Below the pieces are notes generated by a model, which was not told the DNA's origin, searched no databases, and worked only from the letters and a program-made list of their open reading frames with translations. A stretch of DNA of 62,038 bases from a virus: positions 1-62,038 of the IMG/VR virus record IMGVR_UViG_3300020207_000023; one strand, given 5' to 3'. Shown here piece by piece: positions 1 to 62,038 of this stretch. Position numbers and translations under genes: made by a program. Position 1 is the first letter of the stretch, and every line of letters begins with the position of its first letter.

Positions 1-103
1 TGGCTACATACTGTGCCAGTGTAAATGCGGTCGTACTCCCATCACCAGTGAACTGCTGGAATGTGATGTCGCCTACATTTGGGTCTATTCCTATATATGC
101 CAT
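1..103 (-). CDS. Tail fibre, N-terminal fragment (cut by window edge)
   Basis: An ATG at 103 opens a leftward reading frame that runs off the window after 34 codons, beginning MAYIGIDPNVGD. The sequence is identical, base for base, to the first 103 nt of the tail-fibre gene at 60498..61226, and the start resembles that of the fibre at 1631..2662 (MAYIGDKPS). This N-terminal module probably anchors fibres to the tail; that role is inferred from its being shared. The ATG overlaps the stop of the preceding gene (TAATG). The distal, receptor-facing part is not in the window. Confidence 0.75.
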   Translation of the reverse strand, partial: MAYIGIDPNVGDITFQQFTGDGSTTAFTLAQYVA

Positions 104-105
104 TA
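1..105. repeat. 105 bp exact direct repeat, copy 1
   Basis: Bases 1-105 are identical to 61124-61228; the next base on the right differs. The repeat covers the start of two tail-fibre paralogues and the overlapping stop codon of the gene upstream of each. It is not simple terminal redundancy, because 810 bp of unrelated sequence follow the second copy. Confidence 0.95.
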
Positions 106-288
106 GTCGGCTTCCTGTATTGTTAATTCACCCGCCTCAACTTGGCGCATAATTTCTGCGTAGTGGCGGTTGGCTGGGTCAAGGGGGACTATAATGGGTT
201 GGTCGTCAATAGTTGCGACAAGGCTTAAAACCTCATTAGTGTCTGCATCGCGGGTGTATTTAGCCATAGTAATTGTCATTTCATCCAT
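103..288 (-). CDS. Small tail-cluster protein, unknown function
   Basis: Sixty-one residues, charged, with no signal peptide or membrane segment. The ATG at 288 has a GGAG ribosome-binding site 8 nt upstream. The stop overlaps the start of the truncated tail-fibre gene by one base, and the receptor-binding candidate 291..1337 ends just upstream. This is the slot that holds a tail-assembly-chaperone-like gene (61226..61615) in front of the other copy of the same fibre module, so a fibre accessory role is possible. No homology is recognised. Confidence 0.6.
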   Translation of the reverse strand: MDEMTITMAKYTRDADTNEVLSLVATIDDQPIIVPLDPANRHYAEIMRQVEAGELTIQEAD

Positions 289-290
289 AA

Positions 291-1337
291 TTACAACTCC
301 GCATCCGCAGTAACCGACCCCTCTGGTCGGTCTATATAGATATACTCGTTCGTAGCAAAAAATCTTGAGTTAAACTTAAAACAGTCCTGTGTAGCCACAG
401 TTTGAAAGTCTCTTGTTACCCACGGAGTGCCTGATATATTAGTGCTGTAATTAACGAAAGTTATCGTAGGAACGGCTCTTTTTCTGACTTTATAATGCGG
501 GACACATTGCCTATTTTCATGCGACCACCCACCAAAAGTTCCCGCATGGCAACCGTCCATAGTGTATAAAAGCTCATAATACCTCTGACAGAGCGCAAGC
601 TCTTCACCAAAGCTACGGTGTTCAAACGGCGTGGCCTGAGAGCCGAGTTCAACTTGCCAGCCTGTTACAAAAAACTCGTTATCTGTACTCGACAAGAAAT
701 TAACTTGGTTAGAAGTTGCCACAACATTGCTTGAGTTCCATTGATTTGCGGTTCCTTGGTAAGTGCTTCCAATTGATAAAGTAATTTGATGAATTGACCC
801 AGTTCCATTAGTGGTCAACCAAGTGCCGCTTGTATCACCCGGAATCGTAAATGATACTCTTTCCCATACATCTGCGGAAGTTAAACTAAACTCTTTTATG
901 TATGCCCTGTCGACGTCATTGTTCCTGACAGAATAACAAAATGTACCTGTTAAATTAGACTTGGCGTAAAAAGATATTGTGATAGATTTTGCACCTGACG
1001 TGCCATATCCTAAAACAGCATGGTTGTACCCCTCTATCTTGTGAGAGAGTGTTAAATATTGACCAGCAGCAATAGTTCCATCAATAGTGGTACAATCAAA
1101 TTTCATGCTTTGGGTAAAACCCTCGCCACTTGGAACAGTGGTGTCTTGTGTAATAGTAGTAGCACCATCGTTACCATTAAAAATGAGCATCCTGTCTAAT
1201 GAGTAAGTACCATCAGCAGGGTTTGCAAATGACGTCCCCCGCTGTGCCACTTGCATCGCACCATTGATAATAAGGTTCCGCCGACCATGTACGGCGGTAT
1301 CAGCGAAACTGGCATTATTAACAGTGCTAATCGGCAT
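291..1337 (-). CDS. Receptor-binding / tail fibre tip protein candidate
   Basis: 348 residues. The N-terminus contains RRNLIINGAMQVAQRG (about residues 19-34), a signature I associate with phage tail-fibre and carbohydrate-binding tip proteins. A predicted all-beta region rich in Ser, Thr, Gly and Asn follows, with FFVTGWQVELGSQATPFE near residues 223-240, typical of carbohydrate-binding-like beta sandwiches. It lies in the left tail-fibre cluster between two small accessory genes. A role in host recognition is inferred; the ligand is unknown. Confidence 0.65.
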   Translation of the reverse strand: MPISTVNNASFADTAVHGRRNLIINGAMQVAQRGTSFANPADGTYSLDRMLIFNGNDGATTITQDTTVPSGEGFTQSMKFDCTTIDGTIAAGQYLTLSHKIEGYNHAVLGYGTSGAKSITISFYAKSNLTGTFCYSVRNNDVDRAYIKEFSLTSADVWERVSFTIPGDTSGTWLTTNGTGSIHQITLSIGSTYQGTANQWNSSNVVATSNQVNFLSSTDNEFFVTGWQVELGSQATPFEHRSFGEELALCQRYYELLYTMDGCHAGTFGGWSHENRQCVPHYKVRKRAVPTITFVNYSTNISGTPWVTRDFQTVATQDCFKFNSRFFATNEYIYIDRPEGSVTADAEL

Positions 1338-1342
1338 CTAGA

Positions 1343-1615
1343 TTACTCCGACAAATCTGCTTCCGCTTCGGCTTGCGCTTCTGCCGCAGTCCTTACAACA
1401 CCCAACTCAAAAGCCTGTGCAATCTGGGCATCCTTGCCAGTTGCAATAGCAATTTCATTAGCGTTGCAATGGGCTACCAAAGTCGCCACGATTTCATCGC
1501 CAGCAATTCTGGCACGGTTTGTTACAGCATTATCAGCCCAGTCTTGAGGGCTGAGTGCCGCATATTCCATACACTTGAGTTCAGTGTCTGTTAATTCGAT
1601 TGTGATATTTGGCAT
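1343..1615 (-). CDS. Small tail-fibre accessory protein
   Basis: Ninety residues beginning MPNITIELTDTELKCMEYAA, acidic and predicted mostly helical, ending in an Ala/Glu-rich tail. Proteins of this kind are frequent next to tail fibres in marine phages and may act as fibre assembly factors; I know of no demonstrated function. The gene sits 5 bp downstream of the start-proximal side of 291..1337 in the same leftward operon and 15 bp after the fibre gene 1631..2662. Confidence 0.65.
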   Translation of the reverse strand: MPNITIELTDTELKCMEYAALSPQDWADNAVTNRARIAGDEIVATLVAHCNANEIAIATGKDAQIAQAFELGVVRTAAEAQAEAEADLSE

Positions 1616-1630
1616 TTTATTTACTCCTGT

Positions 1631-2662
1631 TTAGCCTAAAAGCCATCCCATGAACGCACACCGACCTAAATCTAAGGTAAAACTTGTGTTATTATAATTA
1701 ATCACTTGCACATTAACCGTATCATTCGCGGCAAGTTGTAAAAACTGAAAACCAGTGGCGGTCATATACGCCAAACCATAACCAATAGTCATTTCGTTGT
1801 TTTGCCCTACGCCGTTTTTATATAAAGTCATAGCTGGACCTGTTCCAGTTCCTGTTTGAGTCATACGAGCAAAAAACGCGTATGAACCAGCAATCGGGGC
1901 GGTAAAAGTATATGTGGTAGTATTAAACCCAGTATTACGACTACCAAGCGATACTTGATTGGTGAGCTGAAGTGTTTGATAAGCCGAAGTGCCAGACCAA
2001 CTTTGATTGCCACTTCCCCACGCATAAAACGCTGGTTGATACGGCATCGTGATACGACCTGACCCGTCTACAGCCATTCGTGTAGTGCCGCCATCGGTTC
2101 TAAAAATTAAACCCCCGCCTAAACTATTACTGTCTGCGTCAATATAAATATTTCCAGTTGCACCCTCTTGGATAATCTGACCAACTTGACTTCCACTTTG
2201 AAAAAGCGCTATGCCACCATAGTTTGACGACTTATCGAGTGTCAGCCTGTGTGATGTGCTGGGGGATGTTGTGCCAATTCCAACACTATTGTTGGTGCTG
2301 TCAACGTAAAGAGTGTCGGTGTCAACGGTAAGGTCGCCACTAAATGTGCCTGTCGTAGCGGCAAGCGCGGCATTAGGGTCATGTTCCAGCCGTGTTGTGA
2401 CCTCTGCCAACCCACGATAAACCACATATACATTAGCTGTGCCAGCCGAAGGCGCGGCATCAAATGTTAGGGTTGTGCCAGTCGCGGTGTATGACTTACC
2501 AACTCCAGGTTCTTGCTGGATGTTATTAACAAACACCTCAAGGTCTTCGGCAACATTCACAGCACGGTTCAGCGTAAACGCTACCGTTGACCCATCGCCA
2601 TTGAAATACTGGCTGGTGGGGCTGGCTAACGTCTGTGATGGTTTATCGCCTATGTATGCCAT
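1631..2662 (-). CDS. Tail fibre protein with shared N-terminal anchor
   Basis: 343 residues. Residues 1-90 (MAYIGDKPSQTL..., then FTLNRAVNVAEDLEVFVNN and a LTFDAAPSAGTANVYVVYRG segment) match the pattern of the N-terminal domain in 60498..61226. The middle carries the SVGIGTTSPS motif common in phage fibre stalks. The last 130 residues look like a compact beta-rich globular head of C1q-like style. Likely a homotrimeric fibre with a tail-proximal anchor and a distal head; the trimer is inferred from the family. Confidence 0.75.
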   Translation of the reverse strand: MAYIGDKPSQTLASPTSQYFNGDGSTVAFTLNRAVNVAEDLEVFVNNIQQEPGVGKSYTATGTTLTFDAAPSAGTANVYVVYRGLAEVTTRLEHDPNAALAATTGTFSGDLTVDTDTLYVDSTNNSVGIGTTSPSTSHRLTLDKSSNYGGIALFQSGSQVGQIIQEGATGNIYIDADSNSLGGGLIFRTDGGTTRMAVDGSGRITMPYQPAFYAWGSGNQSWSGTSAYQTLQLTNQVSLGSRNTGFNTTTYTFTAPIAGSYAFFARMTQTGTGTGPAMTLYKNGVGQNNEMTIGYGLAYMTATGFQFLQLAANDTVNVQVINYNNTSFTLDLGRCAFMGWLLG

Positions 2663-2670
2663 TTTTTGTC

Positions 2671-3702
2671 CTAAACCGTATATGTGCCAGTGCTTGTATA
2701 TTTAAGAATTTTGTAACTTCCTACCGTTGTAATGGTAGGGGAGCCTGTAGTTGTTCCTGTGTATTTAGATGTAGGAATTTTCAATATGATAACTCCATCG
2801 CCACCATCGCCACCACTATAGCTAGTAGGAGCGTTTGGCATAGAGCCACCACCGCCACCGCCACCAAGGCCATCTGTACCCGCATTGCCCGCGCCGCCAC
2901 TAGCCGCGCCAGCATTACCGCCACCGCCAGAACCACCTGTTCCGACTGTGCCGCCGTTATATGTTCCACCACCACCACCGCCAGCGTATGTTACAGCAGA
3001 GCCTGTGATTGAAGATGACTGTCCTGCGCCGCCATTACCGCCCGCAGAAGTTGTTGCGTTAGCGCCCACTGCTCCAGCGCCCCCGCCCCCACCGCCGGGA
3101 TAGTTGGGAGAAGCGTAGTTAGACGTACCGCCGTCATTACCCTGACCAGCCGTACCAGAACCAGCGGGAGTTCTTCCTCTAGCACTACCACCACCAGAGC
3201 CACCGTCTTGTGCCTCATTCCCATCAGAGCCAGTTGTGGCACCACCAGCACCACCACCGCCACCAGTGGCAGTAACGGTAACAACCCCACTTCCAGTAAT
3301 AGTGCTGTCGTTGCCGTTAGTTCCCCCGCCAGTGTTTCCTGTGCCGCCAGCACCACCAGTCCCCACAGTAAGGGTTATGACTTTACCAGCTGTTATAGCG
3401 ACAGTGTCCGTTACAAGGCCACCAGCACCGCCACCACCAGCACCGCCGCCTGACCCAGAACCTGAAGCTCCACCGCCACCGCCACCAGCGACCACTAGAT
3501 ATTCGATAGAAACGTCATTTGTCTGGTCGCCCACGGCAACCCAATCCGTTCCATCATATACCTCGACAACGCCCAAGGTAGTATTGTATCTCATCATTCC
3601 CGTAACTGGGGAAGACGGTCTTTGGGCGGTCGTCCCAACAGAAAGATTTAGTGAGCCTGTACCTAAATTAAGCTGGTTTGGGCCAACCTTACCTAGCGCC
3701 AT
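2671..3702 (-). CDS. Glycine-rich tail protein
   Basis: 343 residues, of which residues 75-300 are extremely Gly-rich (many runs of GGGGG and GAGG). They are bracketed by an N-terminal segment ending IEYLVVAGGGG and a C-terminal DGVIILKIPTSKY, the typical frame of phage glycine-rich tail domains thought to form polyglycine-II-like bundles. The N-terminus (LNLGTGSLNLSVGTTAQRP) is a common fibre start. GC-rich low complexity creates long spurious reading frames on the opposite strand. An adhesin role is inferred. Confidence 0.75.
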   Translation of the reverse strand: MALGKVGPNQLNLGTGSLNLSVGTTAQRPSSPVTGMMRYNTTLGVVEVYDGTDWVAVGDQTNDVSIEYLVVAGGGGGGASGSGSGGGAGGGGAGGLVTDTVAITAGKVITLTVGTGGAGGTGNTGGGTNGNDSTITGSGVVTVTATGGGGGAGGATTGSDGNEAQDGGSGGGSARGRTPAGSGTAGQGNDGGTSNYASPNYPGGGGGGAGAVGANATTSAGGNGGAGQSSSITGSAVTYAGGGGGGTYNGGTVGTGGSGGGGNAGAASGGAGNAGTDGLGGGGGGGSMPNAPTSYSGGDGGDGVIILKIPTSKYTGTTTGSPTITTVGSYKILKYTSTGTYTV

Positions 3703-4031
3703 TAGCTAATCTCCAGAATAGACATAGTCACATCAGCCGCTGATGCCTGACTTGCTGTCACTTTCAAAACATCAGATGCGTTCATCACAATCTTCTGGTC
3801 ACCGCCACAGGCCACCAAACTTGAGCCGACTGGCACAATCGCGTCTTTCACGATATAGACATTGTCGCCATCGTTGTTTTCCAACTGCACATCTACCGTA
3901 ATGGATACCGTCAGAATGTTAGCCACGTTAAGGCCGATGATTGTTGTTTCTGTTGAAGCGGGGCAAGTATAGATGGTAGCCGGACTCGTTCCCACCGCAG
4001 TATCTGTAAGTGTCTTAAATGAGTTTGCCAT
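3702..4031 (-). CDS. Virion structural protein, unknown
   Basis: 109 residues, predicted all-beta, beginning MANSFKTLTDTAVGT. Its content (TIYTCPASTETTIIGLNVAN, later QLENNDGDNVYIVKDAIVP) is typical of small immunoglobulin-like or decoration-type phage tail proteins. Its stop overlaps the start of the Gly-rich gene by one base, which supports the same transcript. The exact function cannot be assigned from sequence. Confidence 0.65.
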   Translation of the reverse strand: MANSFKTLTDTAVGTSPATIYTCPASTETTIIGLNVANILTVSITVDVQLENNDGDNVYIVKDAIVPVGSSLVACGGDQKIVMNASDVLKVTASQASAADVTMSILEIS

Positions 4032-4034
4032 CTG

Positions 4035-4622
4035 TTACCCCAATGCTATTGCAAACGCCAAAGCGTTTGGATCTTGTTCCGTAAACCCCTGTATATTATC
4101 ACTGGTATCATTGAAAATAATCTGCTCAGCTGGCAAGGTGCAAAATATTGTGCGTGTGCCAGCCGACCAATTAACAGGGGCTTCTGCAAAAGTAAGCACC
4201 GCATTATCTGCTAATGTGACGCTAGTGTCCAAAACAATAGCTGTTTGGCTAGTTACAGTAGCGACATTAACAATGCCAGTTATGCCTGTGCCTGTAACTC
4301 TGTGGCCGACCTGTATCGTGCCACTATTACCATCTACAGCTACATTTGTAGAAGAAGTAACCGCCCCATTTACAGAGGCGGTTGCTGTGCTGGTGTTGGT
4401 ACTTTGTATCGTTTTGGTTCGGGCTAGTGTAGTACCAGACAAAGTGTATGTCCCTAACCCTATTTCAAAATCAGCACCATCTGAGCAAGCGTAATAAGTA
4501 GTATTACCATCCCCGATCTCAGAGAACGCTTCAAAGCCACCCAACGCCCCTGCCAGAGTATAAGCCCCTGTGCCAGTGGTTGTCGTAGTTTCCTTTATGC
4601 GGTCTCTGAGAACTAAGGCCAT
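4035..4622 (-). CDS. Virion structural protein carrying one 62-residue cassette
   Basis: 195 residues. The flanks (MALVLRDRIKETTTTTGTG... and VNWSAGTRTIFCTLPAEQ) resemble a short phage tail or base protein. Residues 84-145 are a copy of a Thr/Val-rich cassette (AVTSSTNVAVDGNSGTI, then VATVTSQTAIVLDT) found twice more in the next gene. Removing it would join STATAS to AEAPVNWS, so it reads as an insertion. The gene overlaps 4622..5668 by one base. Confidence 0.7.
   Translation of the reverse strand: MALVLRDRIKETTTTTGTGAYTLAGALGGFEAFSEIGDGNTTYYACSDGADFEIGLGTYTLSGTTLARTKTIQSTNTSTATASVNGAVTSSTNVAVDGNSGTIQVGHRVTGTGITGIVNVATVTSQTAIVLDTSVTLADNAVLTFAEAPVNWSAGTRTIFCTLPAEQIIFNDTSDNIQGFTEQDPNALAFAIALG
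4188..4373 (-). repeat. 62-codon protein cassette, copy A
   Basis: 186 bp encoding residues 84-145 of the 4035..4622 product. It has the same length as copies B and C and the same framework: GAVTSST, DGNSGTI, VGxxVTGTGI, VATVTSQTA, VLDT, LADN, LTF. The copies differ at many third positions and several residues, so they are not recent duplicates. Confidence 0.85.
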
Positions 4623-5668
4623 TACTTCAACTCAATAGATAGATTACCAGCATTGATGCGGAAGATATCACCTACCGCAAGAGTTTTACTTGCATCTAAC
4701 GCACCTACAAACAAGATGTTACCATCAAATGTTAGAGCCGCGTTATCTGCTAGAGTTACTGCCGTATCTAGGACGATAGCAGTCTGGCTAGTCACGGTAG
4801 CTACCTTTACCTCACCAGTAATGCCAGTGCCTCTCACTCGCTGTCCTACGACGATTGTGCCAGCATTGTTATCTACTGTCACATTTGTAGAAGATGTAAC
4901 TGCACCATCTACAAGTGCAGATGCACGGTTTTTGTCAGCAATAAAGGCATGGGATACAGTGTAAGTAGCAATACCGCTAGAAGCCGCAAACTCAATATTG
5001 TTATCGTTTACGACCTGTTGCTGGTCTGAAATAACCGTATCTCCATTGCTATGCGTGGTTGCTGTAGTGCTTGATGTTCCGCGAGTACAGCCTGTTAGCG
5101 TATTCGTGCCATCAAAAGTCAGCGCAGTATCATCTGCAATAGTGATTGCAGTATCCAATACCAAAGCTGTCTGGCTAGTTACAGTTGCCACTTTTACTGT
5201 GCCACTGATACCTGTGCCTGTCACAATCATACCGACCGTAATAGTCCCGCTATTACCATCTACAGCAAGGCTAGTAGAAGAAGTAACTGCACCATTAGCA
5301 TCTGCGGTAGCCGTGCCATCCTTACCTGTGTAGGTAATCAACTCATCATTAACTTGGATTGTACCAGATGACGGAAAAGCTTCTGCATCAGCAAGGTAAA
5401 ATTCAGTTTGTGAGTTAGTATGGTTTCCAGCCAACGTGGTTACAGATTGCTTCCAACCAGAAGCACTAACCTGTTGCCGATCATAATTGGCATCTTCAGT
5501 TGTGATATTCACCTCAGAAAGCGAACCACTTTCTGCGTGTGTCACACCTGTTGCCAAACCAACATAAATACTATTCCCTAGAGTAGCAAACGACAGGGAA
5601 TCATTTTTGAACAAATAATCTAGAATATGTCGTTCTAGATAGGTTGTTGCCGCATTAGATGTAGCCAT
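4622..5668 (-). CDS. Virion structural protein with two inserted cassettes
   Basis: 348 residues. The N-terminus (TYLERHILDYLFKND) and the module SGTIQVNDELITYTG...LTGCTRGTSSTTATTH recur in other virion proteins here; compare the 53100..55202 product (YTGISGNDFTGCIRGTIS). In this protein a 62-residue cassette (residues 124-185) splits that module. A second copy (253-314) interrupts the segment between FIADKNRA and ILFVGALDASKTLAVGD. Likely tail or neck structural protein; function unknown. Confidence 0.7.
   Translation of the reverse strand: MATSNAATTYLERHILDYLFKNDSLSFATLGNSIYVGLATGVTHAESGSLSEVNITTEDANYDRQQVSASGWKQSVTTLAGNHTNSQTEFYLADAEAFPSSGTIQVNDELITYTGKDGTATADANGAVTSSTSLAVDGNSGTITVGMIVTGTGISGTVKVATVTSQTALVLDTAITIADDTALTFDGTNTLTGCTRGTSSTTATTHSNGDTVISDQQQVVNDNNIEFAASSGIATYTVSHAFIADKNRASALVDGAVTSSTNVTVDNNAGTIVVGQRVRGTGITGEVKVATVTSQTAIVLDTAVTLADNAALTFDGNILFVGALDASKTLAVGDIFRINAGNLSIELK
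4727..4912 (-). repeat. 62-codon protein cassette, copy C
   Basis: 186 bp encoding residues 253-314 of the 4622..5668 product (DGAVTSSTNVTVDNNAGTI ... LADNAALTF). It is inserted just before the C-terminal LFVGALDASKTL segment and has the same length and framework as copies A and B. Confidence 0.85.
5114..5299 (-). repeat. 62-codon protein cassette, copy B
   Basis: 186 bp encoding residues 124-185 of the 4622..5668 product (NGAVTSSTSLAVDGNSGTI ... IADDTALTF). It interrupts the YTG...LTGCTRGT module that is uninterrupted in the 53100..55202 product. Confidence 0.85.
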
Positions 5669-5679
5669 GTTTTTTACTC

Positions 5680-6537
5680 CTAACTTCTTGGCTTATCTGG
5701 TAAACCTCGACGATATGCGTCGCTATTTTCCCGAGCCTCTGCTAAATCTTTAAGGCGAGTCATTTCCTGTATAAAGCGTTGTTCATACAAGGCCATCATA
5801 TCTTGTTCGCCTTTCATGTAAGTATATGCTTCAACGAGAGAACCGTAAAGAAGAGCGTTCGGGGCATTTTCGCCGAGCCATGATGTAGCCGCATTAGAAA
5901 CGACAGCTACCACTACGCCAGTTGCACCACTCGTACCACCTGTAACCGTTTCCCCGACGGAAAATGCCCCAGATAGTGTTGTAGGCGTGTATTCAACTTG
6001 CGCCGCACCGACAACAGCCAGCGTTGCCGAAGCACCGCTAATATTGCCTGTGATAGATTCCCCGACCACAAATGTCCCTGTCAAATTATTTAGAGTAACT
6101 ACAACAGGGATGTTTGTTATGCTTTCGGGGCGATAATAGTAATGAAGCTCTACATTGTAAGCTATATCTGGTGTAGGCGATAAAATAAAATTATCTACAT
6201 CAAATATGCCGTAAAAACGCGGAGTTGCATTACCTGTCACCGTATTGTTGAACTCTTGCAAATAGTTTACATCTTTCAACAATAGGAACTCTTTATAATT
6301 TGGCGTCGTAATCTGCAAAGAAAACGGCGACATATAATCAGTTGGCACAGACAAATAAGGGTTGCCTATAGTAAGCTGGGAAGTAGCATTTTTGCGAAAC
6401 AGCTCAAGATCAACCAGCGTAAAAATACGGTCTTCTGCCCCGCGTACAAACAAAGGCATATTATTTACAAAAGAAGTTTCGTAATTTTCAGTAAAGTCCT
6501 GAACCGCTTGGCTGAGTTGGCTATACGAAAAAGTCAT
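5680..6537 (-). CDS. Head-tail adaptor or tail adaptor protein
   Basis: 285 residues. The start MTFSYSQLSQAVQDFTEN and the helical C-terminus (EAYTYMKGEQDMMALYEQRFIQEM) fit the phage adaptor proteins that sit next to portal or tail-tube proteins in marine podoviruses. The middle (about 148-215) carries two tandem beta repeats of the form LxGxFxVGExxTGxxSGA. Placed immediately downstream of two other neck genes. The adaptor role is inferred from context and resemblance. Confidence 0.6.
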   Translation of the reverse strand: MTFSYSQLSQAVQDFTENYETSFVNNMPLFVRGAEDRIFTLVDLELFRKNATSQLTIGNPYLSVPTDYMSPFSLQITTPNYKEFLLLKDVNYLQEFNNTVTGNATPRFYGIFDVDNFILSPTPDIAYNVELHYYYRPESITNIPVVVTLNNLTGTFVVGESITGNISGASATLAVVGAAQVEYTPTTLSGAFSVGETVTGGTSGATGVVVAVVSNAATSWLGENAPNALLYGSLVEAYTYMKGEQDMMALYEQRFIQEMTRLKDLAEARENSDAYRRGLPDKPRS

Positions 6538-6546
6538 TAGTCACCC

Positions 6547-7047
6547 CTATGGCGATAAAGTGACTGGACCAGCTGACGAGTTTTCGCCGCCACCTTTAAC
6601 ACTGCCGACTGTAGCTGTTCCGCTACTCGCCGTAAAAGTGTATGTATCAGTTCCAGTAACCGTAATAGTGTAGCCTGAAGCGTTTTCAAGCACCGCTTTA
6701 GAAAACCCATCAAACCCTTCCACATCTCTGAATCGAACAACATCACTTGTCGCTCTCCCATGACTCCGCTCGTTTACTGTGATTACATTACTACCAATTC
6801 CTCCAGATAGAAAGGGGTTGGGAGTTAAAAGTCTCGCAGTAGCGGGTTCTGTACGATCAATACGAGGCTGAAATAAAGCCTCTGGGTCAGCAGGGGGGAT
6901 GTTAGGTTCTAGCTGTGGGTGTTTATACTCAAAGCACTCTGGGCATACTTTCAGGCCATTCCACTCAGTCTGCAGACTGCGATAAGGGTATTGAAACCCA
7001 CATCTGTCGCATAGAGCATTAGCGTATGAACCTACTGCATATGCCAT
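6547..7047 (-). CDS. Virion-associated zinc-ribbon protein
   Basis: 166 residues. Residues 13-38 contain two CxxC pairs (CDRCGFQYPYR and KVCPECFE), a probable zinc ribbon. The rest is Pro-rich and then beta-rich with short Thr/Gly repeats (TITVTGTDTYTFTASSGTA). The ATG overlaps the stop of 7047..7727 by one base (TAATG). It is conserved in kind among marine phages next to adaptor genes, but the function is unknown. Confidence 0.65.
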   Translation of the reverse strand: MAYAVGSYANALCDRCGFQYPYRSLQTEWNGLKVCPECFEYKHPQLEPNIPPADPEALFQPRIDRTEPATARLLTPNPFLSGGIGSNVITVNERSHGRATSDVVRFRDVEGFDGFSKAVLENASGYTITVTGTDTYTFTASSGTATVGSVKGGGENSSAGPVTLSP

Positions 7048-7727
7048 TATCTAAACCCATAATAATCCCTGCGAGGTGTTAGCGACAGGTTTGCCCTGTC
7101 TACATCTTCATAAGCGGCACGAGCAAACTCTTCTTCATACGAAGCCTTCAAAAGCTGAGCTCTTTCAGGTGCTTTTTTAATAGACAGGTAGTAAGCCAGA
7201 CCCGCCGCCAAGCAAGGATAGAACCGGAACGGCACTTCCATTGTGTTTTCATAATCATCCGCATCTTCAATGCGGGTAAGCCTATCATAAACAAAAGTAT
7301 ATGCTTGGTCTGGGGTAGGCCAAACATTCAGCACAGGCGTAATAGAACGGTCTATATACCACTGCACAGGCCGTGCTTCATTTAATTTGTTAGGGATATT
7401 TAAGAATTCATCGCGGCTAACCCGCTCTACTTGTATATCAGATTGGGTGCTGAGGCCAGCATTACTCCGTAAAACCGCGCTGAGAGCGTCTACAGTGTCA
7501 TTAGGCAAATTATATTGGTTAGTACCCTGAACTAGACTTACCGTGCTCTGTTGGATCGTCCAGCGGTTCAAACCTCGGTTAGCCCAATCCGCAAACAAAA
7601 GGTTGAGGGAGCGTTTGGCTGTTTTCAGGTCGTAACCAGTCCGGACTTCCAAGCCACACCGCTCATAAGCCTCTTCAATGTAATCCGCTACATCTAGTTC
7701 AAAATTGGTACTGCCTGAAGTAGCCAT
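7047..7727 (-). CDS. Neck / tail tubular-like protein
   Basis: 226 residues, helical at both ends. Residues 10-60 (FELDVADYIEEAYERCGLE, then NLLFADWANRGLNRWTI) and the segment RPVQWYIDRSITPVLNVWP fit the head-tail connector / tail tubular A-like proteins of marine podoviruses. Neighbours are adaptor-like genes on both sides. The assignment is from resemblance and order only. Confidence 0.6.
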   Translation of the reverse strand: MATSGSTNFELDVADYIEEAYERCGLEVRTGYDLKTAKRSLNLLFADWANRGLNRWTIQQSTVSLVQGTNQYNLPNDTVDALSAVLRSNAGLSTQSDIQVERVSRDEFLNIPNKLNEARPVQWYIDRSITPVLNVWPTPDQAYTFVYDRLTRIEDADDYENTMEVPFRFYPCLAAGLAYYLSIKKAPERAQLLKASYEEEFARAAYEDVDRANLSLTPRRDYYGFR

Positions 7728-7735
7728 GCTTTACC

Positions 7736-7882
7736 TCATGCTTTCTTTTTCTTCTTTTTCTTCGGAAACCCTGCCTTCATATTAGCATACGCCGCCTTAG
7801 AAATAGTTGATTTTTTCTTAGAACGAGAAATACCTAGCTTTTTTCGCCTGTTGATATTGGCATATAAACCGCGTTTTGCCAT
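7736..7882 (-). CDS. Small very basic protein
   Basis: Forty-eight residues beginning MAKRGLYANINRRKKLG and ending in a Lys-rich tail (FPKKKKKKKA). I chose the ATG at 7882 because GGAG lies 6 nt upstream; an in-frame ATG at 7927 would add 15 residues. Similar short basic proteins starting RGLYANI are common among marine phage structural genes. Nucleic-acid binding or packaging help is plausible, but the function is unknown. Confidence 0.65.
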   Translation of the reverse strand: MAKRGLYANINRRKKLGISRSKKKSTISKAAYANMKAGFPKKKKKKKA

Positions 7883-7926
7883 GCCTTTCTCCGTTTGTTT
7901 AGACTGCTGGCTTCTGCCAATAGTCA

Positions 7927-8148
7927 TTATTTACCACCTAAACTCAATAACAACGCTACAAATGCGTCACTATTCATAAGACCTGCAAATATAATCCCGC
8001 CGACCAACATCCATTTAGCTTGGAATACCGCCTTTTTAACATCGGTCATATCCGCATGAAGTTCATCAACACGCTTTACAATATGCTTTTGTTGCGTTTT
8101 CCACTCCGTAAATTCAATTTCTAGCTCATGCACACTTTTATCGGCCAC
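7927..8148 (-). CDS. Small protein with C-terminal membrane segment
   Basis: About 73 residues from a GTG at 8148 that has AAAGGG 8 nt upstream. The frame stays open further upstream, but that part overlaps the well-formed gene 8162..8446 and is rejected. The order is an amphipathic helical or coiled-coil region (VHELEIEFTEWKTQQKHIVK) and then one transmembrane segment (WMLVGGIIFAGLM). This shape is seen in phage hemolysin XhlA-like or lysis accessory proteins; the role is uncertain. Confidence 0.55.
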   Translation of the reverse strand: MADKSVHELEIEFTEWKTQQKHIVKRVDELHADMTDVKKAVFQAKWMLVGGIIFAGLMNSDAFVALLLSLGGK

Positions 8149-8161
8149 GAAATACACCCTT

Positions 8162-8446
8162 TCACCATGCCTTACAAGACCAGTAGCGAGCACTGAACTT
8201 GTCTTTGGCGGTAGCACAGTTGTGACGAGCTCTAAAAGACTTGCGGCGAGCTGGTTGGTCTTTTTTGATTGACATATTGGGGTCTCCAAATCTGACCAGT
8301 TTGATTTGGCTACCCTTTTTTGCAAGAACTGCTGATTTTTTTGGACCATTCGGGGTGCGTTTGGGTTTGTTGTAGCCACTGAAAGTTTCCCCCCGATACT
8401 GTAATTTTCCGCTAGGTGTCCGTTTTACATTTTTTGTTGTAGCCAC
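8162..8446 (-). CDS. Small basic virion-type protein
   Basis: Ninety-four residues, strongly basic, with RTPSGKLQYRGETFSGYNKP near the start and CATAKDKFSARYWSCKAW at the end. Marine phages often carry this protein type next to capsid genes. Translation starts at GTG 8446, overlapping the upstream stop by one base, with GGGAG 9 nt upstream. The two cysteines near the C-terminus are probably structural or metal-binding. Function unknown. Confidence 0.65.
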   Translation of the reverse strand: MATTKNVKRTPSGKLQYRGETFSGYNKPKRTPNGPKKSAVLAKKGSQIKLVRFGDPNMSIKKDQPARRKSFRARHNCATAKDKFSARYWSCKAW

Positions 8447-9243
8447 TACAAGTCACTCCCATTTTGAATGTAAATAAACTCCATCGACGCGGACACATTA
8501 AAGTCAACAGACCCTGAAGAAGAAAACGCCCTCATTTCCAAGTCTGTTTTTTCTGTAAACTTTAACGGGTAAGTATAAAACTGTTCGTGTGCGCCATCTG
8601 TCAGGGTAAATCTTTCTTTTATCTGGAAGACTTCTCCGTATGGCCTAGCAACAAGACTAGCATTTAAAAGAGCTTTGGTGGCAGTAGACGTGCCTGTGGA
8701 TAAAGCCATTTTTGTAAGAAACGCTGTATATCCTGCGGGAACTGTCCAAAGAGCCATCAATGTTTGGTTATCACCATCCCCATTTATGGTCAGGTAAATA
8801 TTAGCGGGAACTCCAGCGGTCACTGTGCCTGTTCCTGCGTAAATTGTGCCAGCGTTTGCGCCACCACTGCCAGCACTGCGAACAATGCCGCGATTTATAC
8901 GAAAATAAGATTGTGTGGTATTAACAGCCGTTTGTCCATTTAAGGTGACAACTTCGTTTATTTCGTTGTAATCGGCGTCTAGGCCAAAAACTTCTACTGT
9001 TCTTGCACCAGTTCCTGCGGCAGTATCATTAGCTGAACTGCTTGATATAGTCATTACTGTGGCTGATGCGGGATAAGCGTATAAACCGCCTTGTTCCCAA
9101 ATAGTTTCCTTAGTGGCTCCAACAACAGCGTTGTAACCAAACTTAAAAACAGTTTTATGGAAGGATATTTGCCCACGAGCAACTTGAAGCTCGAACGGTT
9201 CGGAAGTTCCTACACGTGAGATAGAGCTTACTTCACGAGCCAT
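8446..9243 (-). CDS. Virion structural protein (beta-rich)
   Basis: 265 residues, predicted mostly beta, beginning MAREVSSISRVGTSEPFELQ. It has the look of phage head or tail decoration proteins (VFGLDADYNEINEVVTLNGQ, and VPAGYTAFLTKMALSTGTST). No membrane segment is seen. It lies downstream of two small capsid-proximal genes in the same operon. Exact role unknown. Confidence 0.65.
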   Translation of the reverse strand: MAREVSSISRVGTSEPFELQVARGQISFHKTVFKFGYNAVVGATKETIWEQGGLYAYPASATVMTISSSSANDTAAGTGARTVEVFGLDADYNEINEVVTLNGQTAVNTTQSYFRINRGIVRSAGSGGANAGTIYAGTGTVTAGVPANIYLTINGDGDNQTLMALWTVPAGYTAFLTKMALSTGTSTATKALLNASLVARPYGEVFQIKERFTLTDGAHEQFYTYPLKFTEKTDLEMRAFSSSGSVDFNVSASMEFIYIQNGSDL

Positions 9244-9254
9244 TCGAGTCTCCT

Positions 9255-9527
9255 TTAGTTATAGAACACTGTCAGCGCAGTTATGGCTGTAAAGGCAGAA
9301 ACATAAATATCTTCTACCCTTATGCCTTCCGCTGGTATGTTCACTGAGTGTGAATCAGATGCAAGAAAATCAAGATCAAGTACCGTCGCGCCACCATTAC
9401 CATCAGTAATGGTTAAACGCGGAGCTCCTGTTGTCGTGAGAACTTGTATCTGACGAATACGCGCAGGACCAACACTAGCCGAGCCAGTGGCTGTCAAGCG
9501 TTTTGCTTTTACATCAGATCCAGCCAT
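9255..9527 (-). CDS. Small virion protein, unknown
   Basis: Ninety residues, beta-rich (RIRQIQVLTTTGAPRLTITD, then VNIPAEGIRVEDIYVSAF). It sits between 8446..9243 and 9540..9770 with 11-12 bp gaps, and a GGAG-type site precedes the ATG. It is probably a small head or tail accessory protein, but I recognise no family. Confidence 0.55.
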   Translation of the reverse strand: MAGSDVKAKRLTATGSASVGPARIRQIQVLTTTGAPRLTITDGNGGATVLDLDFLASDSHSVNIPAEGIRVEDIYVSAFTAITALTVFYN

Positions 9528-9539
9528 AACAGCCTCCTA

Positions 9540-9770
9540 CTAAGCGGTAGCTGTCGCGCCAGTGTCTACACGGATCCAGTTAGAACCATCTGAAAACACA
9601 AGGTTTCCTGTACCCGCGCCAGCCCCTTCAGCAACCTTACGAGCATTTGATACATAATAAACGTACCCTTCGTTATCGGCTGAGGCAGTTGGTAGGTCTG
9701 CAAAAAGGATTGGGTTTAGCCAGAAAGCAGTGTTTGTCTTTACTGGACCTGAAAAAGTTGTACGAGCCAT
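9540..9770 (-). CDS. Small virion protein, unknown
   Basis: Seventy-six residues. The last half (VFSDGSNWIRVDTGA) resembles the short module found at the base of many phage tail or fibre proteins. It is the first gene after the terminator that closes the capsid gene, so it may have its own promoter in 9771-9837; I cannot point to clear promoter hexamers there. Confidence 0.55.
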   Translation of the reverse strand: MARTTFSGPVKTNTAFWLNPILFADLPTASADNEGYVYYVSNARKVAEGAGAGTGNLVFSDGSNWIRVDTGATATA

Positions 9771-9837
9771 TTGGATCTCCTGTCGTGGCTAGTGTCAGCC
9801 GCACCATGCGACTGTCAGGGATAACATTACTTTACTC

Positions 9838-9867
9838 AAAAAAGAAGGGAGGCACAAGCCTCCCTTC
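9838..9867 (-). terminator. Rho-independent terminator after major capsid gene
   Basis: A perfect 10 bp stem (GAAGGGAGGC / GCCTCCCTTC, 9844-9853 with 9858-9867) and a 4 nt loop are followed on the minus strand by six Ts (9838-9843). It lies 22 bp beyond the stop of the capsid gene and should limit read-through from the highly expressed head genes into the tail genes. Confidence 0.9.
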
Positions 9868-9888
9868 TCTTTATTTGATGTTTGTGGG

Positions 9889-10797
9889 TTAAGCTCCAGG
9901 AGAACCAAACACACAACGAGGGTCTGAAACACCGAAGCTGTAACGCTCACGAGCTTTGTAGCGCACATTGCCTGTTTCAAAATCGCCTTCCATGCTGTTT
10001 TGGATTGGCGAACGAACAAAGTGCTTAAAGCCGTTTGGTGCATCCGTCTTAATGAAGAATGCGTCTGTGTCGGTCAGGAAGTGGTTAACCACATAACCGT
10101 CAGGAAGCATACCCATGTTACGGATAGCGTTGGTGTCGTTATCTGCAGTTCCAGGACGCAGATTAGTAGCCATCAAACGCTCAGCCACAAACTGGAGGTT
10201 GGTAGGAATGATCAACTTCATACCACGCAGAGCGATTTTAAGGCCGCGCTCGTCGATGAAGTTAGAGATGTCAATCAGTGACTGCTCAAGCGAAGTTTCG
10301 TTGAGATCAGCCGCAGTTGTCAGCTCATTCCGGAATGTACCACCACCTGTGGTTGGGTGATTTGTTGCACACAATTCTACACCGTCACCAATAGCGAAGT
10401 TAGAGTTAAAGGCGTTGTTAAGAACAGCCGCCGCTTTAACTTGCTTAGTATTCGCCATTGAACGAGCAAGCGCACGAGTGTAGCGTGAGCTGAGGCGGTC
10501 GTAGAGGTTATCCTCAACAGCTTCCTCAGTGATAGCAAACGCCAGTGCGATTGTTTCATGGGTGTAGCGAGATGTGAAGGCTTCGTTTGCGGTATCGTAT
10601 GATACTGCCGCACCTTCACCTTTAGTTGGAGCTTGACCGAAGCCAGCGAGCATTACCTCTTCTTCGAAAGCCCGATCAGAATTTTCGGTTTCGTAGATTT
10701 CGGCGTGTTCGTTGTCGTAACGATCGTATTCCATGCCAAACAGAGCGTTAAGTCCAGGCTCAAGCTCTTTCAGCAGTTGACTTCTAGAAATAGCCAT
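9889..10797 (-). CDS. Major capsid protein
   Basis: 302 residues. Composition and order fit an HK97-fold capsid protein: helical N-terminus (RSQLLKELEPGLNALFGMEY), a SRYTHETIALAFAITEEAVED region, a spine-like segment around 120-200, and LIIPTNLQFVAERLM in the P-domain region. A decoration-type gene lies directly upstream, then scaffold, portal and terminase, and a strong terminator follows. No separate protease gene is evident nearby. Confidence 0.85.
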   Translation of the reverse strand: MAISRSQLLKELEPGLNALFGMEYDRYDNEHAEIYETENSDRAFEEEVMLAGFGQAPTKGEGAAVSYDTANEAFTSRYTHETIALAFAITEEAVEDNLYDRLSSRYTRALARSMANTKQVKAAAVLNNAFNSNFAIGDGVELCATNHPTTGGGTFRNELTTAADLNETSLEQSLIDISNFIDERGLKIALRGMKLIIPTNLQFVAERLMATNLRPGTADNDTNAIRNMGMLPDGYVVNHFLTDTDAFFIKTDAPNGFKHFVRSPIQNSMEGDFETGNVRYKARERYSFGVSDPRCVFGSPGA

Positions 10798-10809
10798 CAG
10801 AGAGCCTCC

Positions 10810-11412
10810 TTAAATACCTGTGCTGGTGTTGTAGAAGTGGTTGTTCAACTTCACAATCGCCAACCGACCAGCTACAGTCGCATCGTCGTTTGAAGGAGAA
10901 TCTTCATAACCGACAATACGCATATTGAGAGTAGCTGTTGTAGCCGCAGTAGAAACAGCCAGTTCTGCGCTGGAAATACCAGAAGTCGCGTCACCAGAAG
11001 TTGCTGTTGCGAAGTTAGCGTTTGCGTTAACAGCCGCCTGAGTTGCCGCCGCATCACAATTGATCAAGAAAAGCTGATCAGGATGTGCCGCAATGGTACA
11101 AGTTGCTTCAGTACCGCTCTTTACAGAGGCAGTTCCAGGCCACTTGTTAGTGAAGGTAGGAGTTCCATCAAGAGCGATGTACTCACAACCCATAAATGCA
11201 CCGAGCAATGCTACAGTACCACCGTTAGCCGCACCTACAATATCCACAAGACCATTGGCAAGGGGAATAACTGGGCTACCCTGATAAATCACAGAGGAAG
11301 TTCCAGCTGTTCCCGCAGTCTGGATTTTGAAGGTCATCATACCGTTGGTATTTGCACCAGCTCCGAGCATCTTATACGGACGAAGTCCGAAAGCCGCATC
11401 GATATTAGCCAT
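10810..11412 (-). CDS. Capsid decoration / head protein
   Basis: 200 residues with the common head-protein start MANIDAAFGLRPYKMLGAGA, then a beta-rich body (VIYQGSPVIPLANGLVDIVG). The gene is 12 bp upstream of the major capsid gene in the transcript, the position usual for a decoration or minor head protein. Ala/Thr-rich C-terminal half; no membrane segment. Confidence 0.7.
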   Translation of the reverse strand: MANIDAAFGLRPYKMLGAGANTNGMMTFKIQTAGTAGTSSVIYQGSPVIPLANGLVDIVGAANGGTVALLGAFMGCEYIALDGTPTFTNKWPGTASVKSGTEATCTIAAHPDQLFLINCDAAATQAAVNANANFATATSGDATSGISSAELAVSTAATTATLNMRIVGYEDSPSNDDATVAGRLAIVKLNNHFYNTSTGI

Positions 11413-11426
11413 GCTTTAGATTCCTT

Positions 11427-11885
11427 CTAGTTATCGGAGCCACCTTTAGCCCCGAAAGTTACACGGGATTGCCTATCTGGTTTAAGGATAGGCATTGAAC
11501 TATGCTCTTCCCGCATTAAGTCATTGTCGACCGCTTGCATTTGATCCGCGGTTTTACCACGGAAATAAGCATCACGCTCTTCTTTTGACTCGATTGGGAA
11601 ACGAGCTAAGAGTAGACCGCCAACTCCAATAACCCCCGCGTGTTTACCGTCTTGGATGGTAGGGGATTCAAAGTCAGGGAACTCATCTGCGCGAACAAGA
11701 TCAAAGCCTTCGCGTAGGCGAGCCGAAAGGTTCTTTTTATCGTCCTGACCCATGACTGATTCACGGATCCAACGATGAATGTATCCTTCCGGAGCTGGGG
11801 GTGCATCCAGTGTGGATGGAGGTTGCCAAGGTTTGCGGCGTGAGTCTTTCTCACGAGTTTGTGCTGTGCGTGGGGTACGATCCAT
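11427..11885 (-). CDS. Conserved head-region protein, unknown
   Basis: 152 residues, hydrophilic, with KPWQPPSTLDAPPAPEGYIH near the start followed by RWIRESVMGQDDKKNLSARL. This protein type is regularly found between scaffold and decoration genes in marine podovirus-like phages. Function unknown. The gene is 11 bp after the scaffold stop. Confidence 0.65.
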   Translation of the reverse strand: MDRTPRTAQTREKDSRRKPWQPPSTLDAPPAPEGYIHRWIRESVMGQDDKKNLSARLREGFDLVRADEFPDFESPTIQDGKHAGVIGVGGLLLARFPIESKEERDAYFRGKTADQMQAVDNDLMREEHSSMPILKPDRQSRVTFGAKGGSDN

Positions 11886-11896
11886 GATCTATTCCT

Positions 11897-12787
11897 TCAC
11901 GAATTAAGGCGAGCAAGTTGCTTCGCGTATTGTTCATAACTTACACCAAGTTTATCAGCTATGGCAACCTGTGAAGGACTTAGCTTGATTTTTTTGCTAG
12001 AAACCTTCCCAGCCGACCGTGACGCTGGTGCTACTGGTGATCGTGCATTAGACGGCTGTGATGCCCTGTTTTCCTCAAATTTATGGGGAAACTCTTCGCG
12101 CATACGCCGATCTAATTCCTGATAGTACTCATCACTTGTAGGGTCAAAATATTCTGACTCTACCAAGCGTTTATGAATACTAAATGCTGTAAGTGTCATT
12201 GGCTCATCTTGACCAAACCACTCATTTTTACGAGCCCAAGCCTGTGCTTTAGGGTCAGGCTGTGCGGGTTGTTGCTGTGCCTGTTGCTCTGGTTTTGCTT
12301 CAGCTGGCTTAGTTTTACGTTCTTCATACTCAGCTTTTGCAACAGTAAGCCGCTCTGACTCAATAGCCAGTTTAGCCAACTGTTTCTGAGCCTCAATTTG
12401 TGCATCAACATCGCCCATGTTGATAGCATTAGTAAGTTTGGTTTTAAGAATCTCTTCTTGGGTAGAAACACGCTGGTCATACTCAGTTAGGTAAGACTCA
12501 TCAATTTTACTTGACCGTGTTTTTAAATCTTCCATCTGTTGCTGAACTGATTTAGCATAATCAGTAGCCGCTTTTTCACGGCGTTCAGCTTCACGCATTT
12601 TATAGGTTAGCTTTTCAATGCGTTTTTTGACCTTGTCACTATAGCCCTCAAGGTCATCTTCGGAAGCTTCATCACCACTATCGGGGGCGGCTTCCGCTTT
12701 TGCTTCTACCTTTTCATCGGCTTCCGCAGAATCCTCAAGTTCTACCTCTACGGTATCCTCAAGTTCTTCCTTTACATCTTCTTGCAT
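11897..12787 (-). CDS. Capsid scaffold / assembly protein
   Basis: 296 residues. An acidic N-terminal third (many Asp and Glu), a predicted long coiled coil around residues 55-165 (KRIEKLTYKMREAERREKAA), a Gln/Pro-rich linker, then a basic C-terminus ending SPSQVAIADKLGVSYEQYAK. This acidic, coiled-coil, basic-tail design and the position just upstream of the capsid genes fit internal scaffolding proteins. Confidence 0.75.
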   Translation of the reverse strand: MQEDVKEELEDTVEVELEDSAEADEKVEAKAEAAPDSGDEASEDDLEGYSDKVKKRIEKLTYKMREAERREKAATDYAKSVQQQMEDLKTRSSKIDESYLTEYDQRVSTQEEILKTKLTNAINMGDVDAQIEAQKQLAKLAIESERLTVAKAEYEERKTKPAEAKPEQQAQQQPAQPDPKAQAWARKNEWFGQDEPMTLTAFSIHKRLVESEYFDPTSDEYYQELDRRMREEFPHKFEENRASQPSNARSPVAPASRSAGKVSSKKIKLSPSQVAIADKLGVSYEQYAKQLARLNS

Positions 12788-12799
12788 AACTTACTCCTG

Positions 12800-13225
12800 T
12801 TATGTATGCAGAATATCTTCTGGGTTGTTGATCTTGGCTAAGATCTCGTCGTCATTAAGCAAGCGGACTTCGCCGCCATCGATCTTAAAACGACTTCCGG
12901 CATATCTGCCGAATATCACCCAATCACCTTCCGCACACCACGCACCAGTTTCCCCGAATTTATCAGGGTCTTTATACGCCAACGGACCAACTTTCATCAC
13001 ATAACCACATACTGTAGCTAGTGCTTCACGTTCAACCGCTTGGTCTGGGAGGTAAACACCGCCTTCGGTCTTTTTCTTACCCTTAAAGGGCAAAATAAGA
13101 ATACGCCAGCCAGTAGGCTGAGGCATTTTTTCCATGGCAGGGGTTGTTGGGGAGTTTTCTTCTTGTTTCTTTTTAGCTTCTTGAGCTTTTGCAATGTACT
13201 CAGGTACATAGAGGGTGCTAGTCAT
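12800..13225 (-). CDS. GroES-like co-chaperonin
   Basis: 141 residues. From residue 37 on it has the co-chaperonin fold signature: PTGWRILILP, a mobile-loop region with KTEGGVYLP, then VMKVGPLAY, GDWVIFGRYAG and a closing GGEVRLLNDDEILA. By family knowledge it would cap host GroEL to assist folding of phage proteins, most likely the capsid protein given its place 12 bp upstream of the scaffold gene. The N-terminal 36 residues are an extension not found in host GroES. Confidence 0.8.
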   Translation of the reverse strand: MTSTLYVPEYIAKAQEAKKKQEENSPTTPAMEKMPQPTGWRILILPFKGKKKTEGGVYLPDQAVEREALATVCGYVMKVGPLAYKDPDKFGETGAWCAEGDWVIFGRYAGSRFKIDGGEVRLLNDDEILAKINNPEDILHT

Positions 13226-13409
13226 GATCCACCTTTTTTAGCAGGGCTAAAAGCTCCTGTTCAATGTTAGCAAGCTCTGCAAGACGCGCTCGCAGTTCCT
13301 TGAATGCGGAAAAATCCTCAATTTGGCCTTCAATTATTTGTTGTCCAATGAGCTCTTTCCGTTCCCTAATTATATTAAGGAGTTTTTCATGAATGTAAAG
13401 GTCTGACAT
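13218..13409 (-). CDS. Small helical protein
   Basis: Sixty-three residues, predicted two helices (LLNIIRERKELIGQQIIEGQ, then FKELRARLAELANIEQELLA). Its 3' end overlaps the GroES-like gene by 8 bp. Such short coiled-coil proteins sit beside co-chaperonin and scaffold genes in related phages; a head-assembly or adaptor role is only a guess. Confidence 0.6.
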   Translation of the reverse strand: MSDLYIHEKLLNIIRERKELIGQQIIEGQIEDFSAFKELRARLAELANIEQELLALLKKVDHD

Positions 13410-13410
13410 T

Positions 13411-13806
13411 CTATTTTGTGACCTTTTTCACTTTTTCGAATGTGCGGAGGCCACCCAAGCCAAGCATACCCATCAAAACAGTCATAAGAGAGCTCATATC
13501 AAACTCAGGTAAAGCGGGTATTTCCACTCCTGCCCATGATACACCAAACAAAATCAATGGATTTAGCACAAAATGGTAGGCTAACGCGATACCGCACGTC
13601 CAACCAATGAAAGGACGCCACCCCGCCACAAACAAACTGCGGTGCTGTGCTTCCATTTTGTTGACTTCAACCTGTGCCATCGCCGCTTCATGTGCGGCTT
13701 TTTCTGCCATAGTCGCAATTTCATGCGCCATAGCGTTTTTGGCATCTTTGTCTTCAATAAATTTATCCAGTATACCTGTAACTGGACCGATTAGTGCTTG
13801 TAACAT
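13411..13806 (-). CDS. Holin, 3-TM type
   Basis: 131 residues. An amphipathic N-terminal helix (to about 55) is followed by AGWRPFIGWTCGIALAYHF, a second hydrophobic stretch (VLNPLILFGVSWA), then MTVLMGMLGLGGLRTFEK. This order and the WRP...GLRTFEK ends match the 'holin of 3 TMs' family linked to phage and gene-transfer-agent release. It would permeabilise the inner membrane for the lysozyme encoded at 44517..44966. The lysis genes are thus split between two loci. Confidence 0.75.
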   Translation of the reverse strand: MLQALIGPVTGILDKFIEDKDAKNAMAHEIATMAEKAAHEAAMAQVEVNKMEAQHRSLFVAGWRPFIGWTCGIALAYHFVLNPLILFGVSWAGVEIPALPEFDMSSLMTVLMGMLGLGGLRTFEKVKKVTK

Positions 13807-13818
13807 ACCCTACTCCGT

Positions 13819-14034
13819 TTAATACACTTCCACTTTGTTACTGTCTATCCTTACTGGTTTGCAATATGCGGTAGCCCTATGCTCTGCAGGAACGCCACTG
13901 ATACTTCCATAATTACCGTATCGTTTTACTACCCTAGCCGCAAAGTAATTACAGTCATCAATAGACCGAAAATACATATCTTGGCTCTGCACCTTTCCAC
14001 CTAATAGCACAACCAGTAAAAACGCATGGATCAT
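13819..14034 (-). CDS. Small exported protein
   Basis: Seventy-one residues. The start MIHAFLLVVLLGGKVQSQ looks like a short signal peptide with possible cleavage after QSQ. The mature part has two cysteines (DDCNYF, AYCKPV) able to form a disulfide. It starts with an ATGA overlap on the holin-like gene 14031..14264. Sandwiched between two holin candidates, it may be a spanin-like or periplasmic lysis accessory protein; this is inference. Confidence 0.6.
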   Translation of the reverse strand: MIHAFLLVVLLGGKVQSQDMYFRSIDDCNYFAARVVKRYGNYGSISGVPAEHRATAYCKPVRIDSNKVEVY

Positions 14035-14264
14035 TTTTTATCAACAGGTTTGACCTCTACTGATTTATGCTCATGACCCATCCATATGCCAAAAACGCCC
14101 GTCATAACGCCCATGACAACAGAAACAAAAGCAGATTGCGGCGCACTAGGGTCTTCTAATGACATAAACCACTCAGCGCACCGCCACGACATAGCCGTAC
14201 TAACCAGCATCATAAAACGAGGCAGGATCTTCCACCGCAGAAATTGTTCTACGGTTACAGGCAT
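14031..14264 (-). CDS. Membrane protein, second holin/antiholin candidate
   Basis: Seventy-seven residues with two predicted transmembrane segments (ILPRFMMLVSTAMSWRCAEW and FVSVVMGVMTGVFGIWMG) and a charged C-terminus. The shape and the motif GIWMGHE match small membrane proteins found in lysis modules of marine phages. It shares ATGA overlap with the exported protein downstream. Holin or antiholin activity is inferred. Confidence 0.6.
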   Translation of the reverse strand: MPVTVEQFLRWKILPRFMMLVSTAMSWRCAEWFMSLEDPSAPQSAFVSVVMGVMTGVFGIWMGHEHKSVEVKPVDKK

Positions 14265-14548
14265 TAACGGACACCCTTAAACTTAGTGCCGCGCATCGCC
14301 TTACCGCCACCGCGACAAGAGCTTGACTTTTTGCCTTTTGCCATGCCACCTTTTTTGTAGCCTTTGCGAACCATACCGCCGCCCATATACTTTTTACGAG
14401 CCATGCCACCTTTTGATTTTTTATCAGGCTTCACACCATACTCCTGGAACAACTCAGCATCGATCTCAATAATCTTATCCATGTCGTCGTTTTCTACAGC
14501 ATTGCGCCGCAGTTCCATTAACTCTTCCATTCTCATATCATCAGCCAT
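14264..14548 (-). CDS. Small protein with Lys/Gly-rich repeat tail
   Basis: Ninety-four residues. An acidic helical N-terminal half (MEELMELRRNAVENDDMDKI) is followed by a basic tail with repeats of the pattern GGMxxK (GGMARKKY, GGGMVRKGYKKGGMAKG). Marine phages often carry such tails next to portal genes. DNA contact during packaging or in the virion is plausible but unproven. Confidence 0.6.
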   Translation of the reverse strand: MADDMRMEELMELRRNAVENDDMDKIIEIDAELFQEYGVKPDKKSKGGMARKKYMGGGMVRKGYKKGGMAKGKKSSSCRGGGKAMRGTKFKGVR

Positions 14549-14558
14549 GCTAGTCTCC

Positions 14559-15275
14559 TTAAGGCTTCTGTTTATTCGTTAAAGATTCCTGTGCAACACT
14601 TCTAATATACCCTGTCACTTCATCTGGTGACATACTGGTGTATTTAGAAGCGATTGTATTTAATTCTTCATCTGTTTTAGGTTTATTTTCTGGTTTGTTT
14701 TCGGGTGGTTTATCCAAACCCCAACCCAATTTACCAGCAATTTGGTTGCCGATTGAAATAGCACTGGCAAGTCCTTTATCTATGCCCATCGCGCTAGGGA
14801 CAACTGATAAAATACCCAAAGGCGTTGTTTCTCCAGGAATCATACGCTTAAGAAGATTTTGTTGGAGAGTATGATATGGACTAAAGTTCGCATAGTTTTG
14901 AAGCATCGTGTTGGCAAAAGACATAGGCGAGGTATACGCAATATTGCCAAAAGGGTCTAAATACTGACCTGTAGGGGTAAATTTCTGCACAAATTGTTGA
15001 ACTTCGGGGTTGTTATAATAATCATTACCACCAATGCCATCAATTAAATTGTTTTGAATCATCCCAGCGGCGAGCATATTTTGGAAAGTGCTACCACCGA
15101 TATTGATGCCCCGAGCTTTTGCCCGAGCCATTTGGTCTTGCACATAACCTAATACTTTGTCGTCAGAAGACCTGCCACCTGTTTGTTCTTGGTTGCCGCC
15201 AGTGTAGCCTGTGTCTGATGCTGTGGTATTAGCACCAAAATCCTTATCACCTACTTCAGCACCAATATCAGCCAC
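14559..15275 (-). CDS. Structural protein between portal and small genes, unknown
   Basis: 238 residues. A low-complexity Gly/Asp/Thr-rich N-terminus is followed by LGYVQDQMARAKARGINIGG and a hydrophilic body, then a Pro/Lys linker (PPENKPENKPKTDEE). There is no clear membrane segment, though LGILSVVPSAMG is hydrophobic. The gene is 2 bp downstream of the portal stop. Possibly a neck or internal head protein; not recognised. Confidence 0.55.
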   Translation of the reverse strand: MADIGAEVGDKDFGANTTASDTGYTGGNQEQTGGRSSDDKVLGYVQDQMARAKARGINIGGSTFQNMLAAGMIQNNLIDGIGGNDYYNNPEVQQFVQKFTPTGQYLDPFGNIAYTSPMSFANTMLQNYANFSPYHTLQQNLLKRMIPGETTPLGILSVVPSAMGIDKGLASAISIGNQIAGKLGWGLDKPPENKPENKPKTDEELNTIASKYTSMSPDEVTGYIRSVAQESLTNKQKP

Positions 15276-15277
15276 TA

Positions 15278-17674
15278 CTAGCCTCCTCTATTCATACTGC
15301 GTTGCATAGCAATTTGCGCTCGCATAGCGGCAATATCCTCAGTGCTTTCAATACGCTCACGGGCAATAGCCGCCTGTTCATTGGCTTTTTGCCTATTAAA
15401 CTCAAGCTCCATTTGGTCTTGCTGTGCCTGTTGCATTTGCTCTTGCTGGCGCAACTGAAGTTCCTGTTGCTTGAGGTCAACCAATGGGTCTTGCTGACCA
15501 CCGCCCAATACCTGTTGCTCTTGCTGGAGGTATTCAGTAATCAACTGCGTTTCAATTTGCGCTACCATTGCTTCGTGCATTTCTGGCGGCTGTTGTTGGG
15601 CGTTTGGATCCTGCATCATTTGCTGGTCATGCACCATTTTAGCCTTCATACCGATATGCTCAAAAATATGCGTTTGCAAAAGCTGAAGCGCGGCGGGGTT
15701 TCCACGCACTACCATACTTGACATATACGCTAAATGCGCTTGGATATGGGCATCATGGTCTTGCTGTGGGAAGGCTTGTATTTGTTGCCGCCCAGACAAA
15801 GCAAGTTGCAAAATGCCGTTTTCCTGTGCCGGACCCATCGGAGTAGGCTGTTGTGGTGGCGGCAAGATTTGCTCAATATTGTCTACGCCAAGCGCGGTAT
15901 ACACACGGCGGTAAGCCTCATACTGGTTATGAAGCTGAGGCTGTGCCATCGCTAGTTTCAACTGCTCCTGCGCCAGACTTACCCGCTGTGACATACTAAA
16001 GATGTTAGGGTTGGCTACTGGAACAATATCAATACGACCATCAAAGTCAGACTGTTTCAAACCCTGCTGGTTATTAGTAACATTGTAAGGGTAATCACCA
16101 CCCTCAAGCGAAATAATTTCCGCAAGCAGTTTGAACTCTTGCTTCATTGCGTTATACAGCCGCTTATGCACCGCTGACATAATACGGCTACCGCGTTCCA
16201 TAAGGGCGACTGTTGTGCCTACAGGCATTTCCGTATTTTGGATATTACCTGTGCCAATATCTGTAGTGCCTACAAATTTCTGCGCCGCATTAACTACAAA
16301 ACCGAGGAGTTGGAACAGAGTCGCGCTAGGCTCTTTGTAGGGCAAAGGCAAGAGCGAGCCGCGTAGCTCTGTCCCAACCACATCGACGTCGCGCCACTCT
16401 CCAGGCTGAAGGGGCTGGTCGTCATCTCGTATCCGTAGCCCTCTAGCCTTAAATCCAGCTGGCATATTGGCTAATGTGCCAGCATCTACCAGTTGGCGTA
16501 GGTTAGCGGTAGCTGTACGGGACAAATTACCAAGCAAATGGATCAAACCATTACCGTAAAACCCTAATCCTGGAGTGAACATATAATGGACAAAATACTG
16601 CTTTTTGCGCTTATTTGGGTCATCTTCCGCGTAGTTGCGGTAAATTGACAGCACTTCGCCAGAATCTGCGGAAACCGTTACAATATACGGCAATTTTACC
16701 CCTGTAGCCTCGCCAGACTCGTCTTGGTCGGGGAAATCTTCTAAATCTAGGTAACAATGGCACTCATACAGGGTGATTTCTTCATTATCCCCTGCCCTCT
16801 CCATACCAGAAAGCTGTTCTTTAGTATCATCCAGCTCACTATAATCACCCTCCCCTGCTTCTACATCAATATCACGGTAAAAACCGCTAATTTGGAGCTT
16901 GCGTAGCTCATTTGGGGACATTTTTATGATGTGTGTAACACGCTCAGAACTCGCTAAATCCGTAGCATTATACGGAACCAGCATATCTTCAGCCATTACA
17001 AACTTACTAACCTGACGCCCGAGCTGTGGGTCTTTATACACTTTCTTAAATGCGCTACCGCAAAGCCCCAAATAGTAAAGCATTTGGTCAAATTCAGCAT
17101 CGTATTCATCCATTACATGAACAATCTGGTAATTCATGTAATCTTTAATGCGGTCTGCCTGTTTTTCTAGGTCAGGGCTAGTATCGCCCAGCACTTGTGT
17201 CCGCACTGGACCACTCGGCGGCAATAATTCTTTATAGGCTTGGCTTTGGAATTGGCTAACGGCCTCGTTCAGCATTGGGTGGATAACGCCAGTAGCCCCT
17301 GCAAAGGGTTCGGTGCGGTTATCGTATTTAAGCCCTAAAAGGTCGAGTCCTTTAGTGTAAGTACTGATCCACTCTTTGCGCGACGAATTATCCTCATCTA
17401 CTTTTTCTAGCACCATACTAGATATAGCGACTAATTCATCATCATTTACACTCTCAGCAAGGTTACTGCCAAAGCCCATATCTTCAACAGAAGCAGTTTC
17501 AGGCTCCGCAAATTCTACTGAGCCATCTTCCATACGCGACATTTCCATACCATCGAAACTTGGTTCGGGGGCAGGGGCAGGAATATCCACCTCTAAATCA
17601 TCATCAGGCAAAGTTTGCCCAACCAATGTGAATTCACGTTCAATATTATTATAGGCACTAGGTTTTCTAGCCAT
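15278..17674 (-). CDS. Portal protein (long podovirus/P22 type)
   Basis: 798 residues, a length typical of P22-like portals. Core features: NRTEPFAGATGVIHPMLNEA near residue 120, YYLGLCGSAFKKVYKDP (clip/wing region), YFVHYMFTPGLGFYGNGLIH, and MERGSRIMSAVHKRLYNAMK. The C-terminal 130 residues are extremely Gln-rich and helical, suggesting the coiled-coil barrel that extends into the capsid. It would form the dodecameric DNA channel and dock the terminase encoded just upstream. Confidence 0.85.
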   Translation of the reverse strand: MARKPSAYNNIEREFTLVGQTLPDDDLEVDIPAPAPEPSFDGMEMSRMEDGSVEFAEPETASVEDMGFGSNLAESVNDDELVAISSMVLEKVDEDNSSRKEWISTYTKGLDLLGLKYDNRTEPFAGATGVIHPMLNEAVSQFQSQAYKELLPPSGPVRTQVLGDTSPDLEKQADRIKDYMNYQIVHVMDEYDAEFDQMLYYLGLCGSAFKKVYKDPQLGRQVSKFVMAEDMLVPYNATDLASSERVTHIIKMSPNELRKLQISGFYRDIDVEAGEGDYSELDDTKEQLSGMERAGDNEEITLYECHCYLDLEDFPDQDESGEATGVKLPYIVTVSADSGEVLSIYRNYAEDDPNKRKKQYFVHYMFTPGLGFYGNGLIHLLGNLSRTATANLRQLVDAGTLANMPAGFKARGLRIRDDDQPLQPGEWRDVDVVGTELRGSLLPLPYKEPSATLFQLLGFVVNAAQKFVGTTDIGTGNIQNTEMPVGTTVALMERGSRIMSAVHKRLYNAMKQEFKLLAEIISLEGGDYPYNVTNNQQGLKQSDFDGRIDIVPVANPNIFSMSQRVSLAQEQLKLAMAQPQLHNQYEAYRRVYTALGVDNIEQILPPPQQPTPMGPAQENGILQLALSGRQQIQAFPQQDHDAHIQAHLAYMSSMVVRGNPAALQLLQTHIFEHIGMKAKMVHDQQMMQDPNAQQQPPEMHEAMVAQIETQLITEYLQQEQQVLGGGQQDPLVDLKQQELQLRQQEQMQQAQQDQMELEFNRQKANEQAAIARERIESTEDIAAMRAQIAMQRSMNRGG

Positions 17675-17804
17675 TCGCTTTCCCCCCTTGAATTACGCGG
17701 AAAATGGGCTTGGGGGCAAGGCTCTGCTGAGCTAACTGCACAGCCTTTTTCAAATCATCTAATTTATCCGTAATAGATTTGTTTTCTTGGTGGACCTTCA
17801 ACAT
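17667..17804 (-). CDS. Possible 45-residue protein between terminase and portal
   Basis: A 45-codon frame from ATG 17804 to TAG 17667-17669, overlapping the 3' end of the terminase gene and the first codons of the portal gene. The product has a helical, charged N-terminal part (TDKLDDLKKAVQLAQQSLAP) and a short basic tail. It fills the otherwise empty 89 bp gap. No good ribosome-binding site is seen, so expression would rely on coupling to the terminase gene. Confidence 0.4.
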   Translation of the reverse strand: MLKVHQENKSITDKLDDLKKAVQLAQQSLAPKPIFRVIQGGKANG

Positions 17805-19236
17805 AATCGTCATAATCCTCTGGGTGCTGTATAAACCCGCCTTCGCGAAACCGTCGGAGAGCCTGTGTTACCGTGTCAACGAAATCATCATTTTCGCCAG
17901 CCGGAAACGCCGCACACTCCTCTATGACTTCTTCCGCCCATCGTGTATCTGGAGCCCATACTAACCCAGATTCAAGGAGAGGCGCAATGGAGTTTACTCT
18001 TGTGTATTTATCATTCCCTCTGGACGGGCTATAATTCTGCACCGGAATACCCATACTGCGTAACTCTTGCGTCAACGGCATACCACTCGCCTTGGCCTCA
18101 ATCAACACACATTCCGGATCCCAATAATTATATTCCTCCATTGCAATACGCCGCAACTCAGGGAAATCCCATCGGCCACGCCGCGCATCACACAGAATAA
18201 TGTTTGGTGGTTCTCCCTCCTTAGGATAAAACACACCCCATGTGGTTATAGCACTAAAATCAGCATTCGTCTGTTTACTAAACGCCGTATCATAAGACTG
18301 CATCACATAACTCAGCGGCGGGATATCTTCCTTTTCCCACTTCTGCCACCAATCACGCTTCAATATAGCACTCGTCTCAGAAGTAGGATTCTGTTGCCAC
18401 TGCGCTTCCCACTTGCCAACAGACAAAGAAGCCTTAACCTTTAACAACTCATCCTTTTTCCAAAACTCCGGCCACAAAACCTTATCATCATCCAATAACG
18501 CCGGAAACTCAACCACCTCCCACTGGTCTGCCAATACATCGCGAGCCTGTTGCTTCAACAACTTACCCGTCAAATCTATCTCGGACCATCGCGTCATCAC
18601 AATTACAATCGCTCCTCCAGGTTGCAAACGCTGGCGTGGACCAGAAGTATACCACTCATACGCATTCTCCAATGCCGCAGGGGATAACGCATCCTGCTCC
18701 GAGTGCGGATCATCAATAATCATCAAATCCGCACCACGACCAGTAATCGCTCCTCCAACACCAGCCGCAAAATATTCGCCACCAGCATGGGTCTCCCATC
18801 TACCCGCCGCACTACTATCCTGCCGCAACTTTACATCCGGAAAGACCAGAGAGTATTCGTTACTGTTCATAAGGTTACGCACCTTACGTCCAAACCTCAC
18901 CGCCAATTCACCTGTATGCGTCGCCTGAATAATCTTTAACTTAGGGTTCAATCCCATCAACCAACTCGGCAACAAATAACTGGCAAACTCCGACTTCGTA
19001 TGTCGCGGTGGCATATTCACTATCAACCGCTTAATACTGCCATCCGCCAATCCATTAAACTTCTGCGCCATCACCTTATGGTGATTCCCCTCAATAAACT
19101 CAGGCCATACCGTTTTGGTATAAGCCATAAAATCCTTCCTCGCGCGATCACTCGAAGCATACTGTCCACTCTTTTCAAGCAAACGAGCATACTGCTTCAA
19201 CACATCTTCAGGAATAGTCAATGGAGCGTCTGGCAT
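17764..19236 (-). CDS. terL: Terminase large subunit
   Basis: 490 residues. The ATPase domain has a Walker A-like PPRHTKS (76-82), a Walker B LMIIDDPHSE (171-180) and a coupling segment VIVMTRWSEID. The C-terminal nuclease domain begins near YDTAFSKQTNADFSA with metal-binding Asp, followed by LCDARRGRW. It pumps DNA into the capsid through the portal encoded downstream and cuts the concatemer. Its start overlaps the small gene 19218..19448 by 19 bp. Confidence 0.9.
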   Translation of the reverse strand: MPDAPLTIPEDVLKQYARLLEKSGQYASSDRARKDFMAYTKTVWPEFIEGNHHKVMAQKFNGLADGSIKRLIVNMPPRHTKSEFASYLLPSWLMGLNPKLKIIQATHTGELAVRFGRKVRNLMNSNEYSLVFPDVKLRQDSSAAGRWETHAGGEYFAAGVGGAITGRGADLMIIDDPHSEQDALSPAALENAYEWYTSGPRQRLQPGGAIVIVMTRWSEIDLTGKLLKQQARDVLADQWEVVEFPALLDDDKVLWPEFWKKDELLKVKASLSVGKWEAQWQQNPTSETSAILKRDWWQKWEKEDIPPLSYVMQSYDTAFSKQTNADFSAITTWGVFYPKEGEPPNIILCDARRGRWDFPELRRIAMEEYNYWDPECVLIEAKASGMPLTQELRSMGIPVQNYSPSRGNDKYTRVNSIAPLLESGLVWAPDTRWAEEVIEECAAFPAGENDDFVDTVTQALRRFREGGFIQHPEDYDDYVEGPPRKQIYYG

Positions 19237-19448
19237 GGGTCATGTCCTACAGCCAACATCAAACAAGCAATCAAACTACATAAATCGCTCTCTTCCAAAT
19301 ATATGTAATGCGTATGCCCATCCTCATAAAACAAGGTCAAAGCTATATCGCCATCTTCACTGGTCGTAACGCCCACATATTCTGGATCTCTGTTCATGAA
19401 TTCAAAATAGTATAAAAATTTCTGAGGGGCAATGAACCTATAACTCAT
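19218..19448 (-). CDS. Small protein before terminase, unknown
   Basis: Seventy-six residues, acidic, beta-rich in the first half (RDPEYVGVTTSEDGDIALTL), with a possible helical hydrophobic end (LCSLIACLMLAVGHDPC). It overlaps the terminase start. A noncoding stretch with hairpins and G tracts lies directly upstream. Not recognised. Confidence 0.5.
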   Translation of the reverse strand: MSYRFIAPQKFLYYFEFMNRDPEYVGVTTSEDGDIALTLFYEDGHTHYIYLEESDLCSLIACLMLAVGHDPCQTLH

Positions 19449-19605
19449 ATTTCAAAAAAGGGGGGTGGGGGTACGCGAATAATTATCTCGGTACTAACGA
19501 TGTCGAAAGAACCGTGTATACGCCTACGCATATACACCACTCGTCTGTCAAAGGGGGGTTGGGGGTGTGGCATTTTTGCCACATAGCCTAAAACGCCGCT
19601 GGGGA
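19449..19605. other. Noncoding stretch with hairpins and G tracts
   Basis: It holds two related G tracts, G6-T-G5 at 19460-19471 and G6-TT-G5 at 19553-19565. It also has a 7 bp inverted repeat GTGTATA...TATACAC (19514-19520 with 19531-19537) and a 6 bp hairpin GTGGCA-TTTT-TGCCAC (19567-19582). No gene is seen. Up to 19549 GA and TC occur at normal density; only one GA (19604-19605) follows before the GA/TC-free island. This is a candidate packaging or termination region next to the terminase genes. Confidence 0.55.
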
Positions 19606-19623
19606 CCCATAGGCGGCGGTTGT

Positions 19624-19654
19624 GCGGCTGGCGGTAGGTAACACCGCCAGCCGC
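19624..19654. repeat. Perfect 12 bp hairpin inside the island
   Basis: GCGGCTGGCGGT (19624-19635) pairs with ACCGCCAGCCGC (19643-19654) across a 7 nt loop. It lies just past the stop of 19661..20188 on the minus strand. There is no T tract on either side, so it is not a standard intrinsic terminator. It could end or protect the transcript, or be a DNA-level recognition structure. Confidence 0.8.
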
Positions 19655-19660
19655 TAGGGG

Positions 19661-20188
19661 TTAGCCCATAAGCACTAGGTTGCCATAGGCTGTGCCGTAT
19701 GTGTTAGCGGTTTGTGCGCTGTAGTTAAAGCCGCCATTAAGCACAGCCGCCACAGCATTTTGGTTGGTTGCCGTGCCAGCCGCCGCATTAACATTGGCAA
19801 ACACACTAGCCGCCCAATGTTGGTGCGCCGCCTGTATTGCCGCCAATGGCACAGGCTTGCCAATGCTGGTTGGCAATTTTGTGCTAATGGCTGGCACGTT
19901 GTAAACGGTAACACCGTTGGCGGTTGTGGTTGGCACACCGTTAACGCACGCCCATAAAATAAGGCCGCGTGCGCTAATGTTGCCAGCCTTGTTTGGTTGC
20001 ATGGTGCGCCACATTGCGCCGCCGCCAAACAAAGTGCCGTTGGCAAGTGCGGCTGGCGTTAATTGCAAGCCCACATTGCCTAAACCGTTGGCCTTAATAA
20101 AGGCCGCCATTGCCGCAACGCTAACCGCGTTTTTAGCACCGTTTGCACCGTTAAAAGCCTGTGCCGCTTGTGTTGTTTTGTTAACCAT
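19661..20188 (-). CDS. Ala/Asn/Gly-rich protein without any Asp or Glu
   Basis: 175 residues from an ATG with AAGGGG 6 nt upstream. There are no Asp or Glu codons at all, Ser is only AGC/AGT, and no Arg CGA/AGA or Gly GGA, all forced by the absence of GA and TC in this DNA. The order is a basic Ala-rich start (TTQAAQAFNGANGAKNAVSV), a central part with MWRTMQPNKAGNISARGLIL, and an aromatic/Asn C-terminus (NGGFNYSAQTANTYGTAYGN). The product resembles no family I know. Because TGA is excluded in every frame, ORF length alone is weak evidence; the ribosome-binding site and sensible composition argue for a real gene. Confidence 0.6.
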   Translation of the reverse strand: MVNKTTQAAQAFNGANGAKNAVSVAAMAAFIKANGLGNVGLQLTPAALANGTLFGGGAMWRTMQPNKAGNISARGLILWACVNGVPTTTANGVTVYNVPAISTKLPTSIGKPVPLAAIQAAHQHWAASVFANVNAAAGTATNQNAVAAVLNGGFNYSAQTANTYGTAYGNLVLMG

Positions 20189-20277
20189 TGTTAACCCCTT
20201 TTTAGTTAATGTGCGGTAGCACCATTGCCCCGCCCCTATTTTATGCCACAGGTTTAATATGTTTGTAAACCCCTTTT

Positions 20278-20340
20278 TTACAGTATTGCCAAAATAATTA
20301 TTAGCAACGCCGCCACACTACCAAAAACCAGCGCAATCAT
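20278..20340 (-). CDS. 20-residue hydrophobic peptide
   Basis: ATG at 20340 overlaps the stop of the 57-residue membrane protein gene as ATGA, and the frame ends in TAA at 20278. The product is a single hydrophobic segment, MIALVFGSVAALLIIILAIL, with no charged residue. Translational coupling and membrane insertion are likely if it is expressed. Most of it lies inside the GA/TC-free island; the only TC is the one forced by the overlapping TGA stop. Similar short hydrophobic frames occur at 23448..23510 and 22731..22781. Confidence 0.55.
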   Translation of the reverse strand: MIALVFGSVAALLIIILAIL

Positions 20341-20510
20341 TTGTGCCGCCATGCGCCAATATAGCCGACCATAAAACTGGACAGGCCAATAATAAATAGC
20401 AATGCGCTAATGTAATGGTGGAGGGTTGGGATATTAAATGTGTCCACACTGGTAAACATTAAAAAGATACCAGCCAACATTAAATAACCATAGGTAACGA
20501 TAATAAGCAT
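20337..20510 (-). CDS. 57-residue two-helix membrane protein
   Basis: Begins MLIIVTYGYLMLAGIFLMFT, then a short polar loop (SVDTFNIPTLHHY) and a second transmembrane segment (ISALLFIIGLSSFMVGYIG), ending in basic AWRHK. GGGAG lies 6 nt before the ATG. Two helices with a short loop and a positive tail fit small phage membrane proteins such as holin-like or superinfection-exclusion proteins; no homology is claimed. GA and TC are rare in this gene compared with the rest of the genome. Confidence 0.65.
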   Translation of the reverse strand: MLIIVTYGYLMLAGIFLMFTSVDTFNIPTLHHYISALLFIIGLSSFMVGYIGAWRHK

Positions 20511-20776
20511 AGCAAACTCCCTTGTTTGTGGTTAGGGGTTTACATTGCCAGCCGCCGCCGCGTCTTGCCAGTGCAAAATTGTCACTGTGATAACATGGGA
20601 AGTCGCGTGATTTCACAAGAGTTCATGACGGTCTTTCGTATTCATATGAGTGTATACGAAAGAGAGATCGTCCAATATCCAAAGGGGACTTATCCATCTA
20701 TCTATCTTATATGCTCATGTATACCGATAAGAGATTCATCTTCGTCACTCTTTGTCAATCAATCAATCCATCAAAT
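20511..20776. other. Intergenic leader region with 9 bp hairpin
   Basis: No gene is supported in these 266 bp. CTTTCGTAT (20633-20641) and ATACGAAAG (20654-20662) form a perfect 9 bp inverted repeat around a 12 nt loop that itself contains the palindrome TCATATGA, a possible operator or RNA hairpin. Short runs of TCAA and ATCT repeats lie near 20697-20775. The promoter for the minus-strand gene starting at 20510 should lie here, since a terminator ends the upstream transcript at 20777. Confidence 0.5.
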
Positions 20777-20803
20777 AAAAAAAGGGCGACCCGAAGGTCG
20801 CCC
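20777..20803 (-). terminator. Rho-independent terminator with UUCG loop
   Basis: On the minus strand GGGCGACC-TTCG-GGTCGCCC (20803-20784) is followed by seven Ts (20783-20777). It lies 19 bp beyond the stop of 20823..21272. A perfect 8 bp GC-rich stem and a stable tetraloop make this a strong intrinsic terminator. Confidence 0.95.
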
Positions 20804-20822
20804 TCGTTGGAGGTGGAGTGGC

Positions 20823-21272
20823 TTATGCCGGAATGACATAAAGCTCCACGAAGTTTTTGCCCCATGTCGCTTTCGCGCTGGCTGACTGTCCGCCGTTAAG
20901 AGCGTCAAGCAAAGCATGGAAGCGACGCGCCTTAATTGAGCGGTGAGCCATGTCGACATCCTGCAGGGTGACCGTTTCCTTACCGGAGTTGATCAACTGC
21001 CAGACTACCTTGCCACGCAGGACAGACTTAGGTGAACCGTCTGCGTCATACAAGGTCCGCTTGCTTTCAAAGGGGAATGGCTGTTCCGCCTTTGGGTCAA
21101 CGTCGGCTACAATGCGGACGCCTACATTATTAGGATTCCCGCCAGCGTGTTCCTGGACAAACTTAAAAATGTCCTCGGCCGTAACGCCTTCGCGCTTGCG
21201 CTCATCAGGCAGTTCATTGATGCCTGCAAAAGTGATTTCCTGAGCGACTTTTTTAGTGACTGCTTTAGCCAT
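20823..21272 (-). CDS. Unknown soluble protein, 149 residues
   Basis: The ATG at 21272 is chosen because AGAAAGGAA precedes it; a longer frame to 21311 lacks a good site. The product is hydrophilic with AEDIFKFVQEHAGGNPNNVG and, near the end, RFHALLDALNGGQSASAKAT. It is followed by a strong terminator and preceded by the repeated leader motif, so it probably forms its own short transcript and may be abundant. Not recognised. Confidence 0.65.
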   Translation of the reverse strand: MAKAVTKKVAQEITFAGINELPDERKREGVTAEDIFKFVQEHAGGNPNNVGVRIVADVDPKAEQPFPFESKRTLYDADGSPKSVLRGKVVWQLINSGKETVTLQDVDMAHRSIKARRFHALLDALNGGQSASAKATWGKNFVELYVIPA

Positions 21273-21315
21273 GATAAGTTCCTTTCTACGAACTTGCGAG
21301 TCCAGCACCATTGCT

Positions 21316-21356
21316 GGCTACCCTTATAGAGTAGCAAATTGACCTTCCTATGTAAA
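21316..21356 (-). promoter_or_regulatory. Leader/promoter block upstream of 20823..21272
   Basis: The plus-strand block GGCTACCCTTATA (21316-21328) matches the 3' part of the 25 bp repeat found before two other genes (23379, 23850). Read on the minus strand it gives TATAAGGGTAGCC 44 bp before the ATG. TTTACA lies at 21356-21351 on the minus strand. The conserved TATAAG core is the likely -10; no convincing consensus -35 at 17 bp is seen. Confidence 0.5.
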
Positions 21357-21475
21357 CCCCTAAATTGTCATAATGATAAAGAAAGATGTCGGCGGGTAGA
21401 ACGGCAGAAGTCCATGGACCTCTCACGACTTCACATGATTTCAGCCGCGATGGACGACGAACGAGGAGCCACTGA

Positions 21476-21901
21476 TCACTCTTCGTCGCTCTTCATCAAT
21501 CTATCGAGGACCTCTGCCCATCCATCTTTGTCCCTCGGCCACTCCATCCTGTAATCGTATGTTGGATCATTATCAATCAATCTCTTTGCAAGGTAGCGTC
21601 CATCCATAAACAATAGGCTCTGGGACGAAGGATGATGAACCAAGTTCCAAACGCATCCACCAACATCAGTTCTTGAGGTCTGCCATGCTATTTGATGAGG
21701 ACGCCACTTAGGGAACTTCTTGTCGGACTTTGTCGTAAGAACCTTTAACTCTACCCAGAAGTCCTTGCCATTCGCGCAACCGTTGACGTCAGGGACGCCT
21801 GGACTCGCCCATGACTCCATCCTTACCCAATGGACGTTTAGGTGGCGTGTTCCGTCCCGTAGGGCTTTCCATAATTTAGACTCAGGTTTCGGTGTTGGCA
21901 C
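21476..21901 (-). CDS. PD-(D/E)XK nuclease, Holliday-junction-resolvase-like
   Basis: 141 residues. The core motif is complete: an early Glu/Lys helix (PESKLWKALRD), SPGVPDVNG with the catalytic Asp near 39, then FWVELK with the E-x-K pair near 51-53, and later KWRPHQIAWQ. This is the arrangement of small phage VRR-NUC or resolvase-like nucleases. It could trim recombination junctions before packaging, which fits its overlap with the small terminase gene (20 bp). Confidence 0.75.
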   Translation of the reverse strand: MPTPKPESKLWKALRDGTRHLNVHWVRMESWASPGVPDVNGCANGKDFWVELKVLTTKSDKKFPKWRPHQIAWQTSRTDVGGCVWNLVHHPSSQSLLFMDGRYLAKRLIDNDPTYDYRMEWPRDKDGWAEVLDRLMKSDEE

Positions 21902-22442
21902 TTGGATGAACTTCTATTTCTTGGAAGTTCGCATCTATGGTGGGCTGGGTCGCTTCTACAAGTTGGGGGAACTCTTGCTGTATGCGCCTGATCTCTGCCA
22001 TAACCTCATTGCGATCCATCTGGTCTATCTTGCCCATGAGGATTTCCTTGCGGTCAATGTAAAGTCCTGCGGCTTGGCCTCGTGACTTTTCAGCAGTGAC
22101 AGCGGCGGCGTAGTTCCCATTCTGCAACGCTTGGTCTCTTATCTCTGCCAGCTTCTTTACATGGCTTTCAAAGGTGACTTCAAACTTGTGTTGCAGTTCA
22201 TTCTTGATATCGCGTATGCGTTCCAAAACTTGGGGGTAGTCCCGTCCGTTCAACATACGGCTTGCGATGGCGTGTGCATTGGACTCTGCGTAGCCAGCGC
22301 GAAGTGCGGCCTCAGTTTGCGTAACTTCCTCTGTTGCGTAAATCATTGCAAACTTTTCTTGCTTGGGTGTCAGCCCTACTTCCACCCGAGGGTTAGCAAC
22401 AACGTCCAGAGTATTCTTGTGTGTAACTTTCGCTTTCGGCAT
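21882..22442 (-). CDS. terS: Terminase small subunit
   Basis: 186 residues. The N-terminal part has GLTPKQEKFAMIYATEEV then TQTEAALRAGYAESNAHAIA, the helix-turn-helix signature of the Terminase_2 small-subunit family. Central helices (VKKLAEIRDQALQNGNYAAA) would form the oligomer. It recognises packaging start sites and feeds the large subunit encoded 2.6 kb downstream. The separation of terS and terL by the nuclease and the GA/TC-free island is notable. Confidence 0.8.
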   Translation of the reverse strand: MPKAKVTHKNTLDVVANPRVEVGLTPKQEKFAMIYATEEVTQTEAALRAGYAESNAHAIASRMLNGRDYPQVLERIRDIKNELQHKFEVTFESHVKKLAEIRDQALQNGNYAAAVTAEKSRGQAAGLYIDRKEILMGKIDQMDRNEVMAEIRRIQQEFPQLVEATQPTIDANFQEIEVHPSANTET

Positions 22443-22587
22443 AACAACAGTCTACTTTCCTATAATAGTAACCGCAATAGAAATCGACTCTTTTCTAAAA
22501 GTGTAATCTCCAAGCTCGCGTAGGGGCTCAAAGTTTTAATCATAATATCACATTACTCACATTAAAGCATTGTTTTTGTTAGATAGC

Positions 22588-22659
22588 CAGATATCGTATA
22601 TTGTAATATCCGATCGATCACATCACTCGTGATTTCATTTTACCTACTATATATAAAAG
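22588..22659 (+). repeat. 72 bp intergenic element, copy 1
   Basis: It begins CAGATATC, contains AATATC and GAT blocks, and ends ATTTTAC-C-TACTATATATAAAAG. The same element occurs in opposite orientation at 42407..42477. Inside copy 1 is a small inverted repeat ATCAC...GTGAT (22618-22633). It lies in the 340 bp between the small terminase gene and 22784..23185. It could be a phage-specific promoter or a replication-associated site; the surrounding genes are all leftward. Confidence 0.7.
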
Positions 22660-22730
22660 TGTCCCAATATCACCAGAGAGCCATGATCGGTTGACCATGA
22701 CCCCCTGCCTTTTGTGAATGGTTATTGGTT

Positions 22731-22781
22731 TTAGAGTGGTGATAGAAGAAGCACGGCTAGTGCGATTAGAGCCATTTCCAT
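22731..22781 (-). CDS. 16-residue hydrophobic peptide candidate
   Basis: ATG at 22781 with GGTGGT 4 nt upstream, ending in TAA at 22731. The product MEMALIALAVLLLSPL is one short hydrophobic helix. It starts 2 bp after the stop of 22784..23185. It is listed because two similar frames occur with ATGA coupling elsewhere in the early region; on its own the evidence is weak. Confidence 0.35.
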   Translation of the reverse strand: MEMALIALAVLLLSPL

Positions 22782-22783
22782 GA

Positions 22784-23185
22784 TTACCACCAGCAAGTGT
22801 AGATGACTTTTTGCCCTTTTTCCAGAGCGAGTGTAGCGGCACTACAGAACTCTGTGTCTTGTTCTAGGTAGCGATTGGCTTGCTCCTCTTGAAATTCGTG
22901 GCCGTAGAAGAACCCACCGTGACATTCGTGTTCGGCGAAGTTGTTTTGCACGGCTTCCCATAGGGCTTTGATGTCGTCAAGGTCGAGCTCTAGGTTAGAG
23001 CAGTTGAGTTCTATGGCAGATTCGCCAGTTTTTTGCTCCCAGAGTTTTTCCATAAACTCTTGAAGGCGACTGTGTTTGCGCCAGTAGAAATCGCGGTCGC
23101 TGTTAATGCTGACCCAAGTGTTGCCTTTGTCATCTTGTTCAGATGTTTCAGTGGCGTTGATATAAGCGTTTTGATCAAGTCCCAT
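22784..23185 (-). CDS. Early protein of the GLDQ/WRKH type, unknown
   Basis: 133 residues. Starts MGLDQNAYINATE, has FYWRKHSRLQEFMEKLW (about 33-49), then HECHGGFFYGHEF and ends GQKVIYTCWW. This combination marks a widespread phage protein family of unknown function. The ATG has GGAGGTAAC upstream, the same leader as 23197..23343 and 23507..23815. Confidence 0.65.
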   Translation of the reverse strand: MGLDQNAYINATETSEQDDKGNTWVSINSDRDFYWRKHSRLQEFMEKLWEQKTGESAIELNCSNLELDLDDIKALWEAVQNNFAEHECHGGFFYGHEFQEEQANRYLEQDTEFCSAATLALEKGQKVIYTCWW

Positions 23186-23196
23186 TGTTACCTCCG

Positions 23197-23343
23197 TTAG
23201 TTAGATGGGTTAATTTCAACAAGTTCGGCTTCGCCGTATTCCACGCACTCGTTACAAGCGGTGGCTTCGTCGCCGTGTAGGTCAACGAGCAGTTCGCACT
23301 CCTCGCAACCGTCAACAGGTTTTGCGTAATAAGTCTTGGACAT
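23197..23343 (-). CDS. 48-residue zinc-finger-like protein
   Basis: Starts at ATG 23343 (MSKTYYAKPVDG) with GGAGGTAAC upstream. It has two cysteine pairs, CEEC and CNEC, about 16 residues apart, enough to bind one zinc. The rest is acidic. A longer frame upstream is rejected because the leader and promoter repeat sit in it. Function unknown; perhaps binds host protein or nucleic acid. Confidence 0.6.
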   Translation of the reverse strand: MSKTYYAKPVDGCEECELLVDLHGDEATACNECVEYGEAELVEINPSN

Positions 23344-23378
23344 TGTTACCTCCGTTGGTTGACTCCGTAGGCTACTGC

Positions 23379-23403
23379 CTACCCTTATATAATAAGGTGT
23401 GAG
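23379..23403 (-). promoter_or_regulatory. 25 bp leader/promoter repeat, copy 1
   Basis: The plus-strand block starts CTACCCTTATATAATAAGG and ends TGTGAG; it is identical to 23850..23874. On the minus strand it reads CTCACACCTTATTATATAAG then GGTAG, placed 36 bp before the ATG of 23197..23343. It contains the inverted repeat CCTTAT-ATA-ATAAGG and a TATAAG that could be a -10. No consensus -35 is visible. Confidence 0.6.
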
Positions 23404-23447
23404 GGGGCAGGAAGTAGCCTTTTTTGTTCGTCTTGATAACATTGTTG

Positions 23448-23510
23448 TCAGTCCAAAATGAGCAGGATGACGAGTAGACCTATCACACCTAGAATGGAAA
23501 GTAGAATCAT
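23448..23510 (-). CDS. 20-residue transmembrane micro-protein
   Basis: ATG at 23510 overlaps the stop of 23507..23815 as ATGA and runs to TGA at 23448. The product MILLSILGVIGLLVILLILD is one hydrophobic helix ending in Asp. The coupling to the gene upstream supports translation without its own ribosome-binding site. It would sit in the host inner membrane; function unknown. Confidence 0.55.
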   Translation of the reverse strand: MILLSILGVIGLLVILLILD

Positions 23511-23815
23511 GACTGAAACATCTGAACAAGTTGCTCCGCTATTTCACCGATGTAACTAAGGATTGCCCTTTGGTGAGAGGGATGTTCAGCATGGATAATC
23601 TTGCGGCAAAAGTCAAAACCATCACTATCATATGCACCATGCACCATCAGGTAATGCGATATAGTGCCTACCTCTTGTGGTATTTGTATTTCACTGACGA
23701 CAATGTATTCGTCGTCCCACACATCAACTGATGCAACATTTTCGGTCAGCACAGGGTCGTGCATAAAACGGCCTTCCATGACGGATTGCACTTGTTGTAA
23801 GAAATCTGTAGCCAT
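23507..23815 (-). CDS. Early acidic protein, unknown
   Basis: 102 residues (MATDFLQQVQSVMEGRFMHD..., then DDEYIVVSEIQIPQEVG and a helical end). GGAGGTAGC lies just before the ATG. It is the first gene after the 23850 leader repeat and is followed by the coupled micro-protein. No family recognised. Confidence 0.6.
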   Translation of the reverse strand: MATDFLQQVQSVMEGRFMHDPVLTENVASVDVWDDEYIVVSEIQIPQEVGTISHYLMVHGAYDSDGFDFCRKIIHAEHPSHQRAILSYIGEIAEQLVQMFQS

Positions 23816-23849
23816 TGCTACCTCCGTTAGTTGATGTAGCCACCATTGG

Positions 23850-23874
23850 CTACCCTTATATAATAAGGTGTGAG
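23850..23874 (-). promoter_or_regulatory. 25 bp leader/promoter repeat, copy 2
   Basis: Exact copy of 23379..23403, 35 bp before the ATG of 23507..23815. It lies between a terminator (23909..23934) and the gene, so a promoter is needed here. The conserved spacing to two start codons supports a shared transcription start and leader. Confidence 0.65.
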
Positions 23875-23908
23875 AGTTTGGGAAGTTGGTCTTTTACTTC
23901 CCGACGAC

Positions 23909-23934
23909 AAAAAAGACGGCCACCGAAGTGACCG
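23909..23934 (-). terminator. Rho-independent terminator with UUCG loop
   Basis: On the minus strand CGGTCAC-TTCG-GTGGCCG (one G-T pair) is followed by TC and then six Ts (23914-23909). It ends the transcript that carries 24015..24236 and genes upstream. It has the same tetraloop as the terminator at 20777. Confidence 0.9.
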
Positions 23935-24014
23935 CCTTCTAAGGGAGGAGGAAAAATGAGTAAGTAGTCTTCTTACACTGTTATCGTTACCCATCTTATC
24001 CAATCCTGCAAGCC

Positions 24015-24236
24015 TCAATTTGGGAGACCGAGATTAGTGGTTGTTTCCAATACCTTATCGGTGAGCCGCCGTGCTCGCTCAGCCGTGACATCATCAATCC
24101 ATGATTCAATGTCATCAGGCTCCATCCCAAGATGTGCTAATTTCGTTGCACAGAGGCGAGCATCAATCTCGCCTTCTATGAACTGGAATTGCACTTCTTC
24201 TTGCTGATCCATCAGCCATGCTTTCACTTTACCCAT
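24015..24236 (-). CDS. Small acidic helical protein
   Basis: Seventy-three residues from ATG 24236, with AGGAG 9 nt upstream. The sequence KVKAWLMDQQEEVQFQFIEG, then LAHLGMEPDDIESWIDDV and a charged helix, predicts three helices. It is the last gene before the 23909 terminator. Unknown function. Confidence 0.6.
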   Translation of the reverse strand: MGKVKAWLMDQQEEVQFQFIEGEIDARLCATKLAHLGMEPDDIESWIDDVTAERARRLTDKVLETTTNLGLPN

Positions 24237-24238
24237 AA

Positions 24239-24526
24239 TCAATCTCCTAATCCGTAAAGTAAATTGTGTAGGTCTGCTGGTTTACTTTTATCCAGCTTCA
24301 ACCTGTAGCCATCCCAGTCGTAATAACCGTGGATGGTGGGCATTTTGCGAAACGACCCTTTGATCACCACCACTTCTTTGATTTGTGTTTCATCGTGATG
24401 CTCAAATAATTTTGCATCAAATGCTTTACGCAGATACCGAGCAATGTCGGAGATCCGTGGGTATATGGGCGTCAGCCATTGACCGTGACTGCCGTGCATA
24501 TAGATTTGTGCGCTGTATCGTGCCAT
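24239..24526 (-). CDS. Early protein, unknown
   Basis: Ninety-five residues from ATG 24526 (MARYSAQIYMHGSHGQWLTP) with GGAG 8 nt upstream; the longer open frame overlaps the previous gene and has no signals. Later parts include ISDIARYLRKAFDAKLFEHH and YYDWDGYRLKLDKSKPADLH. Basic/aromatic. Not recognised. Confidence 0.55.
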   Translation of the reverse strand: MARYSAQIYMHGSHGQWLTPIYPRISDIARYLRKAFDAKLFEHHDETQIKEVVVIKGSFRKMPTIHGYYDWDGYRLKLDKSKPADLHNLLYGLGD

Positions 24527-24527
24527 A

Positions 24528-24905
24528 TCAATACTCCTGCGGTAGTAACATCGTGCCATCAATGAGGTAGAACTTCCACTCCCCATCAAACGCATCGGTG
24601 TAGTTAATGTCGCGTTTCCAGAAAACATTACCGTCACCATCATCGGCAGTAATAAGTGCCTTACCGTCTTCAACAATAAGTTTAACAACGACGAACTCTT
24701 CATTGAGATCATTGATCGATGTTGCAACAATATCTAAAAACCAGTAGGCTCCACCGCCGCAGTTATCAGCAAAGAACTGCACACCGTTCGTATATACCAT
24801 CTGCTTGGTAAGGGGAAGGTCATAACGGCGCAGATAATCGGTGCCGCTGAAATGAGCGAGTTGTGTTGCAAACTCGGCTGGTGAAAGTGTTGTTTCAGTA
24901 TTCAT
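24528..24905 (-). CDS. DUF6876-like protein
   Basis: 125 residues. The order FSGTDYLRRYDLPLTKQMVY, TNGVQFFADNCGGGAYWFLD, then ADDGDGNVFWKRDINYTDAF and a final LLPQEY matches what I remember of the DUF6876 family common in phages and plasmids. GGAGGTAACA precedes the ATG. Biochemical role unknown. Confidence 0.6.
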   Translation of the reverse strand: MNTETTLSPAEFATQLAHFSGTDYLRRYDLPLTKQMVYTNGVQFFADNCGGGAYWFLDIVATSINDLNEEFVVVKLIVEDGKALITADDGDGNVFWKRDINYTDAFDGEWKFYLIDGTMLLPQEY

Positions 24906-24914
24906 TGTTACCTC

Positions 24915-25112
24915 CTATTGGAAAAGCAAGTTGTAATCATGGGCGTAAATGAAATCCTCAAAACTGTCAGCAGTTTTGAGTTGCCATATTTTCCATTCAC
25001 ACCGGAATATTTCAGCGGCATCATCATACAAGGTGAATTCCCACCCTGCTTCATGTGCCATTACAGTGACTGTGTCGCCACTGTCTGTTAATGAATAACC
25101 ACCGATAACCAT
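24915..25112 (-). CDS. Small early protein
   Basis: Sixty-five residues, beta-like first half (GYSLTDSGDTVTVMAHEAGW) and acidic end. A GAAAGGAG site precedes the ATG. A TATAAC stretch on the minus strand about 30 bp upstream could be a -10. It lies directly downstream of the possible structured RNA. Unknown function. Confidence 0.5.
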   Translation of the reverse strand: MVIGGYSLTDSGDTVTVMAHEAGWEFTLYDDAAEIFRCEWKIWQLKTADSFEDFIYAHDYNLLFQ

Positions 25113-25208
25113 GTTAGACTCCTTTCTGCGAGTTAAGGTTATAGTTTAATATTAAAGTGTGAGTGCTTGAAAGCAAACACTAAATGCTCAAAGATAAAAA
25201 AGGGTGTT

Positions 25209-25309
25209 CCGTGGATTTGTAGGCAATGATTTAAGGCAGACCCTACTTATGCTCACCGCATCCTGCTTTACAAACATGAACGAGGGACAGGATGGTTAGA
25301 GATCCACGG
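25209..25309. ncRNA. Possible structured RNA or leader
   Basis: In a 280 bp gap without genes, three perfect stems nest as a junction. The outer stem is CCGTGGAT/ATCCACGG (25209-25216 with 25302-25309). Inside are GTAGG/CCTAC (25219-25223 with 25242-25246) and CATCCTG/CAGGATG (25259-25265 with 25288-25294). The strand cannot be decided from pairing alone; on the minus strand it would lie in the leader of 24915..25112. No tRNA features fit. Confidence 0.4.
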
Positions 25310-25392
25310 CCTTGTGTTCCGCGTCGTGCAACGCTAGGACGAGGTCGAACCCTATGCACCCCGCCCAGAAAGGTTAATTGTCTGCGCCCCTC

Positions 25393-25626
25393 TTACCTGA
25401 CTAACTCAAACACTTCGGCATGGTCTAATTCAGGCCATGACCGAATGGTGAGTTTATTACGATCAATAATCCATACCGCACCTTTTTCTTTATGGAAAGA
25501 GATTCGAGCATGGAGGTTATCACTAATGCCAAACGCTTCGCATTCTACGAGCGTTGGGCTCATCCAGTCATAACAAACTATCTGCTCCAGAAGGTCTGGA
25601 GTGCGTTCCAAATCTTGTTTATCCAT
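25393..25626 (-). CDS. Small early protein
   Basis: Seventy-seven residues, acidic (MDKQDLERTPDLLEQIVCYD..., later ARISFHKEKGAVWIIDRNKL). The ATG follows the upstream stop directly. It is the last gene before the 280 bp gap holding the possible RNA. Not recognised. Confidence 0.5.
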   Translation of the reverse strand: MDKQDLERTPDLLEQIVCYDWMSPTLVECEAFGISDNLHARISFHKEKGAVWIIDRNKLTIRSWPELDHAEVFELVR

Positions 25627-25902
25627 TTATTCCTCCTCGGGGTCGCTGTCATAATATGCAGACCGATCAGGGACACCCCAGTCTTTACGGTCTTCTTCGT
25701 TTTCGTATCCATAACGATACTCCTCAATTTGTGCTGGTGTCATAGAGCTTTGTTCAATCCGCTCACTGCCGTAGGTTCTACCCACATAGTAATGAGGTTC
25801 AAAACGTCGGCCGTAATAAGCATCAGCACTGCCACGATCCTGTGGGCTACCATGACGCGGTAGCCCATCAGTTACAATATTAGGCTTGGAGAGACTGGTC
25901 AT
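25627..25902 (-). CDS. Conserved phage protein (RGSADAYYGRR type)
   Basis: Ninety-one residues. Contains PQDRGSADAYYGRRFEPHYY and later SMTPAQIEEYRYGYENEED, a motif pair that recurs in many phage early proteins. Highly acidic C-terminus. Overlaps 25880..26107 by 23 bp. The family is common but has no known function. Confidence 0.65.
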   Translation of the reverse strand: MTSLSKPNIVTDGLPRHGSPQDRGSADAYYGRRFEPHYYVGRTYGSERIEQSSMTPAQIEEYRYGYENEEDRKDWGVPDRSAYYDSDPEEE

Positions 25903-26107
25903 TGGTCACCCCGCCGTTTTCCATTATGTGTTCTTCAACGAACAGCATGGCTTCCCGATGCACATCAGGATACCGTGCTTTTACATAAGTGTGGAACAAG
26001 GATACCTCAGCATACATACGAGCTAATGTATAAATGTCCCGCGCTACAGACTCAACATCAGCACCAACTTTGCTGAAGTGATCCATGGTTTGTGGTTCAT
26101 CAATCAT
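25880..26107 (-). CDS. Small early helical protein
   Basis: Seventy-five residues, mainly helical (DVESVARDIYTLARMYAEVS, then REAMLFVEEHIMENGG). AGAAAGGAG precedes the ATG, and a minus-strand TTTACA/TATTAT-like region lies within 50 bp upstream (26120-26150). Not recognised. Confidence 0.5.
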   Translation of the reverse strand: MIDEPQTMDHFSKVGADVESVARDIYTLARMYAEVSLFHTYVKARYPDVHREAMLFVEEHIMENGGVTNDQSLQA

Positions 26108-26154
26108 GGCAAGCTCCTTTCTACAAACTAAATGCCATAGTTAATAATAGCGGT

Positions 26155-26469
26155 TTACACCTCTTTGGCAAGTCTTTTTGCTTCACGCTTGGCAATAGCC
26201 AAGACGCGTTGCCGACTGATGTTATAACGCTCACCAATGCTCTGAAGCGTTTCCTTGAGGTTATACCGCCTATGCCATATATCATGATTCCGTTCGGCTT
26301 GTTTGGGCGAACCAGAGGGGTTGCCCACCCTACCGTCAGGAATATCCAGTTTATATCGCATAGACCATGCGCGAGCGGTCTGGTATGAATAGCCTAACCG
26401 CTCGGCAAAGTCTTTCCAGCTGGTGGATTGTGCCGCCGCTTCGCGGATCCACTGTTCTTTATTTTCCAT
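26155..26469 (-). CDS. Helix-turn-helix DNA-binding protein
   Basis: 104 residues from ATG 26469 (MENKEQWIREAA). Two DNA-binding-like units: AERLGYSYQTARAWSMRYKL near residues 20-39 and ESIGERYNISRQRVLAIAKR-like sequence near 80-98 (observed LQSIGERYNISRQRVLAIAK), the latter similar to sigma-70 region 4 helices. It may regulate early genes or redirect host RNA polymerase; inference. Confidence 0.6.
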   Translation of the reverse strand: MENKEQWIREAAAQSTSWKDFAERLGYSYQTARAWSMRYKLDIPDGRVGNPSGSPKQAERNHDIWHRRYNLKETLQSIGERYNISRQRVLAIAKREAKRLAKEV

Positions 26470-26737
26470 CCTGTGCCTCCCAATACTCATCCGATCTATC
26501 GTAAGGATGCTTGGGGGTGCTGGAATCACCAGAGCGCATCTTAGTGACGGTGCGCTCCTTAACAGGTTTTTCATGGAAGGACTGCACATAATTGAACAGC
26601 CCCTCCAGTTCTTCAAAGACCATCGGTTTGGAGAGCATTGGTCCGTGGAGCACCCATATTGTATCGGTTTCCGTTAGCGACAATGCTCCCCCGCAGTCCG
26701 AGGTATTAGCCTTGTAGATTTCCCACTCAGGCTTCAT
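26459..26737 (-). CDS. Small early protein, unknown
   Basis: Ninety-two residues from ATG 26737, which overlaps the upstream stop as ATGA and has GGTGG 5 nt before it. The sequence includes DTIWVLHGPMLSKPMVFEEL and a basic/acidic end. It is flanked by two DNA-binding candidates in one operon. Not recognised. Confidence 0.5.
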   Translation of the reverse strand: MKPEWEIYKANTSDCGGALSLTETDTIWVLHGPMLSKPMVFEELEGLFNYVQSFHEKPVKERTVTKMRSGDSSTPKHPYDRSDEYWEAQDGK

Positions 26738-27021
26738 GAGAACCACCGTTTAATGCGCTCCCATAAACTCAAGCTGGCTTCATGTTTCTGCGCTTTGTTG
26801 TTGAACATATCAACAGACATGGTAATTGGACCACTGTCAACCACAGATTTATCTGGGGGGAATGGTAAGTATTCCTCTTTAAAGGAATACAGGATATAAC
26901 TCAGTTGGTTTTGGCTGAGTTTGAACTTTTTCTTAAGTTCTTTGTGGGTCAGCTTTTGTTCCTTCCGTGCGGTTAGCACATCAAGAATAAACTGATCGGT
27001 GTATTTTTGCTTACGAGCCAT
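26734..27021 (-). CDS. Helix-turn-helix protein
   Basis: Ninety-five residues from ATG 27021 (MARKQKYTDQFILDVLTARK), with GGAGA upstream. LTHKELKKKFKLSQNQLSYI reads as a classic helix-turn-helix. The C-terminal part ends with an amphipathic LSLWERIKRWFS. It overlaps 27011..27463 by 11 bp. A regulator is likely. Confidence 0.6.
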   Translation of the reverse strand: MARKQKYTDQFILDVLTARKEQKLTHKELKKKFKLSQNQLSYILYSFKEEYLPFPPDKSVVDSGPITMSVDMFNNKAQKHEASLSLWERIKRWFS

Positions 27022-27463
27022 TGTTTTCTCTCCTTGCTCTAAGAATGCGCTCAGCGCGGTCAATACCCTGAGGGGTAATCTGGTAGTAGAACGGTGACAC
27101 ATTGCCAATCCTTACAAGGTCGCCGCGTGTAGCGAGCGAATACAGGATTTTAGATGGGTCATCTACAGGTTGGTCTTGGAAATCCTTACCGCACATACTC
27201 GCCCTGCTCAGGTAGAAAGCCACCAGTATATCGGCTGAAGCTCCTGTAGTGATAATCCTACTGAAAGCTCTTTTAGGTTTCATTTTAATCGGCGTCACCT
27301 CAGGGCTAGGAAGTGCTAATGGAAGGGTTTTTTCCTTGCCAATGTTTTTGAGGAGCCATTTGATTTGCATCGCAATACTACGGCACTCTTCCTCAGCCAT
27401 TTGAGACAGAATGTTGTAGGTTTGGATGTCAATCGCTACAGATTTGTGAGTATTTGTGTCCAT
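27011..27463 (-). CDS. Putative DNA-binding regulator
   Basis: 150 residues. The start HKSVAIDIQTYNILSQMAEE resembles a ribbon-helix-helix or Arc-type N-terminus. The second half (DPSKILYSLATRGDLVRIGN, then YYQITPQGIDRAERIL) looks like a winged helix. These two DNA-binding-like parts in one chain are unusual. Third member of a run of regulator-like genes. Confidence 0.55.
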   Translation of the reverse strand: MDTNTHKSVAIDIQTYNILSQMAEEECRSIAMQIKWLLKNIGKEKTLPLALPSPEVTPIKMKPKRAFSRIITTGASADILVAFYLSRASMCGKDFQDQPVDDPSKILYSLATRGDLVRIGNVSPFYYQITPQGIDRAERILRARRENNGS

Positions 27464-27472
27464 TTCTTTCTC

Positions 27473-27946
27473 CTATGCACACAGGTCTGCTACAAATTCA
27501 GGGATAGGCCGACACTCCCAGTCAAAGAGGTGTTGCTTTTCCCCACGGTAATAGTCACGGTATGCTGTGACTACATCATGATGGTGATACTCTACAGGCA
27601 TAGCCTGAGGGAACTTGGTAAAGCCTCGGGCTGTAAGGGCTGGTGGAGCACACCGTAAACTAAAGAAAATAGATTCGGAGCCGTGCGGTTTGCCACGGCG
27701 ATAGCGGAACTCTTTGAATAACTCAAAGCCTAAGTTCCATGTCATATTGTAGTTTTCTACAGTCTGCGCCGCCCATATCGTGCATGGGTGGTGCTGATGG
27801 TTGGGCATATACGGACCGTCGTTGCCGTTTAGCCAGTGAGCAGTAGATAGTATCTGCGTGGTCTCAAGCGGCATCTTGGTAATGTGGTTTTTGCAGTGCA
27901 TTTGAGCACACTGCTCAAGATCCATGGAAAGCCAGAAAATGTTCAT
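27473..27946 (-). CDS. Conserved phage protein, His/Cys-rich
   Basis: 157 residues: MDLEQCAQMHCKNHITKMPL, then TTQILSTAHWL, YMPNHQHHPCTIWAAQTVEN, FELFKEFRYRRGKPHGS. This is a recognisable phage family with many conserved His and Cys. Members are sometimes labelled pyrimidine-dimer glycosylase, which I cannot confirm. The gene overlaps 27943..28194 as ATGA. Confidence 0.6.
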   Translation of the reverse strand: MNIFWLSMDLEQCAQMHCKNHITKMPLETTQILSTAHWLNGNDGPYMPNHQHHPCTIWAAQTVENYNMTWNLGFELFKEFRYRRGKPHGSESIFFSLRCAPPALTARGFTKFPQAMPVEYHHHDVVTAYRDYYRGEKQHLFDWECRPIPEFVADLCA

Positions 27947-28194
27947 GGTAGGCGGTGCTCGGCAATAGGTAGGCTGACAGGCAATGCACGATTAGGTGGA
28001 TGGCACACAGCATAGACAAGCACCCTACGGTTAGGCGACTCATGGCGTATTTGCCTGTAAGTATCGGCACATAAATCAAGGTCGTCAAAGGGTATAGTCT
28101 TGTATTTGGCACAACCGAGGAACTCGGTAATGGTATAAGACTTGGCATAGAGAAACATTTCTGCTTCGTAATCTTCCCAACTATAATGTGACAT
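27943..28194 (-). CDS. Small early protein
   Basis: Eighty-three residues (HYSWEDYEAEMFLYAKSYTI, then VYAVCHPPNRALPVS). Has AGAAAGGA before the ATG, and a minus-strand TACTATAG at 28215-28222 could be a -10. First gene after the 28.2 kb gap and so probably the start of a transcript. Not recognised. Confidence 0.5.
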   Translation of the reverse strand: MSHYSWEDYEAEMFLYAKSYTITEFLGCAKYKTIPFDDLDLCADTYRQIRHESPNRRVLVYAVCHPPNRALPVSLPIAEHRLP

Positions 28195-28275
28195 AGGTTA
28201 TCCTTTCTACAATTAACCTATGTAAACTATAGTATGTAAGTTAACAGAATGTTAGCCCCTAATTTATCTTTTTAA

Positions 28276-28803
28276 TCACACACTAAGGTTGTGGTGGACT
28301 AGCACTTCGTTTACAGGTGCGAAGTCAGGTAAGTCTGAGAACTTTTTGTAAAGATAATTGATGCCAGTGTGCATTATCACTTTCATCTGCTCGCTTCCTG
28401 CAGAATGGCGATGGGAATAGAGCACGAGTTCAAGCATATCTGCCATCTTAAGTCTGCTTTTTTCTTCTGGCGTTAGGACAAAAGTCAATCCAAGGTCGTC
28501 CATCACTTTCTTTTCAGCCTTTTCAAAGGCTTGCAGGACTTCGGGGAACGACCATTTCGCCGTTGCTGGGATATCACCCAACACCATTTCAGGCACATCG
28601 TGATACAACGCCGCCATGATTAACTGTTTGCTACTATCAGGCCATAACTGGTCAATCAATATACTGACTGCGTATGAATGTGCTCCCACTGTTTGCCTCT
28701 CTGCTTGCATTGGAACAGTATGGTAGCGCAGTAGGAACTGTGCATCCCACGCTGTCATCAATGTTTTAATGTTGGTTGTTGTCTTGCATTTTCGTCCCGC
28801 CAT
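28276..28803 (-). CDS. HD-domain nucleotidase, YfbR-like
   Basis: 175 residues. The HD residues are in place: H42 (VGAHSYAV), H68-D69 and E72 (LYHDVPEMVLGD), D77, and D122 (MADMLELVL). YfbR-type enzymes remove the 5' phosphate of deoxynucleoside monophosphates. Next to a polymerase and base-modification genes it probably tunes the dNTP pool, perhaps lowering dTMP in favour of a modified precursor; that is inference. Starts 38 bp inside the polymerase gene with AGAGGA upstream. Confidence 0.75.
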   Translation of the reverse strand: MAGRKCKTTTNIKTLMTAWDAQFLLRYHTVPMQAERQTVGAHSYAVSILIDQLWPDSSKQLIMAALYHDVPEMVLGDIPATAKWSFPEVLQAFEKAEKKVMDDLGLTFVLTPEEKSRLKMADMLELVLYSHRHSAGSEQMKVIMHTGINYLYKKFSDLPDFAPVNEVLVHHNLSV

Positions 28804-30685
28804 CTTTTATTCCTCTTGCCCATGGTTTGTCGCTAAATGTCTTTTTAGCTTCACCCCAGCTCGGACCGAACTCAGCATCCACAACGCTGGGGATTTGCAT
28901 ATTGACACAGGTTTCCATTATTTCTTGTATTTTTGCACCAGTATCAGGGTCAGCAACGGATATGTCAAGTTCATCATGAACCTGAATCATAGGCGTAATA
29001 CCCTCTTCATACAGGGCAACCATCGCCGCTTTAGTTTGGTCAGCGGCACTGCCTTGTATCAATCTATTTAAGGCTTTGTATGTGAATGCTCTTTTGATTG
29101 CCGGACCATGCTCGGCGTAAGCATCTTGATAAGACATGGGTTTGTATGTCCCATACGCATTTGGCTCCCATTTATCAAAACGACACTTGCGTCCTAACAG
29201 GGTGCGTATCAATCCTTTGTTAGATGCACGGTGGATTACATAATCAGCTAACTGTTGCACGAATGGCACTTTTCCATGATACTCGGCAAATAATTCTTTA
29301 GCGTCATCAAACTCCAAACCCAACTGCTCAGCCAGTTTATTCTTACCCATCCCGTAGAATAGGCCGAGGTTAATGTCTTTTGCTTGCTTGCGCGGCACTC
29401 CCACAATATTTGCCGCCATCTGGTGGAAATCGGTATTAGCATCAATGTTATACTGGTCGGCAAACTCTTGTGCGCCTTGCAGTTTCAGTAGGCTGGCATA
29501 ATGAACAACGAGGCGTGGTTCTTGGCTACTGTAATCAAAAGCCCCCCACAATTCACCTTCATCGGGTAGAAACAAGCCACGAATCATCGGACCAATCTCA
29601 GCGTTCCGTGCTGGCACTTGTTGTAGATTAGGATTGCTGTAACTGAAGCGGCCTGTAACTGTGCCGCCATCATCACTTCTCAAACTGTGTGCTTCAGCAT
29701 GGATGCGACCGTTATGTTGGTGCTTCAGTATAGTGTCTATAAAGGTAGTTCGGGCTTTATTCAGCTCTCGAGCTCGAACCACAGCCTTTGGCAAGTCATG
29801 GGCATGGTTGGCTAGAAAGTTTTTAGTGAAGCTAGGCTGTCCTGATTTGGGCGTTTTAGGGTATTTCAGCCCATTAGCGTCGAAGGCTTTAGCAATACTC
29901 GCCGCCGCCCATATATCAATATCTTGCCCACCCGCATCAGCTAGAACCTTTTGTTCTTCGCGTTCCAGATACTCTTTTAACTGCTCTGCTTTTTCAAGGT
30001 CTACCCGCACACCCTTCTTACGCATGGCAAAGACGACCTTTAACACTTTAAGTTCTAAATCAAAAATATCAGCAATATCTTCTTTTAGTATAAGCCCTTT
30101 GAAATGTTGCCACAGTTTCAGCGTAAGTGCGGCATCCTGTTCTGCGTATTGCCCGACAAAGTGGGCTGGCAGTTTCCACATTTCACTCTTAGCATTTACA
30201 CCAAATGAGTTAGCGGCTTCATACAGGTCTTTTTCGCTTTTGCGTTCGTTCAGGTAATCCCTACCAAGTGCGTTCAATGCGTAACTAAACCTGTTTTCAT
30301 CAAGCAGGGCGGCTACGATCATTGTATCAATCACACGGCCTTTAACCTCAATCCCTTCTGCCCACAGCCAGCCGAGGTCATACATAGCATTGTGCATAAT
30401 GTAATCGCGCTCAACAGAAACAATGTTGGAGAGCCATCGCAGAGTTTGCTTTGCATCAAAGTTACCGCCGTTTTCATGACGGATAGGGAAATACCAAGCC
30501 TTGCCCTCTACCGCTACAGCAATCCCAATGACATAGCCATCTTTACGAGGCCAGCCACTACCCATCGTAGTTAGGTTAGGGTCGCGTGTTTCAAGGTCAA
30601 TCGCTATTTCTCTAGCGTCCGACAGGTCGGGGTAGCCATCAGGCATAACCCACTCAGTCGGAGGTGTGAACAAGGGGAACTGCAT
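28766..30685 (-). CDS. DNA polymerase, family A, with 3'-5' exonuclease
   Basis: 639 residues. Exonuclease motifs: D30-x-E32 (AIDLETRD), NAMYDLGWL around 99-107, YAEQDA at 180-185. Polymerase motifs: A with D384 (GAFDYSSQEPRL), B from R432 to Y444 (RKQAKDINLGLFYG), C H570-D571-E572 (IQVHDELDIS). The position equal to E. coli Pol I F762 is Leu (L440), a variant often linked to slower phage polymerases. It replicates the phage genome and must accept whatever modified dNTP the neighbouring cluster makes. Confidence 0.95.
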   Translation of the reverse strand: MQFPLFTPPTEWVMPDGYPDLSDAREIAIDLETRDPNLTTMGSGWPRKDGYVIGIAVAVEGKAWYFPIRHENGGNFDAKQTLRWLSNIVSVERDYIMHNAMYDLGWLWAEGIEVKGRVIDTMIVAALLDENRFSYALNALGRDYLNERKSEKDLYEAANSFGVNAKSEMWKLPAHFVGQYAEQDAALTLKLWQHFKGLILKEDIADIFDLELKVLKVVFAMRKKGVRVDLEKAEQLKEYLEREEQKVLADAGGQDIDIWAAASIAKAFDANGLKYPKTPKSGQPSFTKNFLANHAHDLPKAVVRARELNKARTTFIDTILKHQHNGRIHAEAHSLRSDDGGTVTGRFSYSNPNLQQVPARNAEIGPMIRGLFLPDEGELWGAFDYSSQEPRLVVHYASLLKLQGAQEFADQYNIDANTDFHQMAANIVGVPRKQAKDINLGLFYGMGKNKLAEQLGLEFDDAKELFAEYHGKVPFVQQLADYVIHRASNKGLIRTLLGRKCRFDKWEPNAYGTYKPMSYQDAYAEHGPAIKRAFTYKALNRLIQGSAADQTKAAMVALYEEGITPMIQVHDELDISVADPDTGAKIQEIMETCVNMQIPSVVDAEFGPSWGEAKKTFSDKPWARGIKDGGTKMQDNNQH

Positions 30686-30830
30686 CCGCTTTTACTTTCA
30701 TAGGTTGGTTACATGAACAATGAGGCCATTTGTTTTTGAGGTTGCGAAAGGTGAGGTGTTTAACCTCACCCTTGCACTCACACTCAGCAACTACAGGCTC
30801 ATCCAACTTCGAGTTCGAGTTGTCGGTCAT
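30654..30830 (-). CDS. Small Cys-rich (zinc) protein
   Basis: Fifty-eight residues from ATG 30830 (MTDNSNSKLDEPVVAEC). Two CxC pairs (CEC, CSC) separated by about 20 residues suggest one metal site. It overlaps both the polymerase start and the end of 30799..31245, so it is translated within the same message. Role unknown. Confidence 0.5.
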   Translation of the reverse strand: MTDNSNSKLDEPVVAECECKGEVKHLTFRNLKNKWPHCSCNQPMKVKADAVPLVHTSD

Positions 30831-31245
30831 CTTTGTCACCGAATCGCATCCTTAATTCAGCCTCAACAAGAAACAAATAACGCCGTAGGTCGCGTATATC
30901 ATCTAAAACGCCTTCCTCGCGTCTGTCTTCCTCTGCTGTTTGGAACACATCATAATTCCAGTCAGCCACTTGCTTTTCAAGCCTGTCCCATTTGCGAGCC
31001 AGCATCATAAAAGCACCAACGCCTCCGCGCTGTTTCCAACTGTTGCCATAGGATTGCTCAGATATATGCAACCCTTCAACATCCTCCATAGCCAGACCCA
31101 GCACCTTATTGATAATGGCACTGTAATCATCGGCATCTATTTCACCGTTCCTAACCAATTTAAGATACTCCTCTTCCTCTAACTCACGCATACGCCGTGT
31201 CATATAAGCCTCGTGACTTTCGTGTTTTACAAAGTTTCCATCCAT
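30799..31245 (-). CDS. DUF1599/Nmad1-like protein
   Basis: 148 residues from ATG 31245 (GGAGAA 8 nt upstream; longer starts lack a site). The core is SYGNSWKQRGGVGAFMMLAR, KWDRLEKQV, then DDIRDLRRYLFLVEAELR, the pattern I recall for DUF1599, also called nucleotide modification associated domain 1. Such helical proteins recur next to phage base-modification genes. It overlaps the thymidylate-synthase-like gene by 19 bp. Confidence 0.6.
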   Translation of the reverse strand: MDGNFVKHESHEAYMTRRMRELEEEEYLKLVRNGEIDADDYSAIINKVLGLAMEDVEGLHISEQSYGNSWKQRGGVGAFMMLARKWDRLEKQVADWNYDVFQTAEEDRREEGVLDDIRDLRRYLFLVEAELRMRFGDKDDRQLELEVG

Positions 31246-32243
31246 TTGTCTTTTCTCCGTTCTAGCCATTCGTAACACGCCAAATGCCAATCATCTGGCT
31301 TTATGTCTTTAGAATGTTCCATGGCTTGGAAAATTTCTTTTGCTTTCCATGCCACCCACATTCTGTGCATAGGCTGTGCCACTTCGCTAAAAACAGAGTT
31401 AACATATGCTCTAGGTTTCTCGGGGTCTTCCATAAACCACTCAAGCTCTTCATCAAAGGTAAGTATGTCGTCAACCAATGGAGAAGGTTTAATCATGCGT
31501 GTAGCATATGAATCATAGTCAGGGGTCATTCCATCAAGCCCCTCCAACACTTCCACATAGGCGTGGAGGTTGTTGCTGAACTGTGTATAGATCCCCACCT
31601 GTGCGCCAATCCGTGCCGCAATGTATTCCTGCAGAATGGACATATGGACAGCGTTAGCTCCCAGCGCACCCCAGATCATATCATTACTGCGGTTGCATAC
31701 CGTCATGTCCAGCTTATTATCGCGAACGCTGAAATATATATGCGTATTACAGGGGTGATCTTTGCATTCATTATCCTTGCGTAAATCACCTTCAGGATCC
31801 CACATAGCTAAAACAGTTCGTCTATCGTTTTCATAGGTCATAAGTCTATGAACAGCTATGTCTAATTGGTCTTTATAGAAATAGTTACGCCATCTATAAC
31901 CATATGCACCTTGGAGGGTCTTACCATTATCACTATAAGTACCCATCCGTTTATTATAACGCTGGATCCACTCAAGGTCTTCACGACCCGCTAACATCCA
32001 GAGGCTTTCCATAAAATGGAATACAGGGTTAGCGTCGCGTTGCGGATAGAACAATACCCGCTCGCAGGGGTTATTGTAAGTAATCGCACAAGGCTCACGG
32101 AACTCAAGTGCTTTACCGTTTCGGGTGTCTACTTCAACACCGCTAGTTTCAAGTGCTTGCTTCACCAGCCATAACGCATCACTGACATTAACAGCGGTGA
32201 ATGTGTGCATACCCCTCATTGGGGCTTTGCCAAATAGTGCCAT
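31227..32243 (-). CDS. Thymidylate-synthase-family dUMP hydroxymethylase candidate
   Basis: 338 residues. Family features: FMESLWMLAGR (77-87), QGAYGYRWR (111-119), catalytic C165 in DHPCNTHIYF, the nucleotide loop NRSNDMIWGALGANAVH (184-200), and NNLHAYVEVL. True ThyA enzymes have PCH and LGLPFNI at these places; here PCN and WGALGANAV match the divergent phage branch that includes dUMP hydroxymethylases. It likely makes 5-hydroxymethyl-dUMP, the entry step for hypermodified thymine. Ordinary dTMP synthesis cannot be excluded. Confidence 0.75.
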   Translation of the reverse strand: MALFGKAPMRGMHTFTAVNVSDALWLVKQALETSGVEVDTRNGKALEFREPCAITYNNPCERVLFYPQRDANPVFHFMESLWMLAGREDLEWIQRYNKRMGTYSDNGKTLQGAYGYRWRNYFYKDQLDIAVHRLMTYENDRRTVLAMWDPEGDLRKDNECKDHPCNTHIYFSVRDNKLDMTVCNRSNDMIWGALGANAVHMSILQEYIAARIGAQVGIYTQFSNNLHAYVEVLEGLDGMTPDYDSYATRMIKPSPLVDDILTFDEELEWFMEDPEKPRAYVNSVFSEVAQPMHRMWVAWKAKEIFQAMEHSKDIKPDDWHLACYEWLERRKDKWMETL

Positions 32244-32271
32244 AATGAACCACCTTTCTATGGGGCTATAA

Positions 32272-32287
32272 AGCCGCTCGAGCGGCT
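32272..32287. repeat. Perfect 16 bp palindrome
   Basis: AGCCGCTCGAGCGGCT lies in the 101 bp gap between the radical SAM gene and the hydroxymethylase gene. On the minus strand it is followed by TTTAT only, so it is a weak terminator at best. It could be an operator or an mRNA hairpin setting the ratio of the two enzymes. Confidence 0.6.
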
Positions 32288-32344
32288 GAGGTTAGTTTGC
32301 CCTACCCAACTACCAAAAGCAACCTTCTGGCGGCTGTATGGGGC

Positions 32345-33346
32345 TTAAATAAAGTCAAAATGCTTCTTGACACGCTTAGTGTATGTCCCTCCATTTAATG
32401 CTTCTTTAATTGCAGTTTCCGTTTCCTCTGTAGGCTCGGGTAACGTCTTGCGTCCCATGCGGTCAGGTAACAATCCATTACGAAGAGTGGTGTTGTCACA
32501 ACCGTTACAAGGACCGAAATCGCGTTGCCCATGATACAGTTTTGTTCTCGCCGCATGGAAAGCCTCCCCCTGCCAAATATCATCAATATGTGTGTCCATT
32601 ATATTGCCGCACTTATACCATCCTACCCAATCATTACAGCAGACTGCGACATTGCCATCCCATCGTATTGACATTTCGCGGAAAGGTTTAGCACAGCGTT
32701 TGCCATCTTGGTCATGGTTCAATGGAAAAGCATTTCCAGCATGGTTGCTAACTTGGGCATGAGTTCCACTTGTAGCCAATGTGAGATCCATGCCAACAAC
32801 GATATCATGCTCTGTAACTTTTCTTCTACGGTGGGGGTTTGCGGCGCGGTCGGCGGGGTATTCAAAAACGGGATGTGGACCATTGTAACGCTCCTTGATT
32901 TTATCTACGATTTTAATACGGTCGTAGTTATCAAGGAATAGAACATTTAGCCCTGCATCCATAAGTTTGTTGACCGTTTCCTCTGTGTCTTTCAACAACC
33001 CACCACCATTGCTAGTCATCATAAGCGGTGTTCTGGGTAACTCTTTACGGAACAGACCCACCATTTCAATAAAGAAAGGGTGCATAGTAGGCTCGCCGTG
33101 CATAGCAAACTCAATGCGTGGATTCCACCCTGCCCTTTTAATTTCCTGACAAATTCGGGTAGCCGTTTGAATATGCAGATTTTTGTAAGGGGCAGATGCT
33201 TTACCATGCAGATTACTCGGACCATCAGCCTCGTTTTCACGGATAGACTGTATGCCGCAAAATGAGCAAGCAAGGTTGCACCCTTCCACAAACTCTACCT
33301 GAATAGAGTTTGGTGGGTCTTGATAAAAGTTAGATTGCTCCACCAT
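32345..33346 (-). CDS. Radical SAM / SPASM-like enzyme
   Basis: 333 residues from ATG 33346, chosen for GGAGAAAGG 9 nt upstream. The [4Fe-4S] motif is C23-x3-C27-x2-C30 (EGCNLACSFCG), followed by an HGEPT motif (83-87). The C-terminal part has C218, C236-C237 (GNVAVCCND), C246, C280 and C283, a SPASM-like second cluster site. It is neither QueE nor a known aminomutase by motif. In this operon it probably alters the thymine substituent by radical chemistry; the substrate is unknown. Confidence 0.75.
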   Translation of the reverse strand: MVEQSNFYQDPPNSIQVEFVEGCNLACSFCGIQSIRENEADGPSNLHGKASAPYKNLHIQTATRICQEIKRAGWNPRIEFAMHGEPTMHPFFIEMVGLFRKELPRTPLMMTSNGGGLLKDTEETVNKLMDAGLNVLFLDNYDRIKIVDKIKERYNGPHPVFEYPADRAANPHRRRKVTEHDIVVGMDLTLATSGTHAQVSNHAGNAFPLNHDQDGKRCAKPFREMSIRWDGNVAVCCNDWVGWYKCGNIMDTHIDDIWQGEAFHAARTKLYHGQRDFGPCNGCDNTTLRNGLLPDRMGRKTLPEPTEETETAIKEALNGGTYTKRVKKHFDFI

Positions 33347-34115
33347 CTTTAGCGGCCTTTCTCCATTGAACACGGACATCCCACCGCGTTTTCATACCTT
33401 CCCAACCTGTTTTAGTTTCCTTTTGTAATGCTTTCACATACAACGGAAAGGCTTGTTCCAAAGCGCGGCTGGCGCGTTCTTGCAGTTCAGCATTGCGATA
33501 TGTGCTACAGCCTCCAGCCGCACCAGAAGCACCACGCTGATCCCATGTCCAATCTACAATAACCGCATTGCCGTGTCCCTTTTGGAATAGGCTGAGGGTT
33601 ACATAGTAGTCCTCCATTAACTCCATAGCATCATAGCGTATGCCTAATTGTTGGAGGATATGGGGGCGTATGGCATGGACAGCGTTTTGCCGCATCCCAT
33701 ACTTTACCCGATCTGGGTAATGTTTGTCATTCATCTGGCGTGGGCTGAGGCCAACATGGGTGAAGTTATTTAACAGCCACTCCATGCGCTCCCACAGTTC
33801 GTGCATCTCACCCTGCTCAGTTTTTCTTAGGTTAGGTGCGTCATCATGTGCGCGGCGACCAAATATAAGATCGTCATCCAAAATAATAATTTTATCATAC
33901 TCCTGCTCCACTGCGTGATCTACAATAAATTGCCGGACATTGTTTATGCCCTTGATATCACCACGGTTCAGGCAGTAACGACCATTGTTAATATGTGCTT
34001 GCACTTCTTCTTGTGGGCAAACCAGAACCGCACTTTCTCTTGCTTCCGGACCAATACTTTCCCAAGTAGTTTGCTTGTTGATCCTACCCCTTGTAGGAAT
34101 AAAAATAGGTATCAT
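33330..34115 (-). CDS. TET-associated-type glycosyltransferase (TAGT-like)
   Basis: 261 residues. Starts MIPIFIPTRGRINKQTTWES with a GT-A nucleotide-binding start, then the metal-binding IIILDDDLIFGRR (D80-D82) and AMELMEDYYVTLSLFQKG, the pattern of phage TAGT enzymes that glycosylate 5-hydroxymethylated bases. No TET/JBP dioxygenase gene is present; the hydroxymethyl group would come from the hydroxymethylase. ATGA overlap with the zinc-ribbon gene and overlap with the radical SAM gene show one operon. Confidence 0.75.
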   Translation of the reverse strand: MIPIFIPTRGRINKQTTWESIGPEARESAVLVCPQEEVQAHINNGRYCLNRGDIKGINNVRQFIVDHAVEQEYDKIIILDDDLIFGRRAHDDAPNLRKTEQGEMHELWERMEWLLNNFTHVGLSPRQMNDKHYPDRVKYGMRQNAVHAIRPHILQQLGIRYDAMELMEDYYVTLSLFQKGHGNAVIVDWTWDQRGASGAAGGCSTYRNAELQERASRALEQAFPLYVKALQKETKTGWEGMKTRWDVRVQWRKAAKDGGAI

Positions 34116-34432
34116 AACTCATCCTCATCAAACCTTATTGAACCAGAGGCCATTGCTTCTTCTAACTCTTCATCGGTTAGGTTGTCAATGTCTGCTTCAG
34201 TATATTTAAAAACCTTTTGTGGCTTCGTCCTCGGCCGTAACCGTTTCTTTTTGTTTGGCTTTGGTTGCTCGGGTTTCGGTTTCGGCACGGTGGGCTTGGA
34301 GGTCTCTAATACTTCCAATGTCCGATAGATGTGCTTGCATTTCTGACATACTCGCTTCCTCCGGACTGATTTGTCTGCTGTAAGTCTGCTGTCTGCGACG
34401 GTTGATTTGCCACTGCATTTTGGACACAACAT
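34112..34432 (-). CDS. NrdR-like zinc-ribbon protein
   Basis: 106 residues. The N-terminal ribbon has C3, C6, C29 and C32, with DSRLTADKSVRRKRVCQKC very like the zinc ribbon of NrdR. There is no ATP-cone. A Pro/Lys linker and an acidic tail (NLTDEELEEAMASG) follow. It could bring an enzyme of the modification cluster to DNA, or act as a regulator; its location between the glycosyltransferase and the aGPT-like gene favours the former. Confidence 0.65.
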   Translation of the reverse strand: MLCPKCSGKSTVADSRLTADKSVRRKRVCQKCKHIYRTLEVLETSKPTVPKPKPEQPKPNKKKRLRPRTKPQKVFKYTEADIDNLTDEELEEAMASGSIRFDEDEL

Positions 34433-34434
34433 TT

Positions 34435-35340
34435 CTACACCACCCCACCATTAGGAGCCTCCAACCACATTCCAACATTAGCCTGATACTTACTGCGTGG
34501 CTTGCCTTGTCCAAGGCGCACACGCTCATACTTATCCCACTCGCACAGGCTATGCTCAATAGTTCGCATATCTACTGCATCAAGGGGAACATGAGATTGA
34601 ATGTAGTTTGGTGCTTGAGCCAGTAACTCTTGCATTTCGGTATTGGCTTGGGTCTGGTTCATAGACTTAGTCAACACCCTATCGTGGATACGGTTCAGTC
34701 CTCGCTTTGCTCCCGGACCTGCGTTTGCCCAACTAAAACGGTCTTGTGCCTTGTCCAATACAGGTGTGTAGTTGAGGTCGGTAACCACTTCGTATGACAT
34801 AAAGCCTCCCCCTCCCCATCCCCGATAGGAAGCCATCGCTTTGTGGGTCGCCTCCAACGATTGCGTTTCCTCAGCGACCCCCGATAAATGCACCCTGTCT
34901 TTCCAAATAGGTTTGAGGAAGTGGTCAACAACGACCTCCGACTTACGAGCTTTGAGACCTTGATTAGTGATTATATAAGCTCCAGTGAATGTCCGCAAAC
35001 CAGAGGACAACCTAGCCTCAATAAGTTCTTTGGTATGGTCGGGATTCCATCCTTTATCTTCGTCAACCCACCCATGCTCTTCGGCAAACTCGCTTGTGCC
35101 AATCATGCGGAACAAACAACAATTAAAAACGATTTCACTGTGCGGACGGTTAGCATTTGGGTTAGTCCAGTTTTGGCGCATCCAAACAGTAACACGGTCA
35201 TTTTCACGGAAGGGGTTGGTGAACTTGTAATCCTGCAAAATGTGGTCGTCAGTCCAAGGGGGATTGACCCCCTTGGCTCGCTTTTGGTAAATAGCGTGAC
35301 GCTCATTTATCCAGTAAAAGAACCTTTCTATGTTCTCCAT
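34435..35340 (-). CDS. aGPT-pyrophosphorylase-like base-hypermodification enzyme
   Basis: 301 residues. Begins FFYWINERHAIYQKRAKG with PPWTDDHILQDYKFTNPFRE and NDRVTVWMRQNW (residues 28-58). This start and the RxxDRVT element are the hallmarks I associate with the alpha-glutamyl/putrescinyl thymine pyrophosphorylase group and the related helical domain of 5-hmdU DNA kinases. Mid parts include GLRTFTGAYIITNQG and SYRGWGGGGFMSYEVVTDL. By family knowledge such proteins attach amino acid or amine groups to activated 5-hmdU in DNA. Confidence 0.7.
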   Translation of the reverse strand: MENIERFFYWINERHAIYQKRAKGVNPPWTDDHILQDYKFTNPFRENDRVTVWMRQNWTNPNANRPHSEIVFNCCLFRMIGTSEFAEEHGWVDEDKGWNPDHTKELIEARLSSGLRTFTGAYIITNQGLKARKSEVVVDHFLKPIWKDRVHLSGVAEETQSLEATHKAMASYRGWGGGGFMSYEVVTDLNYTPVLDKAQDRFSWANAGPGAKRGLNRIHDRVLTKSMNQTQANTEMQELLAQAPNYIQSHVPLDAVDMRTIEHSLCEWDKYERVRLGQGKPRSKYQANVGMWLEAPNGGVV

Positions 35341-35344
35341 AGGC

Positions 35345-35950
35345 TTAGTTCCCTAGCTTAATGACGCCTTTAGCCAACGCCAATTTAATATCAACACTGT
35401 TGCCTCCAGGAGTCAACGCTTTCATAGCGGACAAGGCATCAGCAACGGTAGCAGACTTTGCAAGGGCTTCAAAATTATGCCAGCGATTGCTACCTTCACG
35501 GTATGGGTTAGAACCTGTAACAACAATCGTTGCCTGTGGGTCATACTTAGCCCGAGCATTGCGCTCTGGCTTGGGTGTATCTACAGCAACGGTTGGCGTA
35601 GGCATAGGAGCCGACGGAGTATTCACCTGCATTTTAGTCTCCTTTTCAACAGGTTTATATTTTTTCGCGCGAGCCGCTACAATCGTGTGAAACTCTTTGT
35701 AAACGCCCTGCGAATTGAAATAGCCAGTAGTCTCACGCTGGATATTACTGGCTTCCAAAACACTGAGTAACTCTTGCTCAGTGAATGTGTTTTGTAATTG
35801 TTCCACATTTGAAAACACAATGCTATACTCATTGAGTTCTTTACAATTACGAAGTTCTCGCAATGAGGGAAACACAAAATAGGAATATGGCTCGTTCCTG
35901 TTGGATTCATTGTGGTTTTCCAATACTGCATAAGTCTTGATTGCCGCCAT
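35345..35950 (-). CDS. Unknown protein upstream of modification genes
   Basis: 201 residues. N-terminal globular part (YAVLENHNESNRNEPYSYFV), then a Pro/Thr linker near 110-130 and a C-terminal helical domain (NRWHNFEALAKSATVADALS). GAAAGGAGC before the ATG and TATAAGG about 20 bp further upstream suggest this is the first gene of the modification transcript. No family recognised. Confidence 0.55.
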   Translation of the reverse strand: MAAIKTYAVLENHNESNRNEPYSYFVFPSLRELRNCKELNEYSIVFSNVEQLQNTFTEQELLSVLEASNIQRETTGYFNSQGVYKEFHTIVAARAKKYKPVEKETKMQVNTPSAPMPTPTVAVDTPKPERNARAKYDPQATIVVTGSNPYREGSNRWHNFEALAKSATVADALSAMKALTPGGNSVDIKLALAKGVIKLGN

Positions 35951-36023
35951 GTCAAAGCTCCTTTCTATAAGCCTTATACTGTTATTCTACTATATGTAGG
36001 GAATCAAGCAAGCCCTAAATACT

Positions 36024-36063
36024 CCAATGCCCCACTAAAAGTTCTCTTCTAGCAGGGCATTGG
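36024..36063. repeat. 9 bp inverted repeat after DUF932 gene
   Basis: CCAATGCCC (36024-36032) pairs perfectly with GGGCATTGG (36055-36063) across 22 nt, and the loop itself can form a shorter imperfect stem. It lies 33 bp beyond the DUF932 stop on the minus strand. There is no T tract, so it may be an RNA stability or processing element rather than an intrinsic terminator. Confidence 0.6.
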
Positions 36064-36096
36064 GCGAGAGGTGAGCTTCTGCCCACCCCCACATTC

Positions 36097-37128
36097 TTAG
36101 GCGGCTTTGGCGTATTCAAGAGCCTTTGCCATAGCCTTCCGCTTGACTTGGGCATTATTGCCAAACCATGCGGAGTTAAGGGCGTGGTCACGAGTCTTGG
36201 CTCGCTTTTGGTGATCCATAACATAAGTCACACCGTTTAGCGCACCCCACCAAGTCCCCTTGGCTGAAGACATATCGTGTCCTGGAGAAGTTTCAATAGC
36301 TTCCAGTATAGACTGGGAAGTTTTGGTAAACTCCTCATGAAGCGGTGGTAAGTCGGCCTCGTTAGACTTAGCGCGTTCAATAAGCAGTTTGGGCTGGAAC
36401 AACTCAGCAATGAAGTTATCCACCTGTTCCTTAGTAGCTCGTTGCTTGGCAAGGAACTCGGACTGCTGTTGGAACTGTGTCATTTGCTCACCACTAATAC
36501 CAAGTGCTGTTTCAGCGGCTTGCATAATTTCCTCGTCAAACATTTGCAAATGCAACACGCGGAACTTACCAGTCATACCCTCTTGGCTGAGCGCAAGGGT
36601 AATCGTATTGTTACACACCACACGGATGGGGGTGAACATAACAGTCATAGCAGTGCCAACCTTGTGACTGTTAGCCATGAGCAAGTAACCCTCGATCTCA
36701 TCGCCACCCGCTAACTTGAAGCCTTTCTTGATTTTAGCCAAGCCCCAAATGCGCTCGCCATCACTTAGGCTACCCGCCGTGTCCATTTCCATATGCCCTG
36801 CTTCAGTAAACTTTTTGAAGAATGACATTGTTTCGTGGTTCTGGAATGGAACAAACCCTTCACCGCAGTGCGATAGCACACGGTTATCGGTATCACGCAC
36901 CACTACATAATGGTCGTTAGCCCGAAGCATTTCGGCTTCACCGCGTGGGTCATTGAGGTTCCAAGTGTTAGGCTTGTCAGCGTAATAGACAGGCCGCTTG
37001 CTAACTGTCCAGTCAAGGCCAGCCGCTTTAAGCATTTCCTCAGGAGTAAGGTTATGCTCAACTTTTTCACCAAGCCCATGCCAAGGAACTTGTCCTGCAT
37101 AAGCCATTGTTTCTACCATATGTGCCAT
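36097..37128 (-). CDS. DUF932 phage protein
   Basis: 343 residues. The DUF932 pattern is clear: AYAGQVPWHGLGEKVEHNLT at the start, then MLKAAGLDWTVSKRPVYY, YFVPFQNHE-like sequence (observed GEGFVPFQNHETMSFFKKF), and VRVVCNNT-like sequence (observed PIRVVCNNTITLA). Widespread in phages and plasmids, with no agreed function; often near recombination or replication genes, as here. Confidence 0.8.
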   Translation of the reverse strand: MAHMVETMAYAGQVPWHGLGEKVEHNLTPEEMLKAAGLDWTVSKRPVYYADKPNTWNLNDPRGEAEMLRANDHYVVVRDTDNRVLSHCGEGFVPFQNHETMSFFKKFTEAGHMEMDTAGSLSDGERIWGLAKIKKGFKLAGGDEIEGYLLMANSHKVGTAMTVMFTPIRVVCNNTITLALSQEGMTGKFRVLHLQMFDEEIMQAAETALGISGEQMTQFQQQSEFLAKQRATKEQVDNFIAELFQPKLLIERAKSNEADLPPLHEEFTKTSQSILEAIETSPGHDMSSAKGTWWGALNGVTYVMDHQKRAKTRDHALNSAWFGNNAQVKRKAMAKALEYAKAA

Positions 37129-37149
37129 GATTGTTTCCTTTCTACAAAA

Positions 37150-37416
37150 CTAGGCGTCGTAACCAGCTTCCACAGTTGGAAGCACATCAAAGTCGGCAAG
37201 CGAAATGTCAAGCCAACAGGTTTCCCCCATTGCATTAAACGCAATCTGACAACGCATCTCAACATCGTTGTGCAACATTGTGTGGATAATGGGGTATTTG
37301 AAAGTATCGTCAAGTGCATCAAGAAACTTACGCTTCAGAGTGCGGTTTGCCTTACGGCGAATAGCACGGTCGTTAAGGGTAACGAAGTGCTCTTTGGTTA
37401 GGTATGGAACATCCAT
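37150..37416 (-). CDS. Small early protein
   Basis: Eighty-eight residues (YLTKEHFVTLNDRAIRRKAN, then an acidic C-terminus). AGAAGGGG before the ATG and a promoter-like pair upstream. 21 bp before the DUF932 gene. Not recognised. Confidence 0.5.
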   Translation of the reverse strand: MDVPYLTKEHFVTLNDRAIRRKANRTLKRKFLDALDDTFKYPIIHTMLHNDVEMRCQIAFNAMGETCWLDISLADFDVLPTVEAGYDA

Positions 37417-37455
37417 GTAATTAGCCCCTTCTATGGCTGGTTGGTTTATGCTTAT

Positions 37456-37484
37456 ATTAAATAAGTGTAGCAGTTGGATGTAAA
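37456..37484 (-). promoter_or_regulatory. Sigma70-like promoter before 37150..37416
   Basis: On the minus strand TTTACA (37484-37479) and TTTAAT (37461-37456) are separated by 17 bp, 40 bp before the ATG. TTTACA also occurs upstream of other leftward genes (near 20270 and 21351). It would start the DUF932 transcript. Confidence 0.5.
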
Positions 37485-37515
37485 CCGCTAATAGGTCAAC
37501 CTGACAATTTAATAC

Positions 37516-39033
37516 TCACGCAGGAATTTGATAACCACGGCTGAACATGGGATGCACCAAATGTAAATGTTGTAGAGCGCGAGTAAGACCCACATAAAAC
37601 ACGCGAGCTTCATCAAAATGTTCGTTTTCAAACTTACGCCACATAGAATAGGAACGACGCATAGTGTCAGTGAGAACCATAACATTATCTGCTTGAGCTC
37701 CCTTTGCTGAGTGAATCGTTGAGATTCGGATGCGAGGCTCTTGTGTTAAGGATTCACCTTTGCGTAGACAGGCTTTAATGTAACGCTTATCTTTATCCGA
37801 TATTTTGCCCAACCCTTCATCCCAAGGGAGGCTGTGTAGTAATCCGTGGAAGTCCAGCAGATCTTGTAATCCATAACGCTGGTCTGGCTGTCCTTTACTA
37901 AAGGTTTTGTGTCCATACTCAACCTGTGTGCCTAACAACATCTGGCTATAAACAGTTCGCACCTGTTCAGCCGTTAGCATACCACCATCGCGTAGGTTTT
38001 CCCAAAGCCTAACTGATTCAAGAACTTTACCATCAATTGATTTACTGCCATTGTAGATATATAAATGTCCACGGCGGCGCACTTCTTCCTCAATCTGCTT
38101 TGCACCTCGTGTAGTGCGGCTGAGTAACAGCCAGTCACCTTCGGACATATTAACTTCTTCGGAGTGACGATGCCAATGGACAAACCCATCCTCATCCCGT
38201 GGGTTGAATTGTTTGGGTCTGCGATCAACGACGCGCTGAATTACTTTTTGGCTAAGTGCATGATGCAGGGCGGGTATCCTGTAACTTTGGTTCAGCACAG
38301 TGACACTGCCTTCAAGTCCTATGAAGTAGTCTACATCTGCACCCGCATAACGGAATATGGCTTGGTCGTCATCGCCAGCTACAAACATCTCTTTGCAGTT
38401 GGCTTGTAATAGATGTACCATTTTCCACTGCAATGGTGACAGGTCTTGCGCCTCATCAATGAACACCACCTCCAGTTTCGGTGCTAACTGACGGTAACAA
38501 AACTGCTCTAGCATATCTGTGTAGTCGAACAGTTGGTATCTATCCTTCCATGCCTTTAACCCCCTGTCTACGTAATCAACCCTAGCCCAGTCGGTTTTAA
38601 GCGGCACTGTAGAGGCATTGTAAACGCCACGCAGAGGCTGTTGCTGTATGCGAGCTATGTTAATCAGCTCAAGGAATTTATCGCCGTATCCAAAATCTTT
38701 ATACGGACCTTGGTCGGTGAGTCCTGAATTAAAGAAACCACCGATTTTTAACCAATCACCAATTTCAGTAAACTTATCCGATGTGAGAATTTGGTTATGG
38801 TTAATGCCCATCTGCATAAAGGCAAGGCTGTGAAGGGTGCGGAAGAAAGGTAAGTCGCGCCTGTGCAGTTTAAACTTTTCACAAGCACGGTCTATAGCTT
38901 CACTAGCGGCACGGCGAGTAAAGCCAAAGTAACCTATACGATCTGGTGCGACACCTTTGCTAAGATACTCTTCGACCTTGTTTAGGAGGTAGGTTGTTTT
39001 CCCTGTTCCTGGAGGTCCGAGTATAATATTCAT
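37516..39033 (-). CDS. UvrD/Rep-type SF1 helicase
   Basis: 505 residues. Walker A ILGPPGTGKTTYL at the N-terminus, motif Ia-like FGFTRRAASEAI, Walker B VVFIDEAQDLSP, motif III VAGDDDQAIFRYAGA, motif V ISTIHSAKGAQADNVMVLTD and motif VI YVGLTRALQHLHL. All helicase motifs are intact. It likely unwinds DNA at the phage fork or in recombination. Its start overlaps the primase stop by one base. Confidence 0.9.
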   Translation of the reverse strand: MNIILGPPGTGKTTYLLNKVEEYLSKGVAPDRIGYFGFTRRAASEAIDRACEKFKLHRRDLPFFRTLHSLAFMQMGINHNQILTSDKFTEIGDWLKIGGFFNSGLTDQGPYKDFGYGDKFLELINIARIQQQPLRGVYNASTVPLKTDWARVDYVDRGLKAWKDRYQLFDYTDMLEQFCYRQLAPKLEVVFIDEAQDLSPLQWKMVHLLQANCKEMFVAGDDDQAIFRYAGADVDYFIGLEGSVTVLNQSYRIPALHHALSQKVIQRVVDRRPKQFNPRDEDGFVHWHRHSEEVNMSEGDWLLLSRTTRGAKQIEEEVRRRGHLYIYNGSKSIDGKVLESVRLWENLRDGGMLTAEQVRTVYSQMLLGTQVEYGHKTFSKGQPDQRYGLQDLLDFHGLLHSLPWDEGLGKISDKDKRYIKACLRKGESLTQEPRIRISTIHSAKGAQADNVMVLTDTMRRSYSMWRKFENEHFDEARVFYVGLTRALQHLHLVHPMFSRGYQIPA

Positions 39034-40547
39034 TAGATGATGTCTTCGTGTGTAGGCAACTCTGGCAGTGTCAATGGTTCGTCATTAGATGCAAAAAACT
39101 CTTGTGGTAATGACCACACATGAATCCCTTTGCCCTTTACACGCCAAAACATTTTTTCTGCTTCCATTCCCTGTAGCCGTAAGGTTATCTTGTTTGAAGT
39201 GTAGTGGTTGAAGTCGTTAACGGTCAGATGCTTTTTAATATCCTTGACTTGGAAGAATACTTTGCCCTCATCCCATACGGCTACGCCCTGCAATATGTCT
39301 TCACGGTCTGTACCTTTTGCTCTATCGGTGCAGAACTGCGACAACAAGTCTTCAAACTCGCCTTTAATTGTAGCATCAGGTGGCACTTCGACAATGGTTA
39401 AATTATCAAGCAGTAATTGTATCCGTGTTTGCCATGCTCTTTGGCTTACTGCGATAGGCAATTTATTGATTTGCGCTACACAATCTTTTTGGAATCGTGT
39501 CTGGCTAATCAACCCGTCTGTGCTTAATTCAACACGCTGACCATCTACATCTAGTATCCAAATAGGTGGATCGCCATCAATCTTTGTAAGGCTAGACATC
39601 TGGTTTTGCACACCAGCCGGACCAACGCCAAACTTGCGAGTAACGCATATATCCTTATTACAAAAAGGTTTGATAGGTTGATCGTCACATTTGTAATAAT
39701 AATCCTTGCGTTGTAACTGTTTGATAACCGCGCCAACCTCAGTATGACTAAGCGGCGGGTGCAAATACTCGACATTGTAACGCTGTATCAAGGCTTCCCA
39801 ATTATCAGGGTCAAACATTCGGGCATACACACCCAAGTTAAAGAGAGCATTGTTTCGTGAGCCTTCGCCAAAGCCCTGTTGACAAAGCTCATTCAAACAT
39901 GGTGGACCATCTTTTAACTTAGGTTCTGGCTCGGATATACGGTAAGCCGTAAAGTCTTCAGGCTTTATCAAGTAGCGTGTGGCTTTAGTCACAAACTCTT
40001 CAGGTGTCATAAGTTCACCCTTAAAGTCGTATACCGACCGCGTACTGAGGTCGCCCTTAAAGTAAGGCATATTCAAACCATTACCTGTATCACCACGGTC
40101 TACAAGAATGGTTGATTGTTTAGGAAATATCTCACCTTCGGCGTGGCCTAATGAAGCCGCCAGCTCGGTAAGTTTGGATTGCACAAACTCAGCTTTGAGT
40201 GCATCCGTGAAGAAGAAATAAATATGTGCGCCGCCAGATTTACTACGGCCTACCCATCCAACGATCTTAGCATCTTTGAGTTTTTTGACGAGTGCCTTAT
40301 GGTCTACATCGTATGTATCAATATCAATCGCACCCCACTTACAAAGGTTATCATCCCGGATAGGGATAATGCCTAGCCCTTGCTTACCATCTAGGTGCTG
40401 TTGCCAAAGTTCTTCAGTTGGTGGCTGTTTTATGATTTTGTAAACGCCAAGCCGCTTGCCATCACTGCGCTGTTCGTCAGGATTAAACACGCCATGCGCT
40501 CGTTTGTTACCATCAAATAGCTTTAGAAATTTCTCTGCTAAAGACAT
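39033..40547 (-). CDS. Archaeo-eukaryotic-type (AEP) primase
   Basis: 504 residues. The primase core shows WGAIDIDTYD with D75 and D77, then RSKSGGAHIYFFF with H108 in the S-G-x-H motif, and LVDRGDTGNGLNMPYF. A Cys-rich segment (YYKCDDQPIKPFCNKDICV, about 290-310) suggests a zinc site. No helicase domain is fused; the C-terminal 200 residues are of unknown fold. It primes replication with the adjacent SF1 helicase, polymerase and SSB candidate. Confidence 0.75.
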   Translation of the reverse strand: MSLAEKFLKLFDGNKRAHGVFNPDEQRSDGKRLGVYKIIKQPPTEELWQQHLDGKQGLGIIPIRDDNLCKWGAIDIDTYDVDHKALVKKLKDAKIVGWVGRSKSGGAHIYFFFTDALKAEFVQSKLTELAASLGHAEGEIFPKQSTILVDRGDTGNGLNMPYFKGDLSTRSVYDFKGELMTPEEFVTKATRYLIKPEDFTAYRISEPEPKLKDGPPCLNELCQQGFGEGSRNNALFNLGVYARMFDPDNWEALIQRYNVEYLHPPLSHTEVGAVIKQLQRKDYYYKCDDQPIKPFCNKDICVTRKFGVGPAGVQNQMSSLTKIDGDPPIWILDVDGQRVELSTDGLISQTRFQKDCVAQINKLPIAVSQRAWQTRIQLLLDNLTIVEVPPDATIKGEFEDLLSQFCTDRAKGTDREDILQGVAVWDEGKVFFQVKDIKKHLTVNDFNHYTSNKITLRLQGMEAEKMFWRVKGKGIHVWSLPQEFFASNDEPLTLPELPTHEDII

Positions 40548-40664
40548 ATCTTACTCCAGTATAAAAGGGTGGGGACAGGGCATAGCAACTATAGATGATT
40601 TACCTTCCACGTCACTAGCCCCGCCCCCGAGCAACCGTAGGGCGATCAACCCCCACAGTTGAAC

Positions 40665-41474
40665 TTAGAACGGCACATCGTCATCATCTTGCTGTGACTG
40701 TTGTGCAGGGGCTTGAGTTTGCTCTGGGGCTTGCTCTTTAACCTCTACCTCACCAGACTTAACAGACTTAGCGAACGCGACTGCCATTTCAAACACGGCT
40801 TTATCACCAGCATTAGAAAGGTCAATCGGACCGACTTTGTTAATGTCCCAGCCAAACCAATTACCTTTATCATTGCTTTCAGCAACGGTAGACAGTTGGT
40901 ATTTGTGTGACATCATTGGCAAAGTGTACGGACCGTTTTTGCCTTCTGCTGTAAGTGACTGCATTTGTGTAACCCACTTGCGAGCTTTCTTCAGCTGTGT
41001 GCTAGACATAGTAATCAAGCAACGCTGTGGACCATCTTCATCAAGCAGGATTACAAAGAACTGAGCGGTGTTGGTCAGGATATTGCCGTTAGGCAGGATA
41101 TCTTCACCGCGCTCATTTTTAGTGGTAGTGTTAACGATAGCATCGTCAGGCTGGTAAGAACCATAATATCCACCGCCCTTTTCACGCGGAGCCCACTCAA
41201 CATAACGGCGATTGTAATAGCACGGCACAACCGCGATACCCTTTTCACCATCGTATGCTTTATTGGCTACAGTATTAAAGATCATGCCAGCTTCAGCACC
41301 CTCAACATACGCACCATCACGCTTATTAACCTGTGGGCTAAGTTGTGCAAGGATACGCAGAAAGGGGATAGCCATATCCTCTGAACTGGTTTCCTCAAAA
41401 CCCAGACCACCAAGGTCTTCGAACTGTGCTACTGCAAGAGCAGTGGCTTCCTTTTTTGCTACTTCAGTTGCCAT
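40665..41474 (-). CDS. Single-strand DNA-binding protein candidate
   Basis: 269 residues ending in the acidic tip DDDDVPF after a Gln-rich linker, the classic arrangement of SSB C-terminal tails that recruit partner enzymes. The body has IPFLRILAQLSPQVNKRDGA, VVPCYYNRRYVEWAP and YQLSTVAESNDKGNWFGWDI. It lies between primase and other replication genes. The fold is not a standard OB domain by eye, so this is function by analogy. Confidence 0.6.
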   Translation of the reverse strand: MATEVAKKEATALAVAQFEDLGGLGFEETSSEDMAIPFLRILAQLSPQVNKRDGAYVEGAEAGMIFNTVANKAYDGEKGIAVVPCYYNRRYVEWAPREKGGGYYGSYQPDDAIVNTTTKNERGEDILPNGNILTNTAQFFVILLDEDGPQRCLITMSSTQLKKARKWVTQMQSLTAEGKNGPYTLPMMSHKYQLSTVAESNDKGNWFGWDINKVGPIDLSNAGDKAVFEMAVAFAKSVKSGEVEVKEQAPEQTQAPAQQSQQDDDDVPF

Positions 41475-41476
41475 AT

Positions 41477-42022
41477 TTACCTCCTAGTAATCTTGGCTCT
41501 TTGCCCCACGAATATACCCAACAGGTCATACGGCAAATTTTCACCTTTTTCTACCTGTTCCTTTACAAAAGACTTGAGTGTCATGGGTTCAACCCAAGTT
41601 TTTGTTTGAGTTGCCATACCGCGCTGTTCCAGCTCGGCAAGCAAATCTTTTGCGAGGTTATCCTCACCACGACCAAAAGCCGCAGTAACATGATTCTTAA
41701 TTAGCGAACCATGCCCCGCTTCAGTAAGCCAACTAAAGGCTTCCTCAGCACGGTCTTTAGCAATGCTGGCACTGTAATAAGGTGCGACCTTAATTTCACT
41801 GCCATCATCCATTTTTAGCTCAGACATACCATGCTCATCCATTGCCGCTGGGAGTAAATCCTCAGCAATTTTGCGATGGTCGCGCTTGGCGTCTTTGAGC
41901 TCTTGCTCAAGATCAGCGATCCGTTGTTCCAACATAACTTGTTGTTTACATAGGTTACTTATAGTGCTGATACCTGATTGATTAATGCTGGTTAGGTCTC
42001 CAGCCACACTTTCAAAGTCCAT
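41477..42022 (-). CDS. Coiled-coil replication-region protein
   Basis: 181 residues. Residues 25-60 form a predicted coiled coil (LEQRIADLEQELKDAKRDHR); then MSELKMDDGSEIKVAPYYS and HGSLIKNHVTAAFGRGEDN. It is 2 bp upstream of the SSB candidate. Proteins of this design accompany SSB-like genes in related phages; function unknown. Confidence 0.6.
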   Translation of the reverse strand: MDFESVAGDLTSINQSGISTISNLCKQQVMLEQRIADLEQELKDAKRDHRKIAEDLLPAAMDEHGMSELKMDDGSEIKVAPYYSASIAKDRAEEAFSWLTEAGHGSLIKNHVTAAFGRGEDNLAKDLLAELEQRGMATQTKTWVEPMTLKSFVKEQVEKGENLPYDLLGIFVGQRAKITRR

Positions 42023-42345
42023 TAGGCAGACTCCTTCCTATGGTATAGATCTACTACCAACGGATAGTAACGTTCCTCTAGCCTGTCCCACTTTAATGCT
42101 TTGAACTTACCACTGTTTCTACGCGCCGCTTCAGCACAGGCAATGCCTATACATAAAGGGTCGCCTGAGAGCAGTAGGTAGTCGTCATCATTAAAGTGAC
42201 GCAAGCCACGATGAATGCGCCTAACTGTTGGCTGAGTGCTAAAAGAAACCTGTTCCTTGGCCGGAACAAGTATTTGCAGGTCACCGAAGGCAACTGCATC
42301 TGTGATATCTCTACCACGCACTTCTTGTGTAATGTAGACTGTCAC
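42022..42345 (-). CDS. First gene of the leftward replication operon, unknown
   Basis: 107 residues (VYITQEVRGRDITDAVAFGD, DDDYLLLSGDPLCIGIACAE, KFKALKWDRLEERYYPLVVD). The sequence type is familiar from marine phage replication modules but unnamed. The promoter should lie in 42346-42480, where the repeated 72 bp element and AT-rich DNA are. Stop and next start overlap by one base. Confidence 0.6.
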   Translation of the reverse strand: MTVYITQEVRGRDITDAVAFGDLQILVPAKEQVSFSTQPTVRRIHRGLRHFNDDDYLLLSGDPLCIGIACAEAARRNSGKFKALKWDRLEERYYPLVVDLYHRKESA

Positions 42346-42406
42346 GGCTTTCTACTCCGCTTTGCTTTCTACGCTGGGCGGGATTGCCCAACACAATTAC
42401 CATACG

Positions 42407-42477
42407 CTTTTATATATAGTAGTAAAATAAAAAAGTTATCATACTGGTCTATCCGATATTTTAATATCTGATATCTG
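42407..42477 (-). repeat. 72 bp intergenic element, copy 2 (71 bp)
   Basis: Minus-strand copy of 22588..22659: CAGATATC, AATATC and the exact 15 bp TACTATATATAAAAG at its end (42421-42407). It lies between the divergently oriented SNF2 helicase gene and the leftward replication operon. As a promoter it would fire leftward into 42022..42345; as an origin it would be in the classic divergent, AT-rich spot. Confidence 0.7.
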
Positions 42478-42484
42478 ATATCTG
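42464..42484. repeat. Three tandem 7 bp iterons
   Basis: ATATCTG occurs three times head to tail (42464-42470, 42471-42477, 42478-42484). They sit in AT-rich DNA at the edge of the 72 bp element. Tandem short iterons beside replication genes are typical of initiator-binding sites, so this is the best origin candidate in the window. Confidence 0.6.
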
Positions 42485-42607
42485 GGAATTGTTAATTTAC
42501 AAACGCTTACTTTGACTGGTCGCGCGGATAAAAACAAGACGCAAAAAGTGTAGTCAAGATTTTGGTTTGGGTGCTATTATACAAAGTACCCATTAGAAAG
42601 CGGTGTT

Positions 42608-44044
42608 ATGCGTTATAAATTTAAGTTTCAACCCTACCAGCATCAGCTGGAAGCACTGAAAAAGTCTTGGAACAAAACCGAGTTTGCCTATTTCATGGAT
42701 ATGGGAACAGGCAAATCTAAAGTGCTTATTGATAATATGTGCGTCCTGTATGACCGTGGCGAAATTACCGCCGCGCTTATTGTCGCACCCAAAGGTGTGT
42801 ATAGAAACTGGGAGCAAGGCGAACTGCCCACGCACATTCCTGACCATGTTATGTATGACACGGTGCTGTGGAATCCTAGCCAAACAAAAACACAGCTTGA
42901 AAAGCAAAAGACATTGTTTTTCCCAGATGATAACCTCAAGATTTTTGTTATGAATGTTGAGGCGTTCAGCACTAAAAAGGGCTGTGAAATAGCCGAGCGG
43001 TTTTTGCAAGCGCACAGCGCACTCATGGCTGTAGATGAAAGCACTACCATAAAAAGCAAGGATGCCAAGCGCACCAAGAACATTGTGAAAATTGGTAAGT
43101 CGGCCAGATACAGGCGTATCCTAACAGGCTCGCCAGTAACCAAAAGCCCTATGGATTTATACACACAATGTGAGTTCCTTGATTCGTGGTTGCTAGGCCA
43201 TAGTAGCTACTTTAGCTTCCAATACGAGTACGCTGTCGTGCAACGCCGTAGTATGGGAGCGCACAGTTTCAATCAGGTTGTGGGCTACCGTAACCTTGAT
43301 AAACTCAACGGCATACTGGAAAACTTCAGCTTCCGTGTTAAGAAAGAAGACTGTTTAGATTTGCCTGATAAAGTGTATATCAAGCGAGCAGTCGAGCTTA
43401 CAGATGAGCAGAAATCAGTTTACAGTAGCCTCAAAACATTTGCCCTAGCCATGCTGGAAGAAGGCTCGGTAACTACCGATACAATACTGACACAGCTATT
43501 ACGGCTACAACAGGTTTGTTCAGGCCATGTAAAATTAGATGATGGCGAAATGAAAACCTTTAACTCAGCCAAACTGCCCGAACTTATGTCTGTCCTTGAA
43601 GAAGTTGATGGCAAGGTTATCATATGGGCTAACTTCACACACGACATTAAGAACATCGAGCAAGCTATTGCAAAAGCATACGGCGAGCAAAGTGTAGCTA
43701 CATACTATGGGGAAACCGAGAGTGATGAGCGACAGGCCATTGTCAACCGTTTCCAAGACCCCAACGACCCACTTATGTATTTCGTAGGGCAACCACGGAC
43801 AGGTGGTTATGGCTTAACACTGACAGAAGCTAAGACTGTGGTGTATTACAGCAATAACTTTGACCTTGAAATACGGTTACAAAGTGAGGATAGAGCGCAC
43901 CGTATCGGGCAAACTAGCAAAGTAACATACATTGATATTGTAGCGGAAGACACAGTCGACGAGCGTATCTTGAAAGCCCTGCGGAACAAAATCAATATAG
44001 CAAGTCAAGTCCTTGCAGAAGACTTCAGGGACTGGATTGTTTAA
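42608..44044 (+). CDS. SNF2/SF2-type helicase
   Basis: 478 residues, the only rightward gene I support. FKFQPYQHQLEAL, Walker A MDMGTGKSKVL (31-40), motif II AVDEST, motif III LTGSPVTKSP, and motifs V-VI YGLTLTEAKTV and SEDRAHRIGQT show a complete SNF2 core. No extra domain is attached. Such phage proteins are thought to remodel or unwind DNA in replication or recombination. Its stop overlaps the convergent 44041..44517 by 4 bp with no terminator. Confidence 0.9.
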   Translation: MRYKFKFQPYQHQLEALKKSWNKTEFAYFMDMGTGKSKVLIDNMCVLYDRGEITAALIVAPKGVYRNWEQGELPTHIPDHVMYDTVLWNPSQTKTQLEKQKTLFFPDDNLKIFVMNVEAFSTKKGCEIAERFLQAHSALMAVDESTTIKSKDAKRTKNIVKIGKSARYRRILTGSPVTKSPMDLYTQCEFLDSWLLGHSSYFSFQYEYAVVQRRSMGAHSFNQVVGYRNLDKLNGILENFSFRVKKEDCLDLPDKVYIKRAVELTDEQKSVYSSLKTFALAMLEEGSVTTDTILTQLLRLQQVCSGHVKLDDGEMKTFNSAKLPELMSVLEEVDGKVIIWANFTHDIKNIEQAIAKAYGEQSVATYYGETESDERQAIVNRFQDPNDPLMYFVGQPRTGGYGLTLTEAKTVVYYSNNFDLEIRLQSEDRAHRIGQTSKVTYIDIVAEDTVDERILKALRNKINIASQVLAEDFRDWIV

Positions 44045-44517
44045 ATCCTGCCCTTTTGCCTCATTAGCCATATAAACCATATGAAAAGGCCTATCGTTAA
44101 TACACCAAGCAGTATGATAGCGCATATCTCTAAAAACTTTTGTCGACGTTCTCTTTGACGATAAATGGTTTCCTGACGCTCTTTACGCACACGAGCTTCT
44201 GTTTTGATAAGGTCATCCCAAGCCTGTTGACCCATAGTGTATTGGATAAACGTGCGTAGCTCTTCCCTCTGTTGCTGAGCTTTGCGTTTAGCCGCAAAGA
44301 TTTCCATAGCTTCTTGCTCAACCGTTTTACTGGCTACGAGCTTTTTGAATATTGGAGGGTTTTTAGCCTCTTTTTCAGCTTGGTCAAGATCCGATAAAGC
44401 ACCCATCCAGCGACTTACATCACCAATCATGGATTCAATATCGCGGCCTACTGATATCCCTTTCTTGATAACAGCAAAAGCTGATGAGGCAGTGGCTAGT
44501 GCTGTTACAGGATCCAT
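44041..44517 (-). CDS. Membrane-anchored protein next to lysozyme
   Basis: 158 residues. Start MDPVTALATASSAFAVIKKG, a long charged coiled-coil-like middle (MEIFAAKRKAQQQREELRTF), and one C-terminal transmembrane segment (EICAIILLGVLTIGLFIWFI) ending RQKGRI. This protein type is regular in marine podovirus-like phages. Position after the lysozyme hints at a lysis or virion role. One base overlap with the lysozyme start. Confidence 0.6.
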   Translation of the reverse strand: MDPVTALATASSAFAVIKKGISVGRDIESMIGDVSRWMGALSDLDQAEKEAKNPPIFKKLVASKTVEQEAMEIFAAKRKAQQQREELRTFIQYTMGQQAWDDLIKTEARVRKERQETIYRQRERRQKFLEICAIILLGVLTIGLFIWFIWLMRQKGRI

Positions 44518-44966
44518 TAGGTTTCCCCAATAGCTCGCATACGATTTACCAACCGTTGTGCTCTATTAGTGACTTGCTGATACCAACGGGAATCAACCAT
44601 CTCATCAGCCGCTTTATTCCAATCACGAGCATCTACTCCTGCTTTCATACCTTTGAACTGACTAAGGCGGGGGTAGCCCATATTGAACATCATATTTGCA
44701 ATGATCAATCGCGCTTCTTCCGGAAGCTCTTCATAATCTTCGTAGAGTTTATCGCATTCAGATAATACAATATCGATATCTTTATTAAATGCTTGTACCA
44801 CTCTATCTTCGCTGACAGGCGTCCCGACTGGTGCTCCATGCTCCGGATCATCATCCCTAACAAGGTGGCCGATACCAAAAGTAGGATAACCCAAATGATC
44901 CAAGTATATCTCATACTTGCACCCTTCGTCTTCTTCTATTTCTTTTCTGAGTTGCTCTAGGTTCAT
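44517..44966 (-). CDS. Lysozyme, T4 type (GH24)
   Basis: 149 residues. Catalytic triad spacing matches T4 lysozyme: E14 (EEDEGC), D23 and T29 (YLDHLGYPTFGIGHL), with 9 and 6 residues between. C-terminal helices (ARLIIANMMFNMGYPRLSQF) fit the family. No signal peptide is seen, so it should need a holin such as 13411..13806. It starts by ATGA overlap with the last virion gene, so it may also be linked to virion proteins. Confidence 0.9.
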   Translation of the reverse strand: MNLEQLRKEIEEDEGCKYEIYLDHLGYPTFGIGHLVRDDDPEHGAPVGTPVSEDRVVQAFNKDIDIVLSECDKLYEDYEELPEEARLIIANMMFNMGYPRLSQFKGMKAGVDARDWNKAADEMVDSRWYQQVTNRAQRLVNRMRAIGET

Positions 44967-47900
44967 GTTAAACCCATAATCCCTTGTTTGCGGTTTGCTA
45001 TAGCCCCACCTAACTCATCGCGTGGGAATAGAGAGGCATAGTCCGTAGTTGATTGTGCTGGCGCAGGAGGCGCACTAGCTAATGGCGTGTTACCTATATT
45101 CAGGCTAGGAACAGGCATAGGCGGTTGTGCTGGCGCAGGAGGCGCACTAGCTACATCTGTGGTGGGTTCTGTAGCTACAGCTGATACGTCACCCATAGAT
45201 GGAGCCATACGAGTCCGCAAGGTTTCTTCCTCCAGGGACTCACTTTGGTCTACAAAGCCCCTGCGGATATCATCAAGGATAATACCGTAAACTGAGTCTT
45301 TACCAATTTTGAAAGACTTACTACTATGGACATCTTTCATTTGTTTAACAGAAATAGGTGAAGCTAGAAACTTAGCCATCAGGTTTGCTTGGAGCACCTG
45401 TTTCAATGCGGCTATTTCTAAACCTTGCAACTGAGCAACAACAGAAGCTGATTGCAAACTTGAACCCAAATCATCAAGTTGATTAGAATACATTACATAA
45501 GTGCGGATATCAGCCAGCTCTTTCATATACTCTGGGTGCGCCGCGTTTTTGAACAAAGGCTCTAGCCTCGCATACTGACCTTCAAATTTCATAAGGCTTT
45601 GTATTTCTCTTGCCAGTATCGTTGGGTTGATAGTTTCCGCACCCAGATCAGTGCTAAACACGGTTGCTTTTTTGAGAATATCGTCAAACACAGAAGCTCG
45701 CATATTCAATGCGGCATTGCCCATGAAACCACCGTTTGCTTGTATGAACTTTGCCGCTTCAGCATCTGTCATATTAGACAACAGCGTTTTAGTTCTTGCA
45801 CCGTTGGACATATCCCGCGCAAGCGCAGAAACAACAGCATCTGAATTTAGCCATGCAGAGCGTTGTGCAATATCTTCTATTATAGCTCTATCAGCCGCAT
45901 TCGGCACAAGTTTTAGGAACAACTCAGGGTCGTTTTCTTTAATAGTACGGATACGCTGTGCAATCAAATCAGGTTTAGAAGCGAGGTCTTGCACAAAACC
46001 GTTTTGCACATCGCGTAAAAGCTGTTGCGCGGCATCCCGCCCTGCTGGTGTTTTGGAAGAGCTAATCAACCAGTTGGTCATTACATTCCAATCGGAAGAG
46101 TTAAACTCGCCAGACCAGAATTTTTTACCAAGTTCAGCAGGGTTTACCTGTGTGTTCCTTGCAAAAAAGGTATGGAGCTTACTGGCGTTCTTAACATCAG
46201 AAGCAAGTTTAGAGAGCTGTGTAGCTTCTTCCCATGCTTCCTTCCATCCAGCACCGCCGCCTTTGGGATTTTGCAAAACTTCATCTATAGACTTTAATAG
46301 CTTCACAGCATTTTGATTAGTTTGACCACCACCAAACGCAATATCAGCAACTTCGTTACGCATAGCTTGAAGTTGTTTGAGAGCATTGAAACTATAATCT
46401 TTGCCCTTATCACGAACTGAAAGTGTGGTAACTTCCTGATTCCAAACATTTTCAAACTTATCAGCGATGTTTAGTAGCCGTTGGTCTACTGATTCAATCG
46501 TTTCAGTTACTTCTTTAGCTGGTGTAGTGACAGTGCGGGTAATAGGTTTACCATCCGGACCAAGAACACCTGTTTCCACAACCTCTGTTTTAGCTTCGGT
46601 TGTACCAGCACGAGTTTGTGTGCCTACCCGAATATCTTGGGCTACCTCTTTGACAGGAGCTAAATCAAAAACAACATTTTCAGCTTCAGCAGTTTCAAAC
46701 GCACGAGTGTAGGCTTGATCAGTTACTTCCCGCAGACTTTTATCCAACTGGCCTGTAAGCATACGGATATCTTCTTGCGTTTTCTGTAGCGTTTTGGTGT
46801 CGACATTTGCACCTTCAGCACGGAGTTTATACAAGTCATCAAGCTCTGTGCTGAGCCTACGAGCAGACAAATCTAAATACTGGCGTAGTTCTGCCGCAGT
46901 AAACCCTTCAAAACCATCTGGTGATTTGGCCTTTTGGTCTAGCAACTGCCAGAGTTTTGCCTGTTGGTTATTGAACACTTGTTGCGGCGTTTTAGATAAC
47001 CCCGCTACCTGACCTTGAATCCTTTTAATAATAGGGCTATCAGTAAGCTGGGAAACCGTGAGTAGTGGTAAGCCTAACCGTTCTGCGGCTTCCTGACCTA
47101 CAATGGATTGTGGTGTGGTCTTACCAGCTAATAGGGCTGTCCTACCTGACTCACCAAAAATTGCTCGAACACGAGCCCCTACTCCAGGAGCAACTGCATT
47201 GATAGTAGCTTCCAAAGAACCGATAATAGCGGCATCTTTCAAAACAGAAGGGTCAGTCATAACATCATAAAATGAACGACCTGTTTCGTTTACTGCCCAT
47301 TGCTCAAGGATATTTGCCGCCGCCGCTGAACCACCAACAGCCGCCGAACCGAGTACGCTGGGCGGGAAAATAATCGCCGCTGTAAGAGCCGCTACATTTG
47401 TAGGCGTTACCACATTAGCTTCTACTTCAAGTAGGTCAGCTAAAAACTCTTTACCAGCTCCTGGAGCTTCTGGGTTAAAAGTAGGATCAGCACGGTATAG
47501 CGCACCATTTGGCACGACACTATACAGTTCTACCGTTTTGCCGCCGCCTACATCTATACGCAAGTAACGGCCTTCAGGGTAGTGCTTTTTGAAATACCCC
47601 CTGCGATCTTCAAACTTATTGCGGCGAGCTAAACCCTCACGCACACCTACTTTTATTGGACCGACAGTATCTGCACCTTGATAACCTTTACCGCCATACT
47701 GATCAATAATCAAGTTTTCAACACGGTTGCGCTCTAATGATTCAAGTTCAACATCGCTTTTGAAAGGTTGGTCAGTGAGCAGTTGCCCTTTGCCAATATC
47801 AGGTTCAACAGTAAGCGGCGTAAAATCATCAGGACGACCAGTACCCATATCCATAGCACCAGCCACATCTTCGGCAAACTGCGACTCTATAGCCGCACGG

Positions 47901-48106
47901 TTAACTACATCAATAGTTTCTTGGTCTACTTGACGAGTTGGAACATCTTCCAAACTGTAAGGTGTAATCCTAGCACCGCTTGGAGTAAAAAACACATCAG
48001 GTACTGCATCTACAACAAGCGCATCATCATCTAGTGTGAGAATACTTGGTTCGAGTTTATTGGGGCTACCATCTACGGTATCGACTACCAAATCATCTTC
48101 GGCCAT
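44963..48106 (-). CDS. Large internal virion / DNA-injection protein
   Basis: 1047 residues, the largest product. A hydrophobic Ala/Gly segment near 230-270 (VAALTAAIIFPPSVLGSAAV) could be membrane-active. Long helical stretches follow, then a Pro/Ala-rich tail with two copies of LASAPPAPAQ and the end LFPRDELGGAIANRKQGIMG. Size and position with two more giant proteins fit podovirus ejection proteins that build a channel through the cell wall. A 29 bp exact DNA repeat (45053-45081 and 45125-45153) underlies the Pro-rich repeats. Confidence 0.65.
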   Translation of the reverse strand: MAEDDLVVDTVDGSPNKLEPSILTLDDDALVVDAVPDVFFTPSGARITPYSLEDVPTRQVDQETIDVVNRAAIESQFAEDVAGAMDMGTGRPDDFTPLTVEPDIGKGQLLTDQPFKSDVELESLERNRVENLIIDQYGGKGYQGADTVGPIKVGVREGLARRNKFEDRRGYFKKHYPEGRYLRIDVGGGKTVELYSVVPNGALYRADPTFNPEAPGAGKEFLADLLEVEANVVTPTNVAALTAAIIFPPSVLGSAAVGGSAAAANILEQWAVNETGRSFYDVMTDPSVLKDAAIIGSLEATINAVAPGVGARVRAIFGESGRTALLAGKTTPQSIVGQEAAERLGLPLLTVSQLTDSPIIKRIQGQVAGLSKTPQQVFNNQQAKLWQLLDQKAKSPDGFEGFTAAELRQYLDLSARRLSTELDDLYKLRAEGANVDTKTLQKTQEDIRMLTGQLDKSLREVTDQAYTRAFETAEAENVVFDLAPVKEVAQDIRVGTQTRAGTTEAKTEVVETGVLGPDGKPITRTVTTPAKEVTETIESVDQRLLNIADKFENVWNQEVTTLSVRDKGKDYSFNALKQLQAMRNEVADIAFGGGQTNQNAVKLLKSIDEVLQNPKGGGAGWKEAWEEATQLSKLASDVKNASKLHTFFARNTQVNPAELGKKFWSGEFNSSDWNVMTNWLISSSKTPAGRDAAQQLLRDVQNGFVQDLASKPDLIAQRIRTIKENDPELFLKLVPNAADRAIIEDIAQRSAWLNSDAVVSALARDMSNGARTKTLLSNMTDAEAAKFIQANGGFMGNAALNMRASVFDDILKKATVFSTDLGAETINPTILAREIQSLMKFEGQYARLEPLFKNAAHPEYMKELADIRTYVMYSNQLDDLGSSLQSASVVAQLQGLEIAALKQVLQANLMAKFLASPISVKQMKDVHSSKSFKIGKDSVYGIILDDIRRGFVDQSESLEEETLRTRMAPSMGDVSAVATEPTTDVASAPPAPAQPPMPVPSLNIGNTPLASAPPAPAQSTTDYASLFPRDELGGAIANRKQGIMGLT

Positions 48107-50545
48107 TTACTGTCCCCCAACGAAAGTCATGCCTGAATAAGTATCCCACAGTTTTCTCAAACTATCTTCATTCGGCACATTTGTAATCACTCTGCCGTCA
48201 CGATCTCTTAGCACACCGAGTGAAACTAACTGCCCTGCGCTTGCTTTAAACTTATCAAAGCTGTCAAACTGCGAAGTGAATTTCGCCATTTTTGATTGAC
48301 GATCGGTAAGGTTGAAAGTATCTGTGCCACCTTCCGCATTAACCCTTTGAGCTCTAATATCGCCAGCCAGACTTGCGGAAGGCAGATTTGCAATTTCATC
48401 TGCATCCATGATTTTGTTTTCTGGTTTAGCTCTCCACTCCGCGCGAGCCTTGCTAAGAGCAAGGTATTTAGCCTCTGCATCGGCAATGCCAGCACCTTCT
48501 TTTTGCATCCAATTTGTAACGAAGGCTTGCTCGTTCCTAGCGCGGTTAGCGGCATTGGTGTAGATTTTAGAAAGCAGTTTAAGACCGTCAGGTGTGGTGT
48601 AAAGGCTCGGACCAGCACCTTGAACCATCTGCAATTCTTCTTGGTTGAGGTTTCCAGGAATAAACTGTGTCAGCCTCAATGCAAACTGGTTAGACGCAAA
48701 CTGAGCCGCTTCACCCGATACAGGGTCGCCACCCATAATCGTATTGTAAACATCGTTTGAAACACCTTCTTTAACAAAGGTATCAAGACCAGGAACAGCT
48801 TTGATAAACTTCTGCAAGCTCAAACGTGTTCCTGCGAGTGCGCCTGTTTCAAAGTTTTCAGAAGCCACTGCCGCTTGGTTTGCAAAGTTTTCAAGCTCTG
48901 TAGACAACCCAACATTTTTGTTAAGCTCAGTAATATCGTCGCCCAACATTTTTGCAAATACATCGTTAATAGATTTGCGTGGGTCGTAATTAGTTGTCAA
49001 GGTGTTTTTAGCCTTGAGGTAATTGTTTATGGCGTTTGCTCTAAACTCCATCTTAGCGGCTTCTGCCTGAGCAGGAGACTTACCAGCATCAATAGCGGCG
49101 GTGTAAGCAAGGTCAGCACCTTCTTCCATCATACGCTCGTATTCAGTTGTCACTGGCATAAGTTGTTTTGACAATATTTCAATTTTTTGAGCCGCCGCTT
49201 CAAATGCCGCACTATCTGTATCTGGATCCAGCGTATCAATATCATTTTGGGCAGATTCAAGCTCTTTAATATTGCGTATGAGATCAGTTGGCATTGGACC
49301 CATTTCCACGCCATCTGCTGTAATTTGCGTAGCTTCTTTGCCATCATACCTAAAGAACTGGCCTTGCGGGGTTTGGAATACTTTGTATGGGCGAACAACG
49401 CCATCAGGAGCTTTAAGCTCTATTTCGCCATTATCTTTATTGATGCTAAGGATATCGCCTGTATCCGTAACCTTTACATCAAAATTACCTTTAGCTTCTC
49501 CTACAAGATAGTAACCTTTGTTTTCTTTATTGATGTCTTCAGCGGCGGCGCGAGGGTTATACATCATCACCTGACCATTATCAAGCTTCTGTGTTTCCCA
49601 TTTAATAGAACCTTGTTTTATTGGAGTAGATTTACCTGTCCGCACATTTACTCCAATGACAGAACCATCATCCATTTTTTGGATACTAAGGTCTGGTATC
49701 TTTGCCGCTTCTACAGCAAAAGTTTTCAATAGCTCAGACTGAGCTTCAGTTCTAGCTGTTTTGCTTGCCGCCGCCGCATCAGCCGCTTTTAACTTAATGG
49801 CCTGTTCGGTCTGGCTTTTGGCTTTTGCCATTTCAAGGATAGGGTCACTAACCGCTTTAATTGTTTCTGGCTTTAGCACAGAACTAATCAGCTCACCTTT
49901 TGGTGCATTAGCTACTGCCGCCGCTAATTGCAGACCAGCAATGTATGGGTTGATTTCGTAGGCTTTGCCTGTATCGCCCATAATGCCTTGATATTGTTTC
50001 AAATAATCTTCGTAAGAAGTTGATTGCGGAACCAAATTCATCATAGTTTGATAGTTCCCCAGATTAAAACTTGCTGGAAGTGCGTCCGCATTAAAACCTT
50101 TTGGCAATACTGTTTCGCCTTCTGGGGGAGAACCAGCCTGACGCATTACAGGTTGTTCACCCATAGCCATACGAGCTATAGCTTCTTCTTGTCCAGGAGC
50201 TTGCATCATACCCATATTGATGCCGCCCTCTGGCGATTCCTGTTCAGCCATTTCCATAATAGTAAGGGTAGGCTGGATAAGCGTTAGCACAGACTCTGGA
50301 GTTTGGTTAGCATCCTTTTTACCAACCAACCCTGCTAGTTCGGCACGGCGTTCTTCAACAGTTGCTTCATCGCCGCGCAACGCATTCATTACGCCAGCAT
50401 AATCTTCTGCTGAATCAATATCCGCTTCCAAACTTTCTATGCTTTCAGCTACATCTGCAAGTCCAGAAGTAATACCAGACCCATCAGCTTGAGCTACAGG
50501 TTGCTGAGCCGCAAACATTTGCCGTTTTAGAACTTCATCCATCAT
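48107..50545 (-). CDS. Large internal virion protein, helical
   Basis: 812 residues, mostly predicted helical and hydrophilic. N-terminal low-complexity part (MGMMQAPGQEEAIARMAMGE), central GEIELKAPDGVVRPYKVFQT, and a C-terminal helical domain (DKLKASAGQLVSLG-like; observed DSFDKFKASAGQLVSLGVLR). The stop abuts the next gene with no gap. Role as an ejection or core protein is inferred from size, order and lack of any enzyme motif. Confidence 0.6.
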   Translation of the reverse strand: MMDEVLKRQMFAAQQPVAQADGSGITSGLADVAESIESLEADIDSAEDYAGVMNALRGDEATVEERRAELAGLVGKKDANQTPESVLTLIQPTLTIMEMAEQESPEGGINMGMMQAPGQEEAIARMAMGEQPVMRQAGSPPEGETVLPKGFNADALPASFNLGNYQTMMNLVPQSTSYEDYLKQYQGIMGDTGKAYEINPYIAGLQLAAAVANAPKGELISSVLKPETIKAVSDPILEMAKAKSQTEQAIKLKAADAAAASKTARTEAQSELLKTFAVEAAKIPDLSIQKMDDGSVIGVNVRTGKSTPIKQGSIKWETQKLDNGQVMMYNPRAAAEDINKENKGYYLVGEAKGNFDVKVTDTGDILSINKDNGEIELKAPDGVVRPYKVFQTPQGQFFRYDGKEATQITADGVEMGPMPTDLIRNIKELESAQNDIDTLDPDTDSAAFEAAAQKIEILSKQLMPVTTEYERMMEEGADLAYTAAIDAGKSPAQAEAAKMEFRANAINNYLKAKNTLTTNYDPRKSINDVFAKMLGDDITELNKNVGLSTELENFANQAAVASENFETGALAGTRLSLQKFIKAVPGLDTFVKEGVSNDVYNTIMGGDPVSGEAAQFASNQFALRLTQFIPGNLNQEELQMVQGAGPSLYTTPDGLKLLSKIYTNAANRARNEQAFVTNWMQKEGAGIADAEAKYLALSKARAEWRAKPENKIMDADEIANLPSASLAGDIRAQRVNAEGGTDTFNLTDRQSKMAKFTSQFDSFDKFKASAGQLVSLGVLRDRDGRVITNVPNEDSLRKLWDTYSGMTFVGGQ

Positions 50546-51411
50546 TAGCCAAACGCTTTCTGTGCCGCACCATACAGACTCAAGCCACCAATACCCGCAC
50601 CGAGCAACTGGTTAAGTAATCCAGGCTGAGGTGCGGCTTGGATGCTTGTTGTCATCTGCGATGACGGAGCACCTTTGTAAATATCTGATAGGAAGCCGAG
50701 TCGTTGGTATGGCTCGTAAATCTGTTGCATTTGTGTCTGGCGAGCCGCTTCGTCCTGTGCTTGTAGGATGTTGCGTTCCTGTTCGCCAAGCTGTGCCAAC
50801 TGTGCAATACCAGACTGACCTAAACGGCTTTGTAACTCGCCTAGACCTGCTTGTTGCATACCTAGCTGGCCTAACCCCTGACCAGCCGCTAATGACCGTT
50901 GCATCTCATTCTGAGCGGCTTGCTGGGCTTGCAAAAAGTTTTGCGCTTGAGCTTTAGCCATTGCATCAGCCATATTGCGGCCTACTTCAGCTTGTTGAAT
51001 AGCCGCACGGCCTCCACCAAATGCACCCGCACCGACAGCTTGCCCTGCTACCTGTTGAAACTGTGGGGCGTATGCCCTTTGGATTTCAGCTTGAACCGCC
51101 TGTTGGTAGGGGTTCATATACTGTTGCATCTGGGCGGCAGAAGGCGCACCTGTGCCAGCCAAATACTGACCACCCGCAATATTCATTGTAGCCTGACCAG
51201 ACTGCAAATATGGCAGATAGCTAGACAAACCTGATTGTGCCGCAGACAATGCCTGTTGCTGGGCAGAAGTCATACCTTGTGAGGTAATTCCTGGAAGACC
51301 ACCAGTCGGCGGTGCGCTAGTCAGCTGTTTTGCTTGCTCCATAAGCCCGAGCTTATAGGCTTCAATATCTGGACTTTCGCGTTGAATTACTTCTTGGGTT
51401 TCAGTAGCCAT
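50545..51411 (-). CDS. Gln/Ala-rich internal virion protein
   Basis: 288 residues, of which residues 60-240 are very Gln and Ala rich and helical (QQAVQAEIQRAYAPQFQQVA, then AQAQNFLQAQQAAQNEMQRS). A Gly-rich hydrophobic C-terminus follows (LLNQLLGAGIGGLSLYGAA). This is the composition of podovirus DNA-injection proteins such as P22 gp7/gp20. One-base overlaps on both sides. Confidence 0.6.
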   Translation of the reverse strand: MATETQEVIQRESPDIEAYKLGLMEQAKQLTSAPPTGGLPGITSQGMTSAQQQALSAAQSGLSSYLPYLQSGQATMNIAGGQYLAGTGAPSAAQMQQYMNPYQQAVQAEIQRAYAPQFQQVAGQAVGAGAFGGGRAAIQQAEVGRNMADAMAKAQAQNFLQAQQAAQNEMQRSLAAGQGLGQLGMQQAGLGELQSRLGQSGIAQLAQLGEQERNILQAQDEAARQTQMQQIYEPYQRLGFLSDIYKGAPSSQMTTSIQAAPQPGLLNQLLGAGIGGLSLYGAAQKAFG

Positions 51412-52781
51412 TATGCTTTCCCTTCAAACTGACGCATCATGGCGTACATTCGTTTTGCGCCTTGTTGACGGTCTCCACCACCAGCACCACGGACAGCATT
51501 AGCAGTCATTACAAACTCACCATCGCTGAGCATTGCTGGTATTGAATCACTTGTGCCTGTTCCCGGACCACTGATCTCACCACCTCCAGCGGCGTAATAT
51601 GGGTTATTGCCATAAAACAGGTTCGGGTCAAAAGCATATTTGTATGTGCCTGATGCAATATCTTCGGCTAGGATTTTTGCACCAGTGCGATCATCATAAC
51701 CGTCACCATCCTCATCGACAGGCTTATCCATAAGCGCGGCGGCTCCAATACCAACACCCGCCAACGGACCATATTTAGCAAACATCCCAGGAGCTTCTGT
51801 ACTGACAGCACTTGCGGCATTTTGGGCTATTTTCATTAACTCTGCTTCAGTCGGGACAGGTTGGTTAAAGGTCGCCGCTAGTTCTTTAGCTTTGTTGACA
51901 GCATTTGCGGCGGCTTGATTAGCTTGGGTCGTTGCATCGATAGATGTTCTGCTTGGGCTTAAATATTTTTCTAAGAAAGACTCACCCGAAGTTTCTACTG
52001 AAGCTACACCTGTGTTCGGATCAATTACAAATTTTGAAGTATTTTCCGCAGGATTGTAAATGTACTCTTCAAAAAGGCTAGGGTTAGTAGCTGAATTTTG
52101 TAACGCCTGTTGTGTCGCTTGTTGACCTTGAGCGGTCAATTGCGCCATCTGTTGCTGACCAGCTTGGCTAAATGGATTTACAGGGGTAAGTGCGTCCTGC
52201 ACACCAAAGGTTCCGATACCGCCCTGTGGAGCGGCAACACTGCCTGTGAAGCTACCACCTGTTAGCATCCGTGTGCCGCCTGACAATACACCAGATATCA
52301 GAGCTTGCTTAAATGCGTCTTTTGTAGATGCCCCACCAATTTTTGCGCCTACAAAACTACCGAGGCCAGATGCCAAAAACGCTGGCATAGCTGGGAATAA
52401 GAAAGGTGCGGCAATAGGTAATACAATCGGCGCAACTTTTTTGACGAGCTTTTTAACGCTTTTGAACAGCTTTTTTAAGAAAAACTCAGGCTGACCAGTT
52501 ACAGGGTTGATACTGTTAAACTCACTACCAACAACATAACGCTCTGGCTCCAAGCCCATATCTTCCATTTGCTTGAAGAGCATTTTCTTCATGCGGGGGT
52601 TAGCTTCCAGCACTTCCAAAGGAATTACTGTTTCACCCTCAGCGGCATGAACAATATATGTATCACCTTCACGCCCAAAATCAGCCAACATCTCTGCGGC
52701 GCGGCGCATAGTTTCAACCCCGCCTGTTGGAACAAGCGGCGCATTTTGAACTTCATATGGTAGTGTAGCTATACCTTGCAT
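51411..52781 (-). CDS. Virion protein with membrane-like segment
   Basis: 456 residues. Starts with a conserved-looking domain (HAAEGETVIPLEVLEANPRM), then a basic stretch and a long hydrophobic region (KVAPIVLPIAAPFLFPAMPA, then FLASGLGSFVGAKIGG), and ends with GPGTGTSDSIPAMLSDGEFV MTANAV-type sequence seen in many phage tail or internal proteins. Likely part of the ejection apparatus. Confidence 0.6.
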   Translation of the reverse strand: MQGIATLPYEVQNAPLVPTGGVETMRRAAEMLADFGREGDTYIVHAAEGETVIPLEVLEANPRMKKMLFKQMEDMGLEPERYVVGSEFNSINPVTGQPEFFLKKLFKSVKKLVKKVAPIVLPIAAPFLFPAMPAFLASGLGSFVGAKIGGASTKDAFKQALISGVLSGGTRMLTGGSFTGSVAAPQGGIGTFGVQDALTPVNPFSQAGQQQMAQLTAQGQQATQQALQNSATNPSLFEEYIYNPAENTSKFVIDPNTGVASVETSGESFLEKYLSPSRTSIDATTQANQAAANAVNKAKELAATFNQPVPTEAELMKIAQNAASAVSTEAPGMFAKYGPLAGVGIGAAALMDKPVDEDGDGYDDRTGAKILAEDIASGTYKYAFDPNLFYGNNPYYAAGGGEISGPGTGTSDSIPAMLSDGEFVMTANAVRGAGGGDRQQGAKRMYAMMRQFEGKA

Positions 52782-52790
52782 CGTAGATCC

Positions 52791-52844
52791 TTACTTACAA
52801 TGTGATGCAGGGTAGCAAATTCCTGTATATGCTGGAATCATCAT
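52791..52844 (-). CDS. Possible 17-residue Cys peptide
   Basis: ATG at 52844 with GGAG 2 nt upstream and TAA at 52791. Product MMIPAYTGICYPASHCK. It fills the only gap in the virion operon (52782-52869). The ribosome-binding site is close to the start and the frame is very short, so this is a weak call. Confidence 0.25.
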   Translation of the reverse strand: MMIPAYTGICYPASHCK

Positions 52845-52869
52845 AACTCCAAATATGCCTTTCTGCAAC

Positions 52870-53100
52870 CTATGGCGCGATTTTTACCGTGCCAGAATCA
52901 TTCCAAAGAGCACCTGTTTCCAAACCAGTGGCTGAAGTAGGTAACTCTGTCAACACTATAGTAGCCCCACGCAACCCTCCTGGATTGCGTTCTTGCTGAA
53001 TAAATAGCTCTAATGTACGAATTAAATCCTGCATATATTGTGGGCTATACTCAGCTGGAGCTTCTGGGAGTCTTGGTGGTGCTATTTGGTTACTAGACAT
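52870..53100 (-). CDS. Small tail protein
   Basis: Seventy-six residues (PPRLPEAPAEYSPQYMQDLI, then TELPTSATGLETGALWNDSG). The end resembles the 'GLxxGxLWxDxG' module at the base of phage tail proteins. One-base overlap with the tail protein upstream. Function unknown. Confidence 0.55.
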   Translation of the reverse strand: MSSNQIAPPRLPEAPAEYSPQYMQDLIRTLELFIQQERNPGGLRGATIVLTELPTSATGLETGALWNDSGTVKIAP

Positions 53101-55202
53101 TACCGCCTCCCATCTGGGCGCACATCAACTCGTGGGCTACCTAATTTCCACTTAGTGCCTAGTGCGTTAGATTCTACCCGCAATGCAAAAGATCTACCTC
53201 TTGCTCGCAGATATAGTTGATTTGTATATTCTTCCACAGGGTTAATAGATGTTCTAATAGCCGCCTGTGATGCAGTATTATCAAAACTTTGTCCCGGAAA
53301 GTCCCGAGCTTTTACTGTAAAGGTCGCCTGTGGGCTAGACAAAGCAGTAGACCCATCAAATGTCATATCAGGTATAAGCCTACGCACATATGTAAAACTC
53401 TCACCATCTTGCATATCAATAGCCGCAGACTCAATAAATGAGTTCATAGCAGATCCATCAGCATCATAACCAAACTCATGGTTATACAAATAACCGCCTT
53501 CAGCCGCTATTGGAAAAGAGCGTGTGCCACGGTCTAACCATGCTGTTCTACGCAAAGTGCCAAAATACCAGAGCTTTTCTATGTAATTGTAAACCACATA
53601 GCGGTCGTTTTCACCATCGCCACCATTTTGTAGCGAGTTTGAATCTGAAGGGTAGAACCAAAATACTTCGCCATATTCTGAGTTAATACCAGCAAACACT
53701 TTATCAGCCTGACCAGTATTAAAATCTAAGAACACCTTATCTTTTACGGTGCATGGCAACTGCTGAGTTTGACCAGCATAAATATAGAAATTATCGATGC
53801 CCATCCAGAACACAAAGTCTTCTGTAGCAACCGCCGCATGAGGTCCGGCAATAGTGATGTTTGACGCAAGCTGTTGCAACCCAAAAGTAAACGGAGGTCC
53901 GATATAGCGCAAAGAGCTAAGTGAAGTATCTGTCCACACCAGCACCTCACGCTTTGTTTCAACGGCTTGCACAAAAGTAGAACCAGCACCTAACCGTAAA
54001 TCACCCGCCGTTGTATCTACTCGGGCTTCCCACTCTACTTCAGACTCTTGGTCTGAGAAACGAATGAGCAGAGGATCCTGCACCGTGCCGCCCTGTGGGT
54101 TACATCCAAATGCAATAACATGGCGGTCTTGGTCAGATACCAAAACTTGTTTAGCTACTATCGGTGTTTCATTAGCCCCTGCCAATGTACCAATTTCCAC
54201 TGCTCTTGAGCTTGTTCCAGTATTCTTAACCCAATAATAGATTGCACCATCACGAGGGTTGATCAACAGGTTTTCGCCAAAGTTATCATGTGACCACAAC
54301 CGTATTTCAGTAGTTGTGGTAGAAGGTGAAGGCATCCCCCAACCATGTGTAGCATCATCTATAGTGTCACCGTTTGCATGAGTAGTAGCAGTAGTGCTGA
54401 TAGTGCCACGAATACAGCCAGTAAAATCGTTACCGCTGATACCAGTGTATTGGATAATTTCAGCATTAATCTTTATATACCCACTACTAGGAAAGCCTGT
54501 GGTGCTAGTCGCTGTAATTGTTGTGGCTGTAGCACTCAGGCCAGCACCCATATTAACAGTCGTTGTGGCGGCTGTGGTAGTTGTGCCACCGAATACCCCT
54601 GCACCCCAGCCTGTGCCGCCTACAGCCGTATTCAGGCCAACATTTATTTGGTATGCCCCAACCACCGCCGCGCCACCATTGCCTGTGTCAGAGGCGTTAG
54701 CGGTTGCGCTTACAGTTATTTGATACTGGCTACCACTGATAATGCTTGTGACTTGATGTTGAGCATTAAGAATTGCCGCCGTAATATTACCGCCTAGTGT
54801 GACTGCCCCACTAAAAGTGACGAAATCATCTTGACCTGCTCCGTGGTTTACATCAGTAACAGTAATAATGTTTGAACCGTTCGTAGCGGCAAAAGTCACC
54901 GCACCAGCCGCCGTTGTAGAGCTGAGCGGCGTAATATCGTTAAATGTTTCACCTTCCTCAATATAATATTTGAGGTGTGTGCCTACACCTAAATAATTAG
55001 AACCATCTAAGCCAATCCAGTTATGCAACGCCCTTGCCGCGCCGAGGTAGGTATTAGAACTATACTTTTCCCACCCACCAATTTTTTCAGGGTAGCCAAA
55101 CCTAAAACGGATTTTGTCACAATCACGCCAGCCGCCCTCATTAGAGTAAGATGTAATCTCTCTATTGATTCCAGGCTTGAATTGTAACTTCGTTAGTGGC
55201 AT
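53100..55202 (-). CDS. Tail protein, tubular-B/stabilisation-like
   Basis: 700 residues. The start MPLTKLQFKPGINREITSYS with NEGGWRDCDKIRFRFGYPEK is a recognisable marine podovirus tail protein. The N-terminal third holds beta repeats including SGYIKINAEIIQYTG and FTGCIRGTIS, the uninterrupted form of the module that carries cassettes in 4622..5668. The C-terminal part (VFWFYPSDSNS, VRRLIPDMTFDGS) fits a beta-propeller-like tail nozzle protein. Role inferred. Confidence 0.65.
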   Translation of the reverse strand: MPLTKLQFKPGINREITSYSNEGGWRDCDKIRFRFGYPEKIGGWEKYSSNTYLGAARALHNWIGLDGSNYLGVGTHLKYYIEEGETFNDITPLSSTTAAGAVTFAATNGSNIITVTDVNHGAGQDDFVTFSGAVTLGGNITAAILNAQHQVTSIISGSQYQITVSATANASDTGNGGAAVVGAYQINVGLNTAVGGTGWGAGVFGGTTTTAATTTVNMGAGLSATATTITATSTTGFPSSGYIKINAEIIQYTGISGNDFTGCIRGTISTTATTHANGDTIDDATHGWGMPSPSTTTTEIRLWSHDNFGENLLINPRDGAIYYWVKNTGTSSRAVEIGTLAGANETPIVAKQVLVSDQDRHVIAFGCNPQGGTVQDPLLIRFSDQESEVEWEARVDTTAGDLRLGAGSTFVQAVETKREVLVWTDTSLSSLRYIGPPFTFGLQQLASNITIAGPHAAVATEDFVFWMGIDNFYIYAGQTQQLPCTVKDKVFLDFNTGQADKVFAGINSEYGEVFWFYPSDSNSLQNGGDGENDRYVVYNYIEKLWYFGTLRRTAWLDRGTRSFPIAAEGGYLYNHEFGYDADGSAMNSFIESAAIDMQDGESFTYVRRLIPDMTFDGSTALSSPQATFTVKARDFPGQSFDNTASQAAIRTSINPVEEYTNQLYLRARGRSFALRVESNALGTKWKLGSPRVDVRPDGRR

Positions 55203-56254
55203 TAGGCTAATGTTCCTGTAAATCCAGAAGTATCAAAAGAACCAGTAGACCGCGCACCTGTGTAGTCCTGAATTACAGAACCACGCTGGCTGTTGCTTGT
55301 AGTCAAAGTTGTTTGCGTATGCCCATATTGGATATAACGGTTGTTTTGCACTTCCATAGAGGTGCTTTTGTTATTTGAAGCAAACCAAATATAACGAACA
55401 CCGCTAATAGTTTTTGCCCCTGCCGCGATATTACGAGTATCACGACCGCCACTATTATAGTTTATAGAAAATTGTTGATTTGATGTAATGGTGTCATCAA
55501 AAGAACCATCAGCTTTCGTTGGCAATACAGTATTCATACTGTAATTTCCTGCACCATAGTTTCCATAATCTAGTTCGTTATATGTCCAATATGCTGTAAA
55601 ATTATTGCCCGACCGCACCAGTTTCCAATTAAAACCCCCACCGTAATCGCTGTGATAAATATCAGGACCAGACGCGCCACCAAAACCGCCAATCAAATTG
55701 ATACGCACAGTGCCGCCACTGCTTTGCAAAGCAGATACAAAATCGGTGCGGCTTGACCCACTAAATGTGCCATTTCCAATAACAACAACAGTAGAAGATG
55801 AAGAGTTACGCGCTCCATAGCCACCAGAGCCTGTAACAGTTCCTAGGATGTTTAAGCGTAGTGTGCCATTAGCCCCAGAAGGGAAAGTAATCCCATCAAG
55901 GTTAACAGCAGAGTTACTAATAGTGACCCCATAATTTATGATAATATCTTTGTTATAATCACCTGTGTAATCATTACCAAAAATGGTTTGAGCATTTTGG
56001 TTCTGTGCAGAAGCATTAAACACATAGGTAAAATATTTAGAAGTGCTTCTAAAATCCTGAACGGATATAGCCCCCGAAGAAGGTATCCCAGCAGAGTAAT
56101 CCTGAGCTAGGTTGTTAGCCGCTTTTTGTCTTATAGGGGTATTCCCACCCGCCGGACCTTTATAAAGGTCGCCAAGCGAGATACTGCCTGTGCCGCCTAC
56201 AAACTCTGTTCTTAGATCAGCAAAAGAAACTGCCCCAAATGAAGGTATAGCCAT
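55202..56254 (-). CDS. Tail structural protein, beta-rich
   Basis: 350 residues. Two short repeats at the start (IPSFGAVSFADLRTEF and IPSSGAISVQDFR) are followed by a Ser/Asn/Gly-rich beta region (IGNGTFSGSSRTDFVSALQS). Repeats of the SFxDLR type are common in phage fibre bases. The stop overlaps the start of the next tail gene. Role unknown; a fibre or baseplate protein is likely. Confidence 0.6.
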   Translation of the reverse strand: MAIPSFGAVSFADLRTEFVGGTGSISLGDLYKGPAGGNTPIRQKAANNLAQDYSAGIPSSGAISVQDFRSTSKYFTYVFNASAQNQNAQTIFGNDYTGDYNKDIIINYGVTISNSAVNLDGITFPSGANGTLRLNILGTVTGSGGYGARNSSSSTVVVIGNGTFSGSSRTDFVSALQSSGGTVRINLIGGFGGASGPDIYHSDYGGGFNWKLVRSGNNFTAYWTYNELDYGNYGAGNYSMNTVLPTKADGSFDDTITSNQQFSINYNSGGRDTRNIAAGAKTISGVRYIWFASNNKSTSMEVQNNRYIQYGHTQTTLTTSNSQRGSVIQDYTGARSTGSFDTSGFTGTLA

Positions 56255-56973
56255 TAAACGGATCCATATGCTGTCACATTACCTACAACAGTCAGATTGC
56301 CTGAGCTGTCTAGTTTCATTTTATTTGCGCCACCATAAGCGAACATAATATTGTTCGACCCATCCTGCGTAATTGTCCAACCACCTGTTTTAAGGGTGAC
56401 TGTAATTGTCCCACTTCCAGGAGGAGAAACACCCCCTGTAGCGGTAATTGTTCCGGTACAGGTAATAGCACCTGTGATATTTACATCACCTGTGCCAATA
56501 ATATCAAAGTTATTAAGGTCAAGGTTGCCGCCAAGTTGGGGGCTAGTATCATCTACAACATCATTTGGCAACTCATAAACTTGAGCACCCGCCCCAGCAC
56601 CATCAGCATAAATCCACTGCGATACCCCCGCAGGAATACTGGCATTACCGCCAGAACCTTGCGTAAATACGACTGTTTGACTTGTGGTATTGTTTACCAG
56701 ATAACATTTAGCGGCGTTATTAGGATCAATAGTAATGGTATTTGTGCCAGTTGGCGAACCAGCAATAACCAATACTTTGTAGCCACCATCAGACAAAGCA
56801 CCGTCAGATGTTGTCAATGTATGCGTTGTGCCACCAATCGTAATCGTGCCAACACCATTAACAGCGCGGTCAATAATATCAAAATTCAGGTTTGTAGTTG
56901 CTCCCCACGCACCCGATTGTTCACCAGTTCCAGGTTTTTCTAAACCAGTGTTATTGGTATATGTGCTTGCCAT
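56254..56973 (-). CDS. Tail fibre-type protein
   Basis: 239 residues. Start TYTNNTGLEKPGTGEQSGAW followed by GATTNLNFDIIDRAVNG is a well-known phage fibre N-terminus. The rest is a beta-rich stalk (QLGGNLDLNNFDIIGTGDVN) ending KLDSSGNLTVVGNVTAYG, the type of stalk that continues into fibre heads. Forms the proximal part of a fibre; the head may be one of the short downstream products. Confidence 0.65.
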   Translation of the reverse strand: MASTYTNNTGLEKPGTGEQSGAWGATTNLNFDIIDRAVNGVGTITIGGTTHTLTTSDGALSDGGYKVLVIAGSPTGTNTITIDPNNAAKCYLVNNTTSQTVVFTQGSGGNASIPAGVSQWIYADGAGAGAQVYELPNDVVDDTSPQLGGNLDLNNFDIIGTGDVNITGAITCTGTITATGGVSPPGSGTITVTLKTGGWTITQDGSNNIMFAYGGANKMKLDSSGNLTVVGNVTAYGSV

Positions 56974-57030
56974 CTAAAACCACCATATTTATCTAAACCA
57001 ACTATAAGCTCAATAGGCTTTTTCGTAAAG

Positions 57031-57807
57031 TCAAACTGTTTTCTTTGTCCATACTCCAGGATTCGTAGCCGCAATTTTAACCCAATTTGAACTTGTAGGA
57101 ACAATTTGTATCCAACTTTCTGGCGGCACAGAAGCATCAATAGGCTCCCAGAACAACCTATTTGTGATGATTATATCAAATTGGGCATTAGAGTGTGCTT
57201 CAGCATTATAGATAAGAATACCACCAAAGGGGTATGTACGGAACAGTGCTTCTAATTCAGCTGTGCCTTGCTGTATGACACCCCCTGTATTGATCATTTC
57301 AAAATTGCCGATAATATCAGCAAAACCGCTATATGTCATATTAGCATTAGCAGATTGCTCAAAATTCATATCTATAATGCTAACACCACCAGCGATATAA
57401 TCGCCATCTGCGCTTTGCGTAAACTCAGCGGTTTGCTCATAAACACCACTGGCGATATAGATCCCTGGAGTGCTTTGTGCAAAATTGAAGTTATTTTCAA
57501 TAAGGGCTGGCCTAACACGATTACCTTCGGTTGATTGTATCAACTCTGCGGTTATGCCATTTACACCAGAAGCAACTAATAAACCGTCTGATGTTTGTGT
57601 GAAATTGAGCGAACCTTCCAACGCACCAACAAGAATACCAACTGCGATATTAGCTTTACTTGCTGTGCCTATCATTTCTGATAAGCCGTAAGCTACGAGG
57701 TTGCCGTTTTGTGAACCAGTGAAATTAAAGTCTAACGATTCAGACCCGAACTGCAAAATGCCGTGCGAGGATAAAGAAGTTTCTGATATCGCAAACTCAC
57801 CTAGCAT
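57031..57807 (-). CDS. Beta-repeat tail protein
   Basis: 258 residues with at least six repeats of about 21 residues of the form FxQSxxGxYIASGV (TQTSDGLLVASGV, AQSTPGIYIASGV, TQSADGDYIAGGV, EQSANANMTYSGF). Regular short repeats of this kind usually build a beta-helix or stacked-beta fibre. The C-terminus (PESWIQIVPTSSNWVKI) looks like a capping domain. Receptor or stalk role inferred. Confidence 0.6.
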   Translation of the reverse strand: MLGEFAISETSLSSHGILQFGSESLDFNFTGSQNGNLVAYGLSEMIGTASKANIAVGILVGALEGSLNFTQTSDGLLVASGVNGITAELIQSTEGNRVRPALIENNFNFAQSTPGIYIASGVYEQTAEFTQSADGDYIAGGVSIIDMNFEQSANANMTYSGFADIIGNFEMINTGGVIQQGTAELEALFRTYPFGGILIYNAEAHSNAQFDIIITNRLFWEPIDASVPPESWIQIVPTSSNWVKIAATNPGVWTKKTV

Positions 57808-58343
57808 TAGCCTGCAATTTCCATGAGTGTAATGGTAGACGTTGAACCTTTGTCGTCATTGATAGCCCACCTATTGACATAACCCGCCCCACCCGACTCC
57901 TTGACCTGAACCTTATAGGTTGTGGCGGATGTCGTTGACGGGCTGTCGAGGTGTGAAATCGAAATGGTGTCTGTTACTCTGTCACCGCCAGGACTGATGT
58001 TGACACCCCCAGAGGTGAAAAATGCTTCATAGGTCGCCGCAGAACCACTACCTGTGTTTTTGCAAATCACGGTGGTTCCTCTAAGTAAGCGAAACCAGTG
58101 TATGTAACCGCTGGTGTCTGCAGATGCTACTATGCCAACCATGACCAAAATTTTGCTATTGGTTGATAAGGGTGTGATTGTAGCAGAAAGTCCGGTAACA
58201 TCTGCAAACGATGTTCCGGGGTTTTCAAAGGTATCTGTCATCGTGCTGGATTTTACTTGGAGTATGCTTCCAGACGGCATCTTAGAAGTGGGTAGCGCAG
58301 TGTTAGTACCCAACAAGGTTGCAAGATTACGGGCGTTACTCAT
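57807..58343 (-). CDS. Tail fibre tip-type protein
   Basis: 178 residues. MSNARNLATLLGTNTALP at the start and PSGSILQVKSSTMTD then SATITPLSTNSKILVMVGIV show the same head module as the products 59945..60490 and the partial 61612..62037. Beta-rich with SHLDSPSTTSATTYKVQVKE near the end. Probably a receptor-binding head. Confidence 0.65.
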   Translation of the reverse strand: MSNARNLATLLGTNTALPTSKMPSGSILQVKSSTMTDTFENPGTSFADVTGLSATITPLSTNSKILVMVGIVASADTSGYIHWFRLLRGTTVICKNTGSGSAATYEAFFTSGGVNISPGGDRVTDTISISHLDSPSTTSATTYKVQVKESGGAGYVNRWAINDDKGSTSTITLMEIAG

Positions 58344-58352
58344 AGCTTACTC

Positions 58353-58739
58353 CTAGTCTGGCTTTGTAGGCCACACTACATCGTCAAGGGAAGTGTAGCT
58401 GTCGGTAATATCCCGCAATGCTTGGCGGTAAGCATGGCGAGCCTCGTTGGAATTCACATCCTGCAATGCCCACCAATCAGTCTCAGCCAACCTACGGTCA
58501 CGCTCAGCACGGAGGGCTTTCATAGGCTCCGCCGCATTAAGCTCTTTTAATTTATTGTTTACTTGCGTCCATGTTACGCCCCAATCAGCACTGTTAGCAG
58601 ATTCAATGGCAGAGCCATTCTCATCCGCGCCAGTTACCTTGCGAAACATTTCCTTAAACTCTGCCGCGCTTGTCGGCTCACCACGCAACACCCATTCGGT
58701 GATGCCGAGTTCGGTAAGTGCTTCTGCTATACTTGCCAT
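58353..58739 (-). CDS. Phage tail assembly chaperone-like, paralogue 1
   Basis: 128 residues. The second half, AERDRRLAETDWWALQDVNS then AYRQALRDITDSYTSLDDVV and WPTKP, is the signature of the Phage_tail_APC family. The N-terminal GITEWVLRGEPTSAAEFKEM and TGADENGSAIESAN match its paralogue at 61226..61615 closely. It would help fold or attach the fibre encoded next to it. Two paralogues suggest each fibre set has its own helper. Confidence 0.75.
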   Translation of the reverse strand: MASIAEALTELGITEWVLRGEPTSAAEFKEMFRKVTGADENGSAIESANSADWGVTWTQVNNKLKELNAAEPMKALRAERDRRLAETDWWALQDVNSNEARHAYRQALRDITDSYTSLDDVVWPTKPD

Positions 58740-58767
58740 TTTGTTTTACTCCTATTAAACAAAGCCG

Positions 58768-59457
58768 CTATGTTTTCACGCCAAATACAGTGACATTTCC
58801 ATCAACAGGAGCAAATGTAGCGGATGCGGTAATATCGGTTCCATTGGCGGCACCAACAACCACTCCCATTCTTATGTCTGTTGCGGATGCGGCGTCACCA
58901 ACATCCTCGCTAGAGCCTGAGTCCTCGAACCACTTATTAGCTTCAGAATCTTGCTGATACATAATACATCTACTTTTTATAGCCGTGGGAATAGAGCTAG
59001 AAAATGGATTCATAATAATACACTCTCCACTAAAATACTCATTTGCAACACTACCAAGAGAGGCGTGGATTTGATGCACACCTTGTGAGCTAAAATACCA
59101 GTGTTTGCCATCACCCGATGAACTATTTAGCTGAGAATATTGCATAGCACCTCTTACGGCAGTGCTTGTTGATATAAGAGTTCCTCCGTTACCAAAACGA
59201 ATATAAAGATAAGCTCCAGTGGTTCCGGGACGGTTTACTCTATAAAAAACTTGGTAATAATCATAATTAGCAGAAAAACACCCATTTATATGAAGTGCAT
59301 CAATAGCGGCGGTAGTGGCTGACACAGAGCCAACATGGGTCATGCCAACATTGATTGGCGGATTGTTGAAACTAACATTACCAGTCGCGTCAATCGTCAT
59401 CGCGGTGTTGCTGTTCGTTGGGTCTTGGATTGTGGAGACTTTTAATATGCTCGTCAT
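58768..59457 (-). CDS. Short fibre / receptor-binding protein
   Basis: 229 residues from ATG 59457 (ATGA overlap with the previous gene). MTSILKVSTIQDPTNSNTAM is a common fibre start, followed by the NVSFNNPPINVGMTHVG region and a beta-rich head with DYYQVFYRVNRPGTTGAYLY and GECIIMNPFSSSIPTAIKSR. Likely a homotrimeric tail tip. Host target unknown. Confidence 0.6.
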   Translation of the reverse strand: MTSILKVSTIQDPTNSNTAMTIDATGNVSFNNPPINVGMTHVGSVSATTAAIDALHINGCFSANYDYYQVFYRVNRPGTTGAYLYIRFGNGGTLISTSTAVRGAMQYSQLNSSSGDGKHWYFSSQGVHQIHASLGSVANEYFSGECIIMNPFSSSIPTAIKSRCIMYQQDSEANKWFEDSGSSEDVGDAASATDIRMGVVVGAANGTDITASATFAPVDGNVTVFGVKT

Positions 59458-59948
59458 TGTGCAATCCCCAATACTGTAATAGTCCAACCTTTGTGGTCAT
59501 AGTAAATCGAATTTGCATAGGTAGATGTGCCATCAGCTTTTCTAAAATAGACCTTATAGGTATGGTCACCTGTTCCCAAATTAGAATCTATGCCCTGCAA
59601 ACACACTTGGTCATAAACTTCGGTGCCGCCTGCAACAACCCCAAGCTGAGACCGTATAAGTTCTGAAGTAGACGGAGCCGACCTTTCCAACTTCCAGTCT
59701 ACGAAGGCATGGGTGTTTTTATTCACCCGAAACGAGCCACTAGCCACAACAATAATTTTACTCAATTTTGCTACAGTCGCGGCGGGAACAGTGATTTCAG
59801 AGCCGTTTACGATAAACGCGGTTGAAGTGCTTGTAAGTGAATTATCGGCTCCAAGTTTGTTTCCATCGGCATATATAACATGACCCGGAATCTGCACACC
59901 GTTGCCGCTAGTCTTCTCGTTAATGGTATCGACATAGAGCGTACTCAT
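59454..59948 (-). CDS. Short fibre-type protein
   Basis: 164 residues from ATG 59948 (ATGA overlap). MSTLYVDTINEKTSGNGVQI then PGHVIYADGNKL is a typical short-fibre N-terminus. A beta-rich head with AFVDWKLERSAPSTSELIRS and YKVYFRKADGTSTYANSIYY follows. Part of a set of three short fibre genes in a row. Confidence 0.6.
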   Translation of the reverse strand: MSTLYVDTINEKTSGNGVQIPGHVIYADGNKLGADNSLTSTSTAFIVNGSEITVPAATVAKLSKIIVVASGSFRVNKNTHAFVDWKLERSAPSTSELIRSQLGVVAGGTEVYDQVCLQGIDSNLGTGDHTYKVYFRKADGTSTYANSIYYDHKGWTITVLGIAQ

Positions 59949-60490
59949 TGTGCGATCTCCATTGCATACATCCAAGATTGAAGACCACCAACATTTATAA
60001 TGGCTGAACTCGTTCCACTATAGACAATCCATTGCAAACTATAAGTTCTTGCGTTTGTTGAACCAGCACTTAAATCTGCTGTATGTCCTAGTTGATGGTA
60101 AGTATCACTATTTCCATGATATGTTTCATAAGAGGGGTTTGCAGATCCCCAAACAACAGTGCTACCTTCTAAAAGTCTAGTAGAAATTCCGTGAGTTGCT
60201 ACATGATAAACATTAACTTGCCATATCACATGAATTTTAGATGTGGAATATTTAGGTGTCATAGTTAGTGTGGGGGTGGCTAGAGCAACCCAAGAAGTTG
60301 ATCCAGTTGTATATTGAGTGTTAGAATAACTTATAGGTGTTACTTGAACCACACTCCCCGCTGGCATCGTTGCGCCATTTGGTATGGTGACACTGTTGGG
60401 GAAAGTTACCAGCCCACTGCTACTATTGATATCAATAGCCGAGGTTCCCGCCGCATTGTTTATCTGATCTACATTTAATATCGAAGCCAT
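59945..60490 (-). CDS. Short fibre-type protein with shared head
   Basis: 181 residues. MASILNVDQINNAAGTSAID and LVTFPNSVTIPNGATMPAGS form the stem. The head (ATPTLTMTPKYSTSKIHVIW, ending LQSWMYAMEIAQ) is related to 57807..58343 and to 61612..62037 (LTFTPKFSNSKIVVTYAIPL). Likely a receptor-binding tip; the shared head suggests domain exchange. Confidence 0.65.
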   Translation of the reverse strand: MASILNVDQINNAAGTSAIDINSSSGLVTFPNSVTIPNGATMPAGSVVQVTPISYSNTQYTTGSTSWVALATPTLTMTPKYSTSKIHVIWQVNVYHVATHGISTRLLEGSTVVWGSANPSYETYHGNSDTYHQLGHTADLSAGSTNARTYSLQWIVYSGTSSAIINVGGLQSWMYAMEIAQ

Positions 60491-60497
60491 TTATGCC

Positions 60498-61226
60498 TCA
60501 CAGTATTGTTAAGTTGCCATCGACCGTAATAGTCACCGACGAATCTATCGTCAACGGACCAATAGCCAAAGCATTTTTAGTTGACCCTATAGTCGTATTC
60601 TGCGTAACCGATTGGTTATTCGTACGGAATACAGCCGTATCAACCGTTGTATTTGTCGTTTGAAACTGCGGTGCTGTAATTTCACCACTGAAAGTTCCAC
60701 CCGATGCCTTACTTACTGTATCAGTAACTGTGAAAGCGCGAAAGGCTCTAATCACTAATTCATCACTTGCCGACGCACCACTAGCCAGCGTAATCGTATC
60801 ACCATTACTAGGGGTATAATCAGTGCTATCTAAATGCACACCATTCAAATACACATCTACATCATTGCCGCTAAACGCTAATATCGCGCCATTATAATCA
60901 GCACCAGTAAAAACTGTCTGGCTGGCAGTCGCTACATACTTAAATAACTGCATAGCGTATGACAGGGGCTGGTCTACAGCGCGACCAAAGTAACGGACAG
61001 TAATTACATCGCCGTTAGCGGGCGCGGCAGAAAAAGTAAGTGTATTGCCATAAGCTGTATAAGCGGCACTAGATCCAGGCTCTTGCACTACATTACCAAT
61101 AGTGACAATGATAGCCTCACCACTGGCTACATACTGTGCCAGTGTAAATGCGGTCGTACTCCCATCACCAGTGAACTGCTGGAATGTGATGTCGCCTACA
61201 TTTGGGTCTATTCCTATATATGCCAT
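60498..61226 (-). CDS. Tail fibre with duplicated N-terminal domain
   Basis: 242 residues from ATG 61226 (MAYIGIDPNVGDITFQQFTG), with TAATG overlap on the previous stop. Two similar domains in tandem: residues 15-85 (FTLAQYVASGEAIIVTIGNV ... GDVITVRYFG) and about 95-165 (VFTGADYNGAILAFSGNDVD ... DELVIRAFR). A stalk-like end follows. Its first 103 nt are identical to the fragment at the left edge of the window. Confidence 0.75.
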   Translation of the reverse strand: MAYIGIDPNVGDITFQQFTGDGSTTAFTLAQYVASGEAIIVTIGNVVQEPGSSAAYTAYGNTLTFSAAPANGDVITVRYFGRAVDQPLSYAMQLFKYVATASQTVFTGADYNGAILAFSGNDVDVYLNGVHLDSTDYTPSNGDTITLASGASASDELVIRAFRAFTVTDTVSKASGGTFSGEITAPQFQTTNTTVDTAVFRTNNQSVTQNTTIGSTKNALAIGPLTIDSSVTITVDGNLTIL

Positions 61227-61228
61227 TA
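61124..61228. repeat. 105 bp exact direct repeat, copy 2
   Basis: Identical to 1..105. It covers the first 34 codons and 1 nt of the 60498..61226 fibre gene and the overlapping TAA of the chaperone-like gene 61226..61615. Sequence diverges immediately on the chaperone side. Confidence 0.95.
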
Positions 61229-61615
61229 TGGTTTCTCCGGCCACACAACATCGTCTAATGATGCGTAGTTCTGTGGCACATCTCGTAATGCTTGGCGATA
61301 ATCAAGTTGAGCTTGCGTAGCGGTTCTGTCCGGAGCAACCATCCAGTCCGAGGCCGCCAATCGTCTATCACGCTCTTCCCGCAAAAACCGCAAAGGCTTT
61401 TCCGTAACAAGCGCGTCCATCTTTGCGGAAATCTCACCCCAAGTGACACCAAAATCTGCGGGGTCGGTACTTTCAGTAGCAATACCGTTTTCATCTGCGC
61501 CAGTGAGTTTTACAAAAGACGCATTAAATTCCGCTTCAGTTGTAGGTTCGCCTTCTAATTTATAATTCTCAACACCCAAAGCAATTAGCGCATCGGAAAC
61601 AAATACATTACTCAT
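61226..61615 (-). CDS. Phage tail assembly chaperone-like, paralogue 2
   Basis: 129 residues from ATG 61615 (ATGA overlap with the partial gene). REERDRRLAASDWMVAPDRT, DYRQALRDVPQNYASLDDVV and WPEKP match the Phage_tail_APC family and the paralogue at 58353..58739. Acidic N-terminal half (TGADENGIATESTDPADFGV) is shared as well. Probably assists the fibre encoded just downstream. Confidence 0.75.
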   Translation of the reverse strand: MSNVFVSDALIALGVENYKLEGEPTTEAEFNASFVKLTGADENGIATESTDPADFGVTWGEISAKMDALVTEKPLRFLREERDRRLAASDWMVAPDRTATQAQLDYRQALRDVPQNYASLDDVVWPEKP

Positions 61616-62037
61616 TGGCGTATCTCCGTTGCGACAATATGAAGAGGTGCTGTCCAACCCCAGTTACTATTGTTACCGTTTGAGTGGCAGAACAATGTGT
61701 TGTTTGTACCTTCACTGCTGTAATAAAAGCCATAGGTGACGGAACTCGTAGTGCTGGGTTCATCGACGCCAATAAGTGTGTATTGATTCATATCATTCAC
61801 ATCATAGCCGTTGTTGCTTCTAGCAAAAGCAGACTGCATTAAGTTACGAGTACCTAAAGCACCACCTGTTGTGGAAAAGTCATAATATGTGCCACTAACC
61901 AACCGGAAAGGCTTAAATCCGAACAAAATGTTTGCCGCTCCCGTTGGGTTGAGCGGAATGGCGTAAGTTACAACAATTTTACTGTTAGAAAACTTAGGCG
62001 TAAAGGTTAGACGAAAGTTGTTATGAACCTCAGTCCA
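61612..62037 (-). CDS. Tail fibre head, partial (5' end off window)
   Basis: The frame is open to the right edge of the window and gives 141 codons. LTFTPKFSNSKIVVTYAIPL near the edge matches the head module of 59945..60490 and 57807..58343; the end WGWTAPLHIVATEIRQ corresponds to their LQSWMYAMEIAQ. A TTG at 61926 is not the real start. Receptor-binding role inferred; the stem is missing. Confidence 0.7.
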   Translation of the reverse strand, partial: WTEVHNNFRLTFTPKFSNSKIVVTYAIPLNPTGAANILFGFKPFRLVSGTYYDFSTTGGALGTRNLMQSAFARSNNGYDVNDMNQYTLIGVDEPSTTSSVTYGFYYSSEGTNNTLFCHSNGNNSNWGWTAPLHIVATEIRQ

Positions 62038-62038
62038 A

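Follow-up and report, generated by a model that had tools for sequence, protein, structure and literature searches.

Organization of the locus

The window, by which we mean the whole stretch of DNA analysed (62,038 nucleotides of an uncultured virus), carries between its two terminase genes a short series of genes and signals that all lie on the minus strand. In the direction of reading, the terminase small subunit gene (21882..22442, assigned by homology) is followed by a predicted promoter with a GGGGTTTACA element that contains GA and TC (21321..21356), and then by a gene for a 148-aa protein with normal GA/TC and normal Asp/Glu content, connected to its paralogue by profile comparison (20823..21269). 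Next comes a 57-aa membrane-type micro-ORF, weakly depleted by dinucleotide counts (20337..20510), and directly downstream of it the GA/TC-free island that is the subject of this report (19606..20336), to which no strand is assigned. Inside the island lie a sigma70-like promoter predicted by sequence match, TTTACA-N17/18-CATAAAAT, which is itself free of GA and TC (20238..20269), the island gene encoding a 175-aa protein without Asp or Glu (19661..20188), and a terminator-like hairpin with a 13-bp stem (19624..19654; -30.7 kcal/mol, z -4.3). The island stops approximately 19 bp past this hairpin. Downstream follows the terminase large subunit gene terL (17764..19236), whose relatedness served as the anchor for comparison; its product is 63% identical to that of HTVC027P and 58% to that of HTVC023P, a kinship with the HTVC023P-type pelagiphages. 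Just outside the downstream edge of the island, G-rich runs of the ggggggtggggg type occur at 19458-19470 and 19553-19567.

A tract without GA and TC

A sequence-only reading of the window had claimed 731 bp without GA or TC where about 90 sites would be expected, with AG, CT and all other dinucleotides present. On recount all of this held: positions 19606-20336 contain 0 GA and 0 TC, bounded by the GA at 19604 and the TC at 20337, while the base composition of the island itself predicts 40.0 GA and 51.5 TC (about 91 in total). The site-to-site gap is 733, and the runner-up in the 62 kb window is 65. Gaps of similar length arising by chance, which that reading had named as a possible refutation, were not found: in 20,000 shuffles of the island the sum of GA and TC averaged 91.4 with a minimum of 64, and among 300 Markov-simulated genomes no GA/TC-free run was longer than 145, so that a chance origin is ruled out. 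All remaining dinucleotides occur, AG (31) and CT (23) being low and TG, CA, AA and TT enriched, and the G+C content is 0.53 vs 0.46 for the genome. The weaker depletion claimed beyond the right edge was confirmed for 20337-20513 (GA 6 vs 13.6 expected, TC 2 vs 7.7). The claim that the island covers part of the micro-ORF failed; the 57-aa micro-ORF lies just outside, its stop codon falling at the right edge of the island.

For the island gene, 27.3 GA and 11.2 TC would be expected from synonymous codon usage against the 0 and 0 observed. This null, together with the noncoding extent of the exclusion, rules out a cause at the protein level alone, and the earlier claim that the constraint acts on DNA is supported, since promoter and terminator DNA are included and the exclusion goes beyond synonymous codon choice. 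The gene is under strong purifying selection, with dN/dS between relatives of 0.04-0.22 (the pair L053/L147 was left out as misaligned). An AF2 model gives a confident predicted fold (pLDDT 85, pTM 0.84) without a match in PDB or BFVD; searches of Pfam, PHROGs, NCBIfam and PDB sequences returned no convincing match to suggest a function, and no cellular homologue was found in the bacterial genome contigs searched.

Conservation among relatives

Searching the viral collection with the 175-aa protein recovered 18 loci, and a profile search 60; most of the genes found by profile have 0 GA and 0 TC despite identity to the window protein down to 35%, and the G+C content of island genes across relatives ranges over 0.36-0.60. 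The same gap in diverged relatives, which the sequence-only reading had proposed to look for, is thus present at the same locus: in the TerL-anchored loci the tract lies directly upstream of terL and is 0.5-1.2 kb long (up to 1182 bp). Among 187 distinct TerL proteins, 50 belong to loci with full islands, 9 with GA-only and 6 with partial exclusion, and 122 with none. Nearly all islands fall in one TerL clade with support 1.0, the exception being L206/L215, a separate TerL lineage with a partial island. Three members of the island clade were scored as lacking one (L084, L175 and L069), the last as an artefact of a truncated start. The island is unique within its genome in the three of three whole contigs checked; many contigs of the relatives are partial. 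The island is a confirmed observation, conserved among relatives.

The 53 distinct islands share a common anatomy of a gene followed by a hairpin, with the island usually ending 20-50 bp beyond the latter and, in many of them, a TTTACA element about 80 bp 5' of the ATG. Each island is a single transcription unit, in which one gene usually stands behind a TTTACA-type promoter, predicted from sequence, and ahead of a hairpin near the island end. Some lineages have a tract that begins merely 8-69 bp before the ATG, which leaves one GA/TC between promoter and gene, and in L035 and L039 the counterpart of the 57-aa micro-ORF lies mostly within the island. Islands of about 1.1-1.2 kb in L096, L100 and L101, some with more than one ORF, possibly hold extra copies of the purged gene. 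Short tandem repeats of the GTCGCTCCG type occur directly upstream of the partial island (L213/L215 at about 2900-3300, L206 at 642-920), and in L206 the gene copy is closely followed downstream by repeats encoding DDQWE.

A purged copy of a neighbouring gene

Iterated profiles of the island proteins revealed a second copy of the gene, the ordinary paralogue described above, approximately 1 kb upstream of the island gene and normal in both GA/TC and acidic residues. The two copies are 52-61% identical in L062, L064, L068, L169 and L178 and 31-49% in others, the range quoted for several genomes being 44-61%; in the clade of the window they are connected by profile comparison only (hhalign E 2.2e-6). 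The AF2 model of the ordinary paralogue (pLDDT 87) has a predicted element order similar to that of the island protein and no fold match in PDB, and the GGGGTTTACA element is common to the upstream regions of both paralogues in the window. The island gene is a duplicate of the upstream ordinary gene. Upstream of terL, the island-free lineages outside the clade gave no hit with the paralogue profile. Nor did it detect a member in twelve whole contigs and five named genomes that lack PF18723, in four M6-like phages, in ViI, phiW-14, YuA and Simon, or in bacterial genome contigs. The search that covered the twelve contigs, the five genomes and the M6-like phages overlooked the very divergent G028 and G058 copies, and these negatives are accordingly weaker for remote members. 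In one genome (G034, lineage L064) both paralogues (4348-4770 and 5367-5735) have normal GA/TC and the modification cassette is present without an island; this genome has lost its island while keeping the cassette and both paralogues.

Strand asymmetry and a narrowed motif

That a two-base recognition unit is excluded by selection, as the sequence-only reading had held, is supported by conservation over wide divergence and by one lineage with a narrowed motif on both strands, and its symmetric picture has to be qualified by a strand-asymmetric component in several lineages. In L124, L125, L132 and L136 coding-strand TC is at its synonymous expectation, and coding-strand GA, that is template TC, occurs 0-2 times vs about 17 expected; L108, L112 and L114 partly show the same pattern. 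These lineages regained coding-strand TC while template-strand TC stayed excluded, which fits a block to template reading. The template-strand rule is not universal: in L206/L215 and L062/L067/L068 the sites that remain are mostly coding GA (GA > TC). Upstream of terL in L067, L068 and L070, CTC and GTC are tolerated and ATC and TTC hardly so, on both strands (Fisher p 5e-8, 1e-3 and 8e-9). Such a WTC-only exclusion is the pattern expected if the specificity of the enzyme had changed, and it speaks for an effect on DNA and not on RNA. Ordinary genes can be affected as well: in the terL coding region of L062, L068, L074 and L090, coding-strand TC is strongly depleted, to about 0.1-0.5 of expectation.

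Association with a thymidine-modification cassette

The window encodes a predicted modification cassette on its minus strand. It comprises a 5-hmdU DNA kinase helical-domain protein as candidate TpC-recognising subunit (PF18723, 34435..35340, E 1.7e-51), a TET-associated-type glycosyltransferase or TAGT (PF20691; phrog_842, domain match, 33330..34115), a radical SAM/SPASM enzyme (domain match, 32345..33379) and a thymidylate-synthase (TS) family enzyme (phrog_5131, 31227..32243, E 1.8e-105), whose activity as dUMP hydroxymethylase is inferred; a YfbR-like HD 5'-deoxynucleotidase is recognised by domain match at 28276..28803. PF18723 occurs in 19/22 island-clade contigs of at least 30 kb and in 13/13 above 43 kb; the three contigs without it are incomplete, and one of these has the TS-like gene, which was found in 21/36 records. 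The 42-kb contig of L215, from the separate TerL lineage with a partial island, also has PF18723. Neither PF18723 nor an island was found in HTVC027P, HTVC023P, 023Pt_psg01 and DSL-LC04, which are near-complete, or in 18 further contigs of 20-63 kb. Both gene copies are confined to HTVC023P-type phages with the thymidine-hypermodification cassette, and the association with the cassette is established, resting on only about two independent origins. It does not extend to all 5-hmdU kinase phages: no comparable island of any dinucleotide class was found in M6, YuA, PaMx11, RaNi, Sonora, Simon (minus its last 924 bp), ViI and phiW-14, and these eight rule out the island as a general trait of such phages.

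TS and PF18723 form the core common to the cassettes, and the partner varies between TAGT (PF20691 in the window and 13 other records), GT1/GT4-type proteins matched above or below cut-off between PF18723 and TS, and unrecognised 350-430-aa proteins; Pfam recognised no glycosyltransferase in the cassettes of L406, L408 and L411. Radical SAM and TAGT are each missing from several island genomes and were rejected as key partner. Neither the window nor any of nine other cassette-bearing contigs yielded the P-loop kinase phrog_800, which was found in M6, Sonora and PaMx11. Because this kinase, which stands beside PF18723 in M6, is missing here, we infer that PF18723 is the DNA-recognising subunit and that its catalytic partner is exchanged. 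A 7-deazaguanine modification at GA is ruled out, as a search for TGT/DpdA-type enzymes (PF01702) that was positive for every control genome found none in nine contigs of the island clade.

A transcription unit that may escape modification

In our view the island constitutes a transcription unit that is free of hypermodification and can always be read, a reading that we favour by a narrow margin (probability approximately 0.55) and in which the chemistry, the TpC specificity, the transcription block and the protein function are all inferred. The TS-like enzyme would lead to replacement of phage T by 5-hydroxymethyluracil (5hmU), and a PF18723-guided enzyme set, probably including a glycosyltransferase, would place a bulky group on 5hmU at TpC. 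This group, above all on the template strand, would hinder host RNA polymerase (RNAP). One gene, from its promoter to just beyond its terminator, would be purged of TpC on both strands, carry no bulky base and stay readable in any modification state, and the ordinary copy about 1 kb upstream would lie in modifiable DNA. At start-up, when the incoming DNA is fully modified, the purged copy may be the first to be made and may help the remaining genes, the ordinary copy among them, to be expressed; we offer this use of the island only tentatively. A bolder reading, on which the balance of evidence tips slightly to the negative side, would be that of two copies one was recoded to be invisible to the phage's own modifying enzyme, and that a single unmodified unit sets going a genome that is otherwise hard to read, as if the phage had locked its own genome and left one key outside.

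Published work bears on several of these steps. Resistant sites in M6, ViI and phiW-14 DNA contain TG or TC and were ascribed to 5-hmdU kinase (PMC6449724). Bulky major-groove groups usually block bacterial RNAP, while 5hmU is tolerated or stimulatory, and 5hmU-DNA kinase turns transcription off (PMC11550810). The same paper notes that glucosyl-hmC still permitted transcription, so a sugar alone need not block RNAP.

The favoured reading is supported by the cassette association, the L206/L215 lineage, the literature on TG/TC sites, on bulky groups that block RNAP and on base J, the promoter-to-hairpin extent, the template-TC lineages, the WTC lineage and the paralogue pair. Against it, TG is not avoided in the island though M6-type sites are TG or TC, and a TC-only specificity must therefore be assumed for the island clade; M6, YuA, ViI, phiW-14 and PaMx11 are island-free. 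Further objections are the genome without its island, the template-only rule that is not universal, the GA/TC between promoter and gene in some lineages, the unrecognised glycosyltransferase of L406, L408 and L411, the transcribable glucosyl-hmC, the few independent origins, and a predicted modified base that is unmeasured. If the reading is true, this would be to our knowledge the first instance in which selection has freed an entire transcription unit from the base modification of its own genome, and no description of a TC-purged transcription unit appeared in the literature searched. Phage hypermodification would then cost transcription, the island would show how that cost is met, and such tracts would give sequence-only read-outs of modification specificity: mostly TC, WTC in one lineage, and strand dependence in others.

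Alternative explanations

The closest rival, which we regard as possible and rank second, is a safe harbour for a counter-defence gene, where a host modification-dependent nuclease or base-excision glycosylase attacks the modified T in TpC and the purged unit survives to make an inhibitor. It shares the dependence on modification and would suit the protection of the entire transcription unit and a fast-evolving protein family with no cellular homologue found. However, a nuclease that cuts at other places would still destroy the genome, relaxation on one strand only suits template reading better than double-strand cleavage, and the phage retains an ordinary copy of the gene close by. If the island were a packaging or replication site, with the terminase or an origin protein requiring the DNA between terS and terL to be unmodified, this would agree with its location and with TC-free DNA on both strands. 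Such a site appears unlikely: the extent matches a transcription unit rather than a fixed site, the gene is duplicated and shows strong purifying selection, and no island occurs in cassette-free relatives whose terminases are related.

Avoidance at the RNA level, in which mRNA would shun GA and UC as cleavage sites of a ribonuclease, draws support from several lineages in which coding-strand GA is the step most persistently excluded. We also doubt this explanation, as the exclusion extends to DNA upstream of the promoter and beyond the terminator, and the WTC lineage has the same narrowed motif on both strands, which an RNase would not require. Least likely of all is a mutational or compositional by-product of deamination, biased repair or foreign DNA. 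The island G+C of 0.53 is indeed unlike the 0.46 of the genome, but GA/TC is at or near zero in relatives that differ at more than half of residues and whose genes span G+C 0.36-0.60, dN/dS is near 0.1, and the ordinary copy 1 kb away is unaffected. Decay by a deaminase or other mutational process is ruled out by conservation across this G+C range and by purifying selection; the sequence-only reading had rightly rejected it.

Comparison with known systems

The favoured reading of a modification-free unit has partial counterparts elsewhere. Restriction-site avoidance is known in early or leading-region genes such as the T7 0.3 region and plasmid ardA, where likewise a first-needed gene is cleared of a recognition unit; the sites there are several bases long and belong to host enzymes, whereas here every two-base step is removed from a whole unit and the modification genes are the phage's own. 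Base J, which is glucosylated hmU, plays a part in terminating Pol II transcription in trypanosomes (PMC7055916) and resembles the proposed model as a bulky glycosylated hmU acting on transcription, but it is eukaryotic and tied to termination sites, and the modification of the window phage is only predicted. Phages with 7-deazaguanine at a GA motif, such as CAjan, share a two-base GA context and differ by the TGT/DpdA-type enzyme absent from the nine island-clade contigs. For the same phage group as the window, a published account of HTVC023P-type clades V, VIII and IX describes TS, aG/PT-PPlase1, deoxynucleotidase and glucosyltransferase genes and infers from them that thymidine is hypermodified (PMC9599517); neither the island nor the purged paralogue nor an exclusion of TC comes up in the relevant sections. 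The 5-hmdU hypermodification system of the M6/ViI kind is similar in its TS-like enzyme, in its PF18723 helical protein near PolA and in the published TG/TC context. It differs in that the window and the nine other cassette-bearing contigs lack the P-loop kinase, most having a glycosyltransferase instead, and M6, YuA, ViI and phiW-14 have no island.

Some cassettes carry further genes. A mannose-6-phosphate isomerase/cupin-type gene lies within that of L406 (G058, 2329-2784) and may hint at the sugar used, and an FkbM-type methyltransferase gene lies within that of L411 (G049, 2814-3554). The window also encodes a primase with a TOTE-type AEP domain at 39033-40547.
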